The notes below the pieces were generated by a model. It ran no database searches and was not told where the DNA came from. It was given only the letters and a program-made list of their open reading frames with translations. 64,000 bases of DNA from Cellulomonas sp. WB94 (GTDB lineage: Bacteria; Actinomycetota; Actinomycetes; Actinomycetales; Cellulomonadaceae): contig NZ_QEES01000002.1 of assembly GCF_003115775.1 (NCBI RefSeq), positions 992,001 through 1,056,000 on the forward strand, read 5' to 3'. The translations under genes were made by a program, and so were the position numbers. This document shows, one piece after another, positions 1 to 64,000 of the stretch (its first letter is position 1; each line of letters starts with the position of its first letter).

Positions 1-842
1 CCGACGAGCTGGTCGACGGTCAGGTCGGGGCGGAGGTCGACCTCGAGGACGCACCGACCGTCGGTATCGAGCGCGTCGCGGATCGCGGCGCCGATCGCGT
101 AGACCGGGCCGCCCTCGATGCCGGTCCGCGTCACCATCGCGTCACCGCGCACCTGCTGACCGCGAGGCCCGCCACGGACGGTCAGCCCGACGTTCTTCAG
201 CGGTGTCCCGGCGAACCGCTCCGCGAACACGTCCGACCAGTTGACGCGCACCCCGACGTTCGCCGGCCGCAGGGGCGTCACCGCCACCCCTCGATCGGAG
301 AACGGGCCGACCCACCCGCCGTCGGAACCCAGACGCGGCCACGACGCGCCGCCCAGCGCGAAGAGCGCCGCGTCCGGGGTGACCTCGATCGTGCCGCCGT
401 CGGCCCCGGTGAAGCTCAGCCGACCCGATTCGCCCGTCCACCCGGTCCACCGCTGCCGTGTCTCGATCCGCACCCCGAGCTCGGCCAGGCGCGCCAGCCA
501 GGCGCGGAACAGCGGTGTCGCCCGGAACGCCTGCGGGAACACCCGCCCGCTCGACCCGACGAACGTCGGCTCGCCCAGACCGGCGCACCAGTCGCGGAGA
601 TCCTCCGGGCCGAACACGTCGAGCATCGGCGCGAGCCGGTCGGCTGATCGGCCGTACCGACCCAGCATCCGGTCCCGGGCCTCGGAGTGCGTGATGTTCA
701 GCCCGCCATGGCCCGCGAGGAGGAACTTGCGGCCGACCGAGGGCATCCGGTCATAGACCGTCACGGTCACTCCGGCCCGGGCCAGCACCTCGGCGGCGAT
801 CAGGCCCGCAGGGCCGCCACCGATGACGGCCGCCGTGCTCAT
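1..842 (-). CDS. NAD(P)/FAD-dependent flavoprotein (TIGR03862-like), 3' end cut by window edge
   Basis: The frame opens at the ATG on 842 and is still open at base 1, so about 280 residues are visible and the C-terminus is missing. Translation starts MSTAAVIGGGPAGLIAAEVL, a Rossmann GxGxxG dinucleotide-binding motif, followed by VGRKFLLAGHGGLNITHSE, the conserved segment of the HI0933/BaiN-type flavoproteins and of the related TIGR03862 group. Members bind FAD; their substrates are mostly undefined. A GAGG sequence lies 9 bases before the ATG and supports the start. The gene is divergent from the TetR gene that follows, and the 278 bases between them show no clear signal. Family assignment is firm; the reaction is unknown. 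Confidence 0.8.
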   Translation of the reverse strand, partial: MSTAAVIGGGPAGLIAAEVLARAGVTVTVYDRMPSVGRKFLLAGHGGLNITHSEARDRMLGRYGRSADRLAPMLDVFGPEDLRDWCAGLGEPTFVGSSGRVFPQAFRATPLFRAWLARLAELGVRIETRQRWTGWTGESGRLSFTGADGGTIEVTPDAALFALGGASWPRLGSDGGWVGPFSDRGVAVTPLRPANVGVRVNWSDVFAERFAGTPLKNVGLTVRGGPRGQQVRGDAMVTRTGIEGGPVYAIGAAIRDALDTDGRCVLEVDLRPDLTVDQLV

Positions 843-1120
843 CGGCCGTACCTCACGAGCTGGACGGTGAGTAGCGGCACCGGCCGAACGTAGCCCACGC
901 GCGACGACCCGTACCAGCGAGACGTCGTCCCGCGGCGACGCCCAGCGGCCGATCCGACGCGACGTGTCGACCGATCGGCCCACCAGGCCCGTCACGGGTC
1001 GGGCGGCTCGACGGCGGTAACCTGACCACGCGACGGGCTCCGCCGTCGGTCGACATCGCGTGGCGGTGCCCCTGGCCCGAACGGTCGCGACGGTCGGCAT
1101 CGAGCACAGGAGTGGACCAG

Positions 1121-1750
1121 ATGAGCGGGGCGCACACAGTGCCGGTGCGGGGCGAGGGCCCGCGGCCCAGGACGTCGACGGGCGAACGCAAGCGGGAGCA
1201 GATCCTCGACGCGTCCGTCCGGGTCTTCGGGACCGGTGGCGCGAGCGCGGTGACCCACCGGGCCGTCGCGAAGGTCGCGCACGTGCCGCTCGGGTCGACG
1301 ACGTACTACTTCACCGACCGCGACGACCTCCTGCTGCAGACCATGGCGCACGCGCGGGCGAGCGAGGCGGTCCGGCTCGCGTCGATCGTCGACGCGCTCG
1401 ACGTGGCCCTGACGATCGACCGGTCGGTCGAGGTGCTCACCGAGATGTTCTTCGACAAGACCGTCGCGGACCCGCTCTACGACCTCGCACTGTTCGAGAT
1501 GTTCATGGAGGCGACCCGGAACGTCACGGTGCGCGAGGAGGCTCGCGAGTGGTCGCGCATGATCGGCTCGCTGGTCGACCGCGTCCTGCCGCCGAGCGAC
1601 CCCGAACTCCCCCGGGACAGCGTCGTGCAGATCGTCGCGTGCCTGGTCGACGGGCTCATGCTCGAGGCGGTCTCGAACGGCGAGCTGACGGTCGCCGACC
1701 TGTCGGACCGGTTGCGTGTCGTCGTCCGGCGCCTGTGCCTCGCGCCGTAG
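1121..1750 (+). CDS. TetR-family regulator, probable regulator of the agmatine operon
   Basis: A 209-aa TetR-type repressor. The N-terminal helix-turn-helix reads ILDASVRVFGTGG followed by VTHRAVAKVAHVPLGSTTYY, including the typical recognition-helix end STTYYF. The C-terminal half is helical and would hold the ligand pocket. A GTG at 1112 is possible, but AGGAG at 1108-1112 sits 8 bases before the ATG at 1121, so that start is preferred. It is co-directional with, and 209 bases upstream of, the permease gene; a double inverted repeat in that gap is its likely operator. In Enterococcus the agmatine pathway is controlled by a LuxR-type AguR, so a TetR regulator here would be a different solution. 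The ligand (agmatine or putrescine) is inferred. Confidence 0.85.
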   Translation: MSGAHTVPVRGEGPRPRTSTGERKREQILDASVRVFGTGGASAVTHRAVAKVAHVPLGSTTYYFTDRDDLLLQTMAHARASEAVRLASIVDALDVALTIDRSVEVLTEMFFDKTVADPLYDLALFEMFMEATRNVTVREEAREWSRMIGSLVDRVLPPSDPELPRDSVVQIVACLVDGLMLEAVSNGELTVADLSDRLRVVVRRLCLAP

Positions 1751-1800
1751 CCATGCCGTCGACGCCGTAAGGACCTTGGTCCCTTGGGGCAGCGGCCGCC

Positions 1801-1845
1801 ACATGTACTTTTGTACAACATCGAATGTTGTACGTTTGTACATGT
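1801..1845. promoter_or_regulatory. Double-dyad operator upstream of the agmatine operon
   Basis: Two 21-base arms (1801-1821 and 1825-1845) form an inverted repeat around CGA, with four mismatches confined to the middle of each arm. Each arm is itself a dyad: TGTAC-TTTT-GTACA at 1804-1817 and TGTAC-GTTT-GTACA at 1829-1842, centres 25 bases apart. The stretch is strikingly AT-rich for this genome and lies 115 bases before the permease ATG. This layout fits a TetR dimer pair; the adjacent TetR protein is the obvious candidate. Confidence 0.7.
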
Positions 1846-1959
1846 CAGACCACGAGCCGCAGTGACCCCGATCACGGCCCGCCCGATCTGATCTCTGCCT
1901 GACGTGCCGCGTCCGAGCGCACCTCGTAGCAACGGTTCGTCACGCAAAGGAGCAGAGCA

Positions 1960-3471
1960 ATGACCGTGCAGACAGACAGGCCTCCGACGGAGGGTCGAGC
2001 GACTGGTCGCCCGGCCTTCCGGATGTTCGACATGGTGCTCTTCTCGGTGGCGGCGATGCTGCTGCTCTCGCAGCTGACCGTGACCGCCGCCGTCGGCCCG
2101 ACCGCGATCTTCTGGACCGTGGCGATCATCATCGTGTTCTTCATCCCGTACGGGCTGGTCACGAGCGAGCTCGGGTCCGCCTACCCCGACGCCGGCGGCA
2201 TCTACGCCTGGGTCGTCCGGGCGTTCGGCAACCGGTGGGGCAGCCGCGTCTCGTGGTGGTACTGGCTCAACGTCGGCCTCTGGGTCCCGAGCGTGTACCT
2301 GATGTTCTCCGGGGCGATCTCGTCGATGTTCTTCGGCGGCGAGCTGAACTTCTGGGTCCAGGTGGCCATCACCGTCACGCTGATCTGGATCAACTTCTGG
2401 GTCAACATCCGCAGCCTCAAGACGGGCACGTGGGTGTCCAACGTCGGCGCCGGCATCACGATCGCCGTGATCGTCGCCCTCGCCATCGCCGGCGGGATCT
2501 ACGCCTCGGCACACGGCTCCGCGACCTCGTGGACCGTCAGCAGCGTCATCCCGACCGACGCGCTCCCCGCCTTCATCGCCGCGCTGCCGATCGTGATCTA
2601 CAACTTCCTCGGCTTCGAGCTCATGTCGTCGGCCTCGACGCAGATGGAGAACCCCAAGCGCGACGTCCCCCGGACGATCGCCATCGCGGGCGTCCTCATC
2701 GGCGGCTTCTACCTCGTCGCCACGATCGGCATGCAGCTGATCTTCCCGGCCGACGAGATCTCCCAGACGACCGGCCTCGTCGACGCGCTGCGTCGCGGCT
2801 TCGGTGACTCGGGGGTCGCGAGCGTCGTGGTCTCGATCCTCGGCATCGGCGCGCTCTTCTGCTTCTTCGCGAGCCTCGTGCCGTGGACCATCGGAGCCAA
2901 CCTCGCCGCCGCGGAGGCCGCCCAGCAGGGTGACCTCCCCCCGATCTTCGCCAAGACGCACGCGACGCGCGGCACCCCGGTCGGTGCGGCGATGCTCTGC
3001 TCGGTCGTCGGCACGGTCTTCACGCTCGGGTACGCCGGCTTGTTCTCGCTGACCGGCGGGGCGATCGACGACGTCTTCTGGAACCTGTTCGCGTTCTCCT
3101 CGGTCATCTTCCTGCTGCCGTACATCGTGATGATGCTGGCGTTCGGCAAGCTGCGCCGTCTCGACCCGGACCGCCCCCGGCCGTACCGCGTCCCGGGTGG
3201 CGTCGTCGTCACCTGGCTCGTGACCTGGATCCCGGCGGTCCTCCTCGCCGCGGCCGCGGTGTTCTTCGTCTGGAACCCGTACGACTTCTCCTTCGCGGTG
3301 ACCGGCTCGATCCTCATCGGCCTCGCGGTGACGGTCGGCATCCAGGAGTACTTCTGCCTGAAGTCGCCCGAGTGGACCCGCCTGCGCGCCCTCGAGCGCG
3401 GCGACGACCCCGAGACGGCGCGTCAGTTCGCTGACGTCGCCCCGCTGGCCCTGGAAGGAAACGCACCATGA
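1960..3471 (+). CDS. APC-superfamily amino acid/polyamine permease, likely agmatine/putrescine transport
   Basis: A 503-aa integral membrane protein with about 12 hydrophobic segments, beginning after a short polar N-terminus. The segment [21 protein letters not shown] matches the conserved APC-family region at TM2-3, and [20 protein letters not shown] is the typical loop before TM7. AAAGGAG stands 7-8 bases before the ATG. Its stop codon overlaps the aguA start (ATGA), so the two are translationally coupled. In known agmatine-deiminase operons the permease (AguD) exchanges agmatine for putrescine; the same role is inferred here from context, not from specificity residues. Confidence 0.85.
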
Positions 3472-4565
3472 CGCACACCCTCGCCTCCACCCCCGCGGCA
3501 GACGGCTACCGGATGCCGGCGGAGTGGGCTCACCACAGCGGCTGCTGGCTCATCTGGCCGGAGCGGCCGGACAACTGGCGCCTCGGCGGCAAGCCGGCAC
3601 AGGCCGCGTTCACCGCCGTCGCGACGGCGATCGCCGGCACCGAGGCCGTCACCGTCGCGGTGTCCGCCCGGCAGTACGACAACGCCCGCAGCGAGCTCCC
3701 GGAGACCGTCCGGGTCGTCGAGATGTCCAACGACGACTCGTGGATCCGGGACTGCGGCCCGACCTTCGTCGTGAACGGCGACGGCGACGTGCGCGGGGTC
3801 GACTGGGACTTCAACGCCTGGGGCGGTCTCGTCGACGGGCTCTACTTCCCCTGGGCCGCCGACGACGCCGTCGCCCGCAAGGTCCTCGAGATCGAGGGGA
3901 TCGACCGCTACAAGGCGCCCTTCGTCCTGGAGGGCGGGTCGATCGACGTCGACGGCGAGGGAACCCTCCTCGTCACCGCCGAGTGCCTCCTGTCGCCCGG
4001 TCGCAACCCCGACCTGACGCAGGCGGAGATCGAGGGCCTGCTGCGTGACCACCTCGGGGTCGACGTCGTGGTGTGGCTGCCGTTCGGCGTCTACCTCGAC
4101 GAGACCAACGGCCACGTGGACAACTTCTGCCGGTTCGTCGAGCCCGGCAAGGTCATGCTCACGTGGACCGACGACCCGACCGACCCGCAGTACGAGCGGT
4201 CGGCGGCCGCCCTGAAGGTCCTCGAGTCGACGCTCGACGCCCGCGGGCGCAGCATCGAGGTCGTCAAGATCCACCAGCCCGGACCGATCTTCATCACCGA
4301 CGAGGAGTCCGGCGGCGTCGACTCGATCGCGGGCACCCTCCCGCGGGAGGCCGGCGACCGGCTGGCCGGCTCGTACGTCAACTCGTACATCGGCAACGAC
4401 GTCGTCGTGCTCCCGGTGTTCGACGACCCGCACGACGACGCGGCCGTCGCCGCCTACACCGAGCTGTTCGCCCCGCGGCGGGTCGTCACCGTCCCGGGCC
4501 GGGAGATCCTCCTCGGCGGCGGCAACGTGCACTGCATCACCCAGCAGCAGCCCTCGGGTCGCTGA
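3468..4565 (+). CDS. aguA: Agmatine deiminase
   Basis: A 365-aa enzyme hydrolysing agmatine to N-carbamoylputrescine and ammonia. Family marks seen: [18 protein letters not shown] near the N-terminus, [14 protein letters not shown] (substrate-binding Asp region), [14 protein letters not shown] with the catalytic His, and the terminal [11 protein letters not shown] with the nucleophilic Cys at residue 356. Length is that of the family. It overlaps the permease stop by four bases and is followed after 148 bases by the carbamoyltransferase, with a strong hairpin in between. Complete active site; function is confident. Confidence 0.95.
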
Positions 4566-4574
4566 CGCGGGAGC

Positions 4575-4602
4575 GGACGGGGCGTCACGCGGCGCCCCGT
4601 CC
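4575..4602 (+). terminator. Intercistronic hairpin between aguA and ptcA
   Basis: A 10-bp perfect stem (GGACGGGGCG / CGCCCCGTCC) with an 8-base loop begins 9 bases after the aguA stop. No T-run follows and the next gene continues in the same direction, so it more likely attenuates or stabilises the upstream transcript than ends the operon. Confidence 0.5.
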
Positions 4603-4713
4603 GACCCCCGCCCACGCCTCTCCCCCGCAGCTCCGCGGTCCACGTCCCGACCTTCGGCGACACCCGGCCGTGCTCTGCCATGCCCTCACACCGACCCTGC
4701 AAAGGACACGACC

Positions 4714-5724
4714 ATGACCGCACGCGACTTCATCGACACGCAGGACCTCACGAAGGACGAGATCCTCGACATCGTCCACCTCGGGCTCAGCCTCAAGAAG
4801 TGCGTCGCCGTCGGCTACTTCCCGCCGCTGCTGCACGGCCGGACCCTCGGGATGATCTTCGAGCAGTCCTCGACACGGACGCGGGTGTCCTTCGAGACCG
4901 CGATGTCCCAGCTCGGGGGGCACGCGCAGTACCTGGCCCCCGGCCAGATCCAGCTCGGCGGGCACGAGTCGATCGAGGACACCGCCCGCGTGCTGTCCCG
5001 GCTCGTCGACGTCATCATGGCGCGCGTCGCCCGGCACCAGACCGTCGTCGACCTCGCCCGGTACGCCACGGTCCCGGTCCTCAACGGGATGTCGGACTAC
5101 AACCACCCCACGCAGGAGATCGGCGACCTGATCACGATGGTCGAGCACCTGCCGCGCGGCAAGCGGCTCGAGGACTGCAAGGTGGTCTTCGTGGGTGACG
5201 CGACCCAGGTGTGCGCGTCGCTCATGATGATCACGACGAAGATGGGCATGGAGTTCGTCCAGCTCGGCCCGGAGGGCTTCCAGCTCCGGGACGAGCTGCA
5301 GCAGATCGGGCAGCAGAACTGCGTCGTCTCAGGAGGCAGCATGTTCGTGACCGACGACCCCCACACGGCCCTCGAGGGTGCCGACTTCGTCTACACCGAC
5401 GTCTGGTACGGCGACTACGAGGCGGAGCTCGGCGAGGCGGAGCGGCTGGCGGCCTTCATGCCGAAGTACCAGGTGAACGCCGAGCTCATGGCGATCGCGA
5501 GCCCGGCGGCGAAGTTCATGCACTGCCTGCCGGCGACCCGCGGCGAGGAGGTCACCGACGACGTCCTCGACGGGGACCACTCGATCGCGTTCGACGAGGC
5601 CGGTAACCGCCTCACCGCTCAGCGCGCCCTGCTCGTGTACTTCCTGCGCCCCGAGCTGTCGAACCCGATCAAGGTCGACGCGGCCAAGGCCGAGCTCGAG
5701 ACGCTCCTCGCCGGGATCCTCTGA
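4714..5724 (+). CDS. ptcA: Putrescine carbamoyltransferase
   Basis: A 336-aa transcarbamylase. The carbamoyl-phosphate loop STRTR is at residues 53-57, and [11 protein letters not shown], the motif that separates putrescine carbamoyltransferases from ornithine enzymes, lies near residues 270-280. A conserved [16 protein letters not shown] segment is also present. It phosphorolyses N-carbamoylputrescine to putrescine plus carbamoyl phosphate. AAAGGA lies upstream of the ATG. The position between agmatine deiminase and carbamate kinase confirms a catabolic, ATP-yielding role. The C-terminus extends as the extra helix usual for this family. Confidence 0.93.
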
Positions 5725-5733
5725 GGCGCGGCG

Positions 5734-6672
5734 ATGTCACGCATCGTCATCGCCCTGGGCGGCAACGCGCTGGGCAGCACCGCGGAGGAGCAGCGCACCT
5801 GCATCGACGCGGCCACCCCGTCCCTCGTCGGGCTGATCGCCCAGGGGCACGAGATCATCGTGTCCCACGGCAACGGGCCGCAGGTCGGCGCCATCAGCCT
5901 GGCCTTCGAGGTCGCGTCCCAGCACACCGACCGGGTGCCGCGCATGGAGCTGCCCGAGTGCACGGCCATGAGCCAGGGGTACATCGGGTACCACCTGCAG
6001 CAGGGGATCGCGAAGGAGCTGCGGCGGGTCAGCATGCCCTGGCACGTCGCCTCCGTCGTGACGCAGGTCGAGGTCGCGGCCGACGACCCGGCCTTCGCTG
6101 CGCCGAGCAAGCCCATCGGCGGGTTCTACGACGAGGCCGACGCGCGGGCCATGATGGCCACGCAGCCGGGACTGGTCATGGTCGAGGACTCCGGGCGGGG
6201 GTGGCGGACCGTCGTCGCGTCACCGCGCCCGGTGGACATCGTCGAGCGGGACTCGATCCTCAACCTGCTGGACCACGAGTTCATCGTGGTCGCGTGCGGC
6301 GGCGGCGGGATCCCCGTGGTCAAGGACGCGGCGGGCGACTACCACGGGGTGCCGGCCGTGATCGACAAGGACTTCGCATCCTCGAAGCTCGCCGAGGTGG
6401 TCGGTGCCGACTTCCTGTTCATCCTCACCGCGGTCGACCGCGTCGCGATCGGCTTCGGCACCCCCGAGCAGCGCGACCTCGAGGACCTCGACCTCGTCAC
6501 GGCGCAGCGCTACGTGGACGACGGGTGCTTCGGCGCAGGGTCGATGCTGCCCAAGGTCCAGGCGGCGATGGAGTTCGCCGCGAGCGGCCCCGGCCGCAGG
6601 GCCGTGATCTGCTCGCTCGAGAAGGCCCCGCTCGCCATGCGCGGCGAGAGCGGGACCGTGATCCACGGGTAG
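5734..6672 (+). CDS. arcC: Carbamate kinase
   Basis: A 312-aa amino-acid-kinase fold protein: IVIALGGNALG at the N-terminus, VSHGNGPQVG, and GGGGIPVV are the nucleotide and carbamoyl-phosphate contacts of carbamate kinases. It converts carbamoyl phosphate and ADP to ATP, CO2 and ammonia, the energy-conserving last step of the agmatine pathway. It starts 9 bases after the ptcA stop and is the last gene of the operon. Length and motifs are complete. No clear terminator was seen in the 120 bases that follow. Confidence 0.94.
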   Translation: MSRIVIALGGNALGSTAEEQRTCIDAATPSLVGLIAQGHEIIVSHGNGPQVGAISLAFEVASQHTDRVPRMELPECTAMSQGYIGYHLQQGIAKELRRVSMPWHVASVVTQVEVAADDPAFAAPSKPIGGFYDEADARAMMATQPGLVMVEDSGRGWRTVVASPRPVDIVERDSILNLLDHEFIVVACGGGGIPVVKDAAGDYHGVPAVIDKDFASSKLAEVVGADFLFILTAVDRVAIGFGTPEQRDLEDLDLVTAQRYVDDGCFGAGSMLPKVQAAMEFAASGPGRRAVICSLEKAPLAMRGESGTVIHG

Positions 6673-6792
6673 CCCTCGACGGTGCTGGCGCGGGTGGGCC
6701 GACTCGACCGAGAACCAGGCTGTGGCTCGCTAGAGTGACCTCACCTTCCGGAACTAGCGACGGCCTCGGCCGCCGGTCGCAGGAGACGCCGC

Positions 6793-7860
6793 ATGTCGGT
6801 CGACGCTTCGCCCCTCGGGGTGCGGCCCACGGGCCCGGCACCCGCCGGCATCCGCCGCGTCACCGGCACGGACGTGGCCCGCGCCGCCGGCGTCTCGCAG
6901 AAGACCGTCTCGCGCGTCGTGAACCACGACCCGCAGGTCAGCCCCGACGTCCGTCGGCGCGTCCAGGAGGCCATCGAGTCGCTCGGCTACCGCCCCAACA
7001 CGGCGGCCCGGTCGTTGCTGCTGGGCCGCAGCCGGACGGTCGGGCTGCTGACCCTCGGCAGCGCGGCCTACGGTCCGGCGTCGCTCGCCATCGCGACGGG
7101 TCGGGCGGTCAGCGCCGCGGGCTACGGGCTGCGCGTCGTCAACACGTTCGACCTCGACGCGGAGACCCTGGAGAACGGTCTCGTGTCGCTGCTCGACCAG
7201 GGGGTCGACGCGATCGTGGTCAACGAGCCGACGGCCATGTTCCGGTCGCGACGCCACGGCCTGGCCGTTCCCGTGCTCAGCCTGTCGGGACCCCTCCACC
7301 TGTCCGCGACCGAGCTCGTCGTCGCGACCGACGAGACGAGCGGGGTCACCGAAGCGGTGAACCACCTGCTCGGCCTCGGGCACGTCACCGTCCACCACAT
7401 CGGGGGGCCCAAGGACTGGCCGTCCGCCGTGCGACGGACGGACGCGTGGCGAGCAGCCCTGCAGGCCGCGGGCCGTGACGTGCCGGACGTGCTGCAGGGT
7501 GACTGGTCGCTGGCCTCCGGCTTCGAGGCCGGCCGCGCGCTCGCCCAGCGGCCCGGCGTGACGGCGGTCTTCGCCGCGAACGACCACATGGCCATCGGTC
7601 TCGCGCGCGCGCTCCAGGACGCCGGTCGGCGCGTGCCCGACGACGTCAGCATCGTCGGCTACGACGACGTGCCGGAGGCCGCCTTCCTGCTGCGCGCGCT
7701 GACGACCGTGCGCCAGGACCTCACCGTCGCGGCCGTGCGCGGCGTCGAGCTCCTCGTGCAGGTCCTCGAAGGGCGACGTGACCACGGCCTGCTCGAGGCG
7801 ATCCCGACCCATCTGGTCGTCCGTGAGACCACCGGGCCGGCACCCGCTCCCTCAGACTGA
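6793..7860 (+). CDS. LacI-family regulator (copy A)
   Basis: A 355-aa LacI/GalR repressor: HTH DVARAAGVSQKTVSRVVN at about residues 23-40, hinge LGYRPNTAARSL, and a periplasmic-binding-protein-like sugar domain ending in SIVGYDDVPEAAFLLRAL. It is clearly paralogous to the regulator at 15453-16490. It is convergent with the GH42 genes, so it may regulate them in trans. Upstream, the palindrome TTCCGGAA (6746-6753) lies between CGCTAG (6728-6733) and CTAGCG (6754-6759), a possible autoregulatory site of low certainty. AGGAG precedes the ATG. Confidence 0.88.
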   Translation: MSVDASPLGVRPTGPAPAGIRRVTGTDVARAAGVSQKTVSRVVNHDPQVSPDVRRRVQEAIESLGYRPNTAARSLLLGRSRTVGLLTLGSAAYGPASLAIATGRAVSAAGYGLRVVNTFDLDAETLENGLVSLLDQGVDAIVVNEPTAMFRSRRHGLAVPVLSLSGPLHLSATELVVATDETSGVTEAVNHLLGLGHVTVHHIGGPKDWPSAVRRTDAWRAALQAAGRDVPDVLQGDWSLASGFEAGRALAQRPGVTAVFAANDHMAIGLARALQDAGRRVPDDVSIVGYDDVPEAAFLLRALTTVRQDLTVAAVRGVELLVQVLEGRRDHGLLEAIPTHLVVRETTGPAPAPSD

Positions 7861-7883
7861 GCGGGACCGGCCCCGGCCCGCCG

Positions 7884-9893
7884 TCAGGCACCCTCGCGCA
7901 GGACGACGACGCCGCGGGCGGGCACGAGGTCACCGCGCCCGTGCGTGCCGCCTCCGACGAGGTCGACCCCGACCGCCTGCAGCGGAAGGTCGGCGTCCGT
8001 GTGGTTGAGGGCGAACAGCCAGCGGCCCGACTCCCCCGTCCGCCGTACGACCTCGAGCCCACCAGGCTGCTCGACGACGGGCGCGACCCCCGCGGCGTCG
8101 ACCACGCGACCGACGAGGGCTGCGAGCGCCGGTCCGTCGAGCCGCGTCGACAGGTACCAGGCCGCTCCTCCGCCGTCCACGGTTCGCCGCGTGATCGCGG
8201 GACCGCCGGCCGCCGGGCCGTCGGTGTACGTGGCCAGCACCTCGGCGTCGGCGGCGGTGAACCGCTCGGTCCACACCTCGCCGGTGGCCCCGTCGCTCAG
8301 CCGGACCGTGCCGTTCTCGCGCAGCGGGGCGAACTCCTCGACCCGCACGCCGAGCAGGTCCCGGAACGCTCCGGGGTAGCCGCCCAGCAGCACGCGGTCG
8401 GACTCGTCGACGATGCCCGAGAAGTACGAGACGAGCACGTGACCGCCGTGCGCCACCACGGCCGCGAGCCGGTCGGACAGGTCCGTCGGCGCGAGGTAGA
8501 GCGTCGGGACCAGGACGACGTCGTAGCCGTCGAGGTCCGACGTCGCGGGCAGCACGTCGACCACGACGCCCGCGTCGAGCAGCGCGCCGTGGAGGCGCCG
8601 GGCCAGGTCGAGGTAGTGCAGGTCGACCGTCGGGTGGGCCTCGAGGTCGGTCGCCCACCAGGCCTGCGTGTCCCACAGCAGCGCGACGCGCGCCTTCTCG
8701 ACGACGCTCCCCCGCACCTCCGCCAGGCGTCCGAGCGTGGCACCGAGGCCCACGACCTCACGGAACCGGTCGGAGTCGGCGCCGGCGTGCGGCACCATGC
8801 CGGAGTGGTACTTCTCGGCACCCGCCCGGGACTGCCGCCACTGGAAGAACAGCACCCCGTCCGCACCGCGGGCCACGTGCTGCAGGGAGTTGCGCAGCAT
8901 CTCGCCGGGCTCCTTGGCCAGGTTGCGCGGCTGCCAGTTCACCGCGCTGGTCGAGTGCTCCATGAGCAGCCACGGGTCACCGCCGGCCAGCCCCCGGAGC
9001 CGGTCGGCGCTGAACGCCAGCTCGGCCCAGCCGCGCGGGTCGTCGGCCTTGAGGTAGTGGTCGTTCGACACGATGTCGAGCAGCGGGGTGGTCGTCGTGT
9101 AGTCGATCTGGTGGAAGTCGCCCATGACCATGTAGTTGGTGGTCACCGGCAGGTGCGGCGTGACCTCGCGGAGCACGGCCGCCTCGGCCTCGAGGTGGTC
9201 GACGAACGCGTCCGACGAGAACCGGTCGAAGTCGAGCGTCTGGCCGGGGTTGGAGATCGTTGTCGTGCGACGCGGCGGCAGGACCTGCTCGAACGACGCG
9301 TAGCGCTGACCCCAGAACGCCGTGCCCCAGGCGAGGTTGAGAGCGTCGATGTCGGCGTACCTCGCGGCCAGCCAGTCGCGGAACGCGGCCGCCGACACGT
9401 CGCAGTAGCAGCGCCCGTTGTGGCAGGCGAACTCGTTGGACACGTGCCACATGCGGACCGCGGGGTGGTGGCCGTAGCGTTCCGCGACGACGCGCGCGAT
9501 CCGGGTGGCGTGCTCGCGGATGACCGGGGAGCTCACGCACCACGACTCGCGGCTGCCATGGGTGTAGCGCAGACCGTCCGCGTCGACCGGCAGCATCTCG
9601 GGGTGGGCCAGGTGCAGCCACACGGGCGGTGCGGCGCTGGGCGTGGCGAGGTCGACACCGATCCCGGCCTCGTGCAGCAGGTCGACGATGCGGTCGAGCC
9701 AGCCGAACTCGAACCGTCCCTCCTCCGGCTCCAGCTGACCCCACGAGAAGATGCCCAGGCTCACGAGGTTCACGCCGGCCTGGCGCATGAGCGCGACGTC
9801 GTCGGCCCACACCTCCTCGGGCCACTGCTCGGGGTTGTAGTCGGCGCCGTACGCGATGCCGTCCGTGGGCCACGGGCCCGCCCAGCGCGTCAT
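7884..9893 (-). CDS. GH42 beta-galactosidase (copy 1)
   Basis: A 669-aa cytoplasmic GH42 enzyme. The TIM-barrel catalytic residues are visible: acid/base Glu154 in HVSNEFACH and nucleophile Glu312 in LLMEHSTSAVNW. A cysteine cluster (CHNGRCYCD plus SWCVS) matches the zinc site of many GH42 enzymes. The trimerisation domain with YFSGIVDESDRV and a C-terminal beta domain follow. The start is set at 9893 because the ATG overlaps the stop of the preceding GH42 gene (ATGA). It is the last gene of the galactoside operon and faces LacI copy A. Release of galactose from beta-galactosides is well supported; the exact substrate is not. Confidence 0.93.
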   Translation of the reverse strand: MTRWAGPWPTDGIAYGADYNPEQWPEEVWADDVALMRQAGVNLVSLGIFSWGQLEPEEGRFEFGWLDRIVDLLHEAGIGVDLATPSAAPPVWLHLAHPEMLPVDADGLRYTHGSRESWCVSSPVIREHATRIARVVAERYGHHPAVRMWHVSNEFACHNGRCYCDVSAAAFRDWLAARYADIDALNLAWGTAFWGQRYASFEQVLPPRRTTTISNPGQTLDFDRFSSDAFVDHLEAEAAVLREVTPHLPVTTNYMVMGDFHQIDYTTTTPLLDIVSNDHYLKADDPRGWAELAFSADRLRGLAGGDPWLLMEHSTSAVNWQPRNLAKEPGEMLRNSLQHVARGADGVLFFQWRQSRAGAEKYHSGMVPHAGADSDRFREVVGLGATLGRLAEVRGSVVEKARVALLWDTQAWWATDLEAHPTVDLHYLDLARRLHGALLDAGVVVDVLPATSDLDGYDVVLVPTLYLAPTDLSDRLAAVVAHGGHVLVSYFSGIVDESDRVLLGGYPGAFRDLLGVRVEEFAPLRENGTVRLSDGATGEVWTERFTAADAEVLATYTDGPAAGGPAITRRTVDGGGAAWYLSTRLDGPALAALVGRVVDAAGVAPVVEQPGGLEVVRRTGESGRWLFALNHTDADLPLQAVGVDLVGGGTHGRGDLVPARGVVVLREGA

Positions 9894-12019
9894 CGGGTCA
9901 CCGCCACGAGGACGTCCCACGAGCCGAGGGTCACGGAGTCGCCGGCAGCGAGCGTCCCACCGGGGGCGTCGGCGGGCGGCGGGTCCGCCGGGGCGTCACC
10001 GCGCGCGGCGACGAGGACGTCGAGATCGATCGGGGCTGTCACGGTCGCGGCCTCCCAGGACCAGTTGTGCACGACGTGCACGCGGGTGCCGTCCGGTCGG
10101 GTCGACGTGTGGACGGTAACGCTTGCCGGGACGTCGGCCCACGCCGCGAGCGGCTCCGGGACGAGCCACGCGGCGAGCGAGCGGGCGAGCCCGACACCTG
10201 GAACCGTACCGACGACAGTGATCCGGCCGGCACCGTGCGGGTGTGTCGTCACTGCCGACCACGCGCCCAGGTGGGGGTGGACGTAGCGCGCGAGCACCTC
10301 GGCACCGTCGGCCACCAGGCCCTCGGCCCACGCGGTCGCCTCGCCCGTCAGCGCGCCCGCCACCGGGACGGGGTCGGGGAGGTTGTTGAGCTCGTCGTAC
10401 CAGACGCCTGCCGGCGAGGACAGCCGGGCCGGCTGGACCTCGTCGCGGGCCCGGGCCTCGTGGTCGGCGTACGCGGTCCGGGGGCCGACGACGAGGTGGC
10501 CGCCCCCGTCCGCGTACCGCAGGAGCCAGTCGAGGTCGGCGTCCGACGCCGGGTAGTAGCCGGCGGCGACGAGCACGGGCAGGCGGCGCACGACGTCGGA
10601 AGGGTCCTCGTCGAACAGGTAGCGCGGGCGGACCACCCGGACCTGGAGGCCGGCATCGAAGGCGCCCCGGTAGAACGCGCCGACGATCCGGGGGTAGCTG
10701 TTCGGGTCCCCGGTGCCGTCGGGCTTCTGGAGCGGCGGCTGGGCGGCGAGCGCGAAGCGCGCGCCGGTCGAGGCAAGGATGGCGATGTCGGCATCCGGGG
10801 TCGCGTCAGCCAGCACGCTCCCGGTCCGCGCGAGCTCGGCGCCGAGGAGCGCGATCTCGCGGTAGGCCCGGCCGGGCACCCCGCTGTGCGGCAGCACACC
10901 ACCCCAGTACGTCTCCGCGCCGTAGTGCAGCGTGTGCCAGTGCCAGTACTCGACCATGCGTGCGCCCCGGCTCACGAGCGCCCAGGCGGCCTGCCGCCAC
11001 TGGCCCGGGTAGGCCGGGTTGTTGGTGCTCGGGCCGCCGATGGACTGGGCGTCGGTCTCGGTCACCCAGAACGGCTCGCCGCGGCTCGAGAACATCGTGT
11101 CGCCGCTCTGGAACAGGGCCCACGTGCCGTTCGTCGTCCAGTACTGCAGCCGCTGCGACGCGTTCGGGTGGGTCAGGCCGTCCTGCATCGCGTAGTACGG
11201 GTTGCCGCTGGTCACGTCGAGGACCGACGCGAGGTCGGCGTCCTCGAGCGCGGGTCGGTCGTAGGAGATGCAGGTGGTGACGACCTGGTCCGGGCGCGCG
11301 AGCTTGCGGACCGCACGGGCCTGCCAGTCGATCATCTCCGTGGTCAGCACCGCCTGGAACCGCCGCCAGGCCAGGTCGTACTGCGGCTGGGCGTTGCCGT
11401 CCGGGGTCCACAGGTCCGCCCAGGTGGACAGCCGGTGCGACCAGTAGACGAGCCCCCACTCCCGGTTGAGGGTCTCGACGTCGCCGTAGGTGTCGCGGAG
11501 GTGGTCGACGAACCGCTCGAACACGCCCCGGTTGTGCAGCAGGTGCAGGCCGGGCTCGTTGTCGACCTGGTACGCGACGACGGCGGGGTGGTCGCGATAC
11601 CGCTCGACGATCTGCGTGAGGATGCGCTCGGCGTGGAAGCGGAAGGCAGGGTGCGTGTAGTCGACCTCCTGGCGGGCGCCCCAGCCCATCCGGTGCCCGG
11701 TGCGGTCCTCGCCCGCGATCTCCGGGTACCGCCGGACCAGCCACATCGGGACCGCGTACGTCGGGGTCCCGATGACGACGTCGATGCCGCGGGCGTGCGC
11801 CCCGTCGAGGACCGGCTCGAGCCAGTCGAGGTCGAAGCTGCCGTCCTCGGGCTCCCACGTCGACCAGACCGACTCCCCGACGCGGATCACCGAGAACCCG
11901 GCGGCCTGCATCAGGTCGAGGTCCCGCTCCAGGGTCTCCGGCTTCGGGTCCTGACCCGGCCCGGCGTACTCGTAGTAGTAGGCCGCGCCGAAGAGGACGG
12001 TCTGGTGCTGGATTGCCAT
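9890..12019 (-). CDS. GH42 beta-galactosidase (copy 2, divergent)
   Basis: A 709-aa GH42-type enzyme, much diverged from its neighbour. Acid/base Glu155 lies in YQVDNEPGLH and nucleophile Glu321 in PFWVTETDAQ. The zinc cysteine cluster of copy 1 is absent. The start MAIQHQTVLFGAAYYYEY at 12019 follows the permease stop by 26 bases; the frame stays open far upstream, but that stretch is a shadow of the permease gene. It is co-transcribed with the ABC transporter and overlaps the next GH42 start. Two GH42 enzymes of different subtypes in one operon suggest that different linkages are handled. Family membership is secure. Confidence 0.9.
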   Translation of the reverse strand: MAIQHQTVLFGAAYYYEYAGPGQDPKPETLERDLDLMQAAGFSVIRVGESVWSTWEPEDGSFDLDWLEPVLDGAHARGIDVVIGTPTYAVPMWLVRRYPEIAGEDRTGHRMGWGARQEVDYTHPAFRFHAERILTQIVERYRDHPAVVAYQVDNEPGLHLLHNRGVFERFVDHLRDTYGDVETLNREWGLVYWSHRLSTWADLWTPDGNAQPQYDLAWRRFQAVLTTEMIDWQARAVRKLARPDQVVTTCISYDRPALEDADLASVLDVTSGNPYYAMQDGLTHPNASQRLQYWTTNGTWALFQSGDTMFSSRGEPFWVTETDAQSIGGPSTNNPAYPGQWRQAAWALVSRGARMVEYWHWHTLHYGAETYWGGVLPHSGVPGRAYREIALLGAELARTGSVLADATPDADIAILASTGARFALAAQPPLQKPDGTGDPNSYPRIVGAFYRGAFDAGLQVRVVRPRYLFDEDPSDVVRRLPVLVAAGYYPASDADLDWLLRYADGGGHLVVGPRTAYADHEARARDEVQPARLSSPAGVWYDELNNLPDPVPVAGALTGEATAWAEGLVADGAEVLARYVHPHLGAWSAVTTHPHGAGRITVVGTVPGVGLARSLAAWLVPEPLAAWADVPASVTVHTSTRPDGTRVHVVHNWSWEAATVTAPIDLDVLVAARGDAPADPPPADAPGGTLAAGDSVTLGSWDVLVAVTR

Positions 12020-12045
12020 GTGTGTGTTCTCCACCTTGTCGGGGG

Positions 12046-12999
12046 TCAGCCCTTGACGGCACCGCTGGCGAGGCCGGACTGCCAGTAGCGCTGAAGGAAC
12101 AGGAAGGCGATGACGAGCGGGATGATCGAGAGGAAGGAGCCGGTGATGATGCTCGAGAAGAGGGCCCGCGAACCCGAGCCGCCGGCGGCGGTCGCCTGCC
12201 ACTGGGCCAGGCCGACCGTCAGCGGGTACAGGTCCGGGCTGTTGAGCATGATCAGGGGCAGGAAGTAGTTGTTCCAGGTCGACACCAGGGCGAACAGGAG
12301 CACCGTGACCAGGCCCGGGGAGAGCAGCCGGAGGGCGACGGTGAAGAAGATGCGCAGCTCGCCCGCGCCGTCCACGCGTGCGGCCTCGATCAGCGTGTCG
12401 TCGACCGAGTCGGCGGCGTAGACCCGCATGAGGTAGACCCCGAACGGGCTCGCCAGCGACGGCAGGATGACCGCCCACGGCGTGTTCGTGAGGCCGGCGT
12501 TGGCGAACAGCAGGTAGGTCGGGATGGTGAGTGCCGTCATCGGGATCATGATCGCGCCGAGGATCCCGCTGAAGATCGCGTTGCCACCGGGGAACCGGTA
12601 CTTGGCGAACGCGTACCCGGCCATCGTCGCCAGGAACGCCGAGCCCACCGCGCTGGTCACGGAGTACACGAGCGAGTTCCGCAGCCAGAGCAGGTACACG
12701 CCGTTGTCCGACGTGAACACCGTCTGGATGTTGACCCACAACGAGTTCGTGCTCGAGAACCAGAGCCCGAAGGTGGAGAACAGGTTCGCGTTGGACTTGG
12801 TCGATGCGACCAGGAGCCACCACAGCGGGATGAGGAAGTAGAGCAGGACGGCGCACATCACGACGGTCAGCACGATGCTGCGGCGCGGCCGGTCGGAGGA
12901 GTACGCGCGGGACCTGCGGCTGCGCTGCCGAGGGGGCGAGGGGCGGTCGAGGGGGCTGCCGGTCCGGGTCGGCCCGCCGGCGGCGGTCTGCGTGGTCAT
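12046..12999 (-). CDS. Sugar ABC transporter permease (MalG type)
   Basis: A 317-aa inner-membrane permease with six hydrophobic segments. The EAA loop reads EAARVDGAGELRIFFTVALR, and the ending YWQSGLASGAVKG is characteristic of MalG-type subunits. The N-terminal 35 residues are polar and Arg-rich. The start at 12999 overlaps the stop of the upstream permease (ATGA), which fixes it. It pairs with the MalF-type permease and the lipoprotein encoded upstream; no ATPase gene is present in the operon. Confidence 0.93.
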   Translation of the reverse strand: MTTQTAAGGPTRTGSPLDRPSPPRQRSRRSRAYSSDRPRRSIVLTVVMCAVLLYFLIPLWWLLVASTKSNANLFSTFGLWFSSTNSLWVNIQTVFTSDNGVYLLWLRNSLVYSVTSAVGSAFLATMAGYAFAKYRFPGGNAIFSGILGAIMIPMTALTIPTYLLFANAGLTNTPWAVILPSLASPFGVYLMRVYAADSVDDTLIEAARVDGAGELRIFFTVALRLLSPGLVTVLLFALVSTWNNYFLPLIMLNSPDLYPLTVGLAQWQATAAGGSGSRALFSSIITGSFLSIIPLVIAFLFLQRYWQSGLASGAVKG

Positions 13000-13955
13000 C
13001 GTGCTGCACGCTCCTTGCGCTGGGTGGACAGCTGCACGGAGTACGACACGACCATGATCACGACGCCGAGGATGAAGGCGATCGCGGCCGCATAGTTGCT
13101 GTCCCGGTTGATGAACGCGAGGTTGTACGCGTACATGTTCGGCGTGTAGTCGATGCCGATGACGTTGGGGGCGATGGTCCGCAGGAGGTTCGGCTCGTTG
13201 AAGAGCTGGAACGAGCCGATCACCGAGAAGATCGCCGTGAGGATGATCGCCGGGCGGATGGCCGGGATCTTGATGCTCCAGGCCGTGCGCACCCGGCCGG
13301 CGCCGTCCACCGCCGCGGCGTCGAAGAGCTCGCTCGGGATGGACCGCAGGGCGGCGTACAAGATGATCATGTTGTAGCCGATGAACTCCCACGAGACGAT
13401 GTTCATGATCGAGCCGAGCATCCAGTTCTGGGACAGGAACGGCGGCGCGGAGATGTGCAGGTTCTTGGCGATCTGGGCGGCGGGACCGAAGTCCGGGCCG
13501 TAGAGGTACCCCCACATCAGCGCGGCGATGACGCTCGGCACGGCGTAGGGGATGAAGATGCCGAGCCGGACGAAGCGCTGCAGGTACAGGACGCCCGAGT
13601 CGAGCAGCAGGGCGAACACCAGCGCGAGGCCGAGCATGATCGGCACCTGGATGAGCAGGAAGATCGCCATCCGGCCGACGCCGGTGAGGAACGACGAGTC
13701 GGTGAGGGCCCGCGTGTAGTTGTCGAGAGCGACGAAGGTGGTGCCGCCCACGAGCTGGTCGCGGAACAGGCTGAGGTAGCCGGAGTACACGAGCGGAACG
13801 ACGATGAACAGGGCGAACACGACCACGAAGGGCGTGATCAGGATGTAGGCGGCCGCGTTCTCGCGACGGCGCATCGGCGACGGGCCCCGGCGTCTGACCG
13901 GCTCGGTGGGCGTCGTCGGCGGCCCCTGGGGCAGACGGACATCAGCTGCAGTCAT
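12996..13955 (-). CDS. Sugar ABC transporter permease (MalF type)
   Basis: A 319-aa permease with six transmembrane segments and an EAA loop DAAAVDGAGRVRTAWSIKIP. After a 30-residue polar N-terminus the first membrane segment reads AAYILITPFVVVFALFIVVP. It lies directly after a strong intercistronic hairpin that separates it from the binding-protein gene and overlaps the next permease by four bases. Together they form the channel for a galactoside or oligosaccharide importer; the substrate is inferred from the linked GH42 genes. Confidence 0.93.
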   Translation of the reverse strand: MTAADVRLPQGPPTTPTEPVRRRGPSPMRRRENAAAYILITPFVVVFALFIVVPLVYSGYLSLFRDQLVGGTTFVALDNYTRALTDSSFLTGVGRMAIFLLIQVPIMLGLALVFALLLDSGVLYLQRFVRLGIFIPYAVPSVIAALMWGYLYGPDFGPAAQIAKNLHISAPPFLSQNWMLGSIMNIVSWEFIGYNMIILYAALRSIPSELFDAAAVDGAGRVRTAWSIKIPAIRPAIILTAIFSVIGSFQLFNEPNLLRTIAPNVIGIDYTPNMYAYNLAFINRDSNYAAAIAFILGVVIMVVSYSVQLSTQRKERAAR

Positions 13956-13980
13956 GGTGGTCTCCTGGATCGAGCGGGGT

Positions 13981-14019
13981 GTGCCGCCCCACGCCCACGC
14001 AGCGGGCGTGGGGCGGCAC
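13981..14019 (-). terminator. Strong hairpin between binding-protein and permease genes
   Basis: A perfect 16-bp stem (13981-13996 with 14004-14019) closes a 7-base loop ACGCAGC. It lies 6 bases after the binding-protein stop on the minus strand. No T-run follows. Such hairpins commonly keep binding-protein mRNA in excess over permease mRNA, and that role is inferred here. Confidence 0.65.
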
Positions 14020-14025
14020 CTTCCA

Positions 14026-15408
14026 CTACTTGACGGTGAAGCCCTGCTGCTTGGCGTACGTGGTCAGGGCGTCCTGCCACGCCTTCAGCGCGCCGACGAT
14101 GTCGCCCTTGTCAGCGATCGCCTTGCCCACCGACTCCTGGCCGGCGGAGTACGCGTAGTCCATGAACGGCAGCCAGCTGAAGTCCTCCGGCACCGTCTTG
14201 GAGATGTCCGCGAACACCTGGTTGACCTTCTGGCCCCCGTAGAACTCGGGCGCGAGGTCGCTGAACTCCTTGCTCGTGAGCGTGGCGTTCGTCGTCGGGA
14301 ACAGGAACTGCGTGTTCGCCAGCATCAGCGTCGACGCCGGGTCGTGGTTGATCCAGAGCGCGAGCTGCGCCGCGGCGATCGGGTTCTGCGTGCTCTTCAT
14401 CACCGCGTCGGACGAGCCGCCCCAGTTCGCGGAGACCGGCGAGCCGGACGCGTCCCACTGCGGGATGTTCGCGGCACGCCACAGCCCGGAGGTGTTGGCC
14501 GCCGTGCCCTGCAGGAACACCGGGGCCCAGGCCGCCGTCGGCGCCCAGCCGGCGTACTTGCCGTTGGCCAGCCCCTGGTACCAGGTGTCGGTGAAGTCCG
14601 GGTCGACCGAGACGTCACCGGCCTGGATGAGGTCCTGCCAGTACTGCGCGACCTTCGTCGCCTCCGGCGAGGTGACGTTGATCGTGACCTGCTTGTCGCC
14701 GTCCCAGCCGAACGGCCGGGCGCCGGCCTGCCACAGCATGGCCGTGAACTGGCCCATGTCGTTGCCCGGCATGTTCGTCAGGTAGACGTTCGGGTCGGCC
14801 GCGTGCAGCGTCTTCGCGGCGGTGGCGAACTCGTCCCACGTCGTCGGCACGGCGATGTTGTGGGCCTTGAGGATGTCGTCGCGGTACAGCCCTCCCATGG
14901 GGCCCGAGTCCTGCGGGATGCTCCAGATCTTCGAGCCGTCCGTCGACAGGACCTGCTTCCACACCCACGGCACGTAGTCCGCGCTGGTGCTCGCCGGGAT
15001 GTACGGCGTCAGGTCGAGCAGGTTGTCACCGAGGGCGAACGACTGCACGTGCTGGAACTCGATCTGGGCGACGTCAGGCGCGCCCTTGCCGGCCTGCAGC
15101 GCGCTGCGCATCTTCTTGTAGTGGTCGGCGCCCTGGCCGACGTTGACGACGTCGACGGTGATCGCCGGGTAGGCAGCCTCGAAGAGCTTGACCTCGTTCT
15201 CGATGTCCGGGACCCACGTCCAGAACGTGAGCTTCGTCGGCGTCGTCATCGCCTTGTCGATGTCCGCCTGGCTGATCGCCGCTGCGGGGCCGGTCGCCTT
15301 GTCGCCCGAGCCACCACCGCTGCACGCCGTGAGCGCCAGTGCGGCGACAGCCATCCCTGCGGTCAGTCCCATGGCCTGACGACGCCACGTGATCTTCGTT
15401 CTCGACAT
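14026..15408 (-). CDS. Extracellular sugar-binding lipoprotein of an ABC transporter
   Basis: A 460-aa family-1 solute-binding protein. The signal peptide starts MSRTKITWRRQ and ends in the lipobox LTAC, so the mature protein is lipid-anchored outside the membrane. The body resembles MalE-like oligosaccharide binders (KLTFWTWVPDIENEVKLFE, then WSIPQDSGPMGGLY). The ATG at 15408 has AAGGAG 8 bases before it; an in-frame start further upstream has no such support. It is the first structural gene after the LacI gene and is followed by the strong hairpin. The ligand is probably a beta-galactoside, judged only from operon partners. Confidence 0.93.
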   Translation of the reverse strand: MSRTKITWRRQAMGLTAGMAVAALALTACSGGGSGDKATGPAAAISQADIDKAMTTPTKLTFWTWVPDIENEVKLFEAAYPAITVDVVNVGQGADHYKKMRSALQAGKGAPDVAQIEFQHVQSFALGDNLLDLTPYIPASTSADYVPWVWKQVLSTDGSKIWSIPQDSGPMGGLYRDDILKAHNIAVPTTWDEFATAAKTLHAADPNVYLTNMPGNDMGQFTAMLWQAGARPFGWDGDKQVTINVTSPEATKVAQYWQDLIQAGDVSVDPDFTDTWYQGLANGKYAGWAPTAAWAPVFLQGTAANTSGLWRAANIPQWDASGSPVSANWGGSSDAVMKSTQNPIAAAQLALWINHDPASTLMLANTQFLFPTTNATLTSKEFSDLAPEFYGGQKVNQVFADISKTVPEDFSWLPFMDYAYSAGQESVGKAIADKGDIVGALKAWQDALTTYAKQQGFTVK

Positions 15409-15452
15409 GCTCCACTCCTTCGTGTTCCATGCGGGCGTTCTGGTGGGGTCCG

Positions 15453-16490
15453 TCATCGCCGGGCTGGCGGTGCGGCCGTTGTCTCCCGGATCACGAGCTC
15501 GACCGGGACGTTCTCGCGGCGGTCCTGCGGCCGCGGGTTCTCGATGGCGTCGATGAGCATGCCGACGCCGAAGGTGGCCAGGTAAGCGAGGTCCTGTCGG
15601 ACGGTGGTGAGGGCCCGCGACAGGTAGGCGGCCTCTGGCACGTCGTCGAAACCGACGACGCTCACGTCACCCGGCACGTCGCGTCCGGCCTCCTCGAACG
15701 CGCGCAGGAGGCCGATCGCCATCTGGTCGTTGGCGGCGAAGACCGCAGTGACCTCCGGGTCGGCCGCCAGGGGGCCTCCCAGCTCGTAGCCGGACCGGAC
15801 GCTCCAGTCGCCGCGCACGACGGCCGGCTCCGGTGCGCCGGCGGTCTGGATCGCGCTGCGCCAGCCCTCGAGCCGCAGCTGGGCCGTCCGCCAGTTCCCC
15901 GGGCCGGCGATGTGGTGCACGGTGCGGTGCCCCAGCCCCAGCAGGTGCTCCGTCGCGAGCCGGGCGCCCGACGCCACGTCGACATCTGCCACGATCTCGC
16001 TGGTCGACAGCCCGTACGAGCCCGACAGGCTCAGCACCGGCAGGTCACCGAGGGCACCGGCGTCCAGGGTGAACGCCCCGTCGGGCTCGTTGACGACGAT
16101 CCCGTCGACGCCCTGGTCGACCAGCGAGCGCAGCGACCTCGTGATCGTCGCCGGCTCGTCCTCGAACGTGTTGATGACCGACATCGCGTACCGGGCCCTG
16201 CGGATCGCGCTCTCGGCCGCCAGCATCAGCGAGGACGGGCCGAAGTCCGTCGACCCGACCGACAGCACCCCGATGGTGCGGCTGCGACCGAGGACCAGGT
16301 TGCGGGCGGCGCGGTTGGGCCGGTAGCCCAGCGCGACGATGGCGCCGTTGACGCGCTCGCGCACGGCAGCGCTGACGTGCGGGTCGCCGTTGATGACGCG
16401 GGACACCGTCTTCTGCGACACCCCTGCTGCCCGGGCCACGTCCATGGCCACGACCGGGTGCGGCTTGCTGGCGACGAGCCCGTCGGTCAC
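15453..16490 (-). CDS. LacI-family regulator (copy B), probable repressor of the galactoside operon
   Basis: A 345-aa LacI-type repressor: HTH DVARAAGVSQKTVSRVIN, hinge LGYRPNRAARNLVLG, and a sugar-binding domain with VFAANDQMAIGL and VVGFDDVPEAAYLSRAL. The preferred start is the GTG at 16490, preceded by AAAGGGGA with 7 bases of spacing; an in-frame TTG at 16508 lies before that ribosome-binding site. It heads the operon, 44 bases before the binding-protein gene. Two palindromes and a CRP-like site lie just upstream, so autoregulation with inducer release is likely. It is closely similar to the regulator at 6793-7860. Confidence 0.9.
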   Translation of the reverse strand: MTDGLVASKPHPVVAMDVARAAGVSQKTVSRVINGDPHVSAAVRERVNGAIVALGYRPNRAARNLVLGRSRTIGVLSVGSTDFGPSSLMLAAESAIRRARYAMSVINTFEDEPATITRSLRSLVDQGVDGIVVNEPDGAFTLDAGALGDLPVLSLSGSYGLSTSEIVADVDVASGARLATEHLLGLGHRTVHHIAGPGNWRTAQLRLEGWRSAIQTAGAPEPAVVRGDWSVRSGYELGGPLAADPEVTAVFAANDQMAIGLLRAFEEAGRDVPGDVSVVGFDDVPEAAYLSRALTTVRQDLAYLATFGVGMLIDAIENPRPQDRRENVPVELVIRETTAAPPARR

Positions 16491-16521
16491 GATCTCGTCC
16501 CCTTTCAACGTCGATGTCGAA

Positions 16522-16558
16522 TGACTACGTAGTCAACTACTGGATGTCTACGTAGTCA
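16522..16558. promoter_or_regulatory. Two LacI-type operators in front of the galactoside operon
   Basis: A perfect 14-bp palindrome TGACTACGTAGTCA at 16522-16535 and a near copy TGTCTACGTAGTCA at 16545-16558 share the core CTACGTAG, with centres 23 bases apart. They lie 32-68 bases before the GTG of LacI copy B. The symmetry and position are right for that protein. On the minus strand each copy also contains TTGACT, which could serve as a -35 element, so binding would block promoter access. Confidence 0.75.
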
Positions 16559-16574
16559 AGTGATCTAGGTCACA
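16559..16574. promoter_or_regulatory. CRP/GlxR-like site
   Basis: Read on the minus strand the site is TGTGACCTAGATCACT, which matches the actinobacterial CRP/GlxR consensus TGTGANNTANNTCACA at all but the last defined base. It directly abuts the outer LacI operator and is upstream of it with respect to the galactoside operon, the place expected for catabolite activation by cAMP-CRP. The Crp/Fnr protein encoded at 17497 is a possible but not the most likely ligand. Confidence 0.65.
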
Positions 16575-16642
16575 AAATTGCATCGATCCGGAGCCCGGGG
16601 GCCGCGGGAGCGTGACCACCACCGCCAGTCCCGCGGACGGCC

Positions 16643-16708
16643 GTCGGACCGCGGTCGGACCGCGGTCGGACCGCGGCCGGACCGCCGTCGGACCGCCGTC
16701 GGACCGCC
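16643..16708. repeat. Six tandem copies of an 11-bp unit
   Basis: Units of GTCGGACCGCG: copies 1-3 are identical, copy 4 reads GCCGGACCGCC, and copies 5-6 read GTCGGACCGCC. The block fills much of the space between the galactoside-operon control region and the gene at 16783. The period is close to one helical turn. Confidence 0.85.
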
Positions 16709-16782
16709 CTCGGGCACGGCCCCGTGCGCGGCGCCGGGCGCGAGTCCGCACACGGATCGGAGGCTCTCCGTAGCATCGGTCC

Positions 16783-17463
16783 ATGGCGCTCCTGCACCGG
16801 GCCGAGCTGCGGCCGTCCAAGATCGAGCTCGTCGCGAGCTGGGCACCGACCCAGCCCTGGTTCGAGGCGGGCGCCGGCGCAGAGCTGGCGACCGTCGGTT
16901 CTTTCCGTTTCGACGACCCCGCGGGCGAGGTCGGCATCGAGACGCTGCTCGTCCGGGCGGGTGACGGCCCGGTGATGCAGGTGCCCCTGACCTACCGCGG
17001 ATCGCCGCTCGACGGCGGCGACGCGTGGCTCATCGGCACGATGCAGCACTCCGTCCTGGGCGAGCGGTGGGTGTACGACGGCGCCGGGGACCCCGTCTAC
17101 CTGACCGCTGTCGCGACCGCTGCGCTCACGGGCGGCCGCCAGGCCGACCAGTACGTCGACTCGGGCGGCGAGCTGGTCTTCCGCGAGCCGACGGCTCTCG
17201 TCGTCGGCAGCGGCACGAGCGGCACGCCTGTGCCATCCACGGTGCCGGCCGACACCGTGTCGATGCGGAACGAGCAGGGGTCGACCGTCGTGGAGGCGGG
17301 CGACCTGCGCCTCGTCATCGTCCGTACGGTCCGCGCCGGCGGCCGCTCTGCCCGCCCCCTCGGCACCCTCGACCCGGTCGATGGCGCGCCGTCGGCCGTG
17401 CTGTCCGGCACCTGGTCAGACCAGGCCGAACCGCGGACCCTGGTCGTCGTGCTCGCCAGCTGA
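16783..17463 (+). CDS. CG0192-like protein with maltokinase N-terminal-cap-like fold
   Basis: A 226-aa protein beginning MALLHRAELRPSKIELVASW and containing VPLTYRGSPLDGGDAWLIGT and GERWVYDGAGDPVYL, segments shared with the N-terminal cap domain of actinobacterial maltokinases and with the CG0192 family. There is no kinase domain, so catalysis is not expected. No signal peptide or membrane segment. It lies 33 bases upstream of the Crp/Fnr gene in the same direction. The family is recognised with moderate certainty; its role, perhaps in alpha-glucan metabolism, is unproven. Confidence 0.7.
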   Translation: MALLHRAELRPSKIELVASWAPTQPWFEAGAGAELATVGSFRFDDPAGEVGIETLLVRAGDGPVMQVPLTYRGSPLDGGDAWLIGTMQHSVLGERWVYDGAGDPVYLTAVATAALTGGRQADQYVDSGGELVFREPTALVVGSGTSGTPVPSTVPADTVSMRNEQGSTVVEAGDLRLVIVRTVRAGGRSARPLGTLDPVDGAPSAVLSGTWSDQAEPRTLVVVLAS

Positions 17464-17496
17464 GCTCGGCCGACGCGGGATTCGTAGGCTGGGGGC

Positions 17497-18177
17497 ATGG
17501 CCGACACCTGCGTCGCGCGCGTCCCGGTCTTCGCGAGCCTCTCGCCGGACGACCAGCACCGGGTCGAGACCCTGGCGCGGCCGACCCACCTGCATGCGGG
17601 TGAGACGGCGTACTCCGCCGACGACGACGTGTCGCAGCTCATGGTCCTGCACACGGGCCGCCTCAAGATCTTCCGGCTCTCGGCCGACGGGTCCGAGCAG
17701 CTCGTCCGGGTGCTGCTGCCCGGCGAGTTCACCGGCGAGGCCTCGGTGTTCACGGGGCAGCGGCCCGACAGCTACGCCACCGCGCTGGACGAGAGCCGGC
17801 TCTGCGTGTTCCGCCATGACGATCTCAGGGCCTTGATCACCCAGCACCCCGACATCGGCCTGCGGATGCTGGCCGCGGTGAGCGAGCGGCTCTCCGACAC
17901 CGAGCGCCGACTCGGCTCACTGACCTCCCGCGGCGTCGAGGGCCGTCTGGCCGACTACCTCCTCGGCCTACCCAGCGCCTGGCGGGACGGCATCGCGACG
18001 GTGACCCTGCCGCTGGCCAAGAAGGACGTGGCCGCGCTGCTCGACACGACCCCCGAGAGCTTCAGCCGGGCGCTGAAGGGCCTCGCCGCCCAGGGGCTGA
18101 TCGTCGTCGGTGCGGGGCGGTCGGTGTCGATCACGCAGCCTGACCGGCTCCAGCGGCTGGTCGACGTGGTGGCGTGA
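17497..18177 (+). CDS. Crp/Fnr-family transcriptional regulator
   Basis: A 226-aa regulator: an N-terminal cyclic-nucleotide-binding-like beta roll with VLLPGEFTGEASVFTG, a long dimer helix, and a C-terminal winged HTH with LAKKDVAALLDTTPESFSRAL. The recognition helix carries E-S-F-S-R, the E-x-x-S-R pattern of FNR-type rather than CRP-type DNA readers. The cysteine set needed for an FNR iron-sulfur cluster is missing, and the cAMP-contact arginine pattern is not obvious, so the signal is unknown. It ends before an 18-bp direct repeat and a small hairpin. The nearest redox-type candidate target is the hydrogenase operon about 9.5 kb away. Confidence 0.85.
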   Translation: MADTCVARVPVFASLSPDDQHRVETLARPTHLHAGETAYSADDDVSQLMVLHTGRLKIFRLSADGSEQLVRVLLPGEFTGEASVFTGQRPDSYATALDESRLCVFRHDDLRALITQHPDIGLRMLAAVSERLSDTERRLGSLTSRGVEGRLADYLLGLPSAWRDGIATVTLPLAKKDVAALLDTTPESFSRALKGLAAQGLIVVGAGRSVSITQPDRLQRLVDVVA

Positions 18178-18181
18178 CGCG

Positions 18182-18217
18182 TCGACTCCCCGCAGACGTT
18201 CGACTCCCCGCAGACGC
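18182..18217. repeat. Tandem 18-bp direct repeat
   Basis: TCGACTCCCCGCAGACGT at 18182-18199 is repeated at 18200-18217 with one change in the last base. It lies immediately after the Crp/Fnr stop codon in the convergent intergenic space. Confidence 0.8.
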
Positions 18218-18222
18218 CAGCA

Positions 18223-18241
18223 ACGCGGTCTCCCACCGCGT
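18223..18241. terminator. Small hairpin between convergent genes
   Basis: ACGCGGT and ACCGCGT form a 7-bp stem around CTCCC, between the Crp/Fnr gene and the oppositely oriented 74-aa gene. A plausible bidirectional terminator, although no T-run is seen. Confidence 0.4.
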
Positions 18242-18250
18242 GCGTTGACC

Positions 18251-18475
18251 TCAGGACGTGAATCCGCACTCGCACAGCACGTTGAACTCCACCACCCGAT
18301 CACCCTCGTCGGGCCTGGCCCACGCCTCCGCCTGTGCTCGCGTGGCGAACGTGCGCGGCGCGAGCCGCCCGTCTGCCATCAGGACGCCCACCGCGACGGC
18401 CTCGCGCGGGTCGTCGACGTCCACGGGGCCGGTCGGGTCAGGGGCCCGTCCGTCCCGCACAGCCTCGGTGCTCAT
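18251..18475 (-). CDS. Small protein (74 aa) in the DUF6448/peptidase cluster
   Basis: A soluble acidic protein starting MSTEAVRDGRAPDPTGPVDV and ending VEFNVLCECGFTS. The Cys-x-Cys near the C-terminus is the only notable motif and could bind metal. Its ATG overlaps the stop of the upstream peptidase gene (ATGA), which fixes the start and shows coupling. No family was recognised. The context suggests an accessory role for the DUF6448-type protein; this is inference. Confidence 0.7.
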   Translation of the reverse strand: MSTEAVRDGRAPDPTGPVDVDDPREAVAVGVLMADGRLAPRTFATRAQAEAWARPDEGDRVVEFNVLCECGFTS

Positions 18476-18993
18476 GGTGCCGCCCTTCCGTTCGATGGTC
18501 TGGCCGGGATCGCGACTTCTACCGTGCGCCGCCCCGTCGGACGTGTCAAAGGGCCAGGAGCTCGTCGCCCAGGAGCGAGCCCCCAGACGCGCCTGCGCCC
18601 CCACAGCTTGCGCAGCACCACCGCGTCGACACTCTCGACCCCGACGAAAGGCTCGTCCCAGATGCGGGAGTCGTCCGAGACGTCCACGTTGTCGCCGGCC
18701 ATGAAGTAGCTCGACGCAGGGACGTGCCGGGTCTGGGTGAAGGCGCCCCGCACCCGGGAGCGTCCATCGACGGACTCCCCGTTGACGAACAGCCGTCCGG
18801 CCTCGAGCTCGACGAGGTCCCCCGGCAGGCCGACGACGCGCTTGACCATCCGCAGCCCGCCGCGGTGGAACACCACGACGTCACCCCGGCGCGCCCGCAC
18901 CCCCGCCCGGCCGACCCGCCGCGTGAGCAGCAGGTCGGACGCGCGGTAGGTAGGGGCCATCGATTCGCCGGCCACCCTGACGAGGCGGGTCAT
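18472..18993 (-). CDS. S26-family peptidase similar to NiSOD maturation protease (SodX)
   Basis: A 173-aa signal-peptidase-like protein. The catalytic serine is Ser11 in AGESMAPTY and the general-base lysine is Lys51 in RMVKRVVGLPGD; box E-like GDNVDVSDDSR follows. Unlike ordinary signal peptidase I there is no N-terminal membrane anchor, as in the SodX proteases that trim the leader of nickel superoxide dismutase. The C-terminal 40 residues are basic and of unclear role. It starts 10 bases after the DUF6448-type gene and overlaps the 74-aa gene. Cleavage of the neighbouring protein before its His-Cys hook is the natural hypothesis. Confidence 0.85.
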   Translation of the reverse strand: MTRLVRVAGESMAPTYRASDLLLTRRVGRAGVRARRGDVVVFHRGGLRMVKRVVGLPGDLVELEAGRLFVNGESVDGRSRVRGAFTQTRHVPASSYFMAGDNVDVSDDSRIWDEPFVGVESVDAVVLRKLWGRRRVWGLAPGRRAPGPLTRPTGRRTVEVAIPARPSNGRAAP

Positions 18994-19003
18994 GACCGTT
19001 GAC

Positions 19004-19603
19004 CTAGTGCGCGTGGCTGAGCTCGTGCCCGTGCTCGTGACCGTGCTCGTGGTGCTCGTGCTCCTCACCCTCGGCGTACGTGAAGAAGCTCACGTACGCG
19101 GCGAGGTAGCGCCGGCCGGCCGCGACGTCGTCGACATCGAAGTCCATGACGGCCAGCGCGGCCTGGAAGCGCTCGTGGAGCTCGGCACGGCGCTCCGCGG
19201 GAACCATCGGCAGCAGCGCAGCGTCCGAGCCGCGGGCGATGGCCTCGTCGGCGGCCTCGACGACCGGGTCGACCCGGGTACCGACGGGCTGGATGCCGGT
19301 GAAACCGACGCCCTCGCCCATCCGGTGGATCCGGACCAACGTCTCGAGGAAGAGTCGGTCGGCCAGCTCGGCGGCATCGGCTCCACGGCTGCGCACCTTC
19401 AGCGCCTTCTCGAAGACGTCGCGCAGCTCGGCCTCGCCGTCGGCGGGGATCCACTTCAGCGCATGGTTGATGTTGCCCGTCTCCAGCGCCCTCCGTCCGT
19501 CCTTGACGGCCGGGCCCTCGGCGGTGTCGCAGTGGGCGTGCACCGTGGACGGCTTCAGCGCGCCGAGGAGACCGGCGAGACCGGTGATGAGGGTGGTGAA
19601 CAT
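19004..19603 (-). CDS. DUF6448-type protein with NiSOD-like His-Cys hook and His-rich tail
   Basis: A 199-aa protein. A 23-residue hydrophobic leader without a basic start ends in VHA, followed by H24-C25-D26 in HCDTAEGPAVKDG. Nickel superoxide dismutase begins its mature chain HCDLPCG; here the second hook cysteine is replaced by Glu and the tyrosine is lost, so it is not a normal NiSOD. ALETGNINHALKWIP and the helical remainder fit the DUF6448 family as I recall it. The last 18 residues, HEHHEHGHEHGHELSHAH, hold nine histidines, typical of a nickel or zinc store. AAGGAG precedes the ATG. The gene is followed by a SodX-like peptidase. Function unknown; metal dependence is inferred. Confidence 0.75.
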   Translation of the reverse strand: MFTTLITGLAGLLGALKPSTVHAHCDTAEGPAVKDGRRALETGNINHALKWIPADGEAELRDVFEKALKVRSRGADAAELADRLFLETLVRIHRMGEGVGFTGIQPVGTRVDPVVEAADEAIARGSDAALLPMVPAERRAELHERFQAALAVMDFDVDDVAAGRRYLAAYVSFFTYAEGEEHEHHEHGHEHGHELSHAH

Positions 19604-19659
19604 GGGGGCTCTCCTTCGCTTGAGTTGTCCCCACGCTAGGAAGATCGCCGCCGCGCCGC

Positions 19660-19675
19660 CTTGACGACGGTCAAG
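19660..19675. promoter_or_regulatory. Dyad upstream of the DUF6448-type cluster
   Basis: CTTGAC-GACG-GTCAAG is a perfect 6-bp dyad with a 4-base centre, 57 bases before the ATG at 19603. A TAGCGT sequence nearer the gene could be the -10. No regulator gene adjoins it, so the ligand is unknown. Confidence 0.4.
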
Positions 19676-19712
19676 TCCCGTCCGGGTGGTCTCGGTGGAC
19701 CGCGTGCGCCTG

Positions 19713-20786
19713 CTAACGCCCGGCGTCTGCCACGAACCGGGCGGCCGCGCCCGCTCGCGCTCCCCGGCCGGTGAGACCGAGCTTGGCGTACACGTTGGAC
19801 AGGTGCCGCTCGACGGTGCGCACGCTGAGGACGAGCGCGTCGGCGATCTCGTCATTCCCCTGGCCCCGTGCGACCAGCCCGAGGACCTCGCGCTCACGCG
19901 AGGTCAGACCCGCAAGACTGCGGGCCGCCGACGAGGCAGCGCCCTCCGGACCGCCCAGGAAGGCAGCGATCTCGTCGGTGAACGCCGTCCAGGCCGGCTC
20001 GTCCGCCAGCAGGATGTGGTTGTCGCTCTCGAGCGGGACGAACGAGGCCCCGGGGATGAGCGAGGCGAGGCGCCGGCCCTCCTCGAACGGCACCAGCCCG
20101 TCCCCCCGGGCGTGCAGGACGAGCGTCGGGACGTCGAGACCGGCCGCGAGGTCGCTGACGTCCAGCTCGGACCGGATCGCGCGCGCCCGCGCCGCCTGTT
20201 CCGGGGAGGAGGACACCTGCTGGAGCTCGTCGAACCACGCCATCTGCTCCTCGGAGCCGCCCGGCACGAAGAGCGTGGTGAACATCCGCCGGTACGCGGG
20301 GTTCCGACCACCCCAGCCCGCTCTCGTCAGGGCGACGAGCGCGGCTGCCTCCTCGCGCGCCTGCGGGCTCGGGTCGCGCCGCAGCCGCCCACGCCCGTAG
20401 GTCCCGTAGAGGACCACACGGCTCACCCGCTCGGGGTGGCGGGCCGCATACGCGATCGCCGTCGGACCGCCCTGCGACATCCCCAGGAGAGCGAAACGGT
20501 CGACGCCAGCTGCGTCGACAACCGCCTCGAGGTCACCCACCCAGCGCGCGAGGGAGAGCTCCGGGTCGCTCCGGTCCGAGAGCCCGCAGCCGCGCTCGTC
20601 GTAGCGCACCACGGTGCTGCGACCGCTCAGGAACTCCAGCCAGTGGCGCCACACCGGCGAGGTCCAGTCCCGCTCGAGATGGGTGAGCCAGTGGCCCGCC
20701 TTGACCACGGGGGCACCACGGCCGCCGACGGCGTACGCCAGCCCGGTGCCGTCCGCCGCCGTGCAGAACCGCAGCTCCTGCCGCAT
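19713..20786 (-). CDS. Alpha/beta hydrolase fused to a LuxR-type HTH
   Basis: A 357-aa two-domain protein. Residues 1 to about 270 form an alpha/beta hydrolase with a complete triad: nucleophile Ser in LLGMSQGG, acid in HARGDGLVP and His in SDNHIL. The last 65 residues are a LuxR-type HTH (LTSREREVLGLVARGQGNDE, then RTVERHLSNVYAKL). Such fusions are known in actinobacteria, where the hydrolase probably serves as ligand sensor. The start MRQELRFCTAADG at 20786 is chosen because an upstream extension would run through the intergenic region. It is divergent from the tautomerase gene. Confidence 0.88.
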   Translation of the reverse strand: MRQELRFCTAADGTGLAYAVGGRGAPVVKAGHWLTHLERDWTSPVWRHWLEFLSGRSTVVRYDERGCGLSDRSDPELSLARWVGDLEAVVDAAGVDRFALLGMSQGGPTAIAYAARHPERVSRVVLYGTYGRGRLRRDPSPQAREEAAALVALTRAGWGGRNPAYRRMFTTLFVPGGSEEQMAWFDELQQVSSSPEQAARARAIRSELDVSDLAAGLDVPTLVLHARGDGLVPFEEGRRLASLIPGASFVPLESDNHILLADEPAWTAFTDEIAAFLGGPEGAASSAARSLAGLTSREREVLGLVARGQGNDEIADALVLSVRTVERHLSNVYAKLGLTGRGARAGAAARFVADAGR

Positions 20787-20910
20787 GCCTCTGGACTGTA
20801 CAAGCGCGGTCGGCGGGCAGCACCTGCGTGCCGGCCGACACGGTCGGCAGCGGAGAGCCCAGGAGATGGGTGCCGGCTCGGACGCGGCGCCCGGCCCCGA
20901 GCCCCTAGCG

Positions 20911-20944
20911 TCGTGCTGGTCGGCCGGCCGGCCGACCAGCACGA
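20911..20944. promoter_or_regulatory. Perfect 34-bp palindrome in the tautomerase leader
   Basis: Bases 20911-20927 are exactly complementary to 20928-20944, with no spacer. Half-site: TCGTGCTGGTCGGCCGG. The ribosome-binding AAAGGA starts at its right edge and the ATG lies 12 bases beyond it. It could act as a DNA operator or as an RNA stem masking the ribosome-binding site. Confidence 0.85.
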
Positions 20945-20956
20945 AAGGACAACGCG

Positions 20957-21187
20957 ATGCCACTCATCAACGTGAAGATCATCGAGGGCGTGTTCGACGC
21001 GGACCAGAAGCGTCAGATCGTCGAGCGGCTGACCGACGCGATGGTCGGGATCGAGGGCGAGAACATGCGGCCCGTCACCTGGTGCGTCGTCGAGGAGGTG
21101 CGCAGCGGCGACTGGGGCATCGGCGGGAAGCCCCTGACGACGCAGGACGTCAGAGAGCTCGCCGCCGGCGTGCCCGCCACGGTCTGA
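20957..21187 (+). CDS. 4-oxalocrotonate tautomerase-family protein
   Basis: A 76-aa protein of the tautomerase superfamily: it starts M-PLINVKIIEGVF, so removal of Met exposes the catalytic Pro1, and DQKRQIVERLTDAMV is the conserved first helix. Length is near that of the short family. It stands behind the 34-bp palindrome and is convergent with the dehydrogenase gene. No pathway partner is adjacent, so the substrate is unknown. Confidence 0.88.
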   Translation: MPLINVKIIEGVFDADQKRQIVERLTDAMVGIEGENMRPVTWCVVEEVRSGDWGIGGKPLTTQDVRELAAGVPATV

Positions 21188-21211
21188 GCGACCGCCGCGA
21201 GGTCGAGGTGG

Positions 21212-22240
21212 CTACCCCGCAGGGAACGTCACCACGACCTTGTCGGCCGCCCCCGGCGTCATCGCGAGCGTCAGGGCGTCCTGGACGCTGTCGAACGGGA
21301 TGCGGTCGCTGATGATCTGGGCGTACTTCTCCCAGGCCGCGACGATGTCGGCGGTGACCTCGAAGATCTCGGTCGGGTACCCCATCGCCATGTGGATGGA
21401 GAGCTCGGTCGACAGGATCGCGCCGAAGTCGACCTCGACGGGCTTCTTGTGGACGGCAGGGATGCTCAGCCGGGCACCCTTCTTCGCGATCTTCAGCACG
21501 GTCTGGATGACGGCGGGCACGCCCGCGGCGTCGATGAACAGGTCGGTGCCCCGCCGGAGGTCGCCCGCGCGGAGCGGGACCCCGCCGTGCAGCTCGATGA
21601 GGCGCGCCGCGACGTCCTCGGTCGACGAGTCGATGACGGCGTCCGCGCCGATGCTCAGAGCCTTCGCGAGCCGCGCCGGGAGCACGTCGATGACGACGAC
21701 GCTCGCCAGGCCGCGGAGCTTGAGGTCGATGAGGGCGCCGAGGCCGATGGGTCCGGCGCCGAAGACCACGGCCCGCTCACCGGCGACCGGCGCTGCCCGG
21801 TTGACGGCGTGCCGGGCCACGGCCATGGGCTCGTTGAGCGCCGCGACCTCGAACGGGATCTCGTCGGGCACGATCGCGAGGCTGACCCCGACCGTGGCGT
21901 CCTGGATCAGCAGGAAGTCCGCGAGCCCACCCGTGGAGCCGCCGTTGCCGATGATCCCGGTCGGTGCCGCCATGGGGTTGATGACGACGTGGTCGCCCAC
22001 CGCGATGCCGACGACGTCGTCGCCGACCTCGACGACCTCACCGGCGATCTCGTGGCCGAGCGGCGTGGCGCCCTGGCGCGGCGGGATCCCACCGATGTGG
22101 ATGTAGAACACGTCCGACCCGCAGATGCCGCAGGCCCGCACGCGGACGAGGACGTCCTTCGGTCCGGCCGAGGGACGATCGACCTCCTGGACCTCCGTCG
22201 TGCCCGGTCCGGTCACCACCACCGTGCTCATCCGCGCCAT
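21212..22240 (-). CDS. Medium-chain alcohol dehydrogenase, lacking the structural-zinc lobe
   Basis: A 342-aa zinc-dependent dehydrogenase: catalytic zinc region CGICGSDVFY and GHEIAGEVVEVGDDV, and Rossmann motif GAGPIGLGALIDLK. The four-cysteine structural-zinc loop is replaced by a Gly-rich segment (APTGIIGNGGSTGG), so only the catalytic zinc is expected. GGAAGGGAAG lies before the ATG at 22240. It is monocistronic and convergent with the tautomerase. Related enzymes oxidise polyols or secondary alcohols; the substrate cannot be read from the sequence. Confidence 0.88.
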   Translation of the reverse strand: MARMSTVVVTGPGTTEVQEVDRPSAGPKDVLVRVRACGICGSDVFYIHIGGIPPRQGATPLGHEIAGEVVEVGDDVVGIAVGDHVVINPMAAPTGIIGNGGSTGGLADFLLIQDATVGVSLAIVPDEIPFEVAALNEPMAVARHAVNRAAPVAGERAVVFGAGPIGLGALIDLKLRGLASVVVIDVLPARLAKALSIGADAVIDSSTEDVAARLIELHGGVPLRAGDLRRGTDLFIDAAGVPAVIQTVLKIAKKGARLSIPAVHKKPVEVDFGAILSTELSIHMAMGYPTEIFEVTADIVAAWEKYAQIISDRIPFDSVQDALTLAMTPGAADKVVVTFPAG

Positions 22241-22293
22241 CGTGGACTTCCCTTCCAGCTGCGCCGTTGCAGATCTCCAGGCAACCGTAGGGC

Positions 22294-22806
22294 TCAGCCC
22301 TGCGCGCGGTAGTCGTCCGCACGGGTGACGTACCGCGACGCGTTGCCATGCAGCGCCTCGACCTCGGCGTCGGTGAGCTGACGGCGCACCTTGCCTGGCA
22401 CGCCGGCCACGAGCGAGCGCGGCGGGATCACGGTCCCCTCGAGGACGACCGCCCCGGCAGCCACCAGCGAGTCGTGCCCGACGACGGCCCGCGTCAGCAC
22501 CGTCGCGTTCATGCCGATGAGGCAGCCGTCCTCGATGGTGCAACCGTGCACCACCGCTCCGTGCCCGACGCTCACGCCGCTGCCGACGACCGCCGGCGAC
22601 CCGAGCTCGGTGTGCACGACGACGTTGTCCTGGAGGTTGGACCCGGGTCCGATCTCGATCTCGTCGATGTCGCCGCGCAGCACCGCACCGAACCACACGC
22701 TCGCCTCGGCGTGCACGCGCACCTTGCCGATCAGGGCGGCGCTCTCGGCGATCCACGCGGTCTCGTGCACCTCGGGCGTCCGTCCGGCGAACCGCAGCAA
22801 GATCAT
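22294..22806 (-). CDS. Gamma-carbonic-anhydrase-like hexapeptide-repeat protein
   Basis: A 170-aa left-handed beta-helix protein: VWFGAVLRGDIDEIEIG, then NLQDNVVVHTE and VGHGAVVHGCTI, which place three histidines as in gamma-class carbonic anhydrases. The C-terminal helix QLTDAEVEALHGNASRYV is usual for this family. Many members (YrdA/PaaY-like) lack measurable anhydrase activity, so hydration of CO2 is only possible. It lies on the same strand as the dehydrogenase and 53 bases upstream of it. Confidence 0.88.
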   Translation of the reverse strand: MILLRFAGRTPEVHETAWIAESAALIGKVRVHAEASVWFGAVLRGDIDEIEIGPGSNLQDNVVVHTELGSPAVVGSGVSVGHGAVVHGCTIEDGCLIGMNATVLTRAVVGHDSLVAAGAVVLEGTVIPPRSLVAGVPGKVRRQLTDAEVEALHGNASRYVTRADDYRAQG

Positions 22807-22926
22807 GCGGACCAGGCTAGTTCGCCGGGCGTCGCCCCCACGCATCGGCCCAAGGGTCCTATGCCCTGCAGTCCGTCGTCGCCGTAGGCTCCTCGTCAGA
22901 GCCAAGCGCCGACCAAGGGATCAGAC

Positions 22927-25167
22927 ATGGGCAGCACGGCGCCCGTCGACAAGACGGTGAGCCCGAGGCCCGCAATTGCGGTCCTCACCTCCGGCGGAGA
23001 CGCCCAGGGCATGAACGCGGTGGTCCGGGCAGTGGTCCGGACGGCCATCGGTGCCGGGGCGGACGTGTACGCGGTCTACGAGGGCCTGCAGGGCCTCGTC
23101 GACGGCGGCGACCGGATCAAGAAGTTCGACTGGGGGTCGGTGGGCTCGATCCTGCACCGCGGCGGCACCGTGATCGGGACCGCCCGGTCGGCCGACTTCC
23201 GGCAGCGTGCAGGGCGGCTCAAGGCCGCCCGCAACCTCGTGCAGCACGGCATCGACCGGATCGTCGTGATCGGCGGGGACGGCTCGCTGTCCGGTACCGA
23301 CCTGTTCCGCGGCGAGTGGACCGGGCTGCTCGCGGAGCTCGCCACCGCGGGTGAGATCACCGCCGAGCAGGCCGGGCGGCACGGCACCCTCATGGTGGCC
23401 GGCGTCGTCGGCTCGATCGACAACGACATGGTCGGCACCGACATGACGGTCGGCGCCGACACGGCGCTGCACCGGATCATCGAGGCGATCGACGCTCTCT
23501 CGAGCACCGCGGCGAGCCACCAGCGGTCGTTCGTCGTGGAGGTCATGGGCCGCCACTGCGGCTACCTCGCCCTGATGAGCGCCATCGCCGGCGGCGCCGA
23601 CTACGTGCTCATCCCGGAGAACCCGCCGCCGGACGGCTGGGAGGACGAGATGTGCGCCCGGCTCCGGGCGGGGCGCGCTGCCGGACGTCGCGACAGCATC
23701 GTCGTCGTGGCCGAGGGTGCCCGGTCCCGGTCCGGAGAGCCCATCACGAGCCAGGGCGTCCGCGACCTGCTCGAGGAGCGGCTCGGGGAGGACACGCGCG
23801 TCACGATCCTCGGCCACGTGCAGCGAGGCGGCACCCCCAGCGCGTACGACCGGTGGATGCCGACGCTCGTCGGCCACGCGGCGGCGATGGAGGTCCTGGG
23901 CGCCGGACCTGACGACGAGCCGCAGCTCATCGGGGTGAGCAACAACCGGGTGCACCGGACCCCGCTCATGGAAGCCGTCCAGCGCACCCGGGAGATCCCC
24001 GGGCTGATCGACGCCGGCGACTACGAAGGCGCGATGGCCGCCCGCGGCTCGTCCTTCAGCGAGATGGTGCAGGTCTTCCAGCGCATCGCCCAGGTGGCGC
24101 CGACGGACCTGCCGGCCGGCTCCCGGATCGCCATCCTGCACGCGGGCGGGCTCGCGCCCGGCATGAACACCGCTGTGCGGGCCGCCGTGCGCCTCGGCCT
24201 GTCCCGCGGGCACACGATGCTGGGCGTCCGGGGCAGCTTCCAGGGCCTCATCGACGGCGACGTGAGCGAGCTGACCTGGGGGGACGTCGACGGCTGGGTG
24301 GGCATCGGCGGTGCGGAGCTCGGCACGAGCCGGGCAGCGCCCGGCGTGGAGCAGTACTACGCCGTGAGCCGGGCACTCGAGAACCACGACATCCAGGCGG
24401 TCCTGGTGATCGGCGGGCACCGCGCCTACGAGACGATCCACCGGATGCTCCAGGAGCGGGACCGCTACCCCGGGTTCCAGGTGCCTGTCATCTGCCTGCC
24501 GACGACGATCGACAACAACCTGCCGGGCTGGGACATGGCCATCGGCGCCGACACGGCGCTGTGCTCCATCGTCAGCTCCGTGGACCGGCTGAAGCAGTCG
24601 GCGATGGCGTCGCGCCGGTGCTTCGTCGTCGAGGTCATGGGCCGGTACTGCGGCTACCTCGCGTTCATGGGCGCCCTGTCCGTCGGTGCCGAGCGCGTCT
24701 ACCTGCACGAGCAGGGCGTGCACCTGGCCGACCTCACCGAGGACGTCGCGAAGATGGTGGCGGGCTTCGCGGCCGGCCGGAGCTTCCACCTCGCGATCCG
24801 CAACGAGGCCGCGAGCGTCGGGTACACGACGGAGTTCCTCTGCCAGCTGTTCACGGAGGAGTCGGACGGGCACTTCGACGTGCGCCCGATGGTCCTGGGC
24901 CACCTGCAGCAGGGTGGGAACCCCACGCCCTACGACCGCGTCCACGCGACCCGGCTCGCCGCGTACTGCGTGGACTGGCTCTCGGGTCAGATCGACGCGG
25001 GCAAGCGCGAGTGGGGCTTCGTCGGGCTGGACGACGGGGCCCTGGCCACCGTGCCGATGAAGGCCATGACCGACCTCGTCGACGCGAAGTTCCGCCGGCC
25101 GGTCGACCAGTGGTGGCTCGAGCTGCAGCCGATCATGGAGGCCCTCGCGACGGAGCCGCCCGAGTAG
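22927..25167 (+). CDS. pfkA: Tandem-domain ATP-dependent 6-phosphofructokinase
   Basis: A 746-aa protein made of two PFK units, the eukaryote-like arrangement. The N-half has the full ATP-type site: GGDGS at 116-120 and GSIDND at 162-167 with catalytic Asp165. In the C-half the ATP loop is GGHRA at 496-500, so nucleotide binding is lost, although TTIDNN with Asp529 and EVMGRYCGYLAF remain. This fits a catalytic half plus a degenerate, probably allosteric half. It phosphorylates fructose 6-phosphate in glycolysis. It is monocistronic and ends before a strong hairpin. Confidence 0.93.
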   Translation: MGSTAPVDKTVSPRPAIAVLTSGGDAQGMNAVVRAVVRTAIGAGADVYAVYEGLQGLVDGGDRIKKFDWGSVGSILHRGGTVIGTARSADFRQRAGRLKAARNLVQHGIDRIVVIGGDGSLSGTDLFRGEWTGLLAELATAGEITAEQAGRHGTLMVAGVVGSIDNDMVGTDMTVGADTALHRIIEAIDALSSTAASHQRSFVVEVMGRHCGYLALMSAIAGGADYVLIPENPPPDGWEDEMCARLRAGRAAGRRDSIVVVAEGARSRSGEPITSQGVRDLLEERLGEDTRVTILGHVQRGGTPSAYDRWMPTLVGHAAAMEVLGAGPDDEPQLIGVSNNRVHRTPLMEAVQRTREIPGLIDAGDYEGAMAARGSSFSEMVQVFQRIAQVAPTDLPAGSRIAILHAGGLAPGMNTAVRAAVRLGLSRGHTMLGVRGSFQGLIDGDVSELTWGDVDGWVGIGGAELGTSRAAPGVEQYYAVSRALENHDIQAVLVIGGHRAYETIHRMLQERDRYPGFQVPVICLPTTIDNNLPGWDMAIGADTALCSIVSSVDRLKQSAMASRRCFVVEVMGRYCGYLAFMGALSVGAERVYLHEQGVHLADLTEDVAKMVAGFAAGRSFHLAIRNEAASVGYTTEFLCQLFTEESDGHFDVRPMVLGHLQQGGNPTPYDRVHATRLAAYCVDWLSGQIDAGKREWGFVGLDDGALATVPMKAMTDLVDAKFRRPVDQWWLELQPIMEALATEPPE

Positions 25168-25183
25168 CCACGGCCTGCACGAC

Positions 25184-25219
25184 GAGCGGGGCGACGCCTG
25201 GTCAGGCGTCGCCCCGCTC
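25184..25219. terminator. Strong bidirectional terminator
   Basis: A perfect 16-bp stem (25184-25199 with 25204-25219) closes the tetraloop GGTC between the converging pfkA and MFS genes, 16 bases after the pfkA stop. Confidence 0.8.
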
Positions 25220-25256
25220 TCGTCCACCCCGGCCTGCTCGTGGCGGGCCGGGGACC

Positions 25257-26765
25257 TCAGACGAGGACCGGCACCCGCTCCTCGGCGACCTCGACGTCGG
25301 TGCGCGTCGCGGCGGGCCGAGCCGTGATGAGCACGCCCGCGATCACGGCCGCGGCGAGCAGGAACCCGACGGCCCACCAGATCGCCACGGAGAACCCGTG
25401 CACGACGCCGGTCGCCATCGCGAGCTGGCTCGTGCCGTGCGTGGTCAGGTAGCTCGCAGTGGCCGACGTGGCGACGGTGTTCAGCAGGGCGATCCCGATC
25501 GACCCCCCGACCTGCTGCGACGTGTTGACCATCGCCGACGCGACGCCGGCGTCCCGCGGTGCGACACCGAAGGTCGCCGTGCTCATCGCGGGCATGAACG
25601 TCGAGCCCATGCCGAGCCCGAGCAGGAGCAGCGACGGCAGGACGTGCGTCGCGTAGCTCGAGTCGACCTGGATGCGGGTCAGCAGGACGAGCCCGGTGGC
25701 CGCGACGAGCAGTCCGGGCACCATGATCATGCGCGCCGGGACCCGCGGCAGCAGGCGGCTGGCGATCCCGACAGCGCCGGTCATCATCCCCGCGGTGAGC
25801 GGCAGGAACGCCAGGCCGGTGCGCACCGGCGAGTAACCCAGGGTGACCTGCAGGTAGTAGGTCAGGAACAGGAACATGCCGAACATGCCGACGGTGACCA
25901 GCCCCACGCTGAGGAGCGCGCCGGCGCGGTTGCGGTCACGCAGGACACGCATCGGCAGCAGGGGGTGCGCGACGCGACCCTCGGCCACCACGAACAGGGC
26001 GATCAGCACCAGCCCGCCCGCGAGCAGCGACAGCACGAGCCCGGAGGTCCAGCCGTGCTGGGTGGCCTCGCTCAGACCGTAGACGATCGAGAGCAGCCCG
26101 GCGCTGGCCAGGACGGCGCCGACGACGTCGAGCCGCGACTCGCTGTCCCGACGGCGGTCGTGCAGGAACACTCGCGCCCCGATCACCGCGACGATCGCGA
26201 TCGGTGCGTTGACGAGGAGGGTCCAGCGCCAGCTCATGTACTCCGTGAGCAGACCGCCGGTGATCAGTCCGATCGCGCTGCCGCCGCCCGCGATGGCGCC
26301 GTAGATGCCGAACGCGCGGGCGCGCTCGTGAGGCTCGGTGAACGTGGTGCTCACGAGGGACAGGGCCGCGGGCGCCAGGAGCGCCGCGAAGACGCCCTGC
26401 AGACCGCGCGCGGCGAGCAGCATGCCGCCGGACGCGGCGATCCCGCCGAGGGCCGAGGCGCCGGCGAAGCCGAGCAGGCCGATGATCATGGCGCGGCGAC
26501 GCCCGATCAGGTCACCGACACGACCGCCGAGGAGCAGCAGGCCACCGAACGCCAGGGTGTAGGCCGTGACGACCCACTGACGGTTGCCGTCGCTGATGCC
26601 GAGGTCGGCCTGGGCGGACGGGAGGGCGATGTTCACGATGGTCATGTCGAGCACGACCATGAGCTGGGCGAGGGCGATGGCCGCAAGGCCCCACCAGCGG
26701 CGGGGGTCAGGCGCGGTGTCGCGCGGCGCGTCGACCGCCGCGGACGAGGGCGTGGCAGAGTCCAT
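25257..26765 (-). CDS. MFS multidrug efflux protein (DHA2, 14-TM type)
   Basis: A 502-aa transporter with about 14 membrane segments. Motif A reads GRVGDLIGRRRAMIIGL, motif D1 is LDMTIVNIALPSA in TM1, and motif C-like AIAGGGSAIGLITGG follows in TM5, all typical of EmrB/QacA drug:proton antiporters. AGGAAGG precedes the ATG at 26765. It is divergent from a TetR gene with two matching operators between them, the classic layout of a drug-inducible pump. Substrate unknown. Confidence 0.92.
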   Translation of the reverse strand: MDSATPSSAAVDAPRDTAPDPRRWWGLAAIALAQLMVVLDMTIVNIALPSAQADLGISDGNRQWVVTAYTLAFGGLLLLGGRVGDLIGRRRAMIIGLLGFAGASALGGIAASGGMLLAARGLQGVFAALLAPAALSLVSTTFTEPHERARAFGIYGAIAGGGSAIGLITGGLLTEYMSWRWTLLVNAPIAIVAVIGARVFLHDRRRDSESRLDVVGAVLASAGLLSIVYGLSEATQHGWTSGLVLSLLAGGLVLIALFVVAEGRVAHPLLPMRVLRDRNRAGALLSVGLVTVGMFGMFLFLTYYLQVTLGYSPVRTGLAFLPLTAGMMTGAVGIASRLLPRVPARMIMVPGLLVAATGLVLLTRIQVDSSYATHVLPSLLLLGLGMGSTFMPAMSTATFGVAPRDAGVASAMVNTSQQVGGSIGIALLNTVATSATASYLTTHGTSQLAMATGVVHGFSVAIWWAVGFLLAAAVIAGVLITARPAATRTDVEVAEERVPVLV

Positions 26766-26867
26766 GAGAGGACCTTCCTGAAAAGGTGTGGGAGAGCAGC
26801 GACGCTCGATGGGGGGCCGGGTGGCTCGCGTCGTGTGACCGAGCGACATGTGACGGAGTGCTCATCT

Positions 26868-26927
26868 ACTTGCCGGCCGGCAAGTTGTAGACTCGAAGAT
26901 AGATCCATACTTGCCGGTCGTCAAGTA
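26868..26927. promoter_or_regulatory. Twin TetR operators between pump and regulator
   Basis: ACTTGCCGGCCGGCAAGT (26868-26885) is a perfect 18-bp palindrome. TACTTGCCGGTCGTCAAGTA (26908-26927) is a second copy with two mismatches to symmetry. Centres are 41 bases apart. They lie between the divergent MFS and TetR genes, the inner copy 38 bases before the TetR ATG. Confidence 0.85.
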
Positions 26928-26965
26928 AGTACGATGGGCAATCGCGAACAGGGAGATGACGGCAC

Positions 26966-27526
26966 ATGGAGGCGGACACCCGTCGCCGCGGCGACACGCG
27001 CAGCGAGATCCAGCGGGTCGCGCTGTGCCGCTTCACCGAGGACGGCTACGACAAGACGTCCCTGCGGGAGATCGCCGAGGACCTCGGCGTCACCAAGGCC
27101 GCGCTCTACTACCACTTCCGGACCAAGGAGAACATCCTCGAGTCCCTGGTCACCGACATCGGCAAGTCCGTCGACGACCTCGTCGCCTGGGCCGGCTCCG
27201 CACCGTCCACCCGCGAGCGCCGGCAGGAGCTGCTGCGCCGGCTCGCGGCCCTCGCCCAGAGCGGCGTCGGCGACCTCATGCGGTGCGTCCAGCAGAACGA
27301 GGCGTCACTGACCTCGCTGCCGCAGGCCACCGACGTCGTGCACCGTTACAAGGAAGAGCTGTGGCGCGCGTGCACGCCCCCCGACGCGACGCTCGAGGAC
27401 AAGCTCCGGGCGAGGATCGCCATCATGACGATTCTGATCGCCGGCAAGGGCGCGGCCGAGCTCGGCGGGACCGACCAGGAGCGGACGGACGCAGCGCTGC
27501 GGATCGCCTTCGAGATCATGCCCTGA
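26966..27526 (+). CDS. TetR-family repressor of the adjacent MFS pump
   Basis: A 186-aa TetR protein: the N-terminal HTH is LREIAEDLGVTKAALYYHF, preceded by ALCRFTEDGYDKTS. The C-terminal ligand domain is helical and not conserved. It is divergent from the efflux gene, with two palindromes in the shared promoter region, so it most likely represses both genes until a drug binds. Stop at 27526; the next gene in this direction is 181 bases away. Confidence 0.9.
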   Translation: MEADTRRRGDTRSEIQRVALCRFTEDGYDKTSLREIAEDLGVTKAALYYHFRTKENILESLVTDIGKSVDDLVAWAGSAPSTRERRQELLRRLAALAQSGVGDLMRCVQQNEASLTSLPQATDVVHRYKEELWRACTPPDATLEDKLRARIAIMTILIAGKGAAELGGTDQERTDAALRIAFEIMP

Positions 27527-27556
27527 CCTGACCTGACGCCTCGACGCTGCGGTCCC

Positions 27557-27606
27557 GTCACCTAGGTCAGAAGTCCGGCAAACCTGTTCAAGCGCGACCT
27601 TACTGT
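27557..27606 (+). promoter_or_regulatory. Possible promoter and regulator site of the hydrogenase operon
   Basis: GTCACCTAGGTCAG at 27557-27570 holds the 8-bp palindrome ACCTAGGT and shares CTAGGTCA with the CRP-like site at 16559-16574. A -10-like TACTGT lies at 27601-27606. The spacing would suit an activator, but the -35 is poor and the site is imperfect. Confidence 0.3.
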
Positions 27607-27707
27607 GCTCCCAGGAGCCAGCGTCGGCACCACCGTGCTGGACGCGATGTGGCGGACGGCGCGGAGAGCTGTCGCTGCGCCTGCGATCACACCAATGGAG
27701 GTCTGAC

Positions 27708-30700
27708 GTGCGCGAACTGTCTGAGAGCGACCGCTTCACCGTGACGGTGAACAGCCGCGAGATCGAGGTCTTCGAGGGCCTGACGATTCTCGAGGCGCTC
27801 GTGCTGGAGGGCATCGAGGTGCCGTCGCTCTGCCACGACATCCGGCTCGAGCGGTCCAACGGCAACTGCGGGCTGTGCGTCGTGGAGGTCGGGGCCGAGG
27901 CGCCGCGCGACGTGAAGGCGTGCCTGACGCCGGTCACGCCCGGCATGGTCATCACGACCCACTCCCCGCGGCTCGTCGAGTACCGCAAGGTCCGGCTCCA
28001 GCAGCTCCTGTGCGACCACAACGCCGACTGCGTCGCACCGTGCGTCGAGACGTGCCCGGCCAACATCGACATCCAGACCTACCTCAGCCACGTCGCGGAC
28101 GGGAACTTCCGGGCCGCCGTCCACGTCATCAAGGACCGCAACCCGTTCCCCTCGGTGTGCGGCCGCGTGTGCCCCCACCCGTGCGAGTCCGAGTGTCGCC
28201 GCAGCCTCGTCGACGAGCCCGTCGCGATCAACTACGTGAAGCGGTTCGCGGCCGACTGGGACATGGCGCAGGACTCCCCCTGGCTCCCCCGGGTCGAGGA
28301 GCCGACCGGCAAGCGGATCGCCGTCGTCGGCGCCGGTCCGTCGGGCCTGTCCGCCGCGTACTACAGCGCGATCGCCGGCCACGCCGTCACCGTGTTCGAG
28401 AAGCAGGACCACGCCGGCGGCATGATGCGCTACGGCATCCCGGAGTACCGGCTCCCGAAGGCCACGCTCGACCAGGAGATCGGCGTCATCCAGTCCCTGG
28501 GCGTCCAGATCGTCACGGGCAAGGCGCTCGGCACGCACCTCAACCTCGAGGACCTCAAGCGGGACTTCGACTCCGTGTACCTCGCGATCGGCTCGTGGCG
28601 GGCGACGCCGCTGGGCATCGACGGTGACCGCCTCGAGCACGTCGAGCTCGGCATCGACTACCTGCGGCACATCACCAAGGGCTCGACCCGCTCGCGCGGC
28701 GACAACATCGTCGTGATCGGCGGCGGCAACACCGCGATCGACTGCGTCCGGACGGCCCTGCGCAAGGGAGCCAAGAGCGTCAAGCTCGTCTACCGGCGCA
28801 CCCGCGCCGAGATGCCCGCCGAGGCGTTCGAGGTCGAAGAGGCGCTGCACGAGGGCGTCGAGATGGTCTTCCTCACCGCACCGACCAAGATCACCGAGAC
28901 CGACGACGGCACCAAGCAGCTGCACTGCACGAAGATGGAGCTCGGCGAGCCCGACCGGTCCGGCCGCCGCCGGCCCGTGATGATCGAGGGCAGCGACTTC
29001 GTCATCGAGGCCGACACCATCATCGGTGCCATCGGCCAGAGCACCGACACCGGCTTCCTCTACAACGACCTGCCGGTGCGCCTCAACAAGTGGGGCGACA
29101 TCGACGTCGACGGCTTCACGATGCAGTCGTCGGAGAACAACGTCTTCGCCGGCGGCGACTGCGTGACCGGCCCGGCGACCGTCATCCAGGCCGTCGCGGC
29201 CGGACGACGCGCCGCCATGGCGATCGACGAGTTCGTCACCCGCGGCTACGTGCGCCCGAGCACGGAGGACTACACGTGCAGCCGGGGGACGCTCGAGGAC
29301 CTGCCGAAGGCCGAGTTCGAGGACATCCCCAAGCTCGTCCGCGCGAGCATGCCGGGCCTGGCGCCCGCGGCGCGCATCGACAGCTTCGTCGAGGTCGAGA
29401 CAGGGCTGACCGAGGCGGAGGCCCGCGCCGAGGCGGCCCGTTGCCTCAAGTGCGGGTGCGCCAAGCAGAACCACTGCGCCCTGCGCCAGGAGGCGACCGA
29501 CCACGGCGTGGCGTTCGCGACGCCGCTGCACATCCGCCCGTACTCGCCGATCGTGGCGGACCACCCGTTCATCGTCCGCGACAACAACAAGTGCATCGGC
29601 TGCGGTCGGTGCGTCGCGGCCTGCGCCGAGATCGAGGGCCCCGGCGTCCTCGCGTTCCAGTTCAGCGGCGGACGCATGACGGTCGGAACCACCACCGGCC
29701 TCCCGCTCGGACAGACCGACTGCGTCTCGTGCGGGCAGTGCGTGCGGGCCTGCCCGTGCGGCGCCCTGGACTACGTGCGCGAGCGCGGCCCGGTGTTCAC
29801 GGCGATCAACGACCCGGCGAAGGTCGTGGTCGGGTTCGTCGCTCCCGCGGTGCGCAGCGTGATCGCCGCCGAGTACGGGATCCCGTTCGACGAGGCGTCG
29901 GCCTTCATCGCCGGCATGATGCGCAAGATCGGCTTCGACAAGGTGTTCGACTTCTCGTTCGCCGCCGACCTCACGATCATGGAGGAGACGACCGAGTTCC
30001 TCGGACGCGTGACGTCCGGCGGCGTGCTGCCGCACTTCACGTCCTGCTGCCCCGGTTGGGTGAACCTCGTCGAGCGGCGGTGGCCGGAGATGATCCCCCA
30101 CCTGTCGAGCTGCAAGTCGCCCCAGCAGATGATGGGCGCCACGGTGAAGAACCACTTCGCCCAGCAGGCGGGCATCAGCCTCGACGAGCTGTACGTCGTG
30201 TCGATCGTGCCGTGCCTCGCGAAGAAGTACGAGGCGGCCCGGCCCGAGTTCGCGCCCGAGGGGATCCGCGACGTCGACGCCGTCCTGACGACGACGGAGT
30301 TCATCGAGATGGCGGAGATGCTGCGCCTGAAGGCCGACGACATCACGCCCGGCGAGTTCGACGCGCCGTACGCGCGGGTCAGCGGAGCCGGCGTCCTCTT
30401 CGGCGCGTCGGGCGGGGTCGCGGAGGCCTCCCTGCGGATGGCCGTCGAGAAGCTCACCGGCGAGCCCCTGGTCGACCAGCTCGACTTCCACGAGGTCCGC
30501 GGGTTCGAGGGCTTCAAGGAGGCGACCGTCACCGCGGGCGGCACGACCGTCCGGGTCGCCGTGATCTCCGGTCTCAACAACGTCGACCCGCTCGTGCGGC
30601 GCATCGTGGCCGGCGAGGACGTGGGCTACGACCTCGTCGAGGTCATGGCCTGCCCGGGCGGCTGCGTCAACGGCGCCGGGCATCCCGTGCCCGACCGCGT

Positions 30701-30896
30701 CGGCGAGATGGCGGCCCGGCAGAAGGTGCTCGTCAACATCGACCAGACCTCGCGGTACCGCAAGTCGCAGGAGAACCCGGACATCCTCCGGCTCTACGAC
30801 GAGTACTACGGCGAGCCCAACTCGGACACCGCCCACCACCTGCTCCACACGAGCTACGCCCCGTTCCGGGACGAGCCGATCGTCCCGACCCGATGA
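27708..30896 (+). CDS. Fusion of ferredoxin, GltD-like flavoprotein and [FeFe]-hydrogenase
   Basis: A 1062-aa protein. Domains in order: 2Fe-2S ferredoxin (Cys42, 54, 57, 72); GltD-type 4Fe-4S region (CVAPCVETCPANIDI); FAD/NAD(P) oxidoreductase (GAGPSGLSAAYYS and GGGNTAIDCVRTA); two 4Fe-4S clusters starting at Cys629 and Cys672; H-cluster domain; small-subunit-like C-terminus (SRYRKSQENPDILRLYDEYY). All four H-cluster ligands are present: L1 TSCCPGW (778-784, proton-transfer Cys780, ligand Cys781), L2 PCLAKKYEA (Cys836, Val in place of the usual Met before it), L3 ACPGGC (Cys982, Cys986). It probably couples NAD(P)H oxidation to H2 formation, or the reverse, in the cytoplasm. The HydE/F/G maturases needed for the H-cluster are not in this window. 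The stop region overlaps the next gene. Confidence 0.9.
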   Translation: MRELSESDRFTVTVNSREIEVFEGLTILEALVLEGIEVPSLCHDIRLERSNGNCGLCVVEVGAEAPRDVKACLTPVTPGMVITTHSPRLVEYRKVRLQQLLCDHNADCVAPCVETCPANIDIQTYLSHVADGNFRAAVHVIKDRNPFPSVCGRVCPHPCESECRRSLVDEPVAINYVKRFAADWDMAQDSPWLPRVEEPTGKRIAVVGAGPSGLSAAYYSAIAGHAVTVFEKQDHAGGMMRYGIPEYRLPKATLDQEIGVIQSLGVQIVTGKALGTHLNLEDLKRDFDSVYLAIGSWRATPLGIDGDRLEHVELGIDYLRHITKGSTRSRGDNIVVIGGGNTAIDCVRTALRKGAKSVKLVYRRTRAEMPAEAFEVEEALHEGVEMVFLTAPTKITETDDGTKQLHCTKMELGEPDRSGRRRPVMIEGSDFVIEADTIIGAIGQSTDTGFLYNDLPVRLNKWGDIDVDGFTMQSSENNVFAGGDCVTGPATVIQAVAAGRRAAMAIDEFVTRGYVRPSTEDYTCSRGTLEDLPKAEFEDIPKLVRASMPGLAPAARIDSFVEVETGLTEAEARAEAARCLKCGCAKQNHCALRQEATDHGVAFATPLHIRPYSPIVADHPFIVRDNNKCIGCGRCVAACAEIEGPGVLAFQFSGGRMTVGTTTGLPLGQTDCVSCGQCVRACPCGALDYVRERGPVFTAINDPAKVVVGFVAPAVRSVIAAEYGIPFDEASAFIAGMMRKIGFDKVFDFSFAADLTIMEETTEFLGRVTSGGVLPHFTSCCPGWVNLVERRWPEMIPHLSSCKSPQQMMGATVKNHFAQQAGISLDELYVVSIVPCLAKKYEAARPEFAPEGIRDVDAVLTTTEFIEMAEMLRLKADDITPGEFDAPYARVSGAGVLFGASGGVAEASLRMAVEKLTGEPLVDQLDFHEVRGFEGFKEATVTAGGTTVRVAVISGLNNVDPLVRRIVAGEDVGYDLVEVMACPGGCVNGAGHPVPDRVGEMAARQKVLVNIDQTSRYRKSQENPDILRLYDEYYGEPNSDTAHHLLHTSYAPFRDEPIVPTR

Positions 30897-30910
30897 AGGG
30901 CCCGACCTCC

Positions 30911-31960
30911 ATGAAGCGACTCGCGACCGCGGCAGCCGGCATGATGCTGGTGCTCGCCCTGCTGCCCGGCTGTGCCGGCTCCACGCCCGCGGCGGCGACC
31001 ACGGCTGCGGCGACGACCGCCTCTGCGACACCGAGCCCCGAGGCCCCCGTCGTCAAGACGACGATCCGCATCGCGTCACTCAAGGGCCCCACCACGATGG
31101 GCCTGGTCAAGCTGACGAGCGACGCCGAGGCCGGTCAGGGCAAGCAGGACTACGAGGCGACGATGTACGGCACCCCCGACGAGGTCGTGCCGCTGCTCAT
31201 GAAGGGCGACGTCGACGTCGCCCTGCTCCCGGCCAACCTCGCCGGCGTGCTCTACAACAAGCTCAAGGCGACGCCGGACGCGGCGATCCAGGTCGCGGCG
31301 ATCAACACCCTCGGGATGCTCGAGGTCCTCGAGTCGGGCGACACCGTCACGACCATCGCCGACCTCAAGGGCAAGACGGTCTACAGCACCGGCAAGGGAG
31401 CGTCGCCGGAGTACGTCCTGGACTACCTGCTGAAGGAGAACGGCCTCGACCCGGCGACCGACGTCACCGTCGAGTTCAAGAGCGAGGCCACCGAGGTCGC
31501 TGCGGTGCTCGCCAGCACACCCGGGGCCATCGGCGTCCTCCCGCAGCCGTACGTCACCGTCCTCAAGACGAAGAGCCCCACCATCCGCACCGCGCTGACC
31601 CTCACCGACGAGTGGGCCAAGGTCACGACGGACTCCCAGATGGTCACGGGTGTGGTCGTGGTCCGCCGGGCGTTCGCCGAGGCGAACCCGGACGCCTTCG
31701 CCGACTTCCTGGCCGACTACCAGGCGTCGACCGAGTTCACGAACTCCAGCCCGGCGGAGGCCGCGGCGCTGATCGCCGAGGTCGGCATCGTGCCCTCAGC
31801 TCCCATCGCCGAGGCGGCGATCCCCGCCTGCAACATCACCTACATCGACGGCGCCGAGCTCAAGACCACCCTGGGCGGGTACCTGCAGGTGCTGTTCGGG
31901 GCCGACCCGGCCTCGGTCGGCGGAAGCCTGCCGGGCGATGACTTCTACTTCGGCAGCTAG
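30911..31960 (+). CDS. Lipoprotein substrate-binding protein, NitT/TauT-type ABC transporter
   Basis: A 349-aa lipoprotein: MKRLATAAAG, a hydrophobic core, and the lipobox LLPGC with Cys21. The Ala/Thr-rich linker leads into IRIASLKGPTTMGLVKL and PDEVVPLLMKGDVDVALLPA, a type-2 periplasmic fold as in NMT1/SsuA-like binders. An ATG at 30893 overlaps the hydrogenase stop (ATGA); the ATG at 30911 is preferred because GAAGGG stands 10 bases before it. The 3' end overlaps the permease gene by 23 bases. The ligand is unknown; co-translation with a hydrogenase is the only clue. Confidence 0.88.
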   Translation: MKRLATAAAGMMLVLALLPGCAGSTPAAATTAAATTASATPSPEAPVVKTTIRIASLKGPTTMGLVKLTSDAEAGQGKQDYEATMYGTPDEVVPLLMKGDVDVALLPANLAGVLYNKLKATPDAAIQVAAINTLGMLEVLESGDTVTTIADLKGKTVYSTGKGASPEYVLDYLLKENGLDPATDVTVEFKSEATEVAAVLASTPGAIGVLPQPYVTVLKTKSPTIRTALTLTDEWAKVTTDSQMVTGVVVVRRAFAEANPDAFADFLADYQASTEFTNSSPAEAAALIAEVGIVPSAPIAEAAIPACNITYIDGAELKTTLGGYLQVLFGADPASVGGSLPGDDFYFGS

Positions 31961-32735
31961 CGCGCCGACCGGGCTCGTGCCGTGGCGGGTCGTCCGCCCG
32001 GCACTGGTCGTCGCGTTCTGGGTGGGCGTGTGGCAGGTCGCCACGGTCATCGTCCACCAGGAGATCCTGCTCGTCTCACCCGCAGGGGTGCTTGTCCGGC
32101 TCGTGGAGCTCATCCCCACGGCGGGCTTCTGGGGAACGGTCGCGCACTCGTTCGTCCGCATCTCGGCGGGGTTCCTGCTCGCTGCGGTCGTCGGGGTCCT
32201 GGGAGCGGCCCTGGCGGCGGCGTCACGGGTCGTCGACGCCCTGGTGACGCCGATGGTCACGGCGATCCGCAGCACGCCCGTGGTCAGCTTCATCATCCTG
32301 GTGCTGATGTGGGCGAGCAGCGGCCAGCTGGCTCTCGTCATCAGCTTCCTGATGGTCCTGCCCATCATCTACACGAACGTCCTCGAGGGGATCCGGCACC
32401 GCGACCGGTCGCTGCTGGACGTCGCGCAGGTGTTCGAGGTGCCGCTGCTGCGCCGGCTCCCCGCCATCGACGTCCCCGCCGTCCTGCCCTTCTTCGTCGC
32501 GGGCTGCAAGGTCGGCGTCGGCCTCGCGTGGAAGAGCGGCATCGCGGCCGAGGTCATCGGACTGCCGAGGGGCAGCATCGGCGAGCAGCTCTACCAGGCG
32601 AAGCTCTTCCTCAGCACCGCGGACCTGTTCGCCTGGACGGTCGTGATCGTCGCGGTCAGCTACGGGTTCGAGCGCCTCGTGCTCGCCACGCTCACGCGCG
32701 CGCAGGTCCGGGTCGCCCGCGGGCGCACGACGTGA
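31938..32735 (+). CDS. ABC transporter permease (SsuC/TauC type)
   Basis: A 265-aa permease with about six membrane segments. The EAA-type loop is around LLDVAQVFEVPLLRRLPAIDVP, and SGIAAEVIGLPRGSIGEQLY is typical of the nitrate/sulfonate/taurine class. The ATG lies inside the end of the binding-protein gene (23-base overlap) and its own stop overlaps the ATPase GTG, so synthesis of all subunits is coupled. Confidence 0.9.
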   Translation: MTSTSAASAPTGLVPWRVVRPALVVAFWVGVWQVATVIVHQEILLVSPAGVLVRLVELIPTAGFWGTVAHSFVRISAGFLLAAVVGVLGAALAAASRVVDALVTPMVTAIRSTPVVSFIILVLMWASSGQLALVISFLMVLPIIYTNVLEGIRHRDRSLLDVAQVFEVPLLRRLPAIDVPAVLPFFVAGCKVGVGLAWKSGIAAEVIGLPRGSIGEQLYQAKLFLSTADLFAWTVVIVAVSYGFERLVLATLTRAQVRVARGRTT

Positions 32736-33322
32736 TCACGCTGCGCGGGCTGACCCAGAGGTTCGGGGACGAGGTCGTGCTCGACGGGCTCGATCTCGAC
32801 CTGGTCGACGACGGGGTCACGGTGCTGATGGGGCCGAACGGTTCCGGGAAGACGACGGTCGCACGGCTGCTGCTGGGGCTGGCCGCGCCCGACGGCGGCA
32901 CGGTGAGCGGTCTGGAGAGGCTGCGACGCGCGGCCGTCTTCCAGGAGGACCGGCTGTGCGAGCAGCTCACCGCGGTCGGCAACGTGCGCCTGGTCCTGGA
33001 CCGCGCCACGCGTGCGTCGGCCGTCGTGTCCGAGCTGCGCCGGGTCGGCCTGGACGGTGAGTCGCTCATCAAGCCGGTGCGTGACCTCTCCGGCGGGCAG
33101 CGTCGACGGGTCGCGATCGTCCGGGCCCTGATGGCCGACGCCGACCTCCTCGTGCTCGACGAACCCTTCAAGGGACTCGACGCCGAGGCGAAGACCCTGG
33201 TCATGGCCTACGTCCGCGAGCGCTGCGACGGCCGGACGACGCTCCTGATCACCCATGATCCCGCCGAGGCCGCGTGGTTCGGGATCCGCCCGGTGGAGCT
33301 CGTTCGCCGCAGCGAGGCGTGA
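32732..33322 (+). CDS. ABC transporter ATP-binding protein (short, NitT/TauT type)
   Basis: A 196-aa ATPase starting at a GTG that overlaps the permease stop (GTGA). Walker A MGPNGSGKTT, Q-loop AVFQEDRL, signature LSGGQRRR, Walker B LLVLDEPFKGLD and the switch His in LLITHDPAEA are all present. It is shorter than usual (typically about 240-260 aa), lacking a C-terminal extension. It completes the importer encoded after the hydrogenase. Confidence 0.92.
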   Translation: MITLRGLTQRFGDEVVLDGLDLDLVDDGVTVLMGPNGSGKTTVARLLLGLAAPDGGTVSGLERLRRAAVFQEDRLCEQLTAVGNVRLVLDRATRASAVVSELRRVGLDGESLIKPVRDLSGGQRRRVAIVRALMADADLLVLDEPFKGLDAEAKTLVMAYVRERCDGRTTLLITHDPAEAAWFGIRPVELVRRSEA

Positions 33323-33378
33323 CACGCTCGTCGGGCCCACCCGGACGGCGTTCACCCCCCACGAGCCAGGAGTGACCC

Positions 33379-33750
33379 ATGGCAGATACGACCCCCACGT
33401 CGCTGGCGGCAGCCAGCGGGGAGGCCCTCATCGTCCGCGCGCTCTACGAGACGCTCGAGACCCGGTTCAACGGCAGGACCTGGTCGCTGCACGAGCTGAT
33501 GATCGGCTTCTCGAACGACGTCGGGCACATCGGGCGCCTCGTCCTCGCCCACGACGGCACCTGGCCGATCGACGGCGACGTGACCGCCGAGCTCAAGCAC
33601 AAGCTGGCCGAGTCCCTGTGGTGGACCTTCGTCCTCGCCGACAAGCTCGGCGTCGACATCGACGGCGCCTTCACCGAGACCATGAGCACGATCCGCACGG
33701 GTCTGCTCGAGACGATCGACCGGACGGCACCCGAGCCTCCGCAGGGATGA
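33379..33750 (+). CDS. MazG-like protein
   Basis: A 123-aa helical protein starting MADTTPTSLAAASGEALIVR. The segment LKHKLAESLWWTFVLADKLGVDI resembles the second helix pair of MazG-like NTP pyrophosphohydrolases, but the acidic metal-binding pattern of active enzymes (ExxE...ExxD) is only partly visible. It lies 56 bases after the ATPase gene in the same direction and may belong to the hydrogenase operon. Family assignment is moderate; activity is uncertain. Confidence 0.6.
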   Translation: MADTTPTSLAAASGEALIVRALYETLETRFNGRTWSLHELMIGFSNDVGHIGRLVLAHDGTWPIDGDVTAELKHKLAESLWWTFVLADKLGVDIDGAFTETMSTIRTGLLETIDRTAPEPPQG

Positions 33751-33900
33751 CGCGCCGCGCGCCGCGGGAAGCCCTGCCCACCGGGCTCCCAGACTTCGCG
33801 AGACTCCCAGGCTGCGCATACCGGGGACCGGGTCCGGCTGTCAGGTCCGCTCCACATCCTGATCGGACACCGCACCCTACGACCGACCTCAGGAGATCCC

Positions 33901-34440
33901 ATGACCACCGCACCGTCAACAGTCCGCAAGCGCATCGCCGGCGTCGCCCTCATCGGCGCCATCGCCGGAGCGGGGGTGATCGCAGCCTCGGTCGCGGCCA
34001 ACGCGACCGACGCCACGCCCGCGCCGGCCACCTCGACCTCGACCTCGTCGGGCACGGCGGACTCCGACGCCGGCACGGCCGACTCCGGCGCGGGCACGCC
34101 CGCACCGAGCGGCACCGTCGACGAGAGCAAGAGCGTCCGGTCCGACGAGCACCTGCTCACCGGCACCGACGCGGACAGCGCCACCGCGGCGGCCCTGGCC
34201 GCGTACCCCGGCGCGACCATCCAGCGCGTCGAGACCGACAGCGACGGCGTCTACGAGGCCCACCTCGTCACGGCAGCCGGAGAGCGCCTGATCGTCCAGA
34301 TGGACGCCTCGTTCACCGTGACCGGAACCCAGACGGGTGGCCCCGGCGGCGGGGCGGCCGGCAGCGACAAGCACGGCGCGTCCGACGGAGCCCGCGGCAC
34401 CGCCCCCACCGACGCGCAGTCCGCCACTACGACCAGCTGA
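33901..34440 (+). CDS. Secreted PepSY-like protein
   Basis: A 179-aa exported protein: basic N-terminus TVRKRIAGVALIGAIAG, a signal segment ending in VAANA, then a Thr/Ser/Ala-rich low-complexity linker. The folded part, SATAAALAAYPGATIQRVE followed by YEAHLVTAAGERLIVQMD, matches the PepSY fold. The C-terminus is again low-complexity. AGGAGA lies before the ATG. PepSY proteins are thought to modulate peptidases; no partner is adjacent. It ends at a strong terminator. Confidence 0.75.
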   Translation: MTTAPSTVRKRIAGVALIGAIAGAGVIAASVAANATDATPAPATSTSTSSGTADSDAGTADSGAGTPAPSGTVDESKSVRSDEHLLTGTDADSATAAALAAYPGATIQRVETDSDGVYEAHLVTAAGERLIVQMDASFTVTGTQTGGPGGGAAGSDKHGASDGARGTAPTDAQSATTTS

Positions 34441-34458
34441 CCCACCGGCCCTCGGACT

Positions 34459-34503
34459 CGCACCGGATGCCCGCAACGACCACCGACGCGGGCATCCGGT
34501 GCG
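34459..34503. terminator. Bidirectional terminator
   Basis: A perfect 16-bp stem CGCACCGGATGCCCGC / GCGGGCATCCGGTGCG closes a 13-base loop between the converging PepSY gene and the gene at 34572. Confidence 0.75.
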
Positions 34504-34571
34504 CTCGCGCGCATCGGGCCGCGTGCGGAGGCAGCCGGCCTGTGACGGGGCACCCGGCCGGCCGGCGACGG

Positions 34572-35222
34572 CTATGCGTCGCCGAGCACGCGCGCGAACC
34601 ATCCCCCGGGCGGCACGTCGGGCGGCCCCACGTCGTCCGGCCGGAACTGCCGGTCTGGTTCGCGCGGCCACAGCATCTGGCCGCGGCCGGCCGCGGCGGC
34701 GATGGCCTCCCCCGGGATGACGACACGACCCTCGGGCAGGTGGTGCGTCACCGAGGCCGCGACGACAGTCAGGTCACCGGCCGGCCGTGGCGTGAGCCAG
34801 TAGCTGATCTCGTAGCTGCGGCCGCCACCGCCGCTGCTCTGAGGCTGGAGGCTCGGGCCACCCGACGCGCCCTGGCCCAGGCCGGCGAGCGCGTCGCCCT
34901 GGAACGACGTCGCCGTCGAGCCGTCGGCCAGCTCGACCCCGACAAGCACCTCGCGATCGAACGCAAGACGCTGCGGGCCGATCGGCCCCGGCTCGTCGTC
35001 AAGCCGGTGATGCAGGATGAAGCTCAGCAGCGCGCCGTTGCTGAGCACCTGCAGCGACCTCAGCGTGAAGGCGACGTCGGCGTTGCGGGTCAGCACGGTG
35101 TCCACGGGGAGGGTTCCCGCGAGCTCGTTGTCGGGCGGCATCCGCCGCCGCCACGCGTCCATCGCCGCCTGGGCGGCCTCGTCGTCCCGGCCGTCGCTCG
35201 AACCGAACACCACGGTGTGCAT
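34572..35222 (-). CDS. Uncharacterised 216-aa protein
   Basis: A soluble protein beginning MHTVVFGSSDGRDDEAAQAA, with no signal peptide or membrane segment. A beta-rich centre (TVLTRNADVAFTLRSLQVL, LLSFILHHRLDD) is followed by a Gly/Ser-rich stretch and GRSYEISYWLTPRPAGDLTV. No domain was recognised. GGAAGG precedes the ATG at 35222. It is divergent from the ECF41 sigma factor, 89 bases away. Coding is supported by consistent codon use and the clear start; the function is open. Confidence 0.65.
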   Translation of the reverse strand: MHTVVFGSSDGRDDEAAQAAMDAWRRRMPPDNELAGTLPVDTVLTRNADVAFTLRSLQVLSNGALLSFILHHRLDDEPGPIGPQRLAFDREVLVGVELADGSTATSFQGDALAGLGQGASGGPSLQPQSSGGGGRSYEISYWLTPRPAGDLTVVAASVTHHLPEGRVVIPGEAIAAAAGRGQMLWPREPDRQFRPDDVGPPDVPPGGWFARVLGDA

Positions 35223-35311
35223 GCCTCCGACCCTTCCGTGCCGGCCGATGCCGGTCAAGGACGGTGCCCGCCGGCGCCATGCGCGGTGGTGAGTGATGCC
35301 ACGATGTCCCC

Positions 35312-36205
35312 GTGACGGACGTGGCACTGACGCGGGACGCGCTTGCCGCGTTCGAGCCGCAGCGGCGCCGGCTGTTCGGCATCGCCTACCGCATGCTCGG
35401 CTCGGCGAGCGAGGCCGAGGACATGGTCCAGGAGTCCTGGCTGCGGTCGCAGGGTGCGGACCGTGCGAGCGTGCGCGAGCCCGCGGCGTTCCTGGCGACG
35501 ACCGTCACGCGCCTGTGCCTCAACGCGTTGTCGTCGGCGCGCGCCCGCCGCGAGCTGTACGTCGGTCCCTGGCTCCCCGAACCCGTCTCGACGACCGACG
35601 ACCCGACACTCGGTGCCGAGCGCGCGGAGGCACTCTCGCTCGCCGTGCTGCTGCTCATGGAACGACTCACCCCCGCCGAGCGGGCCGCCTACGTCCTGCG
35701 CGAGGCGTTCGTCTACAGCCACCGCGGCATCGCAGCCGTCCTGGAGACCACCGAGGCGAATGCCCGGCAGCTCGTGAGCCGGGCCCGCGCGCACGTCACC
35801 GCCGAACGTGCTGCGCCGGTCGAGCCCGGGCCCCGCGACAGGCTGCTCGGCGCGTTCCTCACCGCTGCGCAGGGGGGTGACCTCGCGGGGCTCGAGGCGG
35901 TGCTGAGCGGCGACGTCCTCGCGCTCGCGGACGGCGGAGGTCGGGTCACTGCCGCGCGGAAGTCCGTGCACGGACGGGTCCGCACCGCCGGTTTCCTCGT
36001 GGGGGTGCTCGCGAAGTTCGGCCGTGGCGTCGAGGCGGTGCCGATCGAGGTCAACGGCGAGCCCGCCGTGCTCGGCGTGCGGGATGGTTCCCCGGTCGCG
36101 ATCTGGTCCGTGGAGATCGCGCCGGACGGCATCCGGCGGGCGCTCATCGTGCTGAACCCCGACAAGCTCGCGCGGTTCACCGCGGCTGCGCTGTCACATT
36201 CCTGA
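35312..36205 (+). CDS. ECF41-type RNA polymerase sigma factor (SigJ-like)
   Basis: A 297-aa sigma factor. Sigma-2 region: RRRLFGIAYRMLGSASEAED; sigma-4 region: ERAAYVLREAFVYSHRGIAA. Between them lies YVGPWLPEP, a hallmark of ECF41. The C-terminal SnoaL-like domain ends with the family motif NPDKL. ECF41 factors have no anti-sigma factor and are controlled by this fused domain. It starts with GTG at 35312. A TGTCACA promoter element sits at the end of this gene in front of the next, matching the ECF41 target consensus, so it probably drives the downstream oxidoreductase. Confidence 0.9.
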   Translation: MTDVALTRDALAAFEPQRRRLFGIAYRMLGSASEAEDMVQESWLRSQGADRASVREPAAFLATTVTRLCLNALSSARARRELYVGPWLPEPVSTTDDPTLGAERAEALSLAVLLLMERLTPAERAAYVLREAFVYSHRGIAAVLETTEANARQLVSRARAHVTAERAAPVEPGPRDRLLGAFLTAAQGGDLAGLEAVLSGDVLALADGGGRVTAARKSVHGRVRTAGFLVGVLAKFGRGVEAVPIEVNGEPAVLGVRDGSPVAIWSVEIAPDGIRRALIVLNPDKLARFTAAALSHS

Positions 36206-36218
36206 GCCGTGTCCGGTC
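36192..36218 (+). promoter_or_regulatory. Putative ECF41-dependent promoter
   Basis: TGTCACA (36192-36198), 16 bases, then GGTC (36215-36218). The published ECF41 consensus is TGTCACA near -35 and CGTC near -10. It overlaps the end of the sigma gene and lies 28 bases before the oxidoreductase ATG. Confidence 0.6.
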
Positions 36219-36246
36219 AGAGTGCTGACACCCGAGAAAGGACACC

Positions 36247-36996
36247 ATGACCACGATTCTCGTCACCGGCGGAACAGGCAGGCTCGGCCGTGACACCGTT
36301 CCCGTCCTGAGGGCCCGCGGCGCGGACGTCCGCGTGCTGAGCCGTCAGCCGAGCACCGCCCCGGACCGTCGGACGGGAGACCTCGCGACCGGCGCCGGCC
36401 TCAACGCGGCCCTCGCAGGTGTCGACACCGTGGTGCATCTCGCCGCAGGACGCGACCAGCCGGGCGAGACACGCCACCTGGTCGACGCGGCCGCCGGCGC
36501 GGGCGTCGCGCACCTCGTTTTCATCTCGATCATCGGCATCGACGAGATCCCTCTCGCGTACTACCGCGAGAAGCTCGCGGCCGAACGACTCATCACCGCT
36601 GGTGAGGTCGCCTGGACCGTCTTCCGCACGACGCAGTTCCACCAGCTGGTGGCCGGGCTGTTCGCCGCGCAGCGCTGGTCGCCGCTGCTGCTCGCACCCG
36701 CGATCTCGATCCAGCCGATCGACACCCGCGCGGTCGGTGCGCACCTCGCCGACCTGGCCCTCGACCGGCCGCAGGGCCGTGCACCCGAGCTCGGCGGTCC
36801 CGAGGTGCTCGACGGCCGTCGGCTCGCCGAGCTGTACCGCGCGAACCGTGGCGGGCACCGCCCGATCGTCCGTCTGTCGATGCCGGGGCGCACCTTCGCG
36901 GGCTACGCGGCCGGCCATCACCTCGCTCCGGGCTCGCGAGCAGGAGGGCGCACGTTCGAGGCGTTCCTGGCCGACGAGACGGTGGCCGGTCGATGA
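36247..36996 (+). CDS. NmrA/SDR-type NAD(P)-binding oxidoreductase
   Basis: A 249-aa protein: TTILVTGGTGRLGRDTVPVL gives the GxxGxxG dinucleotide motif, followed by VDTVVHLAAGRDQPGETRHL and a short substrate domain. No classical YxxxK active site is evident, as in NmrA-like proteins. GAAAGGA precedes the ATG. ECF41 sigma factors are usually encoded next to carboxymuconolactone decarboxylases, oxidoreductases or epimerases, so this is the expected partner. It overlaps the next gene by four bases. Confidence 0.85.
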   Translation: MTTILVTGGTGRLGRDTVPVLRARGADVRVLSRQPSTAPDRRTGDLATGAGLNAALAGVDTVVHLAAGRDQPGETRHLVDAAAGAGVAHLVFISIIGIDEIPLAYYREKLAAERLITAGEVAWTVFRTTQFHQLVAGLFAAQRWSPLLLAPAISIQPIDTRAVGAHLADLALDRPQGRAPELGGPEVLDGRRLAELYRANRGGHRPIVRLSMPGRTFAGYAAGHHLAPGSRAGGRTFEAFLADETVAGR

Positions 36997-37478
36997 CCCT
37001 GGTCACCTGGCTCGCTCTCGTCGTCCTCGCGTTCGTCGAGCTCGTCGTCGGGCTCTGGAACCAGTGGTTCCCGGACAGCTTCTACCGTGACTTCCCGACG
37101 GTCGCCCTGACACCACCGTTCAGCGAGCACTACGCCCGGGACTTCGGGGGCGCGACAATCGGCATCGCCGTCGTGCTGGTCGCCGCGCTCGTGTCGCCAC
37201 GGCCCGTCCTGGTCGTCACGGCCGGGCTGGCGTCCACGGTCTTCGCCGTCCCGCACCTCGTCTTCCACCTCGAGCACCTCGACGGCGCCTCGTCCGCTCA
37301 GGCGATCGTTCTCACCGCGGCCAACGCGACCGCGGCCGCGCTGGGGATCCTGCTCGTCGCGCTCGGGACGAAGGACGGGCTGCAGCGCACCGGGTCGGGA
37401 CGAACCGCAGGCATCGTCCCAGGCCAGGGGTCGTTTTCAGGTCACGGAACCGGGCCTGACGGACAGCCGCGAAGCTAG
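36993..37478 (+). CDS. Small four-helix membrane protein
   Basis: A 161-aa protein with four hydrophobic segments (LVTWLALVVLAFVELVVGLW; then ATIGIAVVLVAALVS; LVVTAGLASTVFAVPHLVF; AIVLTAANATAAALGILLVA) and a polar C-terminal tail of about 35 residues. A conserved-looking loop PFSEHYARDFGG follows the first segment. Its ATG overlaps the oxidoreductase stop (ATGA), so it belongs to the presumed ECF41 regulon. No named family recognised with confidence. Confidence 0.75.
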   Translation: MTLVTWLALVVLAFVELVVGLWNQWFPDSFYRDFPTVALTPPFSEHYARDFGGATIGIAVVLVAALVSPRPVLVVTAGLASTVFAVPHLVFHLEHLDGASSAQAIVLTAANATAAALGILLVALGTKDGLQRTGSGRTAGIVPGQGSFSGHGTGPDGQPRS

Positions 37479-37488
37479 GGTGGTCCCC

Positions 37489-37947
37489 ATGGGCGATCGA
37501 CCGGTGCACCGTGCAGGGCTCGGCGGCCTGCCGGCACCCCAGACCCCGCAGGGCTATGCCGAGTGGTGTCGCGCCGCGTGCCTCGCGCTCCCGGGAGCGT
37601 TCGTCGACTGGCCCTTCGGCCCCGACAGCGACGTGTTCAAGATCCACGGCAAGATGTTCGCCCTGCTCTGGCACAACCCGCGGGTGAGCGAGCACATGAT
37701 CGTCAACCTCAAGGCCGAGCCCGACGAGGTGCCGTTGCTCATCGCGACGCACGAGGTGGTCGGGCCCGGGTTCCACATGAACAAGCGGCACTGGATCACC
37801 GTCGAGCTGTGCCCGGCCGCCGACCTGGGCTTCGTCGAGGAGCTCATCGAGGACTCCTACGACAACGTGGTAGCGGGCCTGCCCCTGCGGCTGCGGTCCT
37901 CGCTGCGTTCGCTGGGCGCCACTCCATCGACGAGGACGGACCGATGA
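37489..37947 (+). CDS. MmcQ/YjbR-family protein
   Basis: A 152-aa protein with the YjbR fold: CLALPGAFVDWPFGPDSDVFK, then KMFALLWHN and GPGFHMNKRHWITVEL. The ATG at 37489 is preferred over a GTG at 37480. The family is called DNA-binding from its fold, but its role is not established. It overlaps the aminotransferase start by four bases, so the two are coupled. Confidence 0.85.
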   Translation: MGDRPVHRAGLGGLPAPQTPQGYAEWCRAACLALPGAFVDWPFGPDSDVFKIHGKMFALLWHNPRVSEHMIVNLKAEPDEVPLLIATHEVVGPGFHMNKRHWITVELCPAADLGFVEELIEDSYDNVVAGLPLRLRSSLRSLGATPSTRTDR

Positions 37948-39101
37948 CAGGCTTCGACGACATCACGATCGAGGAGCTGCGCGCGACCGGCGGGCTCAAG
38001 TGGAGCGCCTTCCCCGACAAGATCGGCGCGTTCGTCGCCGAGATGGACTTCGGCATCGCGCCGCCGATCACCCGCGCGCTCCACGCAGCGGTCGACGCCG
38101 GAGCGTTCGGCTACCTCCCGGCCGCCGTGGCCCGGAGCATGTCGCTCGCGTACAGCGAGTTCGCCCGCGACCGGTACCGGTGGGACGTCGCGGCCGACGA
38201 CGTCCGACCGCTGGCCGACGTGATCGCCGGGCTCGAGGTCGCGATCCGGCGCTTCTCGGCCCCCGGCTCGGCCGTCATCATCCCGACGCCCGCCTACATG
38301 CCGTTCCTCACCGTGCCGGGCGCACTGGGCCGCGACCTGATCCAGGTCCCGATGGCCTCCGTCGGTGGCCGGTACTCCTACGACCTCGACGCCCTCGACG
38401 CGGCCTTCGCGGCCGGCGGCAACCTGCTCGTCCTGTGCAACCCGCACAATCCCGTCGGCCGGGTGCTGGACCGCGGCGAGCTCGAGGCGATCGCCGAGGT
38501 CGTCGCGCGGCACGGCGGGCGGGTGTTCTCCGACGAGATCCACGCCCCGCTCGTCTTCCCCGGGCACCGGCACACCCCCTACGCCTCGATCTCCGACGTG
38601 ACCGCGGCGCACACCCTGACCGCGGCGTCGGCCTCCAAGGCGTGGAACGTTCCGGGCCTGAAGTGCGCGCAGTTGATCCTGTCGAACGACGAGGACCGCG
38701 AGCTGTGGACGACGATCGGTCCGGCCGCCGAGCACGGCGCCGCCAACCTCGGCGTGATCGGCAACACGGCCGCGTACACGGCCGGCAGCCCGTGGCTGGA
38801 CGACGTCCTGACCTACCTCGACGGCAACCGGCGCGCGCTCGACGACCTCGTCCGCCAGCAGCTCCCCGGCGTGCGGTACGTGCCCCCCGAGGGCACCTAC
38901 CTGGCCTGGCTCGACGTGCGCGACCTAGAGCTGGGCGAACGACCTGCCCAGTTCTTCCTCGAGCGCGCCGGGGTCGCGATGATCGACGGCGGGCTGTGCG
39001 GGGACGCCGGCCAGGGCTTCGTTCGGTACAACTTCGCGACGCCGCGACCGATCATGGAGCGGACGATCGAGGCCATGGCGCGGGCGCTCGCCGCGCGCTG
39101 A
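37944..39101 (+). CDS. PLP aminotransferase of the PatB/MalY type
   Basis: A 385-aa class I/II aminotransferase-fold enzyme. The PLP lysine is Lys232 in SASKAWNVPGLK, and CNPHNPVGRV, FSDEIHAPLVF and FVRYNFATPR complete the cofactor site. Similarity to PatB/MalY suggests cysteine-S-conjugate or cystathionine beta-lyase activity rather than transamination. The upstream in-frame stretch is a shadow of the YjbR-family gene; the start at 37944 is fixed by the ATGA overlap. Confidence 0.9.
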   Translation: MTGFDDITIEELRATGGLKWSAFPDKIGAFVAEMDFGIAPPITRALHAAVDAGAFGYLPAAVARSMSLAYSEFARDRYRWDVAADDVRPLADVIAGLEVAIRRFSAPGSAVIIPTPAYMPFLTVPGALGRDLIQVPMASVGGRYSYDLDALDAAFAAGGNLLVLCNPHNPVGRVLDRGELEAIAEVVARHGGRVFSDEIHAPLVFPGHRHTPYASISDVTAAHTLTAASASKAWNVPGLKCAQLILSNDEDRELWTTIGPAAEHGAANLGVIGNTAAYTAGSPWLDDVLTYLDGNRRALDDLVRQQLPGVRYVPPEGTYLAWLDVRDLELGERPAQFFLERAGVAMIDGGLCGDAGQGFVRYNFATPRPIMERTIEAMARALAAR

Positions 39102-39177
39102 ACCTCGCGGACCCGCCGGGCGGTCAGCAGGCGTGGATGTCGACCGTCCAGCCACGACCGCCGATCAGACGGCGACG

Positions 39178-40341
39178 TCAGATCGCCCGGGCCATGCTCC
39201 GGCGCAGGGTCCACGTGCCGACCACGAGCAGCACCGCGGCCATCGCAGCAAGGACACCGAGCTGCGGCAGGATGTCGACGAGGCCGGCGTCGTGGCGCCG
39301 GATCTTCGCGAACGCGTCGTACGCCCAGGCGTGCGGGGTGATGTGCGCGATGGTCCGCAGGGTCGCCGGGAACAGCTCGAGCGGCAGCATGCACCCGCCC
39401 ATGGCCGCGAGCACGAGGCCGAGGCCGACACCGATGCCACCGGCGGCACCGTCGTTGTCGATGAGCGAGCCGATCAGCATCGCGGCACCGGCGGCGACCG
39501 CGCTGAACGTCGCCAGCACGAGCAGCGAGAGCCACAGGTTGCCCCAGCTGACCCGGAACAGCACCGCGGTGGCCAGCATGATGTAGGCGCCCTGGAACAC
39601 GGCGATCGTGAGCCGTCCGAGCGCCTGGCCCGCGATCGCCTGCCGCGTCGAGACAGGCGCGGCGAGGGTCCGCGCCATGACCCCGAGCCGGCGGGTCTGG
39701 ATGAGCGTCGATGAGCCGGCGAGCGAGGCCAGGAAGACGAACAGCAGCGTCTCGCCCGCCGCGCCGAGGTCGAACATGCCGAGCCCGGAGAACTCCTGCG
39801 CGATCCGGTCGATGTCGACGACCTCGAGGCTCGGTCTCGTCACCGACGCGGAGGCTGCGGCCAGGGCCGCGCCCGCCTCGGGCTCCGCGACCCCGGCGCC
39901 TGCCAGGGCGGTGACCTGACCCTTCGTGGCGAGGAGTCCCCCGACGGCCGTCCGCACCCGCTGGAGGACCGCCGCCGTGCCCTGCTGCGAGCCCGTGACC
40001 GTCTCGAGGACGACGTCGTCCCCGGCGTCGAACGCGGTGGCCGCGTCGGGCGAGATGAAGACCCCGACGTCGGACCGACCGCGCGAGAGGAGCTCCCGGA
40101 CCACGTCCGCGCTGGTCAGGGTGACGGTGACGCCGTCGTCCTTGAGCGCTGCCGTGACCGCGCTGCGCAGCCCGGTGTCGCTGCCGGCGATCGCGACGCG
40201 GCCGTTCCCGCCGCCCCCGCCGAACTGCGAGCCGATGACCAGGACCAGGAGCAGCGGGAAGATGAAGACGAAGAAGATGTTGGACCTGTCGCGCAGGAAC
40301 CGGCGCAGCTCGACCCCGGCGATCGCGAGCGCGGCCCTCAC
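39178..40341 (-). CDS. ABC-2 type export permease (second subunit)
   Basis: A 387-aa permease: one membrane segment near the N-terminus (IFFVFIFPLLLVLVIGSQF), a large external domain of about 150 residues, then five membrane segments with PVSTRQAIAGQALGRL and the conserved LPLELFPATLRTIAHITPHAW. This is the YhbS/YbhR-like layout. Its start overlaps the stop of the partner permease (ATGA). It forms an exporter with the next two genes. Confidence 0.9.
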   Translation of the reverse strand: MRAALAIAGVELRRFLRDRSNIFFVFIFPLLLVLVIGSQFGGGGGNGRVAIAGSDTGLRSAVTAALKDDGVTVTLTSADVVRELLSRGRSDVGVFISPDAATAFDAGDDVVLETVTGSQQGTAAVLQRVRTAVGGLLATKGQVTALAGAGVAEPEAGAALAAASASVTRPSLEVVDIDRIAQEFSGLGMFDLGAAGETLLFVFLASLAGSSTLIQTRRLGVMARTLAAPVSTRQAIAGQALGRLTIAVFQGAYIMLATAVLFRVSWGNLWLSLLVLATFSAVAAGAAMLIGSLIDNDGAAGGIGVGLGLVLAAMGGCMLPLELFPATLRTIAHITPHAWAYDAFAKIRRHDAGLVDILPQLGVLAAMAAVLLVVGTWTLRRSMARAI

Positions 40342-41504
40342 AGCTCACGCCCCCGGCCCGGCACCAGCCGCGAGACCGCCAGGCCGACGACGGCGAAGCC
40401 GAGCATGATCACCACGGGGACCCCGATGTCCATGAGCCCTCCGCCTCCCGACGTGATGCCGAGGCCGCGCGTGAACGCGGCGATCGGGTTGAGGTCGAGG
40501 AGCCGGCCGGCCAGCCCCGTGGCCGTGAGCGGGAAGAACGCCCCGCCGGCGACGCCCAGCACCAGGGCGAGGATCGACTGGGCGACGCTGGCCTGCTCGG
40601 CCGTCCGGGCCACGCGGGCGATGATGAACATCAACGACGTGGCGGCCGCGACCGCGCAGAGCACGAGCGCGGCGACGGCGACCGGCGAGCCGAACGACAC
40701 CTCGAAGAACCTCGCCCCGACCGTGAGCAGGACCGTCGTGGCGACGACTCCCAGGATGTAGCTGACCAGCCCCTTGGCGGCCACGATCAGGCCGGGCCGC
40801 ATCGGCATGGACCGCAGGCGAGCCATCGTGCCCTGCTCGCGCTCGGCGACGAGCCCGAGAACCCCGAAGCCGACGGTGAACAGCAGGAACAGGCCGGCCT
40901 GGCCGGCGACCAACGCTCCGGACGTGCTGAGCTGCTCGGTCGAGGCCTTCCCCTCGGTCAGCGTGACGGTCGGCGTCGCAGCGCCCGCCTGCTGGGCGAG
41001 TGCCCCGAGCTGGTCCGGCGCGACCCCCGACTGCAGCCCGGCGTTGACGACGACCGCGCTCGCGGACAGGTGGTCGAGCACGCCCTGCATGACCGACAAC
41101 GCGATCTGCGTCTCGATGCCCGACCCCTCGCCCTCGGTCACGTCGACGACGGCGGGCCCGCCCCGCTGCACGGCTTCGCCGAACCCGTCCGGCACGACGA
41201 CGGCGAGCTGCGCCTTTCCCGACCGGACCTGCGACCTGGCCTCGTCGGCCGGCACCTCGTCCACGGTGATGGCGAAGGCGTCCACCTGCGCCAGGGCGCT
41301 CACGAGTGTCGCGGCGAGCTGGTCGCCCGCGGGGACGGAGGCGCTGACGGTGATCGGCTCGAGGGCGAGGTCGTCGGTGCTGCCGATCGTCAGGTTGAAC
41401 ACGAACATCAGCGCGAGGGGGACGACGAGGCCGAAGATGACGACGGACCTGTCCCGGACACGCTGCCGTAGGTCCGACGCGGTCATGGTCCACAGCTGGC
41501 GCAT
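40338..41504 (-). CDS. ABC-2 type export permease (first subunit)
   Basis: A 388-aa permease with the same plan as its neighbour: N-terminal membrane segment VVIFGLVVPLALMFVFNLTI, an external domain, then five segments including REQGTMARLRSMPMRPGLIV, the ABC-2 coupling region. It begins 2 bases after the ATPase stop and overlaps the next permease. The pair probably works as a heterodimer exporting a drug or lipid; substrate unknown. Confidence 0.9.
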   Translation of the reverse strand: MRQLWTMTASDLRQRVRDRSVVIFGLVVPLALMFVFNLTIGSTDDLALEPITVSASVPAGDQLAATLVSALAQVDAFAITVDEVPADEARSQVRSGKAQLAVVVPDGFGEAVQRGGPAVVDVTEGEGSGIETQIALSVMQGVLDHLSASAVVVNAGLQSGVAPDQLGALAQQAGAATPTVTLTEGKASTEQLSTSGALVAGQAGLFLLFTVGFGVLGLVAEREQGTMARLRSMPMRPGLIVAAKGLVSYILGVVATTVLLTVGARFFEVSFGSPVAVAALVLCAVAAATSLMFIIARVARTAEQASVAQSILALVLGVAGGAFFPLTATGLAGRLLDLNPIAAFTRGLGITSGGGGLMDIGVPVVIMLGFAVVGLAVSRLVPGRGREL

Positions 41505-41506
41505 GG

Positions 41507-42493
41507 TCAGTCCCGCAGGGCCTTCCCGGTTAGGTGCAGGAACACGGACTCGAGGTCCGGGCGGATGATCTCGACCTCGCTCAGCGTCATCCCGCTGGCC
41601 GTGGCGGTGGTGACGACGCCAGCCACGGCGGTGGGTGCGTCGCGCACGGTCAGGGTGAGCAGTCGGCGGTCGACGACGACCTGCAGGACGGCGTCGAGCC
41701 CGCGCAGCGCCGTCGCCGCAGCCTCGACCTGGCCCTCCCCCGTCAGCCGGACGTAGTCCAGCCCGCCCGTCAGTGTGATGAGCTCATCGCGGGTGCCCTC
41801 GGCCTGGATGCGCCCCGAGTCGATGATCGCGATGCGGTCGCAGAGGCGCTCGGCCTCCTCCATGTAGTGCGTCGTGTACAGGACGGCCATGCCGCCGCCG
41901 GACAGCGCCTCGACGGACTCGAGGATCGCGTTGCGCGACTGCGGGTCGACGCCGACGGTGGGCTCGTCCAGGATCAGCAGCGTGGGCGCGTGGAGCAGGC
42001 CGATGCCGATGTTGAGCCGCCGCTTCATGCCGCCGGAGAACTCCTTGGTGGCGTCCTTGGCGCGGTCGGACAGCGCGATGAGGTCGAGGACCTCGTCGAT
42101 GCGTCGCGTCAGCGGCTTGCCCCGCATGCCCTGGAGCCGGCCGAAGAACGCGAGGTTCTCCCGGGCGCTGAGCTCGGGGTAGATGGCGAGGTCCTGAGGC
42201 ACGAGGCCGATCGCCCGCTTGGCGCCGACCTCGCTCGGTCCCATCGGCCGACCGGCGACCGTGACGGTGCCGCCGTGGGCGGGGATGAGGCCGGCGACGA
42301 TCGAGATCGTCGTGGTCTTGCCGGCACCGTTCGGGCCGAGCAGCCCGTAGGTCTCACCCGGGTCGATGTGGAAGGACACGCCGTCGACGGCGGTCAGGTC
42401 CCCGTAGCGACGGACGAGGTCGCTCGCGACGAGTACGTGGTCCTGCGAAGGAGCTGACAGGGATGCGTTCTCGGCCGCTGCCTCGGTGCTCAC
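41507..42493 (-). CDS. ABC exporter ATP-binding protein
   Basis: A 328-aa ATPase of the drug-exporter (CcmA/DrrA-like) class: Walker A LLGPNGAGKTTT, signature FSGGMKRR, Walker B LLILDEPTVGVD, switch His in TTHYMEEAERL, plus a C-terminal domain of about 90 residues. The GTG at 42493 (VSTEAAAENASL) is preferred; the open frame further upstream is non-coding. It heads the three-gene export operon. Confidence 0.9.
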   Translation of the reverse strand: MSTEAAAENASLSAPSQDHVLVASDLVRRYGDLTAVDGVSFHIDPGETYGLLGPNGAGKTTTISIVAGLIPAHGGTVTVAGRPMGPSEVGAKRAIGLVPQDLAIYPELSARENLAFFGRLQGMRGKPLTRRIDEVLDLIALSDRAKDATKEFSGGMKRRLNIGIGLLHAPTLLILDEPTVGVDPQSRNAILESVEALSGGGMAVLYTTHYMEEAERLCDRIAIIDSGRIQAEGTRDELITLTGGLDYVRLTGEGQVEAAATALRGLDAVLQVVVDRRLLTLTVRDAPTAVAGVVTTATASGMTLSEVEIIRPDLESVFLHLTGKALRD

Positions 42494-42704
42494 GTTCCGA
42501 CCGTCCGTCGTCGACTGATGTCTGGGTGCCGGGCCAGTCTGGCACAGGGCGTGCCCCGATCTCGGAGGCTTTGCACCAGAATCCGCCCGGACCCCAGTGG
42601 GGTCGACGGGCCTCGCGGAGGTCGCCGACGGTGCGACCCGGATCGCCGACCCGGTGCGGGAGCTCGCAGCCCGGCCGTGAGTCCCGTCCGGCCGTGACGT
42701 CCGC

Positions 42705-43178
42705 TCAGACGGCACCCCGCGGCCGGGCGCTGCCGCCGCCGATCGTGGCGTGGCCCGCGTGCGCGACGAGCCGGACCAGCTCCACCACGATCGAGATGGC
42801 CGACCCGACGACGGCGACGACCAGGACGACGCGCGCGACGGTCGCCCAGTCGAACTCGTACGGCGAGAAGTCGAACGGGAACACCTGGAGCGTTCGCAGC
42901 GCCGCGACCAGCCCCGTCGCGGCCACGGCGATCTGGCCGAGCGACCGGAACCAGACGGGGTCGAACACGAGGTAGAGGACGTTCGCGGCGACGCTCACGA
43001 GCAGCGACAGGTTGATCAACGGAAGCACGTCACTCATGCGCTCCGTCAGGAACGGCAGCTCACGCCAGCCCGGGCGCACGTTCGCGAGGTACAGCAGGAC
43101 CGCATTGACAACGGCACCGACGAGATAGCCGAACTTCCGGGCCGGCGCCGGCGCGCGGTCCTGGCGTTGGGATGTCAT
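42705..43178 (-). CDS. Four-helix membrane protein
   Basis: A 157-aa protein with four hydrophobic segments (FGYLVGAVVNAVLLYLANV; VLPLINLSLLVSVAANVLYL; IAVAATGLVAALRTLQVF; VARVVLVVAVVGSAISIVVE). GGGGAGG stands before the ATG at 43178, which is therefore preferred to an in-frame TTG at 43193. The gene stands alone, between the exporter operon and an 11-bp tandem repeat. Function unknown. Confidence 0.8.
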   Translation of the reverse strand: MTSQRQDRAPAPARKFGYLVGAVVNAVLLYLANVRPGWRELPFLTERMSDVLPLINLSLLVSVAANVLYLVFDPVWFRSLGQIAVAATGLVAALRTLQVFPFDFSPYEFDWATVARVVLVVAVVGSAISIVVELVRLVAHAGHATIGGGSARPRGAV

Positions 43179-43260
43179 CGCGCCTCCCCTCAACTACCCA
43201 CGCTCGCAGTCGGTCGAAATGTCCCGGACGTGCCGAAGGTCCCAACCGCACACCGTCGCC

Positions 43261-43293
43261 TCCGAGCCGCGTCCGAGCCGGATCCGAGCCGCG
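43261..43293. repeat. Three tandem copies of an 11-bp unit
   Basis: TCCGAGCCGCG, TCCGAGCCGGA, TCCGAGCCGCG at 43261, 43272 and 43283. It lies in the divergent intergenic region between the gene at 42705 and the gene at 43342. Confidence 0.8.
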
Positions 43294-43341
43294 TGCGGGC
43301 ACCGCGCAGAGCAGACTGGCGGTAGGTCACAACCACGGGAT

Positions 43342-44079
43342 GTGCTGACGGTGCAGGCCGGTGCGGACGAGCAGCTCCACGACGGTGGGACGCACGGGAC
43401 GAGCGGGTGGCGACGACGTTCGGTCGTCCTTGTCGCGCTCGGCGCTCTGGTGGTCGGGGCCGCCGGGGGCTGGCTCGCCCGCACCGCGACGACGCGCGAC
43501 CTCGACGATCGCGTCGCGGCCGCGGAGCTTCGGCTGGACACCCTCCTTGCGACACCTCCCTGCGCGTCGCCCGGCCCCGAGGCGAGCGCGTCAGCGTGCA
43601 CCCCGGAGGTCGGTGCGACCACACCGGGCACTGCGACGACCCCGGACAACGAGGCGACCAGCCCGGCACCGGCCGTCACGGCCCAGGCACCTGAGGTCAC
43701 CCGGCAGGCCGCGTACGTCATGGGCACGTACACGGCCGGCGGCACGCGCTACCTGACGGTCGACTACGTCCAGCTCCTCACGGGCGAGGCCGCCGGCACG
43801 GCCGCGGCAGCTCACGGCGACGAGTCGCCGCCGCCCAACGACTACTACATCGTCAACGACAGCTCCCTGCTGCGGGAGCTGCCCCTCGCCGCGGACGTCA
43901 CGGTCCGCGTGGTCACGAACGCCGACGGCAGCCTGGACCCCGCCGGCTCTGACCTGAGCGCGGTGGACTGGGTCGGGCGGATCACCGGCACCGATGCCGG
44001 CCGGTTCCTCTCGAGCCTCTACCGGCTGACGATCACCGACGGCACCGTGGACGCGATCGAGGAGCAGTACCTGCCGTGA
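43342..44079 (+). CDS. Membrane-anchored protein of unknown function
   Basis: A protein of about 245 aa. One N-terminal membrane anchor (VVLVALGALVVGAAGGWLA) follows a short cytoplasmic tail, then an Ala/Thr/Pro-rich linker and an external beta-rich domain with YLTVDYVQLLTGEAA and DYYIVNDSSLLRELPL. The start is uncertain: GTG at 43342 has weak ribosome-binding support, and a later GTG at 43351 is possible. It converges with the exporter gene only 1 base away. No family recognised. Confidence 0.65.
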   Translation: MLTVQAGADEQLHDGGTHGTSGWRRRSVVLVALGALVVGAAGGWLARTATTRDLDDRVAAAELRLDTLLATPPCASPGPEASASACTPEVGATTPGTATTPDNEATSPAPAVTAQAPEVTRQAAYVMGTYTAGGTRYLTVDYVQLLTGEAAGTAAAAHGDESPPPNDYYIVNDSSLLRELPLAADVTVRVVTNADGSLDPAGSDLSAVDWVGRITGTDAGRFLSSLYRLTITDGTVDAIEEQYLP

Positions 44080-44080
44080 G

Positions 44081-45307
44081 TCAGGCGCGGCGCCTGGGGC
44101 GCAGGACGCTGCTCAACGACAGCTTCTTCGAGTACTCGATCGAGCCGTAGCGGAACAGGTAGACCGCGAGCCGCAGCGCGACGAACCCGAGCCCGAACAG
44201 CTCGACGATGACGATCGCGGACTCCGCCAGCGTGAGGGTCCCGAACCCGTTGCGGAGCATCGCGGTGACAGCCGCCGTGTACGGGAAGAACGTGAAGACC
44301 TGGACGATCACGGCGTGCGGGTCGCTGACGATGACGCTCACGACGTAGAACGGGACGAAGATCATGATCATCAGCGGGGCGAAGTAGGTGCCGGCCTCCT
44401 TCACGGTCGGGACCATCGCGCCGATCGCGACCAGCGTGCCGGTGAACAGGACGAACCCGCCGACGAGCAGCAGGAACCCGACGATCATCGGCTGCGGCTC
44501 GAGGACCAGGTGGGACAGGTCGATGTCGGGCAGGCTGAGGTTCGACCGGAAGAAGACGTAGCCGACCACCACGGGCACCGCGAAGGTCAGCATCTGGACC
44601 AGGCCGACCATGAACAGCGAGATGACCTTCCCGACGATCAGGGTCGTGGGGTTCATCGTCGTGAGGATCATCTCGGTGACCCGGTTCTCCTTCTCCTCCA
44701 GCGTGCTGTTGAGCATCTGGTTCCCCAGCATCACGATGCTGAGGTAGAAGGCCACCAGGAAGAGCAGCGGCGGGATGACGGTGTCCAGACCGCCGGACAC
44801 CTGGCCGTCCTTGTACGTCAGAGCCGTGACCCTGACGTCGCCCTGCGCCATCGTGGTGAGCTCGGGCGACCCGATCTTCTGCTGCGCGCCCGTCACGAGG
44901 ATCTGCCGCGCGACGGCGTCGTACTTGCCGTTCTCGAAGATGCCCCGGTCGACCCCGTACACCCGGACCGGCTGCGTCGTCGGGTCGGCAGGGTAGGCGA
45001 AGTACGCGTCCACCGTGCCGTTCTTCACGTCGACGAGGGCCTCGTCGCCGTTCGCCGCCTTCGTCCCACCGAATGCCGCCGCGACCACGTCGGTCACGAG
45101 GCCGGAGTCGTCGGTGTAGGTGAAGTCGAGCTGCGCGTTCTTCTGCTCCTGCGAGGCGTTGTCGGTGCTCGAGCTGCTGATGAACACGAGCGAGAACACG
45201 GCGACGAGGACGAGCGGGATCGCGAGGGCGGCAACCCAGAACCGCCTCTTCGTCACGACCCGGAGGAACTCGAAGCCGACGACCGTGCCGAGGTTGTGCT
45301 GCGCCAC
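44081..45307 (-). CDS. ABC-2 type permease (NatB-like)
   Basis: A 408-aa permease: N-terminal membrane segment FWVAALAIPLVLVAVFSLVF, a large external domain of about 150 residues, and five to six C-terminal segments with NSTLEEKENRVTEMILTTM, a NatB hallmark. NatAB exports sodium in Bacillus, but the fold is shared by other exporters, so the substrate is open. It starts 3 bases after the ATPase stop. Confidence 0.9.
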   Translation of the reverse strand: MAQHNLGTVVGFEFLRVVTKRRFWVAALAIPLVLVAVFSLVFISSSSTDNASQEQKNAQLDFTYTDDSGLVTDVVAAAFGGTKAANGDEALVDVKNGTVDAYFAYPADPTTQPVRVYGVDRGIFENGKYDAVARQILVTGAQQKIGSPELTTMAQGDVRVTALTYKDGQVSGGLDTVIPPLLFLVAFYLSIVMLGNQMLNSTLEEKENRVTEMILTTMNPTTLIVGKVISLFMVGLVQMLTFAVPVVVGYVFFRSNLSLPDIDLSHLVLEPQPMIVGFLLLVGGFVLFTGTLVAIGAMVPTVKEAGTYFAPLMIMIFVPFYVVSVIVSDPHAVIVQVFTFFPYTAAVTAMLRNGFGTLTLAESAIVIVELFGLGFVALRLAVYLFRYGSIEYSKKLSLSSVLRPRRRA

Positions 45308-45310
45308 GGT

Positions 45311-46225
45311 TCAGGCCTCCGCTCGGTCGTTCTGGCTGCCGTAGATCCGCAGGAAGATCTCCTCGAGGGAGGTTCGGACCGGCGTGAAGCTGCGCACCGT
45401 CACACCCGTCGCGACGAGCTCGTGCAGGATCTCGGCGAGGTCGACACCCGCCCGCGGCGCCAGGACGGCGGAGGTGTCGTCGGAGGAGACCACGTCGAAC
45501 AGGTTCGAGTCGGGGAGCGCACCGGTGCAGGAGACGCGGATGACCGTCCCGCCGTACTGGTCCTGCACGTCCTCGACCGTCCCGTACGCCTCGGCGGTGC
45601 CGTCCTTGAGCAGGACGACGCGGTCGCAGAGCCGCTCCACCTCGTCCATCTGGTGGGTCACCATGATGACGGTCGCGCCCGCGCGCTTCTGCTCCTCGAT
45701 GATGTCCATGAGTAGCCGGCGGTTCACCGGGTCGAAGCCCTGCGTCGGCTCGTCGAGGATGAGCAGCTCGGGGTCGTTCATGATCGTCACGCCGAGCTGG
45801 ATCTTCTGCTGCTGGCCGCCGGACAGCTTGTCCAGCCGGATGGCGGCCTTGTCGGCCAGGGCGACCCGCTCGAGGTAGGCCCGCGACCAGGCAGCGGCGG
45901 CGTCCCGGCTGAGGCCCTTGAGCCGGCCGAAGTACACCATGACGTCGAGGACGGGCTCCTTCTTGTAGAGCCCGCGCTCCTCCGGCAGGTACCCGAGCCG
46001 GGCGCCGTCGCGCGGCTCGAAGACCTTCCCGTCGATGTGCAGGACGCCCGCGGTCGGTTGGTAGATCCCGAGCAGCGCGCGCAGCGTGGTCGTCTTGCCC
46101 GAACCGTTGCTCCCCAGGAACCCGAAGGTCTCGCCCGCTCGGACGTCGAACGAGAGGTCACGGATCACCGTCTGGCTCCCGAAGTCCATCCGAAAGTTCC
46201 TGATGTGCACCAGCGGCTCAGCCAC
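45311..46225 (-). CDS. ABC transporter ATP-binding protein (NatA-like)
   Basis: A 304-aa ATPase: Walker A GSNGSGKTTT, signature LSGGQQQK, Walker B LLILDEPTQGFD, switch His in MVTHQMDEVERL, with a C-terminal domain. The GTG at 46225 has AGGGGGAG 6 bases before it and is preferred to the GTG at 46243. It pairs with the NatB-like permease downstream. Confidence 0.9.
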   Translation of the reverse strand: MAEPLVHIRNFRMDFGSQTVIRDLSFDVRAGETFGFLGSNGSGKTTTLRALLGIYQPTAGVLHIDGKVFEPRDGARLGYLPEERGLYKKEPVLDVMVYFGRLKGLSRDAAAAWSRAYLERVALADKAAIRLDKLSGGQQQKIQLGVTIMNDPELLILDEPTQGFDPVNRRLLMDIIEEQKRAGATVIMVTHQMDEVERLCDRVVLLKDGTAEAYGTVEDVQDQYGGTVIRVSCTGALPDSNLFDVVSSDDTSAVLAPRAGVDLAEILHELVATGVTVRSFTPVRTSLEEIFLRIYGSQNDRAEA

Positions 46226-46261
46226 CGAGCTCCCCCTGCTCACGTCGTCGGCCCGACGGCC

Positions 46262-46995
46262 TCACGAACCACGGCCGAGCCTAGCGACGGGACGCGCCGC
46301 CGTGGCCCGTTCAGGGATCGGCTTCGGCTTGGGCTTCGGCTCGAGGTTGACCCAGCTGAACCGCCACGCCACGACGACGAGCCCCCCGACGGTCCACGCG
46401 AGCAGCACGCCCAGGTGGTCCCACGACAGCCCCGAGCCGACGACGTCGGTCGCCGTCGCGAGGGACATCGCCCGGGTGGCGTGGCGCAGCGGGAACACCC
46501 ACGCGAGGCGGTCGAGGAACGGCGGGAACGTCACGCCGACGACGAAGACGTCGGAGATGAAGCACAGCGGCAGGAGCGTGCCGAGCGTGGCGCCGATGAC
46601 GGCCTCGGCGGACTGGAGCAGCGACATGACGGCGAGGCCCAGCACCGCGAAGCAGGCGGTGGCGACCACGAACGTCAGGAGCGCCGCGGGCCACGCCGGC
46701 GGGACGCCGACCCCATACATCAGCCCGGCGACCAGGTAGATGACCGCCAACGTGAGCAGGGCGACCACGAGGGTCCCGGCGACCCGGCCGGCCAGCAGGG
46801 CCTGCCGAGCACCGAGACCGTGCCCGCGTCGGGCTTGCGGTAGCCCTCGAGGATCTCGACGGTGGTCGTCTTGCCGGCGCCGTTCGGTCCGAGCAGGGCG
46901 ATCACCTCGCCGGCCTCGATCGTCAGGTCCAGCCCGTCCACCGCGGCGAGAGCGCCGTAGCTCTTGCGCAGCCCCTCGACGACGACCGTCGGCAT
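46262..46995 (-). pseudogene. Deletion remnant of an ABC export module (ATPase 5' part joined to permease 3' part)
   Basis: From 46995 the frame encodes a normal ATPase N-terminus (TVVVEGLRKSYGALAAVDGL, Walker A LLGPNGAGKTTT) up to TVSVLG near 46800. From there a different frame encodes the end of an ABC-2 permease (ALLAGRVAGTLVVALLTLAV to the C-terminus at 46262) with FPLRHATRAMSLATATD. The ATPase signature, Walker B and switch, and the permease N-terminus, are missing. An internal deletion of roughly 1 kb or more that also shifted the frame is the simplest explanation. Neither product can be functional as an ATPase; the permease tail might still be translated from an internal start. Confidence 0.8.
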
Positions 46996-47141
46996 GGGGT
47001 CACCCCTCCCGGTCCGGCAGCCGCGGCCGTACGGCGGTGTCGCGCGGGCGCAGCAGCTGCCCTTGCGTCTGTTCTACCGCTCCGCGGGGTCCCGCGACAG
47101 CGCTGCCGCCCCGACCGACGGCGCCGGCGGGCAGCCGCTGG

Positions 47142-47543
47142 TCAGCGCGCGGGCGGCTCGTCCTGCCCGGACTCCTCGGCCACGTCGGCCTCCGCCTTCG
47201 TCGCGTGCACCGCCCCCTCGGCGTGCTGCGGCGGGGCGTACACCGTGTACAGGACGAGCGGGTTGACGCCGGTGTTGCGGACGTTGTGCAGCGCTCCGGC
47301 GGCGACGGCCACCAGGTCGCCAGCCCCCACCGGCTTGGTCTCGCCGGCCACGTCGGCCTCGCCTGCCCCGCTGACGAACGTGAGGATCTGGTCGGTGTGC
47401 TCGTGCGTCTCCGCACCGATCTCGCCGCCCGGCGGGATGGTCATGATCACGAGCTGGGCATGCACGCCCGTCCACAGGACCTGCCTGAAGTCGGCGCTCT
47501 GCTCGGCGACGAAGTCGATGGAGAAGTGCGGCATGGCGGCCAT
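47142..47543 (-). CDS. Cupin-domain protein
   Basis: A 133-aa single-domain cupin: PPGGEIGAETHEHTDQILTF supplies the first metal-binding motif (two His and Glu/Gln), and AGDLVAVAAGALHNVRN supplies the second His. The C-terminus is acidic and extended. GAAGGGAA precedes the ATG at 47543. Stand-alone cupins of this length have varied roles; the substrate is unknown. Confidence 0.88.
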   Translation of the reverse strand: MAAMPHFSIDFVAEQSADFRQVLWTGVHAQLVIMTIPPGGEIGAETHEHTDQILTFVSGAGEADVAGETKPVGAGDLVAVAAGALHNVRNTGVNPLVLYTVYAPPQHAEGAVHATKAEADVAEESGQDEPPAR

Positions 47544-47712
47544 GGCTCGGGTTCCCTTCGGTGCTGCGCAGGCGCGCGGTCCGCGGACGTGGGCCGGCGA
47601 GGCGACGCTCACCATTCTGCTCCGGAGGCGTCGTCCACGTGCCCGGTATGGCCTGCTCGTCCGCCCGACTCGTCCGCCTGGACGGGCGCCGCCCGCCCGG
47701 CGCCGCCGGTCC

Positions 47713-50700
47713 TCAGCCGGCCGGCGTGTCCACCACGATGCGGACCACGTCACCGAGTCGCTGGAAGACGCGGGCACTGAGCTCGGCGTCGAGGCTCCCC
47801 CCCGTCAGGACGACCTGCGTCCCGTCCGCACGGTCCACCCGGACCTCGCTCCGGTCGTTCCGGCGGTAGACGACGGGCACCTGGCAGAACGTGAACGCGA
47901 GCGAGCCGGCCTCGAGGTCGATCGACTGCGGCCGCCCGGCGACGTCGAGGTACCGGAACGTCTCGGGGCGCGTCGTCCACTCCTGCGGACGCAGGAGGAC
48001 CGGTCGGAACGCGATCCGGCCGCGCTCGACGCGCAGCCCGAGCTCGCCGAGCCGGGTCAGCACCTCCTCCTTGACCTGGCCGGTCATGCCCGGCTGGCGC
48101 GCGCCGCGGCCCGCCGGCGTGTGCGAGTAGGGGTCGACCGGGAACGCGCCGTAGACCTCGGGGGTCTTGGAGTACCCGAGCCCGATGCGGACGTCCTCGT
48201 AGGCGTCGCGCAGCCGGTCGACGACGGTGGCGTCGGCGCCCTCGGCGACCGCCCGCTCGACGTTCTCCTGGACCGCGAGCAGCAGCTTGGAGACCATGTG
48301 CCAGTAGATGCTGCCGAGGCCCTCGTACGCGAAGAACGACCCCGACCGGCCCGTGAACTCGGCGTGCTGGAAGACGTCCTCGAAGACCGCCAGCAGCGCC
48401 TCCCGGCCGCGCTCGACGACCTCGGGCGCGACGGCATCGGCCGGGACAGCCGCGAGCGCCGCGGTGACGTCCCCCGCGTTGTGGATGTCGGGCGCGAAAC
48501 GGAAGTCGCCCCCGACGTCCTGCAGGACGATCGAGGTGTCCCCCGCCCGGACGAGCTGGGCGACCAGCGGGACCCCGGCGGCCCGGTCGGCGCGCAGGAG
48601 GTTGCGCTCGAGGAACCTGGGCAACGTCTTGTCGGGGTAGAGCATGTAGCTGTGCTGGTCAGGGCGGTACAGGGCGCTCCGGCGCAGACCGTGCAGCAGG
48701 CCGAGGCACTCGTGCGGGCCGAGCAGGCCCGACGACAGGATGGCGACCTGACCCTCGAGCATCACCTGGAGCCGGCGGATCCCCGCCCCGCCCTGGCGCA
48801 GGTCGAGGAGGTTGTAGGAGTGGAACAGCGCGTCGGCGCGGCGGTTGGCCCGCAGCCCTGCGTCGACGTACCGCTCGGCCAGGTCGAGGAACTCGTGCAC
48901 CGTGGCGGCGTCGACCGTCGTCCGGCTCCCGCGGAACCCGGCGTAGACCCGCGTGCGGTACGCCGTCCCGGCGGCCCCCAGCGCGTCCATGACCGACTTG
49001 CGGGACGCGTCGTCGAACCCCGCGGCGACGCCGTCCGCGTGCCCGGCGAGCGCCGCGTGCACGTCCGTGAGCAGGTCGCGCAGCTCGGTGGTCAGGGACA
49101 GGTCCTCCGCGAGCAGCTCGCGGACCACGCCCAGGTAGCGGCGCACGTAGGCCAGCGTCACGACCGAGAGACCGCGCCCGACGAGCGCGTTGTTCGCGTC
49201 GTTCCACTCGGGGCGCTGGGTGTTCATCCAGATCCCGCCGTCCGGGACCAGGTTGACGAGCTTCGCCAGGACGAGCAGCAGGAGCTTCTCGCCGAGCGTC
49301 ACCCGCACCAGCTCGCCGTCCGGGCCGTGCACGAGCTTGCCGTCGGCCCCCTCGACCGCGACGCGGCGCGCGATGGCCGCGGCTGCCGCCTGGTCGAACG
49401 TGATCGTCTCGCCCGGGTCGAGCAGCGTCTGCTCGTACGACGCGATCCGGTACGGCACGTCGCCGTGCGTGAGCACCGGGCGGTTGACGAGCCCGGCGAG
49501 CACGCCCGGGTGGAACCGCTCGGAGGTCTCGATCAGCTTGAGCAGGTAGACGATCTGGTGGTCGCTCCAGTAGCCGATGTTGGACCACGGGTTGCCCGGC
49601 TCCGGGACCTCCCAGTCGATGCCGGTCCGGGAGATCCGGTACGGGTTGTAGCCATCGGCAGTGCTCGCGTCGAGGAACACCGCGACCATCGACTCGACGT
49701 ACTCCGGGAACGACCAGGCGAGCGCCTCCCAGTTCTGGAAGATGTCGCGCCAGTTGCCCTGGAAGTCGACCTTCAGCTTGCCGCGCTCGTCGTGCAGGGC
49801 GATCCGGAACACGTTCCAGGGCCGGCTCGGGTCGCCGTGGCGGCGGCTGAACGTGAGCGGCAGGTACTCGCGGGCCAGGCGCCACAGGTCCGGGTCGCCG
49901 TCCCGCTCGGCGAGGGCGACCAGCGCGTCGACCGGGAGCCGCTCCGGCAGCCCGGCGAGCACGTCCGCGCAGCGCTGCGCGGTGCGCGGGCTGCGCTGCG
50001 CGACGAACAGCCGGAAATCGGCGGCCTCGACGGCGTGCCCGTCCGCGGGCACACCGCCGCGCATCGAGTTGAAGAGCACGTTGGCGCCGTGGTGCGCGGC
50101 GGCCAGCTCGTCGCCGGTCAGCTGGGCGGCGTCCGACGTCGCGATGAGCGCCTCGAGGTCGGTCCGGGTGCGGTCGATGTCGGCCGCGAGCCGTGCACCG
50201 GCACCCGCCGGGTCGGCCAGCTCGGTCTGCAGCGCGACGACCTGCGCCGCGTCGAGGTCGGCGTCGGCCACGACGCTCCACCGCTGCTGCTCGCCCGCAG
50301 CCAGGACGACGCGGGAGCGCACGAGGTACGCGCCGCGCTCGCCCCGCAGCTCGGTGTCCGGCGCGACCCGGTCGCCTGCCGCGAACGCCCGGACCTGACG
50401 GTCGGACAGCAGGTGGTCGACCCGTCCGAGACCGACGTGCCAGGCCACGTTCGCGCGCAGCGACTCGCTCGGCTCGGCCTTGTCGGTGAGCTTGGAGTTC
50501 ATGTAGAGGATGCCCAGGCCGGTCGCGTCGTCGACCTCGGTCCGCTTGTACGCGTCGAGCAGCGCGCTCAGCTCGTTCTGGACCTGCGCGGTGGCGCCGG
50601 CCGGGAGCAGGTTGACGAACCCGTCGAGGATCTCGACCGTCCGCGGCCCGTCCGCGAGCGACGTCAGCTCGCAGCTGCGCACGACGCCGTACCGCGCGCT

Positions 50701-51153
50701 GGTCTGCCAGGACACGCGCAGCCGCAGGCCGAGGTCCGCGCGGCTCTCCTCGAAGACGAGGGTCGTGCCGAGGTAGTCCTTCGCAAGGTTCCGCTCGACC
50801 GCCGGGTCGCCGGGACGCGTCTCGGCGAACGGCTGCCAGCACACGACGCCGCCGTCGGGCAGCGTGACCCGCAGGACGCTCAGTCCACCCGTGCGCCCCG
50901 CGCCCTCGGCGACCTTGTCCTCCGTGTAGTACGGGAACAGCGCGCGGTCGGCGTGCTCCCGGCCGGCCGTGACCCCGCCGGTGCTCGAGATGAACAGCCA
51001 CAGGTCGCTCGCACCGACGAGCGTCATGAAGAACGGCGGCATCTGGTCATACGCGCTGATCTGGTAGAACCGGCGCCCGTCCAGGTCGAGGGACCGGCCG
51101 GTCACGGCGGTGTGGTCGACGGACTGGGCGGGGGCGACTGCCTGCGGGGACAT
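47713..51153 (-). CDS. Large GH94/glycoside-phosphorylase-like protein under CelR-type control
   Basis: A 1146-aa cytosolic protein. The N-terminal 350 residues are beta-rich (super-sandwich-like) and the remainder looks like an (alpha/alpha)6 barrel. The segment MNTQRPEWNDANNALVG resembles the GH94 catalytic loop DWND, but the general-acid Asp is Glu here. Other barrel segments: NWRDIFQNWEALAWSFPEY and NPWSNIGYWSDHQIVYLLKL. AAGGAA stands 7 bases before the ATG at 51153; an alternative ATG at 51204 is possible. A CelR-type palindrome lies upstream, which points to cello-oligosaccharide metabolism. It could be a phosphorylase or an unrecognised hydrolase; the exact reaction is unknown. Confidence 0.7.
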   Translation of the reverse strand: MSPQAVAPAQSVDHTAVTGRSLDLDGRRFYQISAYDQMPPFFMTLVGASDLWLFISSTGGVTAGREHADRALFPYYTEDKVAEGAGRTGGLSVLRVTLPDGGVVCWQPFAETRPGDPAVERNLAKDYLGTTLVFEESRADLGLRLRVSWQTSARYGVVRSCELTSLADGPRTVEILDGFVNLLPAGATAQVQNELSALLDAYKRTEVDDATGLGILYMNSKLTDKAEPSESLRANVAWHVGLGRVDHLLSDRQVRAFAAGDRVAPDTELRGERGAYLVRSRVVLAAGEQQRWSVVADADLDAAQVVALQTELADPAGAGARLAADIDRTRTDLEALIATSDAAQLTGDELAAAHHGANVLFNSMRGGVPADGHAVEAADFRLFVAQRSPRTAQRCADVLAGLPERLPVDALVALAERDGDPDLWRLAREYLPLTFSRRHGDPSRPWNVFRIALHDERGKLKVDFQGNWRDIFQNWEALAWSFPEYVESMVAVFLDASTADGYNPYRISRTGIDWEVPEPGNPWSNIGYWSDHQIVYLLKLIETSERFHPGVLAGLVNRPVLTHGDVPYRIASYEQTLLDPGETITFDQAAAAAIARRVAVEGADGKLVHGPDGELVRVTLGEKLLLLVLAKLVNLVPDGGIWMNTQRPEWNDANNALVGRGLSVVTLAYVRRYLGVVRELLAEDLSLTTELRDLLTDVHAALAGHADGVAAGFDDASRKSVMDALGAAGTAYRTRVYAGFRGSRTTVDAATVHEFLDLAERYVDAGLRANRRADALFHSYNLLDLRQGGAGIRRLQVMLEGQVAILSSGLLGPHECLGLLHGLRRSALYRPDQHSYMLYPDKTLPRFLERNLLRADRAAGVPLVAQLVRAGDTSIVLQDVGGDFRFAPDIHNAGDVTAALAAVPADAVAPEVVERGREALLAVFEDVFQHAEFTGRSGSFFAYEGLGSIYWHMVSKLLLAVQENVERAVAEGADATVVDRLRDAYEDVRIGLGYSKTPEVYGAFPVDPYSHTPAGRGARQPGMTGQVKEEVLTRLGELGLRVERGRIAFRPVLLRPQEWTTRPETFRYLDVAGRPQSIDLEAGSLAFTFCQVPVVYRRNDRSEVRVDRADGTQVVLTGGSLDAELSARVFQRLGDVVRIVVDTPAG

Positions 51154-51210
51154 GAGGGCGTTCCTTGTGGTGGTGCCGGTGGGTCGGGTCGTGCGGATGC
51201 TCATCGGGTC

Positions 51211-51232
51211 CCCCCGTCAGCGATGACGGGGG
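51211..51232 (-). promoter_or_regulatory. Leader hairpin upstream of the GH94-like gene
   Basis: CCCCCGTCA and TGACGGGGG form a perfect 9-bp stem with a 4-base loop, between the operator at 51229-51242 (which it touches) and the possible start codons. It could influence translation from the nearer start. Confidence 0.45.
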
Positions 51233-51242
51233 AGCGCTCCCA
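51229..51242. promoter_or_regulatory. CelR-type operator
   Basis: GGGGAGCGCTCCCA contains the perfect 12-bp palindrome GGGAGCGCTCCC and differs in one base from TGGGAGCGCTCCCA, the operator of the cellobiose-responsive LacI-family repressor CelR of Thermobifida. It lies 76 bases before the preferred start of the GH94-like gene. Confidence 0.8.
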
Positions 51243-51364
51243 CGCACCAGCATGCCACCCCGGGGGCCGTGTGCGGAGCGGCGTGCGGGCGCGGCCCCCG
51301 ACGGGAAGGACAACCCCCCGCGAATCCCCCGTCGGTGCGAGCCGTTGTCTGCCACGATGCCCTC

Positions 51365-52453
51365 ATGACTGTCGCAGGGGGTGCGGAGGTCGAGACGCCG
51401 GGGTCGCGGCCGTCTCCGGGGCTCGGCCTGCCCGTTCCGCCGTACGCGGCGTGGAGCCGACGCGTCATCGCGTCCGTGCTCGACGGCCTGCTCGGCAGCG
51501 GGATCGCCTTCCTCGCCCTCGGCGCGCCGGCGCTGACCCTGCCGTTCCTCGGCGTGGCGTTCGGGTACAACGGCAGCGAGCACGCCGGGGTGACCGCCTG
51601 GACGAGCAGCGGGTGGGCCGTCGGAGCGGTGCTGGTCGCCGTGCTCATGCAGGCCTACCTCGGCGCGACGCCCGGCAAGCTCGTCATGGGGCTCGCCGTC
51701 GTGCGGCGGGCCGACGCCCGACCGATCGGGCTGGTGCGGACCCTCGTCCGGTACGTGCTGCACCTCCTCGACGCCATCCTCTTCATCGGCTTCCTGCTCC
51801 CCCTGTGGACCACCGAGCGGCTGACCATCGCGGACCGGCTCGCCTCGACGGTCGTGCTGCACACGCGTCGACCGCGTCCGTACCGGTGGCCCGCCGGGCC
51901 CGACTCGCTGTCCGACCCCGGCCCGCCGGTCTCGTGGGAGCTGCCGGCCGTGCCCCGGTGGGTGCCGGTCGCCACGACGCTCTCGGCGACGGCCTGCGCC
52001 GGCCTGGCACTCTTCTCCGGCGCGCTCGGCTCGTCGCAGATGTTCGCCGGGCCGGTGGACCTCGCCTGCGAGATGGCGTCGGGCGACCCCGGGTCGCTCG
52101 GCCTCACCGGGGGGACGCTGTCCGCCTCGCTCTACCCTGCGACCGAGACCCGGCTCGGGGTGACGCGCCACGCGACCGTCGACCCGGCGCCGCGCGTGGA
52201 GTGGGAGCTGTCGGGCTCCACCGACGCCTCGTCCGACGTGGTGGTCCGCATCGCGTTCACGTCCCAGGGCACGGCCGACGCCCGCTCCTACGACTTCCCG
52301 ACGTACGGCGGCGTCTCGGGGCCGTGGACCGAGTCAAGGGCTCTCCCCGTCGACGCGCTCGCGGGCCTCGGGACCTCGTGGAGCTGGAGTCAGAGCGTGG
52401 TCGTCGACGGCGTCGAGTCCCCCGCCTGCACCGGGTCGGTCTCGACCGGCTGA
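51365..52453 (+). CDS. RDD-family membrane protein
   Basis: A 362-aa protein: an RDD domain (YAAWSRRVIASVLDGLLGSG, then ATPGKLVMGLAVVRRADARP and TIADRLASTVVLHTRRP) with three membrane segments, a fourth membrane segment near the middle, and an external C-terminal domain of about 130 residues. No good ribosome-binding site precedes the ATG, so it may be leaderless. RDD proteins are membrane proteins of varied or unknown role. It is divergent from the GH94-like gene. Confidence 0.85.
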   Translation: MTVAGGAEVETPGSRPSPGLGLPVPPYAAWSRRVIASVLDGLLGSGIAFLALGAPALTLPFLGVAFGYNGSEHAGVTAWTSSGWAVGAVLVAVLMQAYLGATPGKLVMGLAVVRRADARPIGLVRTLVRYVLHLLDAILFIGFLLPLWTTERLTIADRLASTVVLHTRRPRPYRWPAGPDSLSDPGPPVSWELPAVPRWVPVATTLSATACAGLALFSGALGSSQMFAGPVDLACEMASGDPGSLGLTGGTLSASLYPATETRLGVTRHATVDPAPRVEWELSGSTDASSDVVVRIAFTSQGTADARSYDFPTYGGVSGPWTESRALPVDALAGLGTSWSWSQSVVVDGVESPACTGSVSTG

Positions 52454-52492
52454 CGGGCCCTGGTCGGTCGGCGCGTGCGACCGTCGCCGGGC

Positions 52493-53140
52493 TCAGCGCG
52501 CAGCGAGCGCCGGGATCTCCACGGCGATCTCCGTGCCGAGCGTCGCCCCGCCGGTCAGGCCGAGGTCGTCGCCGCTCCAGAACGTGCCCGGGTCGAACCA
52601 GCTCGAGTGGTGCCCGCCCGGCAGCAGCCCCATGGCCTCGAGGGTCAGGGCCACGACCTCGGCGCAGTAGACGGTCTCCAGGTGCTCCTCGCGGCGCGTC
52701 CACGCGGGCCTCGGCGCGCGGCCGCCCAGCCAGCGGAGCCCGAGCTGCACCGTCGAGGGGAACGGGGTGCCGTCGAGGCGCGCGATCGTGCGGAGCACGG
52801 CGTCCTCCATCTCGCGGGTCACCGGCTGGTCGAGCTGGCGCAGCCACGCCTTCTGGTCGTACCGGTTGCCCCACACGACGACCGCCTCGCGCAGGTCGTG
52901 GAGCTGCGCGCCGCGGTGGTGGTCGCCCGTCCACTGGTCGGTCAGCGACCGGCCCAGCTCGGCGTGCCACATGAGCGGGGGGAGGTCGTCGATGACCACC
53001 GCCATGCCGACGTGGTTGACGGGGCTGTTCGTCGTCAGCTGGATCGCGCGGTCAGCGATCGTGTGGCCCCGGAACAGCCACAGGTCGCCTGTCCGCGTGG
53101 CGTCGAGGGCCTCGTCCAGGTCGATCCGGTCCGCGGGCAC
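52493..53140 (-). CDS. YiiX-like permuted NlpC/P60-fold protein
   Basis: A 215-aa cytosolic protein: GDLWLFRGHTIADRAIQLTT, then SPVNHVGMAVVIDD and ETVYCAEVVALTLEAMG. The His before the Cys in sequence is the order of circularly permuted papain-like NlpC/P60 enzymes such as YiiX. No signal peptide is seen, so a cell-wall role is unlikely. It starts with GTG at 53140. Family inferred from motifs; activity unproven. Confidence 0.7.
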   Translation of the reverse strand: MPADRIDLDEALDATRTGDLWLFRGHTIADRAIQLTTNSPVNHVGMAVVIDDLPPLMWHAELGRSLTDQWTGDHHRGAQLHDLREAVVVWGNRYDQKAWLRQLDQPVTREMEDAVLRTIARLDGTPFPSTVQLGLRWLGGRAPRPAWTRREEHLETVYCAEVVALTLEAMGLLPGGHHSSWFDPGTFWSGDDLGLTGGATLGTEIAVEIPALAAR

Positions 53141-53157
53141 GTCTGTAGCCTAGGCGG

Positions 53158-53355
53158 ATGAAGTGGTGGAAGGTCCTGGGGGTCGCCGCGTTCGCCGGCG
53201 TCGCCGCGGGCGGTGTGCTCATCGCGAAGGACGAGCGCCGTCGACGCGCCTACACCCCTGAAGAGATCCGCGACCGGCTGCATGCCCGGGTCGCGGAGGT
53301 GGACGCCGTGCACACCCGCGCTGCGACCGACGACGACGAGGACGGCGCCGCCTGA
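53158..53355 (+). CDS. Small single-pass membrane protein
   Basis: A 65-aa protein with one N-terminal membrane segment (VLGVAAFAGVAAGGVLIA), a basic patch KDERRRRAY and an acidic tail. It is divergent from the gene at 52493 and converges on the ybdD-like gene. No family known to me; a short helix EEIRDRLHARVAEVD may pair with another protein. Confidence 0.7.
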   Translation: MKWWKVLGVAAFAGVAAGGVLIAKDERRRRAYTPEEIRDRLHARVAEVDAVHTRAATDDDEDGAA

Positions 53356-53362
53356 CCTGACG

Positions 53363-53404
53363 CCGACGCCCGCCGGCTCCCCGAGAGGAGCCGACCGGCG
53401 TCGG
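53363..53404. terminator. Bidirectional terminator
   Basis: CCGACGCC pairs with GGCGTCGG and, inside, GGCTCC with GGAGCC around the loop CCGAGA, with a 4x4 internal mismatch. It lies between converging genes. Confidence 0.6.
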
Positions 53405-53427
53405 GTCTCACACCGTCGTGAGGTGGG

Positions 53428-53637
53428 TCAGCAGCACCGGCCCTGCGGGTTGCGGTCCTGCCGGTCGGTCACGTCGCGCCAGAACTCGCGCTCGGTCATG
53501 ACGCGTCCGCCGTGCCCGCCGTCGTGCTGGGCCGCGACGTGCTCGACGTACCTCTCGTACGCGTCCTCACGGAGCATCCCCTTGACGAACCAGGACACCC
53601 CTCGTGCGCCCTGGCGCACCGCCGCGGCCACCCCCAT
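53428..53637 (-). CDS. YbdD/YjiX-family partner of CstA
   Basis: A 69-aa protein with the family segments DAYERYVEHVAAQH and MTEREFWRDVTD, and the terminal RCC. Such proteins are encoded next to CstA/BtsT transporters and are thought to be needed for their activity. Its ATG overlaps the cstA stop by one base (TGATG). Confidence 0.9.
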   Translation of the reverse strand: MGVAAAVRQGARGVSWFVKGMLREDAYERYVEHVAAQHDGGHGGRVMTEREFWRDVTDRQDRNPQGRCC

Positions 53638-55925
53638 CAGTGGCCACCCGCTCGGACGCGGCCGGCGGGACCGGTGTGCGCGGCCCACTGCTGCTCGAGC
53701 ACCTTCTCGGCCGGGGTCGCGACGAAGCCGGCCGGCGCGAAGATCCGGGACGGCACCGCCTTGTCCTCGGCGTTCGGGCCACCGCCGAGGCGGAAGGCCT
53801 TCCAGGTCTCCCAGAGCGACGCGACGATCACGATGATCGACAGCACCACGAAGAGCACCGACAGGACGCCCTGGATCATCGTGTTGCGGAACACCGCCTG
53901 CATCGCCTCGACGGTCGCGGCCGACCCGAAGCTCGTCTTGCCGTCGGCCAGCGCCTTGCCGAAGGCCGCGTGCTGCGCGAAGTACCCGACCGCGGGCACC
54001 GACGAGAAGATCTTCAGGAACGACGCCGTGATCGTCACCGCTGCGGCGAAGACCAGGGGCACCGCGACGATCCACAGGTACCGGAACGCCCCCCGCTTGG
54101 CCACGATGGCCATGCAGACCGCGAGCGCGATCGCCGCGAGCAGCTGGTTGGCGATCCCGAACAGCGGGAACAGGGTGTTGATGCCGCCGAGCGGGTCGGT
54201 GACACCCATGAGCAGGACCGCGCCCCACAGCCCGACCATGACCGCGGTCGTGATCCAGGCCCCCACGCGCCACGACGTGTCGCGGAACCGCGGGATGAAG
54301 TTGCCGAGGCTGTCCTGCAGCATGAACCGGGCCACGCGGGTCCCGGCGTCGACTGCGGTGAGGATGAACAGCGCCTCGAACATGATCGCGAAGTGGTACC
54401 AGAACGCCATCATCCCGGTGCCGCCGACGAGCTGCTGCATGATGTGCGCGAGCCCGACCGACAGGGTGGGGGCGCCGCCGGTGCGCGAGATGATCGACGA
54501 CTCGCCGACGTTCTTCGCGGTCTCGGTGAGCAGCTCCGGGGTCACGTTGACCCCCGAGAGACCCAGCCCGTTGACCCACGCGGCGGCGGACTCGACCGTG
54601 CCGCCTGTGAGCGCGGCCGGCGCGTTCATGACGAAGTAGATCCCGCGGTCGATCGAGAGCGCGGCGACGAGCGCCATGATCGCGACGAACGACTCCATGA
54701 GCATCCCGCCGTACCCGATGAAGCGCGTCTGGCGCTCCTTCTCGACGAGCTTGGGCGTGGTGCCCGACGCGATGAGCGCATGGAACCCGGACAGCGCGCC
54801 GCACGCGATCGTGACGAACAGGAACGGGAACAGCGAGCCGGCGACGACCGGGCCCTTGCCGGTGGACGCGAACTCGCTCACGGCCGGGACGTTGATGACG
54901 GGGCGGACCAGGACGATCGCGACGGCGAGCATCACGATCGTGCCGACCTTCATGAACGTCGACAGGTAGTCGCGCGGGGCCAGGAGCAGCCAGACGGGCA
55001 GGATCGCGGCGATGAAGCCGTAGACGATGATGCCCCAGCCGATCGCGACCTTGTCGATGGTGAAGAAGCTCACGCCCCACGACGTGTCGGCTATCAGGCC
55101 GCCGCCGATGATCACGGCGATGAGGAGCGTGAACCCGATGATCGAGACCTCGGACACCTTGCCCGGGCGGAAGAAGCGCAGGTAGCAGCCCATGAGCAGG
55201 GCGATCGGGATGGTCATGCCGACCGAGAAGACGCCCCAGGGGCTCGCGGCGAGCGCGTTGACGACCACGAGCGCGAGGATCGCGATGATGATCACCATGA
55301 TGGTCAGCGTCGCGATGAGGGCCGCCGTGCCGCCGATGACCCCGAGCTCCTCACGCGCCATCTGGCCGAGGGACCGGCCGCCGCGACGCATGGAGAAGAA
55401 GAGCACCAGGTAGTCCTGGACCGCGCCCGCGACGATCACGCCGGCGATGATCCAGATCGTGCCCGGCAGGTAGCCCATCTGTGCGGCGAGCACCGGGCCG
55501 ACGAGCGGCCCGGCGCCGGCGATCGCGGCGAAGTGGTGGCCGAACAGGACGCGACGGTCGGTCGCGACGTAGTCCTTGCCGTCCCCGTCGTACTCGGCGG
55601 GCGTCGCGCGCCTGTCGTCGGGCCGGAGCAGGTGCTTCTCGATGTACCGGGAGTAGAACCGGTAGGCGATGAGGTAGGAGCACACGGCGGCGAACACGAA
55701 CCACACCGCGTTGACCGTCTCGCCGCGGATTCCGGCGATGACGACCCAGCTCACGCCACCCAGGAGGGCGATGGCGACCCAGATCGCGATCTTGGCCGGC
55801 GTCCAGTGGGTGTCCTGCGACTCGAGTGCTGCCTCGTCGAGTGCGACGGGTGGCAGTCCCGGATCCTGCTTCAATACGTCCGAATTGTCTGGTGATCCAT
55901 ACGGTGCGTCGACGCTGGCGCCCAT
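53637..55925 (-). CDS. cstA: CstA-family carbon starvation protein (pyruvate/peptide transporter)
   Basis: A 762-aa membrane protein with about 16-18 hydrophobic segments. Family segments: HFAAIAGAGPLVGPVLAAQ, GAVQDYLVLFFSMRRGGRSL, and GTTPKLVEKERQTRFIGYGG. CstA/BtsT proteins import pyruvate and possibly peptides under nutrient limitation. The start at 55925 (MGASVDAPYG) has GGGGAGC before it; the open frame upstream is non-coding. It is coupled to the ybdD-like gene. Confidence 0.94.
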   Translation of the reverse strand: MGASVDAPYGSPDNSDVLKQDPGLPPVALDEAALESQDTHWTPAKIAIWVAIALLGGVSWVVIAGIRGETVNAVWFVFAAVCSYLIAYRFYSRYIEKHLLRPDDRRATPAEYDGDGKDYVATDRRVLFGHHFAAIAGAGPLVGPVLAAQMGYLPGTIWIIAGVIVAGAVQDYLVLFFSMRRGGRSLGQMAREELGVIGGTAALIATLTIMVIIIAILALVVVNALAASPWGVFSVGMTIPIALLMGCYLRFFRPGKVSEVSIIGFTLLIAVIIGGGLIADTSWGVSFFTIDKVAIGWGIIVYGFIAAILPVWLLLAPRDYLSTFMKVGTIVMLAVAIVLVRPVINVPAVSEFASTGKGPVVAGSLFPFLFVTIACGALSGFHALIASGTTPKLVEKERQTRFIGYGGMLMESFVAIMALVAALSIDRGIYFVMNAPAALTGGTVESAAAWVNGLGLSGVNVTPELLTETAKNVGESSIISRTGGAPTLSVGLAHIMQQLVGGTGMMAFWYHFAIMFEALFILTAVDAGTRVARFMLQDSLGNFIPRFRDTSWRVGAWITTAVMVGLWGAVLLMGVTDPLGGINTLFPLFGIANQLLAAIALAVCMAIVAKRGAFRYLWIVAVPLVFAAAVTITASFLKIFSSVPAVGYFAQHAAFGKALADGKTSFGSAATVEAMQAVFRNTMIQGVLSVLFVVLSIIVIVASLWETWKAFRLGGGPNAEDKAVPSRIFAPAGFVATPAEKVLEQQWAAHTGPAGRVRAGGH

Positions 55926-55949
55926 TTTTGCTCCCCGAAATCCGCAAGA

Positions 55950-55955
55950 ATTATC
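55950..55955 (-). promoter_or_regulatory. Possible -10 element of cstA
   Basis: On the minus strand GATAAT lies 24 bases before the cstA ATG inside an unusually AT-rich stretch (about 55921-55960). A convincing -35 was not found. Confidence 0.35.
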
Positions 55956-56017
55956 CCCCTGCCCGAGTGACGCTACCCCCTCGCCGTGGAGGTGTAGCGC
56001 CTCGGCACGACGTCTGC

Positions 56018-56473
56018 TCAGCGCACGGGGAAGACGACCCGGGTCTGCCAACGGCTCGGGTCGGGCTCAGCGTCCGGTCCGACGAGGTACTCCTCCCACA
56101 TCTCCCCCTCGGGGGTCAGCCCCTGCTCGGCGATCCAGGCGTTGACCTCGGCATAGGTCGTCGACAGCGAGTCGTACGACCCGGTGTGGACCGCCTCAAC
56201 GGTCGGGCCGCCGGGGAGCGTGGCGGTGACGAGACCGTCACCCGGCGTGACGGGCTGCCCGACGGGGAAGCCCGCGGTGACGTCGACCGTCGTGGTGACG
56301 GGACCGCGGTACAACGCGACAGGGGGTCCGGCCGGCGCGGCTTCCTGCCGGCCCAGGTCAGCTGCCGCAGCACCGAAGGCGCGGCCGAAGAAGTCCTGGA
56401 ACGCCGTCATCCGCACGACCTCGCGCACCCCGAGGATCGGCTGCGGGTTCCGCTCGGCTCGTTCGATCATCAT
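56018..56473 (-). CDS. GyrI-like small-molecule-binding protein
   Basis: A 151-aa protein with the GyrI-like effector fold: ATLPGGPTVEAVHTGSYDSL, then YAEVNAWIAEQGLTPEG and MWEEYLVGPDAEPDPSRWQT. There is no DNA-binding domain, so it acts as a stand-alone ligand binder or hydrolase of small toxic compounds. The start is the ATG at 56473. Confidence 0.85.
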   Translation of the reverse strand: MMIERAERNPQPILGVREVVRMTAFQDFFGRAFGAAAADLGRQEAAPAGPPVALYRGPVTTTVDVTAGFPVGQPVTPGDGLVTATLPGGPTVEAVHTGSYDSLSTTYAEVNAWIAEQGLTPEGEMWEEYLVGPDAEPDPSRWQTRVVFPVR

Positions 56474-56645
56474 GGCACACCTCGGTCCGCTCGTGCGGGC
56501 CCTGGGTCGGCGCTTGCTACCTCAGCCCTACCCACCTGTCAGGTCGGGGCGGTAGGACCGAACGTCCCGATTGTCCGACTCGAGAGGGTGGGCCACCGCG
56601 CGCACGCTTGGCGAAAGGGCTGGTGGCGAGCTCACGGGAGTGCTA

Positions 56646-56665
56646 TCAATGTGATATCACTTTGA
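56646..56665. promoter_or_regulatory. 20-bp palindrome upstream of the SPFH operon
   Basis: TCAATGTGATATCACTTTGA is symmetric at 18 of 20 positions, with the perfect core GTGATATCAC. It ends 16 bases before the GTG. A -10-like TATCAAT overlaps its left end, so a bound protein would block transcription. The ribbon-helix-helix protein of the same operon is a candidate ligand. Confidence 0.65.
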
Positions 56666-56681
56666 GCGAAGGGAACAGACC

Positions 56682-57587
56682 GTGAGCACCATCGAGTCAC
56701 CGTTGAAGGCCGAGCCCGTCGGGCTCCAAGGAGCTCGGCTCGTCATCAGTCAGCGCCCGGCCCTCGCCGTCAGCGGCTGGCTCGGCGTCCTGGTCCTGGC
56801 CGGGTGCGCGGTGTGGGTCGCGGTCGGTCAGCAGAGCGCCGAGACGTGGCTCTGGGTACCCGCGGTCGTCGCCGTCCTGACCATCACGTCCCTCGTGGTC
56901 GTCACGCCGGGGCAGACGTCGGTGATCCAGTTCTTCGGCAGCTACATCGGCACGGTCCAGCGGCCCGGGTTTTGGTGGGTCCTGCCACTGACCAAGCGCC
57001 GCAAGGTCAGCGTCCGGGTCCGCAACTTCGAGACCGCCCACCTCAAGGTCAACGACGCCGACGGCAGCCCGGTGGAGATCGCCGCGATCGTCGTCTGGCA
57101 GATCGCCGACACCGCCAAGTCGACCTACGCGGTCGAGAGCTACCTCGACTTCGTCACCGTGCAGGCGGAGTCGGCGCTGCGCCACGTCGCCACGACCCAT
57201 CCCTACGACGACACCACCGAGGCCGGCACCTCGCTGCGCGGCTCGACCGACGTCGTCGCGGCCCAGCTGGCCGCCGAGGTCGCCACCCGGGTCGCCATCG
57301 CCGGCGTCGAGATCGTCGAGGTGCGGATCTCCCACCTCGCCTATGCCCCCGAGATCGCCCAGGCGATGCTCCGCCGCCAGCAGGCCAGCGCCGTCGTCGC
57401 CGCCCGCTCGCGCATCGTCGAGGGTGCGGTCGGCATGGTCGAGCTCGCCCTGAACCGGCTCGAGGAGAACGGTGTCGTCAGCCTCGACGACGAGCGGAAG
57501 GCCGCCATGGTCAGCAACCTCATGGTCGTGCTGTGCGGGGACCAGCCGCCGTCGCCGGTCGTGAACGCCGGCTCCTTGTACACATGA
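56682..57587 (+). CDS. SPFH/band-7 membrane protein
   Basis: A 301-aa protein: two N-terminal membrane segments (SGWLGVLVLAGCAVWVAVG; WVPAVVAVLTITSLVVVTPG), then an SPFH domain with FFGSYIGTVQRPGFWWVLPL and VAGVEIVEVRISHLAYAPEI-like text (here IAGVEIVEVRISHLAYAPEI), ending in a helical region. Such proteins form membrane-bound ring assemblies. GAAGGGAA precedes the GTG. Its stop overlaps the next gene (ATGA). Confidence 0.88.
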   Translation: MSTIESPLKAEPVGLQGARLVISQRPALAVSGWLGVLVLAGCAVWVAVGQQSAETWLWVPAVVAVLTITSLVVVTPGQTSVIQFFGSYIGTVQRPGFWWVLPLTKRRKVSVRVRNFETAHLKVNDADGSPVEIAAIVVWQIADTAKSTYAVESYLDFVTVQAESALRHVATTHPYDDTTEAGTSLRGSTDVVAAQLAAEVATRVAIAGVEIVEVRISHLAYAPEIAQAMLRRQQASAVVAARSRIVEGAVGMVELALNRLEENGVVSLDDERKAAMVSNLMVVLCGDQPPSPVVNAGSLYT

Positions 57588-57805
57588 GCGAGCGCCGGCA
57601 GGTCCTGCTCCGCATCGACCCTGCCGTCCACGACGCGCTCGTCCGGTGGGCCGACGACGAGCTCCGCAGCCTCAACGCCCAGGTGGAGATGCTGCTGCGT
57701 CGGGCGCTCGCCGACGCGGGACGCATGCCGAAGCACGCCGCGCCGATCCCCCCGCGCGGTCGGCCCCGGGCTCGCGAGGGGGAGCCACCTACGTCCGACC
57801 CCTGA
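57584..57805 (+). CDS. Ribbon-helix-helix (Arc-like) protein coupled to SPFH
   Basis: A 73-aa protein: RRQVLLRIDPAVHDALVRWA gives the short beta strand and first helix, and RSLNAQVEMLLRRALADAG the second helix, as in Arc/HicB-type antitoxin DNA binders. The C-terminal 25 residues are Pro/Arg-rich. It overlaps the SPFH stop by four bases, and its 3' end overlaps the converging CopCD gene by 17 bases. It probably binds the palindrome upstream of the operon. Confidence 0.8.
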   Translation: MSERRQVLLRIDPAVHDALVRWADDELRSLNAQVEMLLRRALADAGRMPKHAAPIPPRGRPRAREGEPPTSDP

Positions 57806-59684
57806 TCGTCCGCTCGTCGGGCAGCACGGACGCCGCTGCGTCGCCTGTCGGATCGGTCCGGGAGCTTCTGCGACGCTCCGCGACGGCCAGCGCGGCCCAC
57901 CAGGCGAGCAGGACAGCGAGGGACACCGCGAGCGCCGCGGCCCTCAGCTGGGCACGGATCGGCGCCGTGGACACGCGGGCGATCGGCGGGCCCGTCAGGC
58001 TGCCGATCGACCACGGATAGTCGACCGCGGCGTCGGCCAGCCCGTCGCGATGCGCAACGACCTGCACCTGCGCGCTCCCCGCGCTCGCCAGCGTCACGTT
58101 GACCGACCACCGCCCGTTGCCCAGCGGCTCCGCCGGTGCGGGCGTCCCGACCGTCCCGTCCGCAGCGGCGACGGTGACCTCGACCGTGCGCACGGGCGCG
58201 GGCGCGGGCCGACGCGTGTCGAAGACCTCGACGATGACGACGTTCGGTCCGGGCCGGTTGGGCCGGATGTCGAGGGTCTCCTGCAGGTCGACGACCTGAC
58301 GGACGACCGGGCCGTCGGTCGGACCGTTCGCGCTCTGCACGAGCTGCGGCTCCATGGCGGGCTGACCGCTGGTGAGGACCGCGGCGAGCCCGAGCACCAC
58401 GAGCCCCAGGACGGCCTCGGCCAGGATGGTGCGTCGCGGGAGGCGCGGCGTGCTCTGCGTGCTCTGCGTGCGCGACCCGCCCGCACGGTGCAGCCGGGAC
58501 GTGTTGACCAGGGCGAGCGCTCCGACGACTGCTGCCAGGCCGACCTTGAGCAGGAGAGCACGTCCGTAGCTTGTGCCAAGTGCCGCGTCGACCGAGCCCA
58601 CCACCCCGCTGCTCAGGTAGACCCCCGTCACGACCATGACGCTCACGCACACGGCGGCGGGCGGCCCGAAGGCGCGGAGTGCCCGGCTGCCGACGAGCCG
58701 CGCCGCCGGGCCGCCCCGCGCGGACAGGACCACGGCGACGGTGAGGACCGTAAGGCATCCCGACCACGTGGTCGCCGCAGCGAGATGCGCGGCCGACGCC
58801 GCGATCCGCGTGAGATCCAGCCCGCCGCCGCCTGCCGAGTGCCCGAGCACGGCGGTACCGAGGCAGGCGAGCGTCGCACCGGCCGCGAGCAGCAGCGCGT
58901 GACGCCGGGACGCGCGTACCCGGCTCAGTCCCGACACCGCGAGGACCACGAGGCCCACCTCGCGGACTGCCCACCGCCCGCCGTAGTCGCCGCCGAGCAG
59001 CCGGACCGGGTCTGCTCCGCTGGCGGTCAGCTGGTCGACGAGCAGGAGCACCGCGACGACGGCACCGCCGACGGCACCGCCGGACGCCGCCCGACGCGCG
59101 AACGACGCGGCCCGGTCCGACCCATCCGCGCGCACCAGGAGACGCAGCGCGAGCGGGCCGCCCAGCGCTCCCGACAGCCCGAGCAGGAGCAACCAGCGCA
59201 GCGTCGCCTCGACCGGTCGCGGCGACGGCTCGTCGAGCCCGCCCGCAGTCACGGCCTGACCGACGCCGAAGACGAGCACCCCCTCGGTCGCGTGCAGGTC
59301 GTCGCTCGACAGCGTCGACCAGGACACCCGGTACGCACCGTGATCCATCGCCGGCACGTCCACGACGACCTCGACGGGCTGCTCGAGGTCGGCGGCGTCG
59401 GCGCCCGACTCGATCCGCAGGCCCGCCAGGTCCAGGTGCCGGCCGGTGGCGTCCACGACGTCGATGCGCGTCGCACTCAGCACGACCGACTCACTGAAGT
59501 CCAGGCGGACCTGGGCCGGCGGATCCACGAGCACCTGCCCGTCGGCAGGACTGCTGCCAGCCAGGAACGCGTGCGCCTGGGCGGCCGGCACCGGGCCGAC
59601 GAGCACCGCCAGGGCCGCGACCAGACCTGCCAGACCGATCCGCGTCACGGTCGACCGCGCACGCACCGCAGCGCCGCCTCTCAC
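57789..59684 (-). CDS. CopC-CopD fusion, copper uptake/resistance protein
   Basis: A 631-aa protein. A signal peptide ends AQA and the mature chain begins His-Ala (HAFLAGSSPADGQVL), the CopC copper ligand; DHGAYRVSWSTLSSDDLHA holds the second His site. Eight or so membrane segments of a CopD domain follow, with an external C-terminal beta domain (VEVTVAAADGTVGTPAPAEP) before a final membrane segment. YcnJ of Bacillus has a similar plan and imports copper. The GTG start overlaps the preceding gene (GTGA). It is the last gene of the copper-related operon. Confidence 0.9.
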   Translation of the reverse strand: MRGGAAVRARSTVTRIGLAGLVAALAVLVGPVPAAQAHAFLAGSSPADGQVLVDPPAQVRLDFSESVVLSATRIDVVDATGRHLDLAGLRIESGADAADLEQPVEVVVDVPAMDHGAYRVSWSTLSSDDLHATEGVLVFGVGQAVTAGGLDEPSPRPVEATLRWLLLLGLSGALGGPLALRLLVRADGSDRAASFARRAASGGAVGGAVVAVLLLVDQLTASGADPVRLLGGDYGGRWAVREVGLVVLAVSGLSRVRASRRHALLLAAGATLACLGTAVLGHSAGGGGLDLTRIAASAAHLAAATTWSGCLTVLTVAVVLSARGGPAARLVGSRALRAFGPPAAVCVSVMVVTGVYLSSGVVGSVDAALGTSYGRALLLKVGLAAVVGALALVNTSRLHRAGGSRTQSTQSTPRLPRRTILAEAVLGLVVLGLAAVLTSGQPAMEPQLVQSANGPTDGPVVRQVVDLQETLDIRPNRPGPNVVIVEVFDTRRPAPAPVRTVEVTVAAADGTVGTPAPAEPLGNGRWSVNVTLASAGSAQVQVVAHRDGLADAAVDYPWSIGSLTGPPIARVSTAPIRAQLRAAALAVSLAVLLAWWAALAVAERRRSSRTDPTGDAAASVLPDERTIRGRT

Positions 59685-60196
59685 AGCACGGGCATGTGGC
59701 GGAGCTGGAGGGTGTCGGTCTCGATCGAGACGTGCTCGTCGGGCCGCAGCGCGCCGGCGGTGTTCTCGTAGACGAGGTAGTAGGTCTGCCCCGGCCGCAT
59801 GCCGTGGCCCTGCTTCATGAGCGACACGCGCCTGGTGCTCAGGTCGCGCGCCTCGCTGACCAGCACCGGCGCGTGGGCGGTGTCCGACTGGAACCGGGTC
59901 GCCTTCTCGGCGTCGAGCACCACGTAGCTGACGACGATGAGACCACCGTCCCCGACGACCGCGACGCGCGAGAACCGGACCCCGAGCGCGGCCTCAATCG
60001 CGGCGTCCTGCGGCACGCCGCCGTCCGCCGCCGCGCGGGTCCTGGCCAGGCCGCCCATGACCACGGTGACGAGCAGGACGATGACCACGACCACGACCAC
60101 GCTCCAGCGGACGGCCGGACGCCTCCTTGCGACGGCGCCCGGCAGGGCGTCCGGCGCGTCGCCCGGCGTGGTGTCCGGCGCGGTGAGCTCGAGCAT
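59681..60196 (-). CDS. Membrane-anchored protein in the copper operon
   Basis: A 171-aa protein: about 30 polar residues, one membrane helix (WSVVVVVVIVLLVTVVMGGL), then an external domain of about 120 residues with FSRVAVVGDGGLIVVSYVVL and GMRPGQTYYLVYENTAGALR. It has a few His and Met residues but no known copper motif. GGAGGAGG precedes the ATG. It overlaps the CopCD start by four bases. No family recognised; the copper link is contextual. Confidence 0.75.
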   Translation of the reverse strand: MLELTAPDTTPGDAPDALPGAVARRRPAVRWSVVVVVVIVLLVTVVMGGLARTRAAADGGVPQDAAIEAALGVRFSRVAVVGDGGLIVVSYVVLDAEKATRFQSDTAHAPVLVSEARDLSTRRVSLMKQGHGMRPGQTYYLVYENTAGALRPDEHVSIETDTLQLRHMPVL

Positions 60197-60217
60197 GGTG
60201 AGCCTCCTCCTGGGTCG

Positions 60218-60254
60218 GTGCCCCTGGGCCGCGGCGTGCACGGCCCAGGGGCAC
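60218..60254 (-). terminator. Intercistronic hairpin in the copper operon
   Basis: A perfect 14-bp stem GTGCCCCTGGGCCG / CGGCCCAGGGGCAC with a 9-base loop, beginning 7 bases after the stop of the 1048-aa gene on the minus strand. Probably attenuates or protects the upstream part of the transcript. Confidence 0.6.
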
Positions 60255-60261
60255 CCACGGC

Positions 60262-63200
60262 CTACGGCATCGTGTAGCGGGTCGAGACGAACGAGTCGAT
60301 GTACGCCGAGCCCCGCATCGTGGAGCCCGCCGTCGACGTGACCCCGGCTGTCACACCGAGGACCGCAGTGTCGACCAGGAGCGTGCTCGAGTTGCCGGTC
60401 TGGGTCGAGACGACCGAGCCGTCCAGGAGCAGCCGCAGGGATCCCGCGGCGGCGCCCGTCGCCGGGCCGGCCAGCCAGTCCACCCGGACCGTGTGGGAAC
60501 CGCTCGGCAGCGTCACCCACGTGCCTGTCAGAGCAGCGGCACCCGACCGGGCCATGACGGTCCGGACCTGGTTGACGCCGGCACCCGTGCGGTGGAACTG
60601 CACCGCGAGGACCTGGCCGCCTGCCGCCGTGCGCGCCTCGAAGAGCGTGAGCACGGTGCTCGCGACCGAGCCGGAGGTCAGCGTGTTCGGGTTGAGGCTG
60701 AACTGCGCGTGGTAGCCGGTCTCACCGGTCGGTGAGGTGTCGGTCACGTAGCTCAGCCGGTTGGCGGACCCACCGGGCAGGGTCACCTGCAGGCCGCGGT
60801 TCGCGCCGCCGACGGGGATGCCCGCCGCCGAGGTGACCGCGACACCGCCGGTGAACGCCGACCAGGCCGCGAAGGTCCCCGAGTCGAACGTGTCGGAGAA
60901 GATCGCGTTGGGGCGGCTGACCGTGACTGTCGTGCTGACCGCGTTGCTCCAGTTGCCTGCGAGGTCCTGGACCCGCAGGTTGAACCGTTGCGCGCCGAGA
61001 GCGATCGTCGCGAGCGGCACCGTGGCGACGATGCTCGTCCCGACGAGGCTCACCGGGACCCGCGTCGCCTTGCCCGCACCGGGGTCGGTCGTGCCGAGCC
61101 AGAACTCGGCTGCGGCGAAGGAGACCTCGTTGACCGGAGCTGTGAGCGTCAGGCTCGCAGCTCCGAGCGTCGGGTTCGGTGTGCCGACCACGGCCCCGAG
61201 CACAGGCGCCGCCTTGTCCACGACCAGGTCGATCCCGAACAGCGCACCCCAGTTGCCCGCAGCGTCCTGGCCGCGGACGAGCACGTGGTGCGTGCCGTCG
61301 GCCAGCGGCCGGATCTGCGAGATCGGGATGAGCCCGTAGACCGTCTCGGTCTGGCTGTCCATGAGCCCGTCGACGGCGATCATCTGGAAGTCAGTCCCGC
61401 CGGCGGGGATGCCCGCGTTCGGGTCGAGGAAGCCCTCCGCGTCGCTGACGACGCTCTGGAGGCCGCCGCCAGCGTCACGGTCCGTGATCCGGGCCGAGAC
61501 GACGAGGTACCCCGGCTGGCTCCGATCGGTCAGCACGCCGTTCGTCGGGTTGGGTCCGACGCTGGCCGCCTCCACTCCAGGACCCGTCAGGTCCACGGTC
61601 AGGGGGATGTCGAGCTCCGGGCCCCACAGCCCGAGGGAGTCCTTGCTGCGGACGAGCACGTGGTGCACGCCCTCGCCGAGCGCGTGCACGGTCGCGGCCG
61701 GGATGGTCGCGTCCTCCGAGACGACGGTGGCCGTGCGGTTGCGGGTCAACGTCGCGCCGGTGCCCGCGGCGCCGAGCGTGTCGAGGAAGTACTCGGCGTC
61801 GGTGATGGTGCCCTCGGCCGTGGTGTCGTCGCCGGTGGCGGAGACCGCCACGTCGAGGGTCCCGTCGGCCGGCGTCGGGCTCACCGTGCCGTTGACCGTC
61901 TGCGGCCCGACCTTGGGCAGGTTGAGGATCACGCCGCCGACGACGCCCCAGTTGCCTGCGGAGTCGAGGGCGCGCACGAAGACGGTGTGCTTGCCTGCGT
62001 CGAGCGCGGCCAGGACGGCCGGGGTGATCGTGCCCGAGGCGCCGACGACGTCCACACCGCCGAAGGCCCCGGTCATCGGGGTGCCGAAGCCGACACCGAC
62101 GGTCACGGCGTCGTCGATCACGAGCTCCGCCTGCGTCACGGGTGAGCCACCCGTGGTGGCGTCGCTGAGGTCCGCGGTCACGACGACGGGCGCCAGTCCG
62201 TCCGACGGGTTGGGCGCGGCCACGACGTTCGTGGATACCGGCCCGACGAGATCGGTGCTGGGCGGTGGCGCGGCGGTGTCGAGGAACGTGAGCATGCCGC
62301 CGAACGCGAGAGACAGCGGGTCGGCCGTCGACTGGCCGTCGTTGTCCAGGTGCCCCGCAGCCTCGTACAGCGCGATCTTGGCCTCCGGGCCGGTGGGCAT
62401 CGTCACGACCGTGTCGGCCGTCATGCCCGGTCCGACCGCGACGACGACGGCGTTCTCCGCGAACTGCCGGGGGTGCCCGCCCTCGGCGACCTGCGTCTGG
62501 TCGGCCCCGAGCAGGCTCATGACGTGGGTGCTCGACCCGACGTTGACGTAGCGCAGCAGGACACTGTGGCCCTGGTCGGTGCTGATCGGGTCGGTCGACG
62601 GGTACGGCTTGCCGTTGATGAGCCGGTACGCCGGGTGGAAGCTGCGCATGTCGAACGTCGCCGGTGCCGCGTTGAGCGCCGGGTCGACCTCGCTGAGCAC
62701 GACGACGGCGGCGTCGTCGTACGCGGTGCTGGGGTAGCCCGCGGGCGAGCCGTAGGCCGTGCCGTCGGGTGCCTGCACGACGAGGGCTCCGCCGAGCCCC
62801 ATCGCGACCTGCCGGGCACCGCCCGACGTGTGCCCCGCCTCGTAGAGGAACGTCCCCGCACGGGCGGCCGTGAACGTGTAGGTCTGGGTCGTGCCGGGTG
62901 CTGCGCCGGTCTCCTCGGCCTGGGCCGACAGGCCGGCGGTGAAGGCGGACGCGGGCTGGCCCGGGAACGCCAGCGACACCGGTTCGGCGAGCCCGTTGTG
63001 CAGGACGACGGACACGGTGTCGCCCTGCGCGACCACGAGCAAGGGTCCGGGCGCGGTCGCGGTCCCGGCAGCGCCCGAGGGAGAGAACCCCCAGATCGGG
63101 ATCTCCTGCCCGAGCAGCGACGCCGTCCCGGTCATCGCGTACAGGTCGCACGTCGCGGTCGTCCCGCTCCTCGTGCAGCCCTGCGGCGCGAGCTTGCCCG

Positions 63201-63408
63201 CCGCGGCGGCGTGCAGCTCGGCACCGTGCGCCGTGGCCGGCACGACGGCCGGCACGCTCGCGGGCAGCCGCGTCGGCACTGCCGACGCCGGGGTGGACGC
63301 GCCCACCAGGGCGACCGCGAGCGCGAGGCTCACGACGCCCGCGCCGACCGTGCGTCGGCGCCTGCTCGGGCGGGTGGTCGACGATTCAGCCCACTGGACG
63401 AGAGTCAT
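60262..63408 (-). CDS. Secreted cupredoxin-like protein with four Ig-like repeats and a lectin-like C-terminus
   Basis: A 1048-aa exported protein (signal segment VGAGVVSLALAVALVGASTP). Residues about 70-370 form two cupredoxin-like domains of multicopper-oxidase type: PGPLLVVAQGDTVSVVLHNG and AGTFLYEAGHTSGGARQVAM. The copper ligands HxH of active oxidases are mostly replaced (LAFPG, LYEAGH), so oxidase activity is doubtful. Four repeats follow, each ending in a VLVRxxDxxGxWG-like line (HHVLVRGQDAAGNWGA, HTVFVRALDSAGNWGV). The last 200 residues (FSDTFDSGTFAAWSAFTGGV) look like a concanavalin-type fold. GAGG precedes the ATG. Possibly an extracellular partner of the oxidase encoded upstream. 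Confidence 0.75.
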   Translation of the reverse strand: MTLVQWAESSTTRPSRRRRTVGAGVVSLALAVALVGASTPASAVPTRLPASVPAVVPATAHGAELHAAAAGKLAPQGCTRSGTTATCDLYAMTGTASLLGQEIPIWGFSPSGAAGTATAPGPLLVVAQGDTVSVVLHNGLAEPVSLAFPGQPASAFTAGLSAQAEETGAAPGTTQTYTFTAARAGTFLYEAGHTSGGARQVAMGLGGALVVQAPDGTAYGSPAGYPSTAYDDAAVVVLSEVDPALNAAPATFDMRSFHPAYRLINGKPYPSTDPISTDQGHSVLLRYVNVGSSTHVMSLLGADQTQVAEGGHPRQFAENAVVVAVGPGMTADTVVTMPTGPEAKIALYEAAGHLDNDGQSTADPLSLAFGGMLTFLDTAAPPPSTDLVGPVSTNVVAAPNPSDGLAPVVVTADLSDATTGGSPVTQAELVIDDAVTVGVGFGTPMTGAFGGVDVVGASGTITPAVLAALDAGKHTVFVRALDSAGNWGVVGGVILNLPKVGPQTVNGTVSPTPADGTLDVAVSATGDDTTAEGTITDAEYFLDTLGAAGTGATLTRNRTATVVSEDATIPAATVHALGEGVHHVLVRSKDSLGLWGPELDIPLTVDLTGPGVEAASVGPNPTNGVLTDRSQPGYLVVSARITDRDAGGGLQSVVSDAEGFLDPNAGIPAGGTDFQMIAVDGLMDSQTETVYGLIPISQIRPLADGTHHVLVRGQDAAGNWGALFGIDLVVDKAAPVLGAVVGTPNPTLGAASLTLTAPVNEVSFAAAEFWLGTTDPGAGKATRVPVSLVGTSIVATVPLATIALGAQRFNLRVQDLAGNWSNAVSTTVTVSRPNAIFSDTFDSGTFAAWSAFTGGVAVTSAAGIPVGGANRGLQVTLPGGSANRLSYVTDTSPTGETGYHAQFSLNPNTLTSGSVASTVLTLFEARTAAGGQVLAVQFHRTGAGVNQVRTVMARSGAAALTGTWVTLPSGSHTVRVDWLAGPATGAAAGSLRLLLDGSVVSTQTGNSSTLLVDTAVLGVTAGVTSTAGSTMRGSAYIDSFVSTRYTMP

Positions 63409-63417
63409 CGCCGGTCC

Positions 63418-64000
63418 TCATTTCGCCAGGCAACCGGCGAGAGGATCGATGCGGAAGACCGTCATCATCCCTCCGAAGGTCGCGCCGTAGTTGGTGGCCT
63501 GCTGCAGGGCGTGGCTGTGGGCGATGTGGTAGTACTCGCCGCACTCGTTGTTCGACGTGATGGTCGGCGGCAACGCGTTCTTGGTGCCGAGGTACGGGCT
63601 CTCGCTGAACCACGTGTCCGTGCCCACGAGGAGCTGGTCGGTGATGGCCGGGATCTGCGTCGGGATCGGGTTGGTCGCGGCGTCCCACTGCTCGACGTCG
63701 CGCCAGTCCATGAGCGCGTCGACCGTCTGCCCGGGCTGGACGTCGAGGTCGAACTTCTCGTAGGACAGGTCCTGACCTGCCGGGCCCGCGAGCGTGCGGC
63801 CGTCCTTGTTGACGACGCGCTCGTCGCTGCCGTGCGGGTGGAACGGGTAGTTGACCGTGCCCGCGTTGAGGTAGCGGATGACGGCGGGCAGCGGGTTGCT
63901 CGTCGCGTCCCACTGACGGATGTGCACGAACGCGCCGTACGGCTGGTTCGGCAGCCAGGACGCGTAGTTCGGGGCGAGCGTGTCCGGCATGCTCCGGCCG
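63418..64000 (-). CDS. Multicopper oxidase, C-terminal part (continues past window edge)
   Basis: The last 194 or so residues are visible, open at the right edge. The text includes NAGTVNYPFHPHGSDERVV, a cupredoxin HxHG-type copper motif, and near the end YYHIAHSHALQQATNYGATF. In common oxidases the last cluster is HCHxxxH, with the type 1 copper cysteine; here the Cys position is Ser in HSH, so this may be another cluster or a variant site. The stop lies 9 bases before the next gene, so the two are co-transcribed with CopCD. Metal oxidation (Cu or Mn) is plausible, not shown. Confidence 0.75.
   Translation of the reverse strand, partial: GRSMPDTLAPNYASWLPNQPYGAFVHIRQWDATSNPLPAVIRYLNAGTVNYPFHPHGSDERVVNKDGRTLAGPAGQDLSYEKFDLDVQPGQTVDALMDWRDVEQWDAATNPIPTQIPAITDQLLVGTDTWFSESPYLGTKNALPPTITSNNECGEYYHIAHSHALQQATNYGATFGGMMTVFRIDPLAGCLAK

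Follow-up and report, generated by a model that had tools for sequence, protein, structure and literature searches.

The locus analyzed here raises the question of how a protein that carries a NiSOD-like His-Cys-Asp start behind a short leader, and that is encoded next to a leader peptidase, comes by its free N-terminus, and what that N-terminus is for. It lies in a 64,000-nucleotide stretch of the Cellulomonas sp. WB94 genome, the whole of which is termed the window, and encodes a DUF6448 precursor, an S26-family peptidase and a convergent Crp/Fnr-family regulator (Table 1). The reading we favor, at a probability of about one half, is that the mature protein would be a metalloprotein of the low-oxygen or nitric-oxide redox response, holding its metal through an N-terminal hook and matured from its leader-bearing precursor by a dedicated peptidase in the cytosol. 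All that is said below on cleavage, cellular location, the bound metal, regulation and activity of the unit is inference from the sequence.

Table 1. Features of the DUF6448 locus, in window coordinates.
Feature	Position	Strand	Basis
Crp/Fnr-family regulator, convergent, proposed redox regulator of the unit	17497..18177	(+)	domain matches, Cys alignment
74-aa protein, not in the conserved unit	18251..18475	(-)	translation, tblastn
Anchorless S26 leader peptidase, 173 aa, Ser11/Lys51	18472..18993	(-)	Pfam, NCBIfam, alignment, tree
DUF6448 precursor (PF20046), 199 aa	19004..19603	(-)	translation, Pfam
His-rich C-terminal tail, 9 His in 18 residues	19007..19060	(-)	translation, model
His-Arg-x-x-Glu-Gly motif, precursor 93-98 = mature 70-75	19310..19327	(-)	alignment conservation
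His-Cys-Asp hook, residues 1-3 of the mature protein if cleaved behind VHA	19526..19534	(-)	alignment, invariant
23-aa leader MFTTLITGLAGLLGALKPSTVHA, ends VHA, Lys-Pro in core	19535..19603	(-)	translation, leader prediction
Fnr-type palindrome TTGACCGTCGTCAA, with its centre 64 bp upstream of the DUF6448 start	19661..19674	(-)	pattern search

The window protein belongs to the Pfam family DUF6448 (181.1 bits, cut-off 27), which occurs in Actinomycetota, Bacillota, Pseudomonadota and Bacteroidota-type genomes and for which no paper was found among open-licence PMC papers. His-Cys-Asp (HCD) is present in 56 of 57 family matches, the remaining one being a fragment. An alignment of 49 rows, in which the window row stands for locus L015 and from which two duplicates (L008 of L009, L050 of L014), three fragments (L022, L023 and L053) and three proteins with fused or odd C-termini (L037, L038 and L044) were omitted, has HCD, G30, P31, H93, R94, E97, G98 and G103 (precursor numbers) as invariant positions. 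We propose the internal His-Arg-x-x-Glu-Gly motif (HRxxEG) as the second half of a metal site, the candidate ligands, all invariant, being His1, Cys2 and Asp3 (mature numbers) with the internal His70-Arg-x-x-Glu74. The fragments L022 and L023 are one broken copy (genome G293) that begins WPP-HCD and for which no in-frame start codon was found. DUF6448 relatives also lie on two short unannotated phage records and on two IMG/VR contigs, the latter recovered by a pattern as well and none of them by a single-protein query.

Translation bears out the leader, the HCDTAEGPAV segment directly behind it and the terminal histidines that the initial annotation had described. Among 52 of the 56 HCD rows (L008, L022, L023 and L050 set aside), 48 have a predicted leader before HCD, and the other four have HCD three residues from the start; L021, entered in this count with a long leader, is probably a fifth short-start row, since a GTG three residues ahead of HCD is the likelier start. 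The predicted leaders stop exactly before HCD. Six actinobacterial copies that lack the peptidase start with Met/Val-(Pro/Ala)-Pro-His-Cys-Asp, so that a free His1 there would need extra trimming or may not exist.

DUF6448 is directly followed by an S26 gene in all 12 actinobacterial relatives (L001-L012), which were picked by similarity to the window protein and of which L008 and L009 encode one identical DUF6448 protein; the co-occurrence for which the initial annotation had suggested a search is thus found as a conserved neighborhood. Most members of the family have no peptidase nearby. The window peptidase scores 87.4 bits against Peptidase_S26 (PF10502, cut-off 22.9) and lies above the cut-off of TIGR02227 as well, and Ser11, Lys51 and a GDNxxxS[DE]DSR box are common to all 13 aligned peptidases, the window enzyme included. 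A hydrophobicity scan found no membrane anchor or transmembrane segment in any of the 13, with 19-residue values peaking at 0.63-1.35, whereas the LepB of the genome reaches 2.59 ahead of the domain. The Pfam match, TIGR02227, the Ser/Lys dyad and the box are features that the window peptidase shares with LepB, whereas the window-clade peptidases lack the anchor and form a clade of their own: in a tree for which no root was inferred, the 12 DUF6448 peptidases lie on one side of a branch with support of 98/95, apart from the sodN-linked S26 rows. A second hit of the sodN locus L059 groups within LepB in this tree, and in Tetragenococcus and Aerococcus the S26 gene next to DUF6448 encodes an anchored enzyme of lepB type. 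Translation, PF10502 and hydrophobicity uphold the anchor-less Ser11/Lys51 peptidase of the initial annotation, and we propose that it is the maturase of DUF6448.

The initial annotation had added to the unit a coupled 74-aa protein with a terminal Cys-x-Cys. Its ATG does overlap the peptidase stop codon and a CEC is present, but four residues follow the CEC and the protein is not conserved: it has no Pfam match, tblastn found it beside none of the 12 relatives (L001-L012), and its own relatives, found in 48 of 121 genomes of the family (window genome included), have no DUF6448, S26 or regulator gene within about 1.5 kb at the nine fetched loci besides the window. It was therefore ruled out as a member of the unit.

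The Crp/Fnr-type regulator gene is convergent with the unit across the window clade; neither this gene nor the Fnr-type box appeared in the initial annotation. The window regulator has only Cys5 and Cys103, both conserved across the window clade, and this pair is the only one common to it and its 10 orthologues, which have two to four cysteines; the four-cysteine set for a [4Fe-4S] cluster, as in FNR, is absent from the window regulator. A Cys5/Cys102 pair is found in the FLP of Lactobacillus casei. The window regulator resembles the FLP regulators of Gram-positive bacteria in having Crp/Fnr domains and two cysteines only; as passages of one source describe them, FLP-type proteins often have two cysteines, and their mechanism is debated (PMC5039431). 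We propose that the window regulator is FLP-like, with predicted oxygen sensing and box binding.

The box occurs upstream of DUF6448 in all 12 regions of the window clade, 61-66 bp ahead of the start (for L007 and L011, whose starts are set 10 residues too far upstream, the distance reads 33 and should be about 63), and in 4 of 42 others, a count that none of 500 Markov resamplings reached (mean 0.07), with a pattern chosen after the window clade had been seen. With its trailing GG (TTGAYN4RTCAAGG) it has a single occurrence in the genome, and the looser TTGACN4GTCAA has three genome sites against one for the reversed pattern. Allowing one mismatch, the box occurs twice in the 64-kb window, which is reached by 10 of 100 shuffles.

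Gene neighborhoods were counted at 53 DUF6448 loci (L127-L159 and 20 earlier ones, excluding L001, L008, L056, which is a second copy in G583, and the fragments of G433 and G293), with 20 regions at arbitrary offsets in 20 of the counted genomes as controls. Genes for qNorB, NirK or NosZ are near 9 of the 26 Bacteroidota-type loci (6 without query-supplying loci; weak NirK-like and NosZ-like matches at L137 and L136 excluded), a Crp/Fnr gene is near 13 (12), and hemerythrin is near or fused at 4 (2), versus none of these in the 20 control regions. In the flanks of the 27 loci outside this group, 10 of the window clade and L158 among them, qNorB, NirK and NosZ were found at none, and a NorB-type cytochrome domain is absent from the window genome, so that the nitric oxide link rests on one group. 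DUF6448 appears to be linked to low-oxygen or nitric-oxide gene control. Among open-licence PMC papers, none was found that joins Fnr, hemerythrin and NO reductase with a hypothetical protein in Bacteroidetes.

The body against which the hook might act was considered in two AlphaFold2 models, built on the same 16 sequences, with mean pLDDT values of 90.6 and 91.9 (95 and 90 for residues 1-10) and mostly low confidence in the tail of the window protein. The DUF6448 model is all-helical, and DSSP assigns mature residues 4 and 82 as the only bridge residues in both models; residue 82 lies just behind HRxxEG, so that the predicted bridge would place the hook beside the segment following this motif. 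On the favored reading, DUF6448, its own leader peptidase and the Crp/Fnr-type regulator with its box would constitute a three-gene redox-response module. In low oxygen or nitric oxide the FLP-like regulator would act at the TTGAY-N4-RTCAA box and DUF6448 and the peptidase would be made; the Ser/Lys peptidase would cut in the cytosol behind the final leader Ala, making His1-Cys2-Asp3 the N-terminus; and the free N-terminus, with its amine, the His1 imidazole and the Cys2 thiolate, would pack on the His70-Arg-x-x-Glu74-Gly loop of the helical body. Hook and loop may hold one redox metal (Cu, Ni or Fe), the His-rich tail may help in metal loading or buffering, and the mature protein would scavenge or sense small redox species, most likely nitric oxide.

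A possible, if rather doubtful, variant that overlaps with this reading is a copper carrier or histidine-brace Cu site, formed by His1 with His70 and/or Glu74 and serving the copper enzymes of denitrification. Histidine-brace proteins are exported and have beta folds, in contrast to the all-helical DUF6448 model. As proposed here for DUF6448, an N-terminal His and an internal Glu or His hold the metal in YcnI/DUF1775, CopC and LPMO; two sources describe such binding for the histidine brace (PMC10952591) and state for YcnI that a mono-histidine brace of His1 and one Glu can bind Cu(II) (PMC8424229). Heavy-metal P-type ATPases adjoin some DUF6448 loci, NirK is found at two loci and NosZ also, and the best match of one neighbor is a TonB-dependent copper receptor model, at 234.7 bits below the cut-off of 472.45; His-rich tails are likewise in favor: at least three of the 25 C-terminal residues are His in 10 of 11 window-clade relatives and in 29 of 40 others. 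Against copper, the brace descriptions, in the passages cited, name no Cys2 ligand; the window clade is predicted to be cytosolic; no copper gene was recognized beside the window copy; and Foldseek against the PDB returned nothing at E <= 0.001, the best value being 0.28, a result that does not imply a new fold.

Alternatively, the protein may bind no metal, with the N-terminal Cys2 acting as a thiol redox or nitrosation switch tuned by the His, the Asp and the HRxxEG loop. Cys2 is invariant, 50 of all 56 HCD proteins have no other Cys up to mature residue 160, and the regulator and the nitric oxide context of the Bacteroidota-type loci would fit thiol chemistry. A switch, however, does not need a His at the very N-terminus, and the invariant His1, Asp3, His70 and Glu74 together with the His-rich tails resemble metal binding more; we consider the switch unlikely.

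We consider it equally improbable that the housekeeping LepB removes the leader as a weak but otherwise ordinary Sec signal peptide and that the S26 neighbor serves another substrate. A lax A-x-A-like rule is satisfied by the last three residues of all 12 window-clade leaders and of 32 of 34 others, and relatives from other phyla have plain Sec-type leaders, mostly more hydrophobic and with an uncharged core. The leader cores of the window clade, however, harbor Pro in 12 of 12 and Lys or Arg in 10 of 12, against a charged residue in 4 of 34 others (Fisher p 1.3e-5, for rows that are related), their median hydrophobicity is lower (1.62 against 2.70, with overlapping ranges), and window-clade DUF6448 is strictly paired with the anchorless peptidase. 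The dedicated peptidase for an N-terminal His-Cys that had been predicted is supported by the 12 conserved neighborhoods, the invariant HCD, the leaders ending before it, their cores and the missing anchor, and the adjoining peptidase probably uncovers the HCD start.

The initial annotation had gone further: a metalloenzyme related to NiSOD, on this reading a nickel enzyme, would have Glu where NiSOD has Cys6 and would be trimmed by a SodX-like peptidase. To our knowledge, NiSOD with its peptidase is usually regarded as a unique case. Passages of two sources give His1, Cys2 and Cys6 as NiSOD ligands (PMC5722923) and a cognate peptidase for SodN (PMC3919588). Like the window unit, SodN/SodX have a short low-hydrophobicity leader, HCD at the N-terminus and an S26-family gene nearby (27 of 30 SodN loci), and SodN leaders such as MFEAFLKPQRTVHA resemble the window leader by eye. 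In contrast to SodN, DUF6448 has an invariant internal HRxxEG and no Cys6: mature position 6 is D in 28, E in 13, N in 8, G in 2 and K in 1 of 52 rows, and Cys6 is invariant in 29 of 29 SodN rows, an invariance partly built in by the HCD[LVI]PCG pattern through which they were found. Sod_Ni (PF09055) has no match at E <= 1 for the window protein and none in the whole genome, and hhalign against it gave probabilities of 0.8% and 0.3%, aligning at most the first residues. Fold comparison yielded Z 4.3 for 3g50 and 4.2 for 1t6q, the best unrelated row reaching 5.7, and the NiSOD matches cover model residues 88-160, which lie apart from the hook, with unrelated bundles scoring alongside them. In Pfam, NCBIfam, a PDB sequence search and hhalign nothing beyond the first residues could be matched, and the fold comparison gave helical matches at background level; a sequence relation to NiSOD was rejected.

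A SodN-type leader is not favored either. On an ungapped 13-residue profile from 30 SodN leaders (29 distinct), SodN leave-one-out scores have a median of 21.4 (range -19.4 to 35.9), the 12 window-clade leaders a median of -9.3 and the 34 others one of -13.9; shuffled window-clade leaders average -18.3 (sd 7.7), and their 99th percentile of 0.65 is exceeded by one of the 12 real ones. With a small pseudocount, and with one gap separating both patterns, this comparison is weak either way. The SodX model TIGR02754 scores 23.5 on the window peptidase against a cut-off of 63.25, and the peptidases form an S26 clade separate from SodX. No result points to a superoxide role; the window genome encodes an Fe/Mn SOD, and the Bacteroidota-type neighbors indicate nitric oxide and low oxygen. 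A shared His-Cys-Asp start, similar-looking leaders and neighboring S26 genes notwithstanding, the variable position 6 (Gly included), the lack of a profile or Pfam relation, the peptidase outside the SodX clade and the separation of the leaders make a nickel enzyme related to NiSOD very improbable.

The DUF6448 hook seems to reinvent independently how NiSOD builds its metal site, SodN/SodX-like without homology. More tentatively, DUF6448 may be a new class of metalloproteins in which a freed HCD and an internal HRxxE site act on nitric oxide or another small redox molecule, the N-terminus being freed in three ways: by Sec signal peptidase, through a short Met-Pro-Pro start, or by a dedicated cytosolic S26 peptidase that independently reinvents the SodX strategy. 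The window unit presents a second HCD-start protein, apparently unrelated to NiSOD, with its own anchorless S26 peptidase and an Fnr-type box, and if the favored reading is true, a strategy in which a dedicated cytosolic protease liberates an N-terminal metal hook would be repeatable. A Pfam family of unknown function would gain a testable one, and part of it would be tied to nitric oxide and denitrification, where an uncharacterized conserved metalloprotein would matter directly.

At the window locus, the DUF6448, peptidase and 74-aa genes follow one another in that order on the minus strand, the stop codon of the peptidase gene being overlapped by the ATG of the 74-aa protein. A scan of genome contigs returned 14 DUF6448 relatives, 12 of them actinobacterial (L001-L012, with names such as Actinotalea, Cryobacterium, Demequina, Humibacillus, Cellulomonas and Propionibacteriaceae; L008 and L009 encode identical DUF6448 proteins), and we refer to these 12 and the window copy as the window clade. 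An S26 peptidase gene lies immediately 3' of DUF6448 in 12/12 (61-79% identity), and a convergent Crp/Fnr-family gene accompanies the pair in all of them (57-82% identity; the L001 contig holds only the end of this gene). The peptidase is not immediately downstream of DUF6448 in the Ignavibacterium and Bacteroidetes relatives from the same scan. The unit described in the initial annotation is real, conserved and unusual, and translation of the window confirms the leader, the His-Cys-Asp (HCD) hook, the His-rich tail, Ser11/Lys51 and the Cys-x-Cys that it listed. DUF6448 occurs in 8 of 296 genomes of the window's phylum (window genome included) and in 24 of 296, one copy being a fragment, of the phylum of L014, a Bacteroidetes bacterium MAG.

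Genes at and beside the DUF6448 unit of the window
Feature	Position	Strand	Remark
DUF6448 protein, 199 aa	19004-19603	-	Pfam PF20046, 181.1 bits
S26-family peptidase, 173 aa	18472-18993	-	Pfam Peptidase_S26, 87.4 bits
74-aa protein	18251-18475	-	translation; without Pfam family
Crp/Fnr-family regulator gene	17497-18177	+	convergent with DUF6448-peptidase pair
Alpha/beta hydrolase with LuxR-type DNA-binding domain	19713-20963	-	adjoins unit on upstream side

The 74-aa protein, which carries CEC near its end, had no tblastn match in any of L001-L012. Within the window's family, 48 of 121 genomes, counting that of the window, encode a relative of it; around the nine such genes fetched besides the window's, no DUF6448, S26 or regulator gene lies within ~1.5 kb. 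Because of this absence and this separation, we take it, on sequence grounds, as a local neighbour only of the DUF6448-peptidase pair.

Across all 49 rows of the family alignment, H24, C25, D26, G30, P31, H93, R94, E97, G98 and G103 (precursor numbering) are unchanged. HCD is found in 56 of 57 DUF6448 matches, the remaining one being a fragment without an N-terminus; it directly follows a predicted leader in 48 of 52 rows and stands three residues from the start in the other four. Three start types occur: plain Sec-type leaders in Bacteroidota-type, Bacillota and Pseudomonadota members, the window-clade leader, and a short Pro-type start. Window-clade leaders span 19-24 residues and have Pro in the core (12/12), with a charged core residue in 10/12 versus 4/34 others (Fisher p 1.3e-5, only a guide since the rows are related). 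Six of six short-start proteins read in other actinobacteria (L017-L021, L159; the broken G293 copy, WPP-HCD, omitted) are leaderless, Met/Val-(Pro/Ala)-Pro-His-Cys-Asp, with Met-Pro-Pro, Met-Ala-Pro or (GTG)-Pro-Pro immediately before HCD; one genome, G298, holds two of the start types (L002 and L159).

Window-clade peptidases retain Ser11 and Lys51 (13/13) and are without a hydrophobic anchor, their highest 19-residue mean being 0.63-1.35; the window genome's own LepB reaches 2.59 ahead of its domain. On Tetragenococcus and Aerococcus plasmids, two anchored lepB-type genes adjoin DUF6448 with Sec-type leaders. No S26 gene was found near the remaining tested loci in the flanks covered (mostly 1.5 kb; 4-6 kb for most in a second search), nor in 20 control regions. 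Leader type and peptidase type thus go together, which fits maturation of window-clade DUF6448 in the cytosol. That a private peptidase would free His-Cys was well guessed in the initial annotation; the cleavage itself is a prediction.

The proposed kinship with nickel superoxide dismutase (NiSOD) points to the wrong relative. Position 6, Cys in NiSOD, is D in 28, E in 13, N in 8, G in 2 and K in 1 of 52 rows; as it varies, and includes Gly in two peptidase-carrying relatives (L007 and L011), the suggested Glu ligand in place of Cys6 is not a family feature. A single Cys occurs among the first 160 mature residues in 50 of 56 DUF6448 proteins. Profile-profile comparison with 29 sequences of SodN, the NiSOD precursor, aligned at most 5 residues (probability 0.8% and 0.3%), and an ungapped profile did not bear out a leader likeness. 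Nor does the peptidase group with SodX: it scores 92.1 bits with the NCBIfam signal peptidase I model (cut-off 47) and 23.5 with the NiSOD maturation protease model (cut-off 63.25), and an S26 tree, with root not inferred, places all 12 distinct DUF6448 peptidases in a single clade (98/95), 27 of 28 sodN-locus rows grouping elsewhere with two other rows. No SodN was found in the window genome, where an Fe/Mn SOD is present. Lacking Cys6 and a profile relation, and with SodN-linked peptidases clustering apart, DUF6448 was rejected as a NiSOD, and superoxide is probably the wrong substrate.

The mature window protein and a Bacteroidetes relative, modelled with AlphaFold2 on the same 16 sequences, are both helical, with mean pLDDT 90.6 and 91.9 (95 and 90 over the first ten residues). 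Residues 4 and 82 are the only DSSP bridge residues in both, placing the modelled hook against the segment just behind H70-R-x-x-E74-G (mature numbering). Foldseek against the PDB gave no match at E <= 0.001; a second aligner returned unrelated helical pieces as best rows (Z up to 5.7) and NiSOD at Z 4.2-4.3 over residues 88-160, outside the hook. Comparison of these predicted folds does not decide for or against a distant fold relation to NiSOD, and lends no support to one.

The palindrome TTGAY-N4-GTCAAGG lies 5' of DUF6448 in 12/12 window-clade upstream regions (duplicate L008 omitted), centred 61-66 bp before the start codon (L007 and L011 starts corrected). The site 5' of DUF6448 is the single occurrence of TTGAYNNNNRTCAAGG in the window genome; TTGACNNNNGTCAA, without GG, has three sites versus one for the reversed pattern. 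With one mismatch allowed, the box is not rarer than chance inside the window, two sites being reached by 10 of 100 shuffles. TTGAYN4RTCAA also occurs in 4 of 42 other DUF6448 upstream regions (Markov resampling mean 0.07, never 4 in 500). We infer that the Crp/Fnr-type regulator acts on this box. FLP proteins are FNR-like regulators of Gram-positive bacteria; that of L. casei has a Cys5/Cys102 pair. Cys5 and Cys103 are the only cysteines of the window regulator and are kept in 11/11 aligned window-clade regulators and in the Tetragenococcus regulator. In this it resembles the FLP type rather than four-Cys FNR (PMC5039431).

Among 26 Bacteroidota-type loci, nine have a strong match within ~5 kb to quinol-type NO reductase (qNorB, 5), copper nitrite reductase (NirK, 2) or nitrous oxide reductase (NosZ, 2), 13 have a Crp/Fnr regulator nearby and four a hemerythrin, two of these fused to DUF6448; query-supplying loci account for 3/9, 1/13 and 2/4, respectively. 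In 20 control regions taken from those genomes, none of the 12 query proteins had a match, and identities were established for NirK (two loci), NosZ and NorB neighbours. In the fusions (L038, L044), one 353-aa frame encodes DUF6448 and then a hemerythrin-like part, recognised by matches to two hemerythrin neighbours; judged from sequence, this would be a natural link to a di-iron O2/NO binder. Small proteins of ~154 aa occur near DUF6448 at L140 (3534-3995), L132, L143 and L149, in three of these loci behind an ABM-like protein (~100-114 aa); one of them matches COX1 below threshold. In Sinorhizobium, a hemerythrin gene precedes DUF6448, with a Crp/Fnr regulator and universal stress proteins nearby. 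On Citrobacter and Marinobacter plasmids typed conjugative (L027, L028), a two-component system and an AraC-type regulator gene precede DUF6448, ferric-reductase/PepSY and phosphonate genes adjoin, and no NO enzyme is annotated in the region read; of 5426 E. coli genomes, 1 carries the Citrobacter DUF6448 gene, on a plasmid.

Heavy-metal P-type ATPases adjoin two DUF6448 copies, and one copy has beside it a TonB receptor that matches the copper-type model best, though below its cut-off. The strongest rival reading is a copper histidine brace, for which YcnI (PMC8424229) provides a precedent; it overlaps with the reading of DUF6448 as a metalloprotein with an N-terminal hook.

The window genome has no NorB-type cytochrome domain. 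qNorB, NirK and NosZ matched at none of the 27 remaining tested loci (window clade included), for which reason both proposals that follow are held less firmly. At a probability of about 0.5, DUF6448 is a metalloprotein that serves a redox (low-oxygen/NO) response and whose N-terminal hook is freed by removal of a leader. His1, Cys2 and perhaps Asp3 would join with His70 and Glu74 in the predicted site, and in the window clade a cytosolic S26 peptidase would mature the protein, by analogy with SodN/SodX in mode, homology not being implied. More tentatively, DUF6448 may represent a new metalloprotein class in which a freed His-Cys-Asp and an internal HRxxEG act on NO or another small redox molecule.
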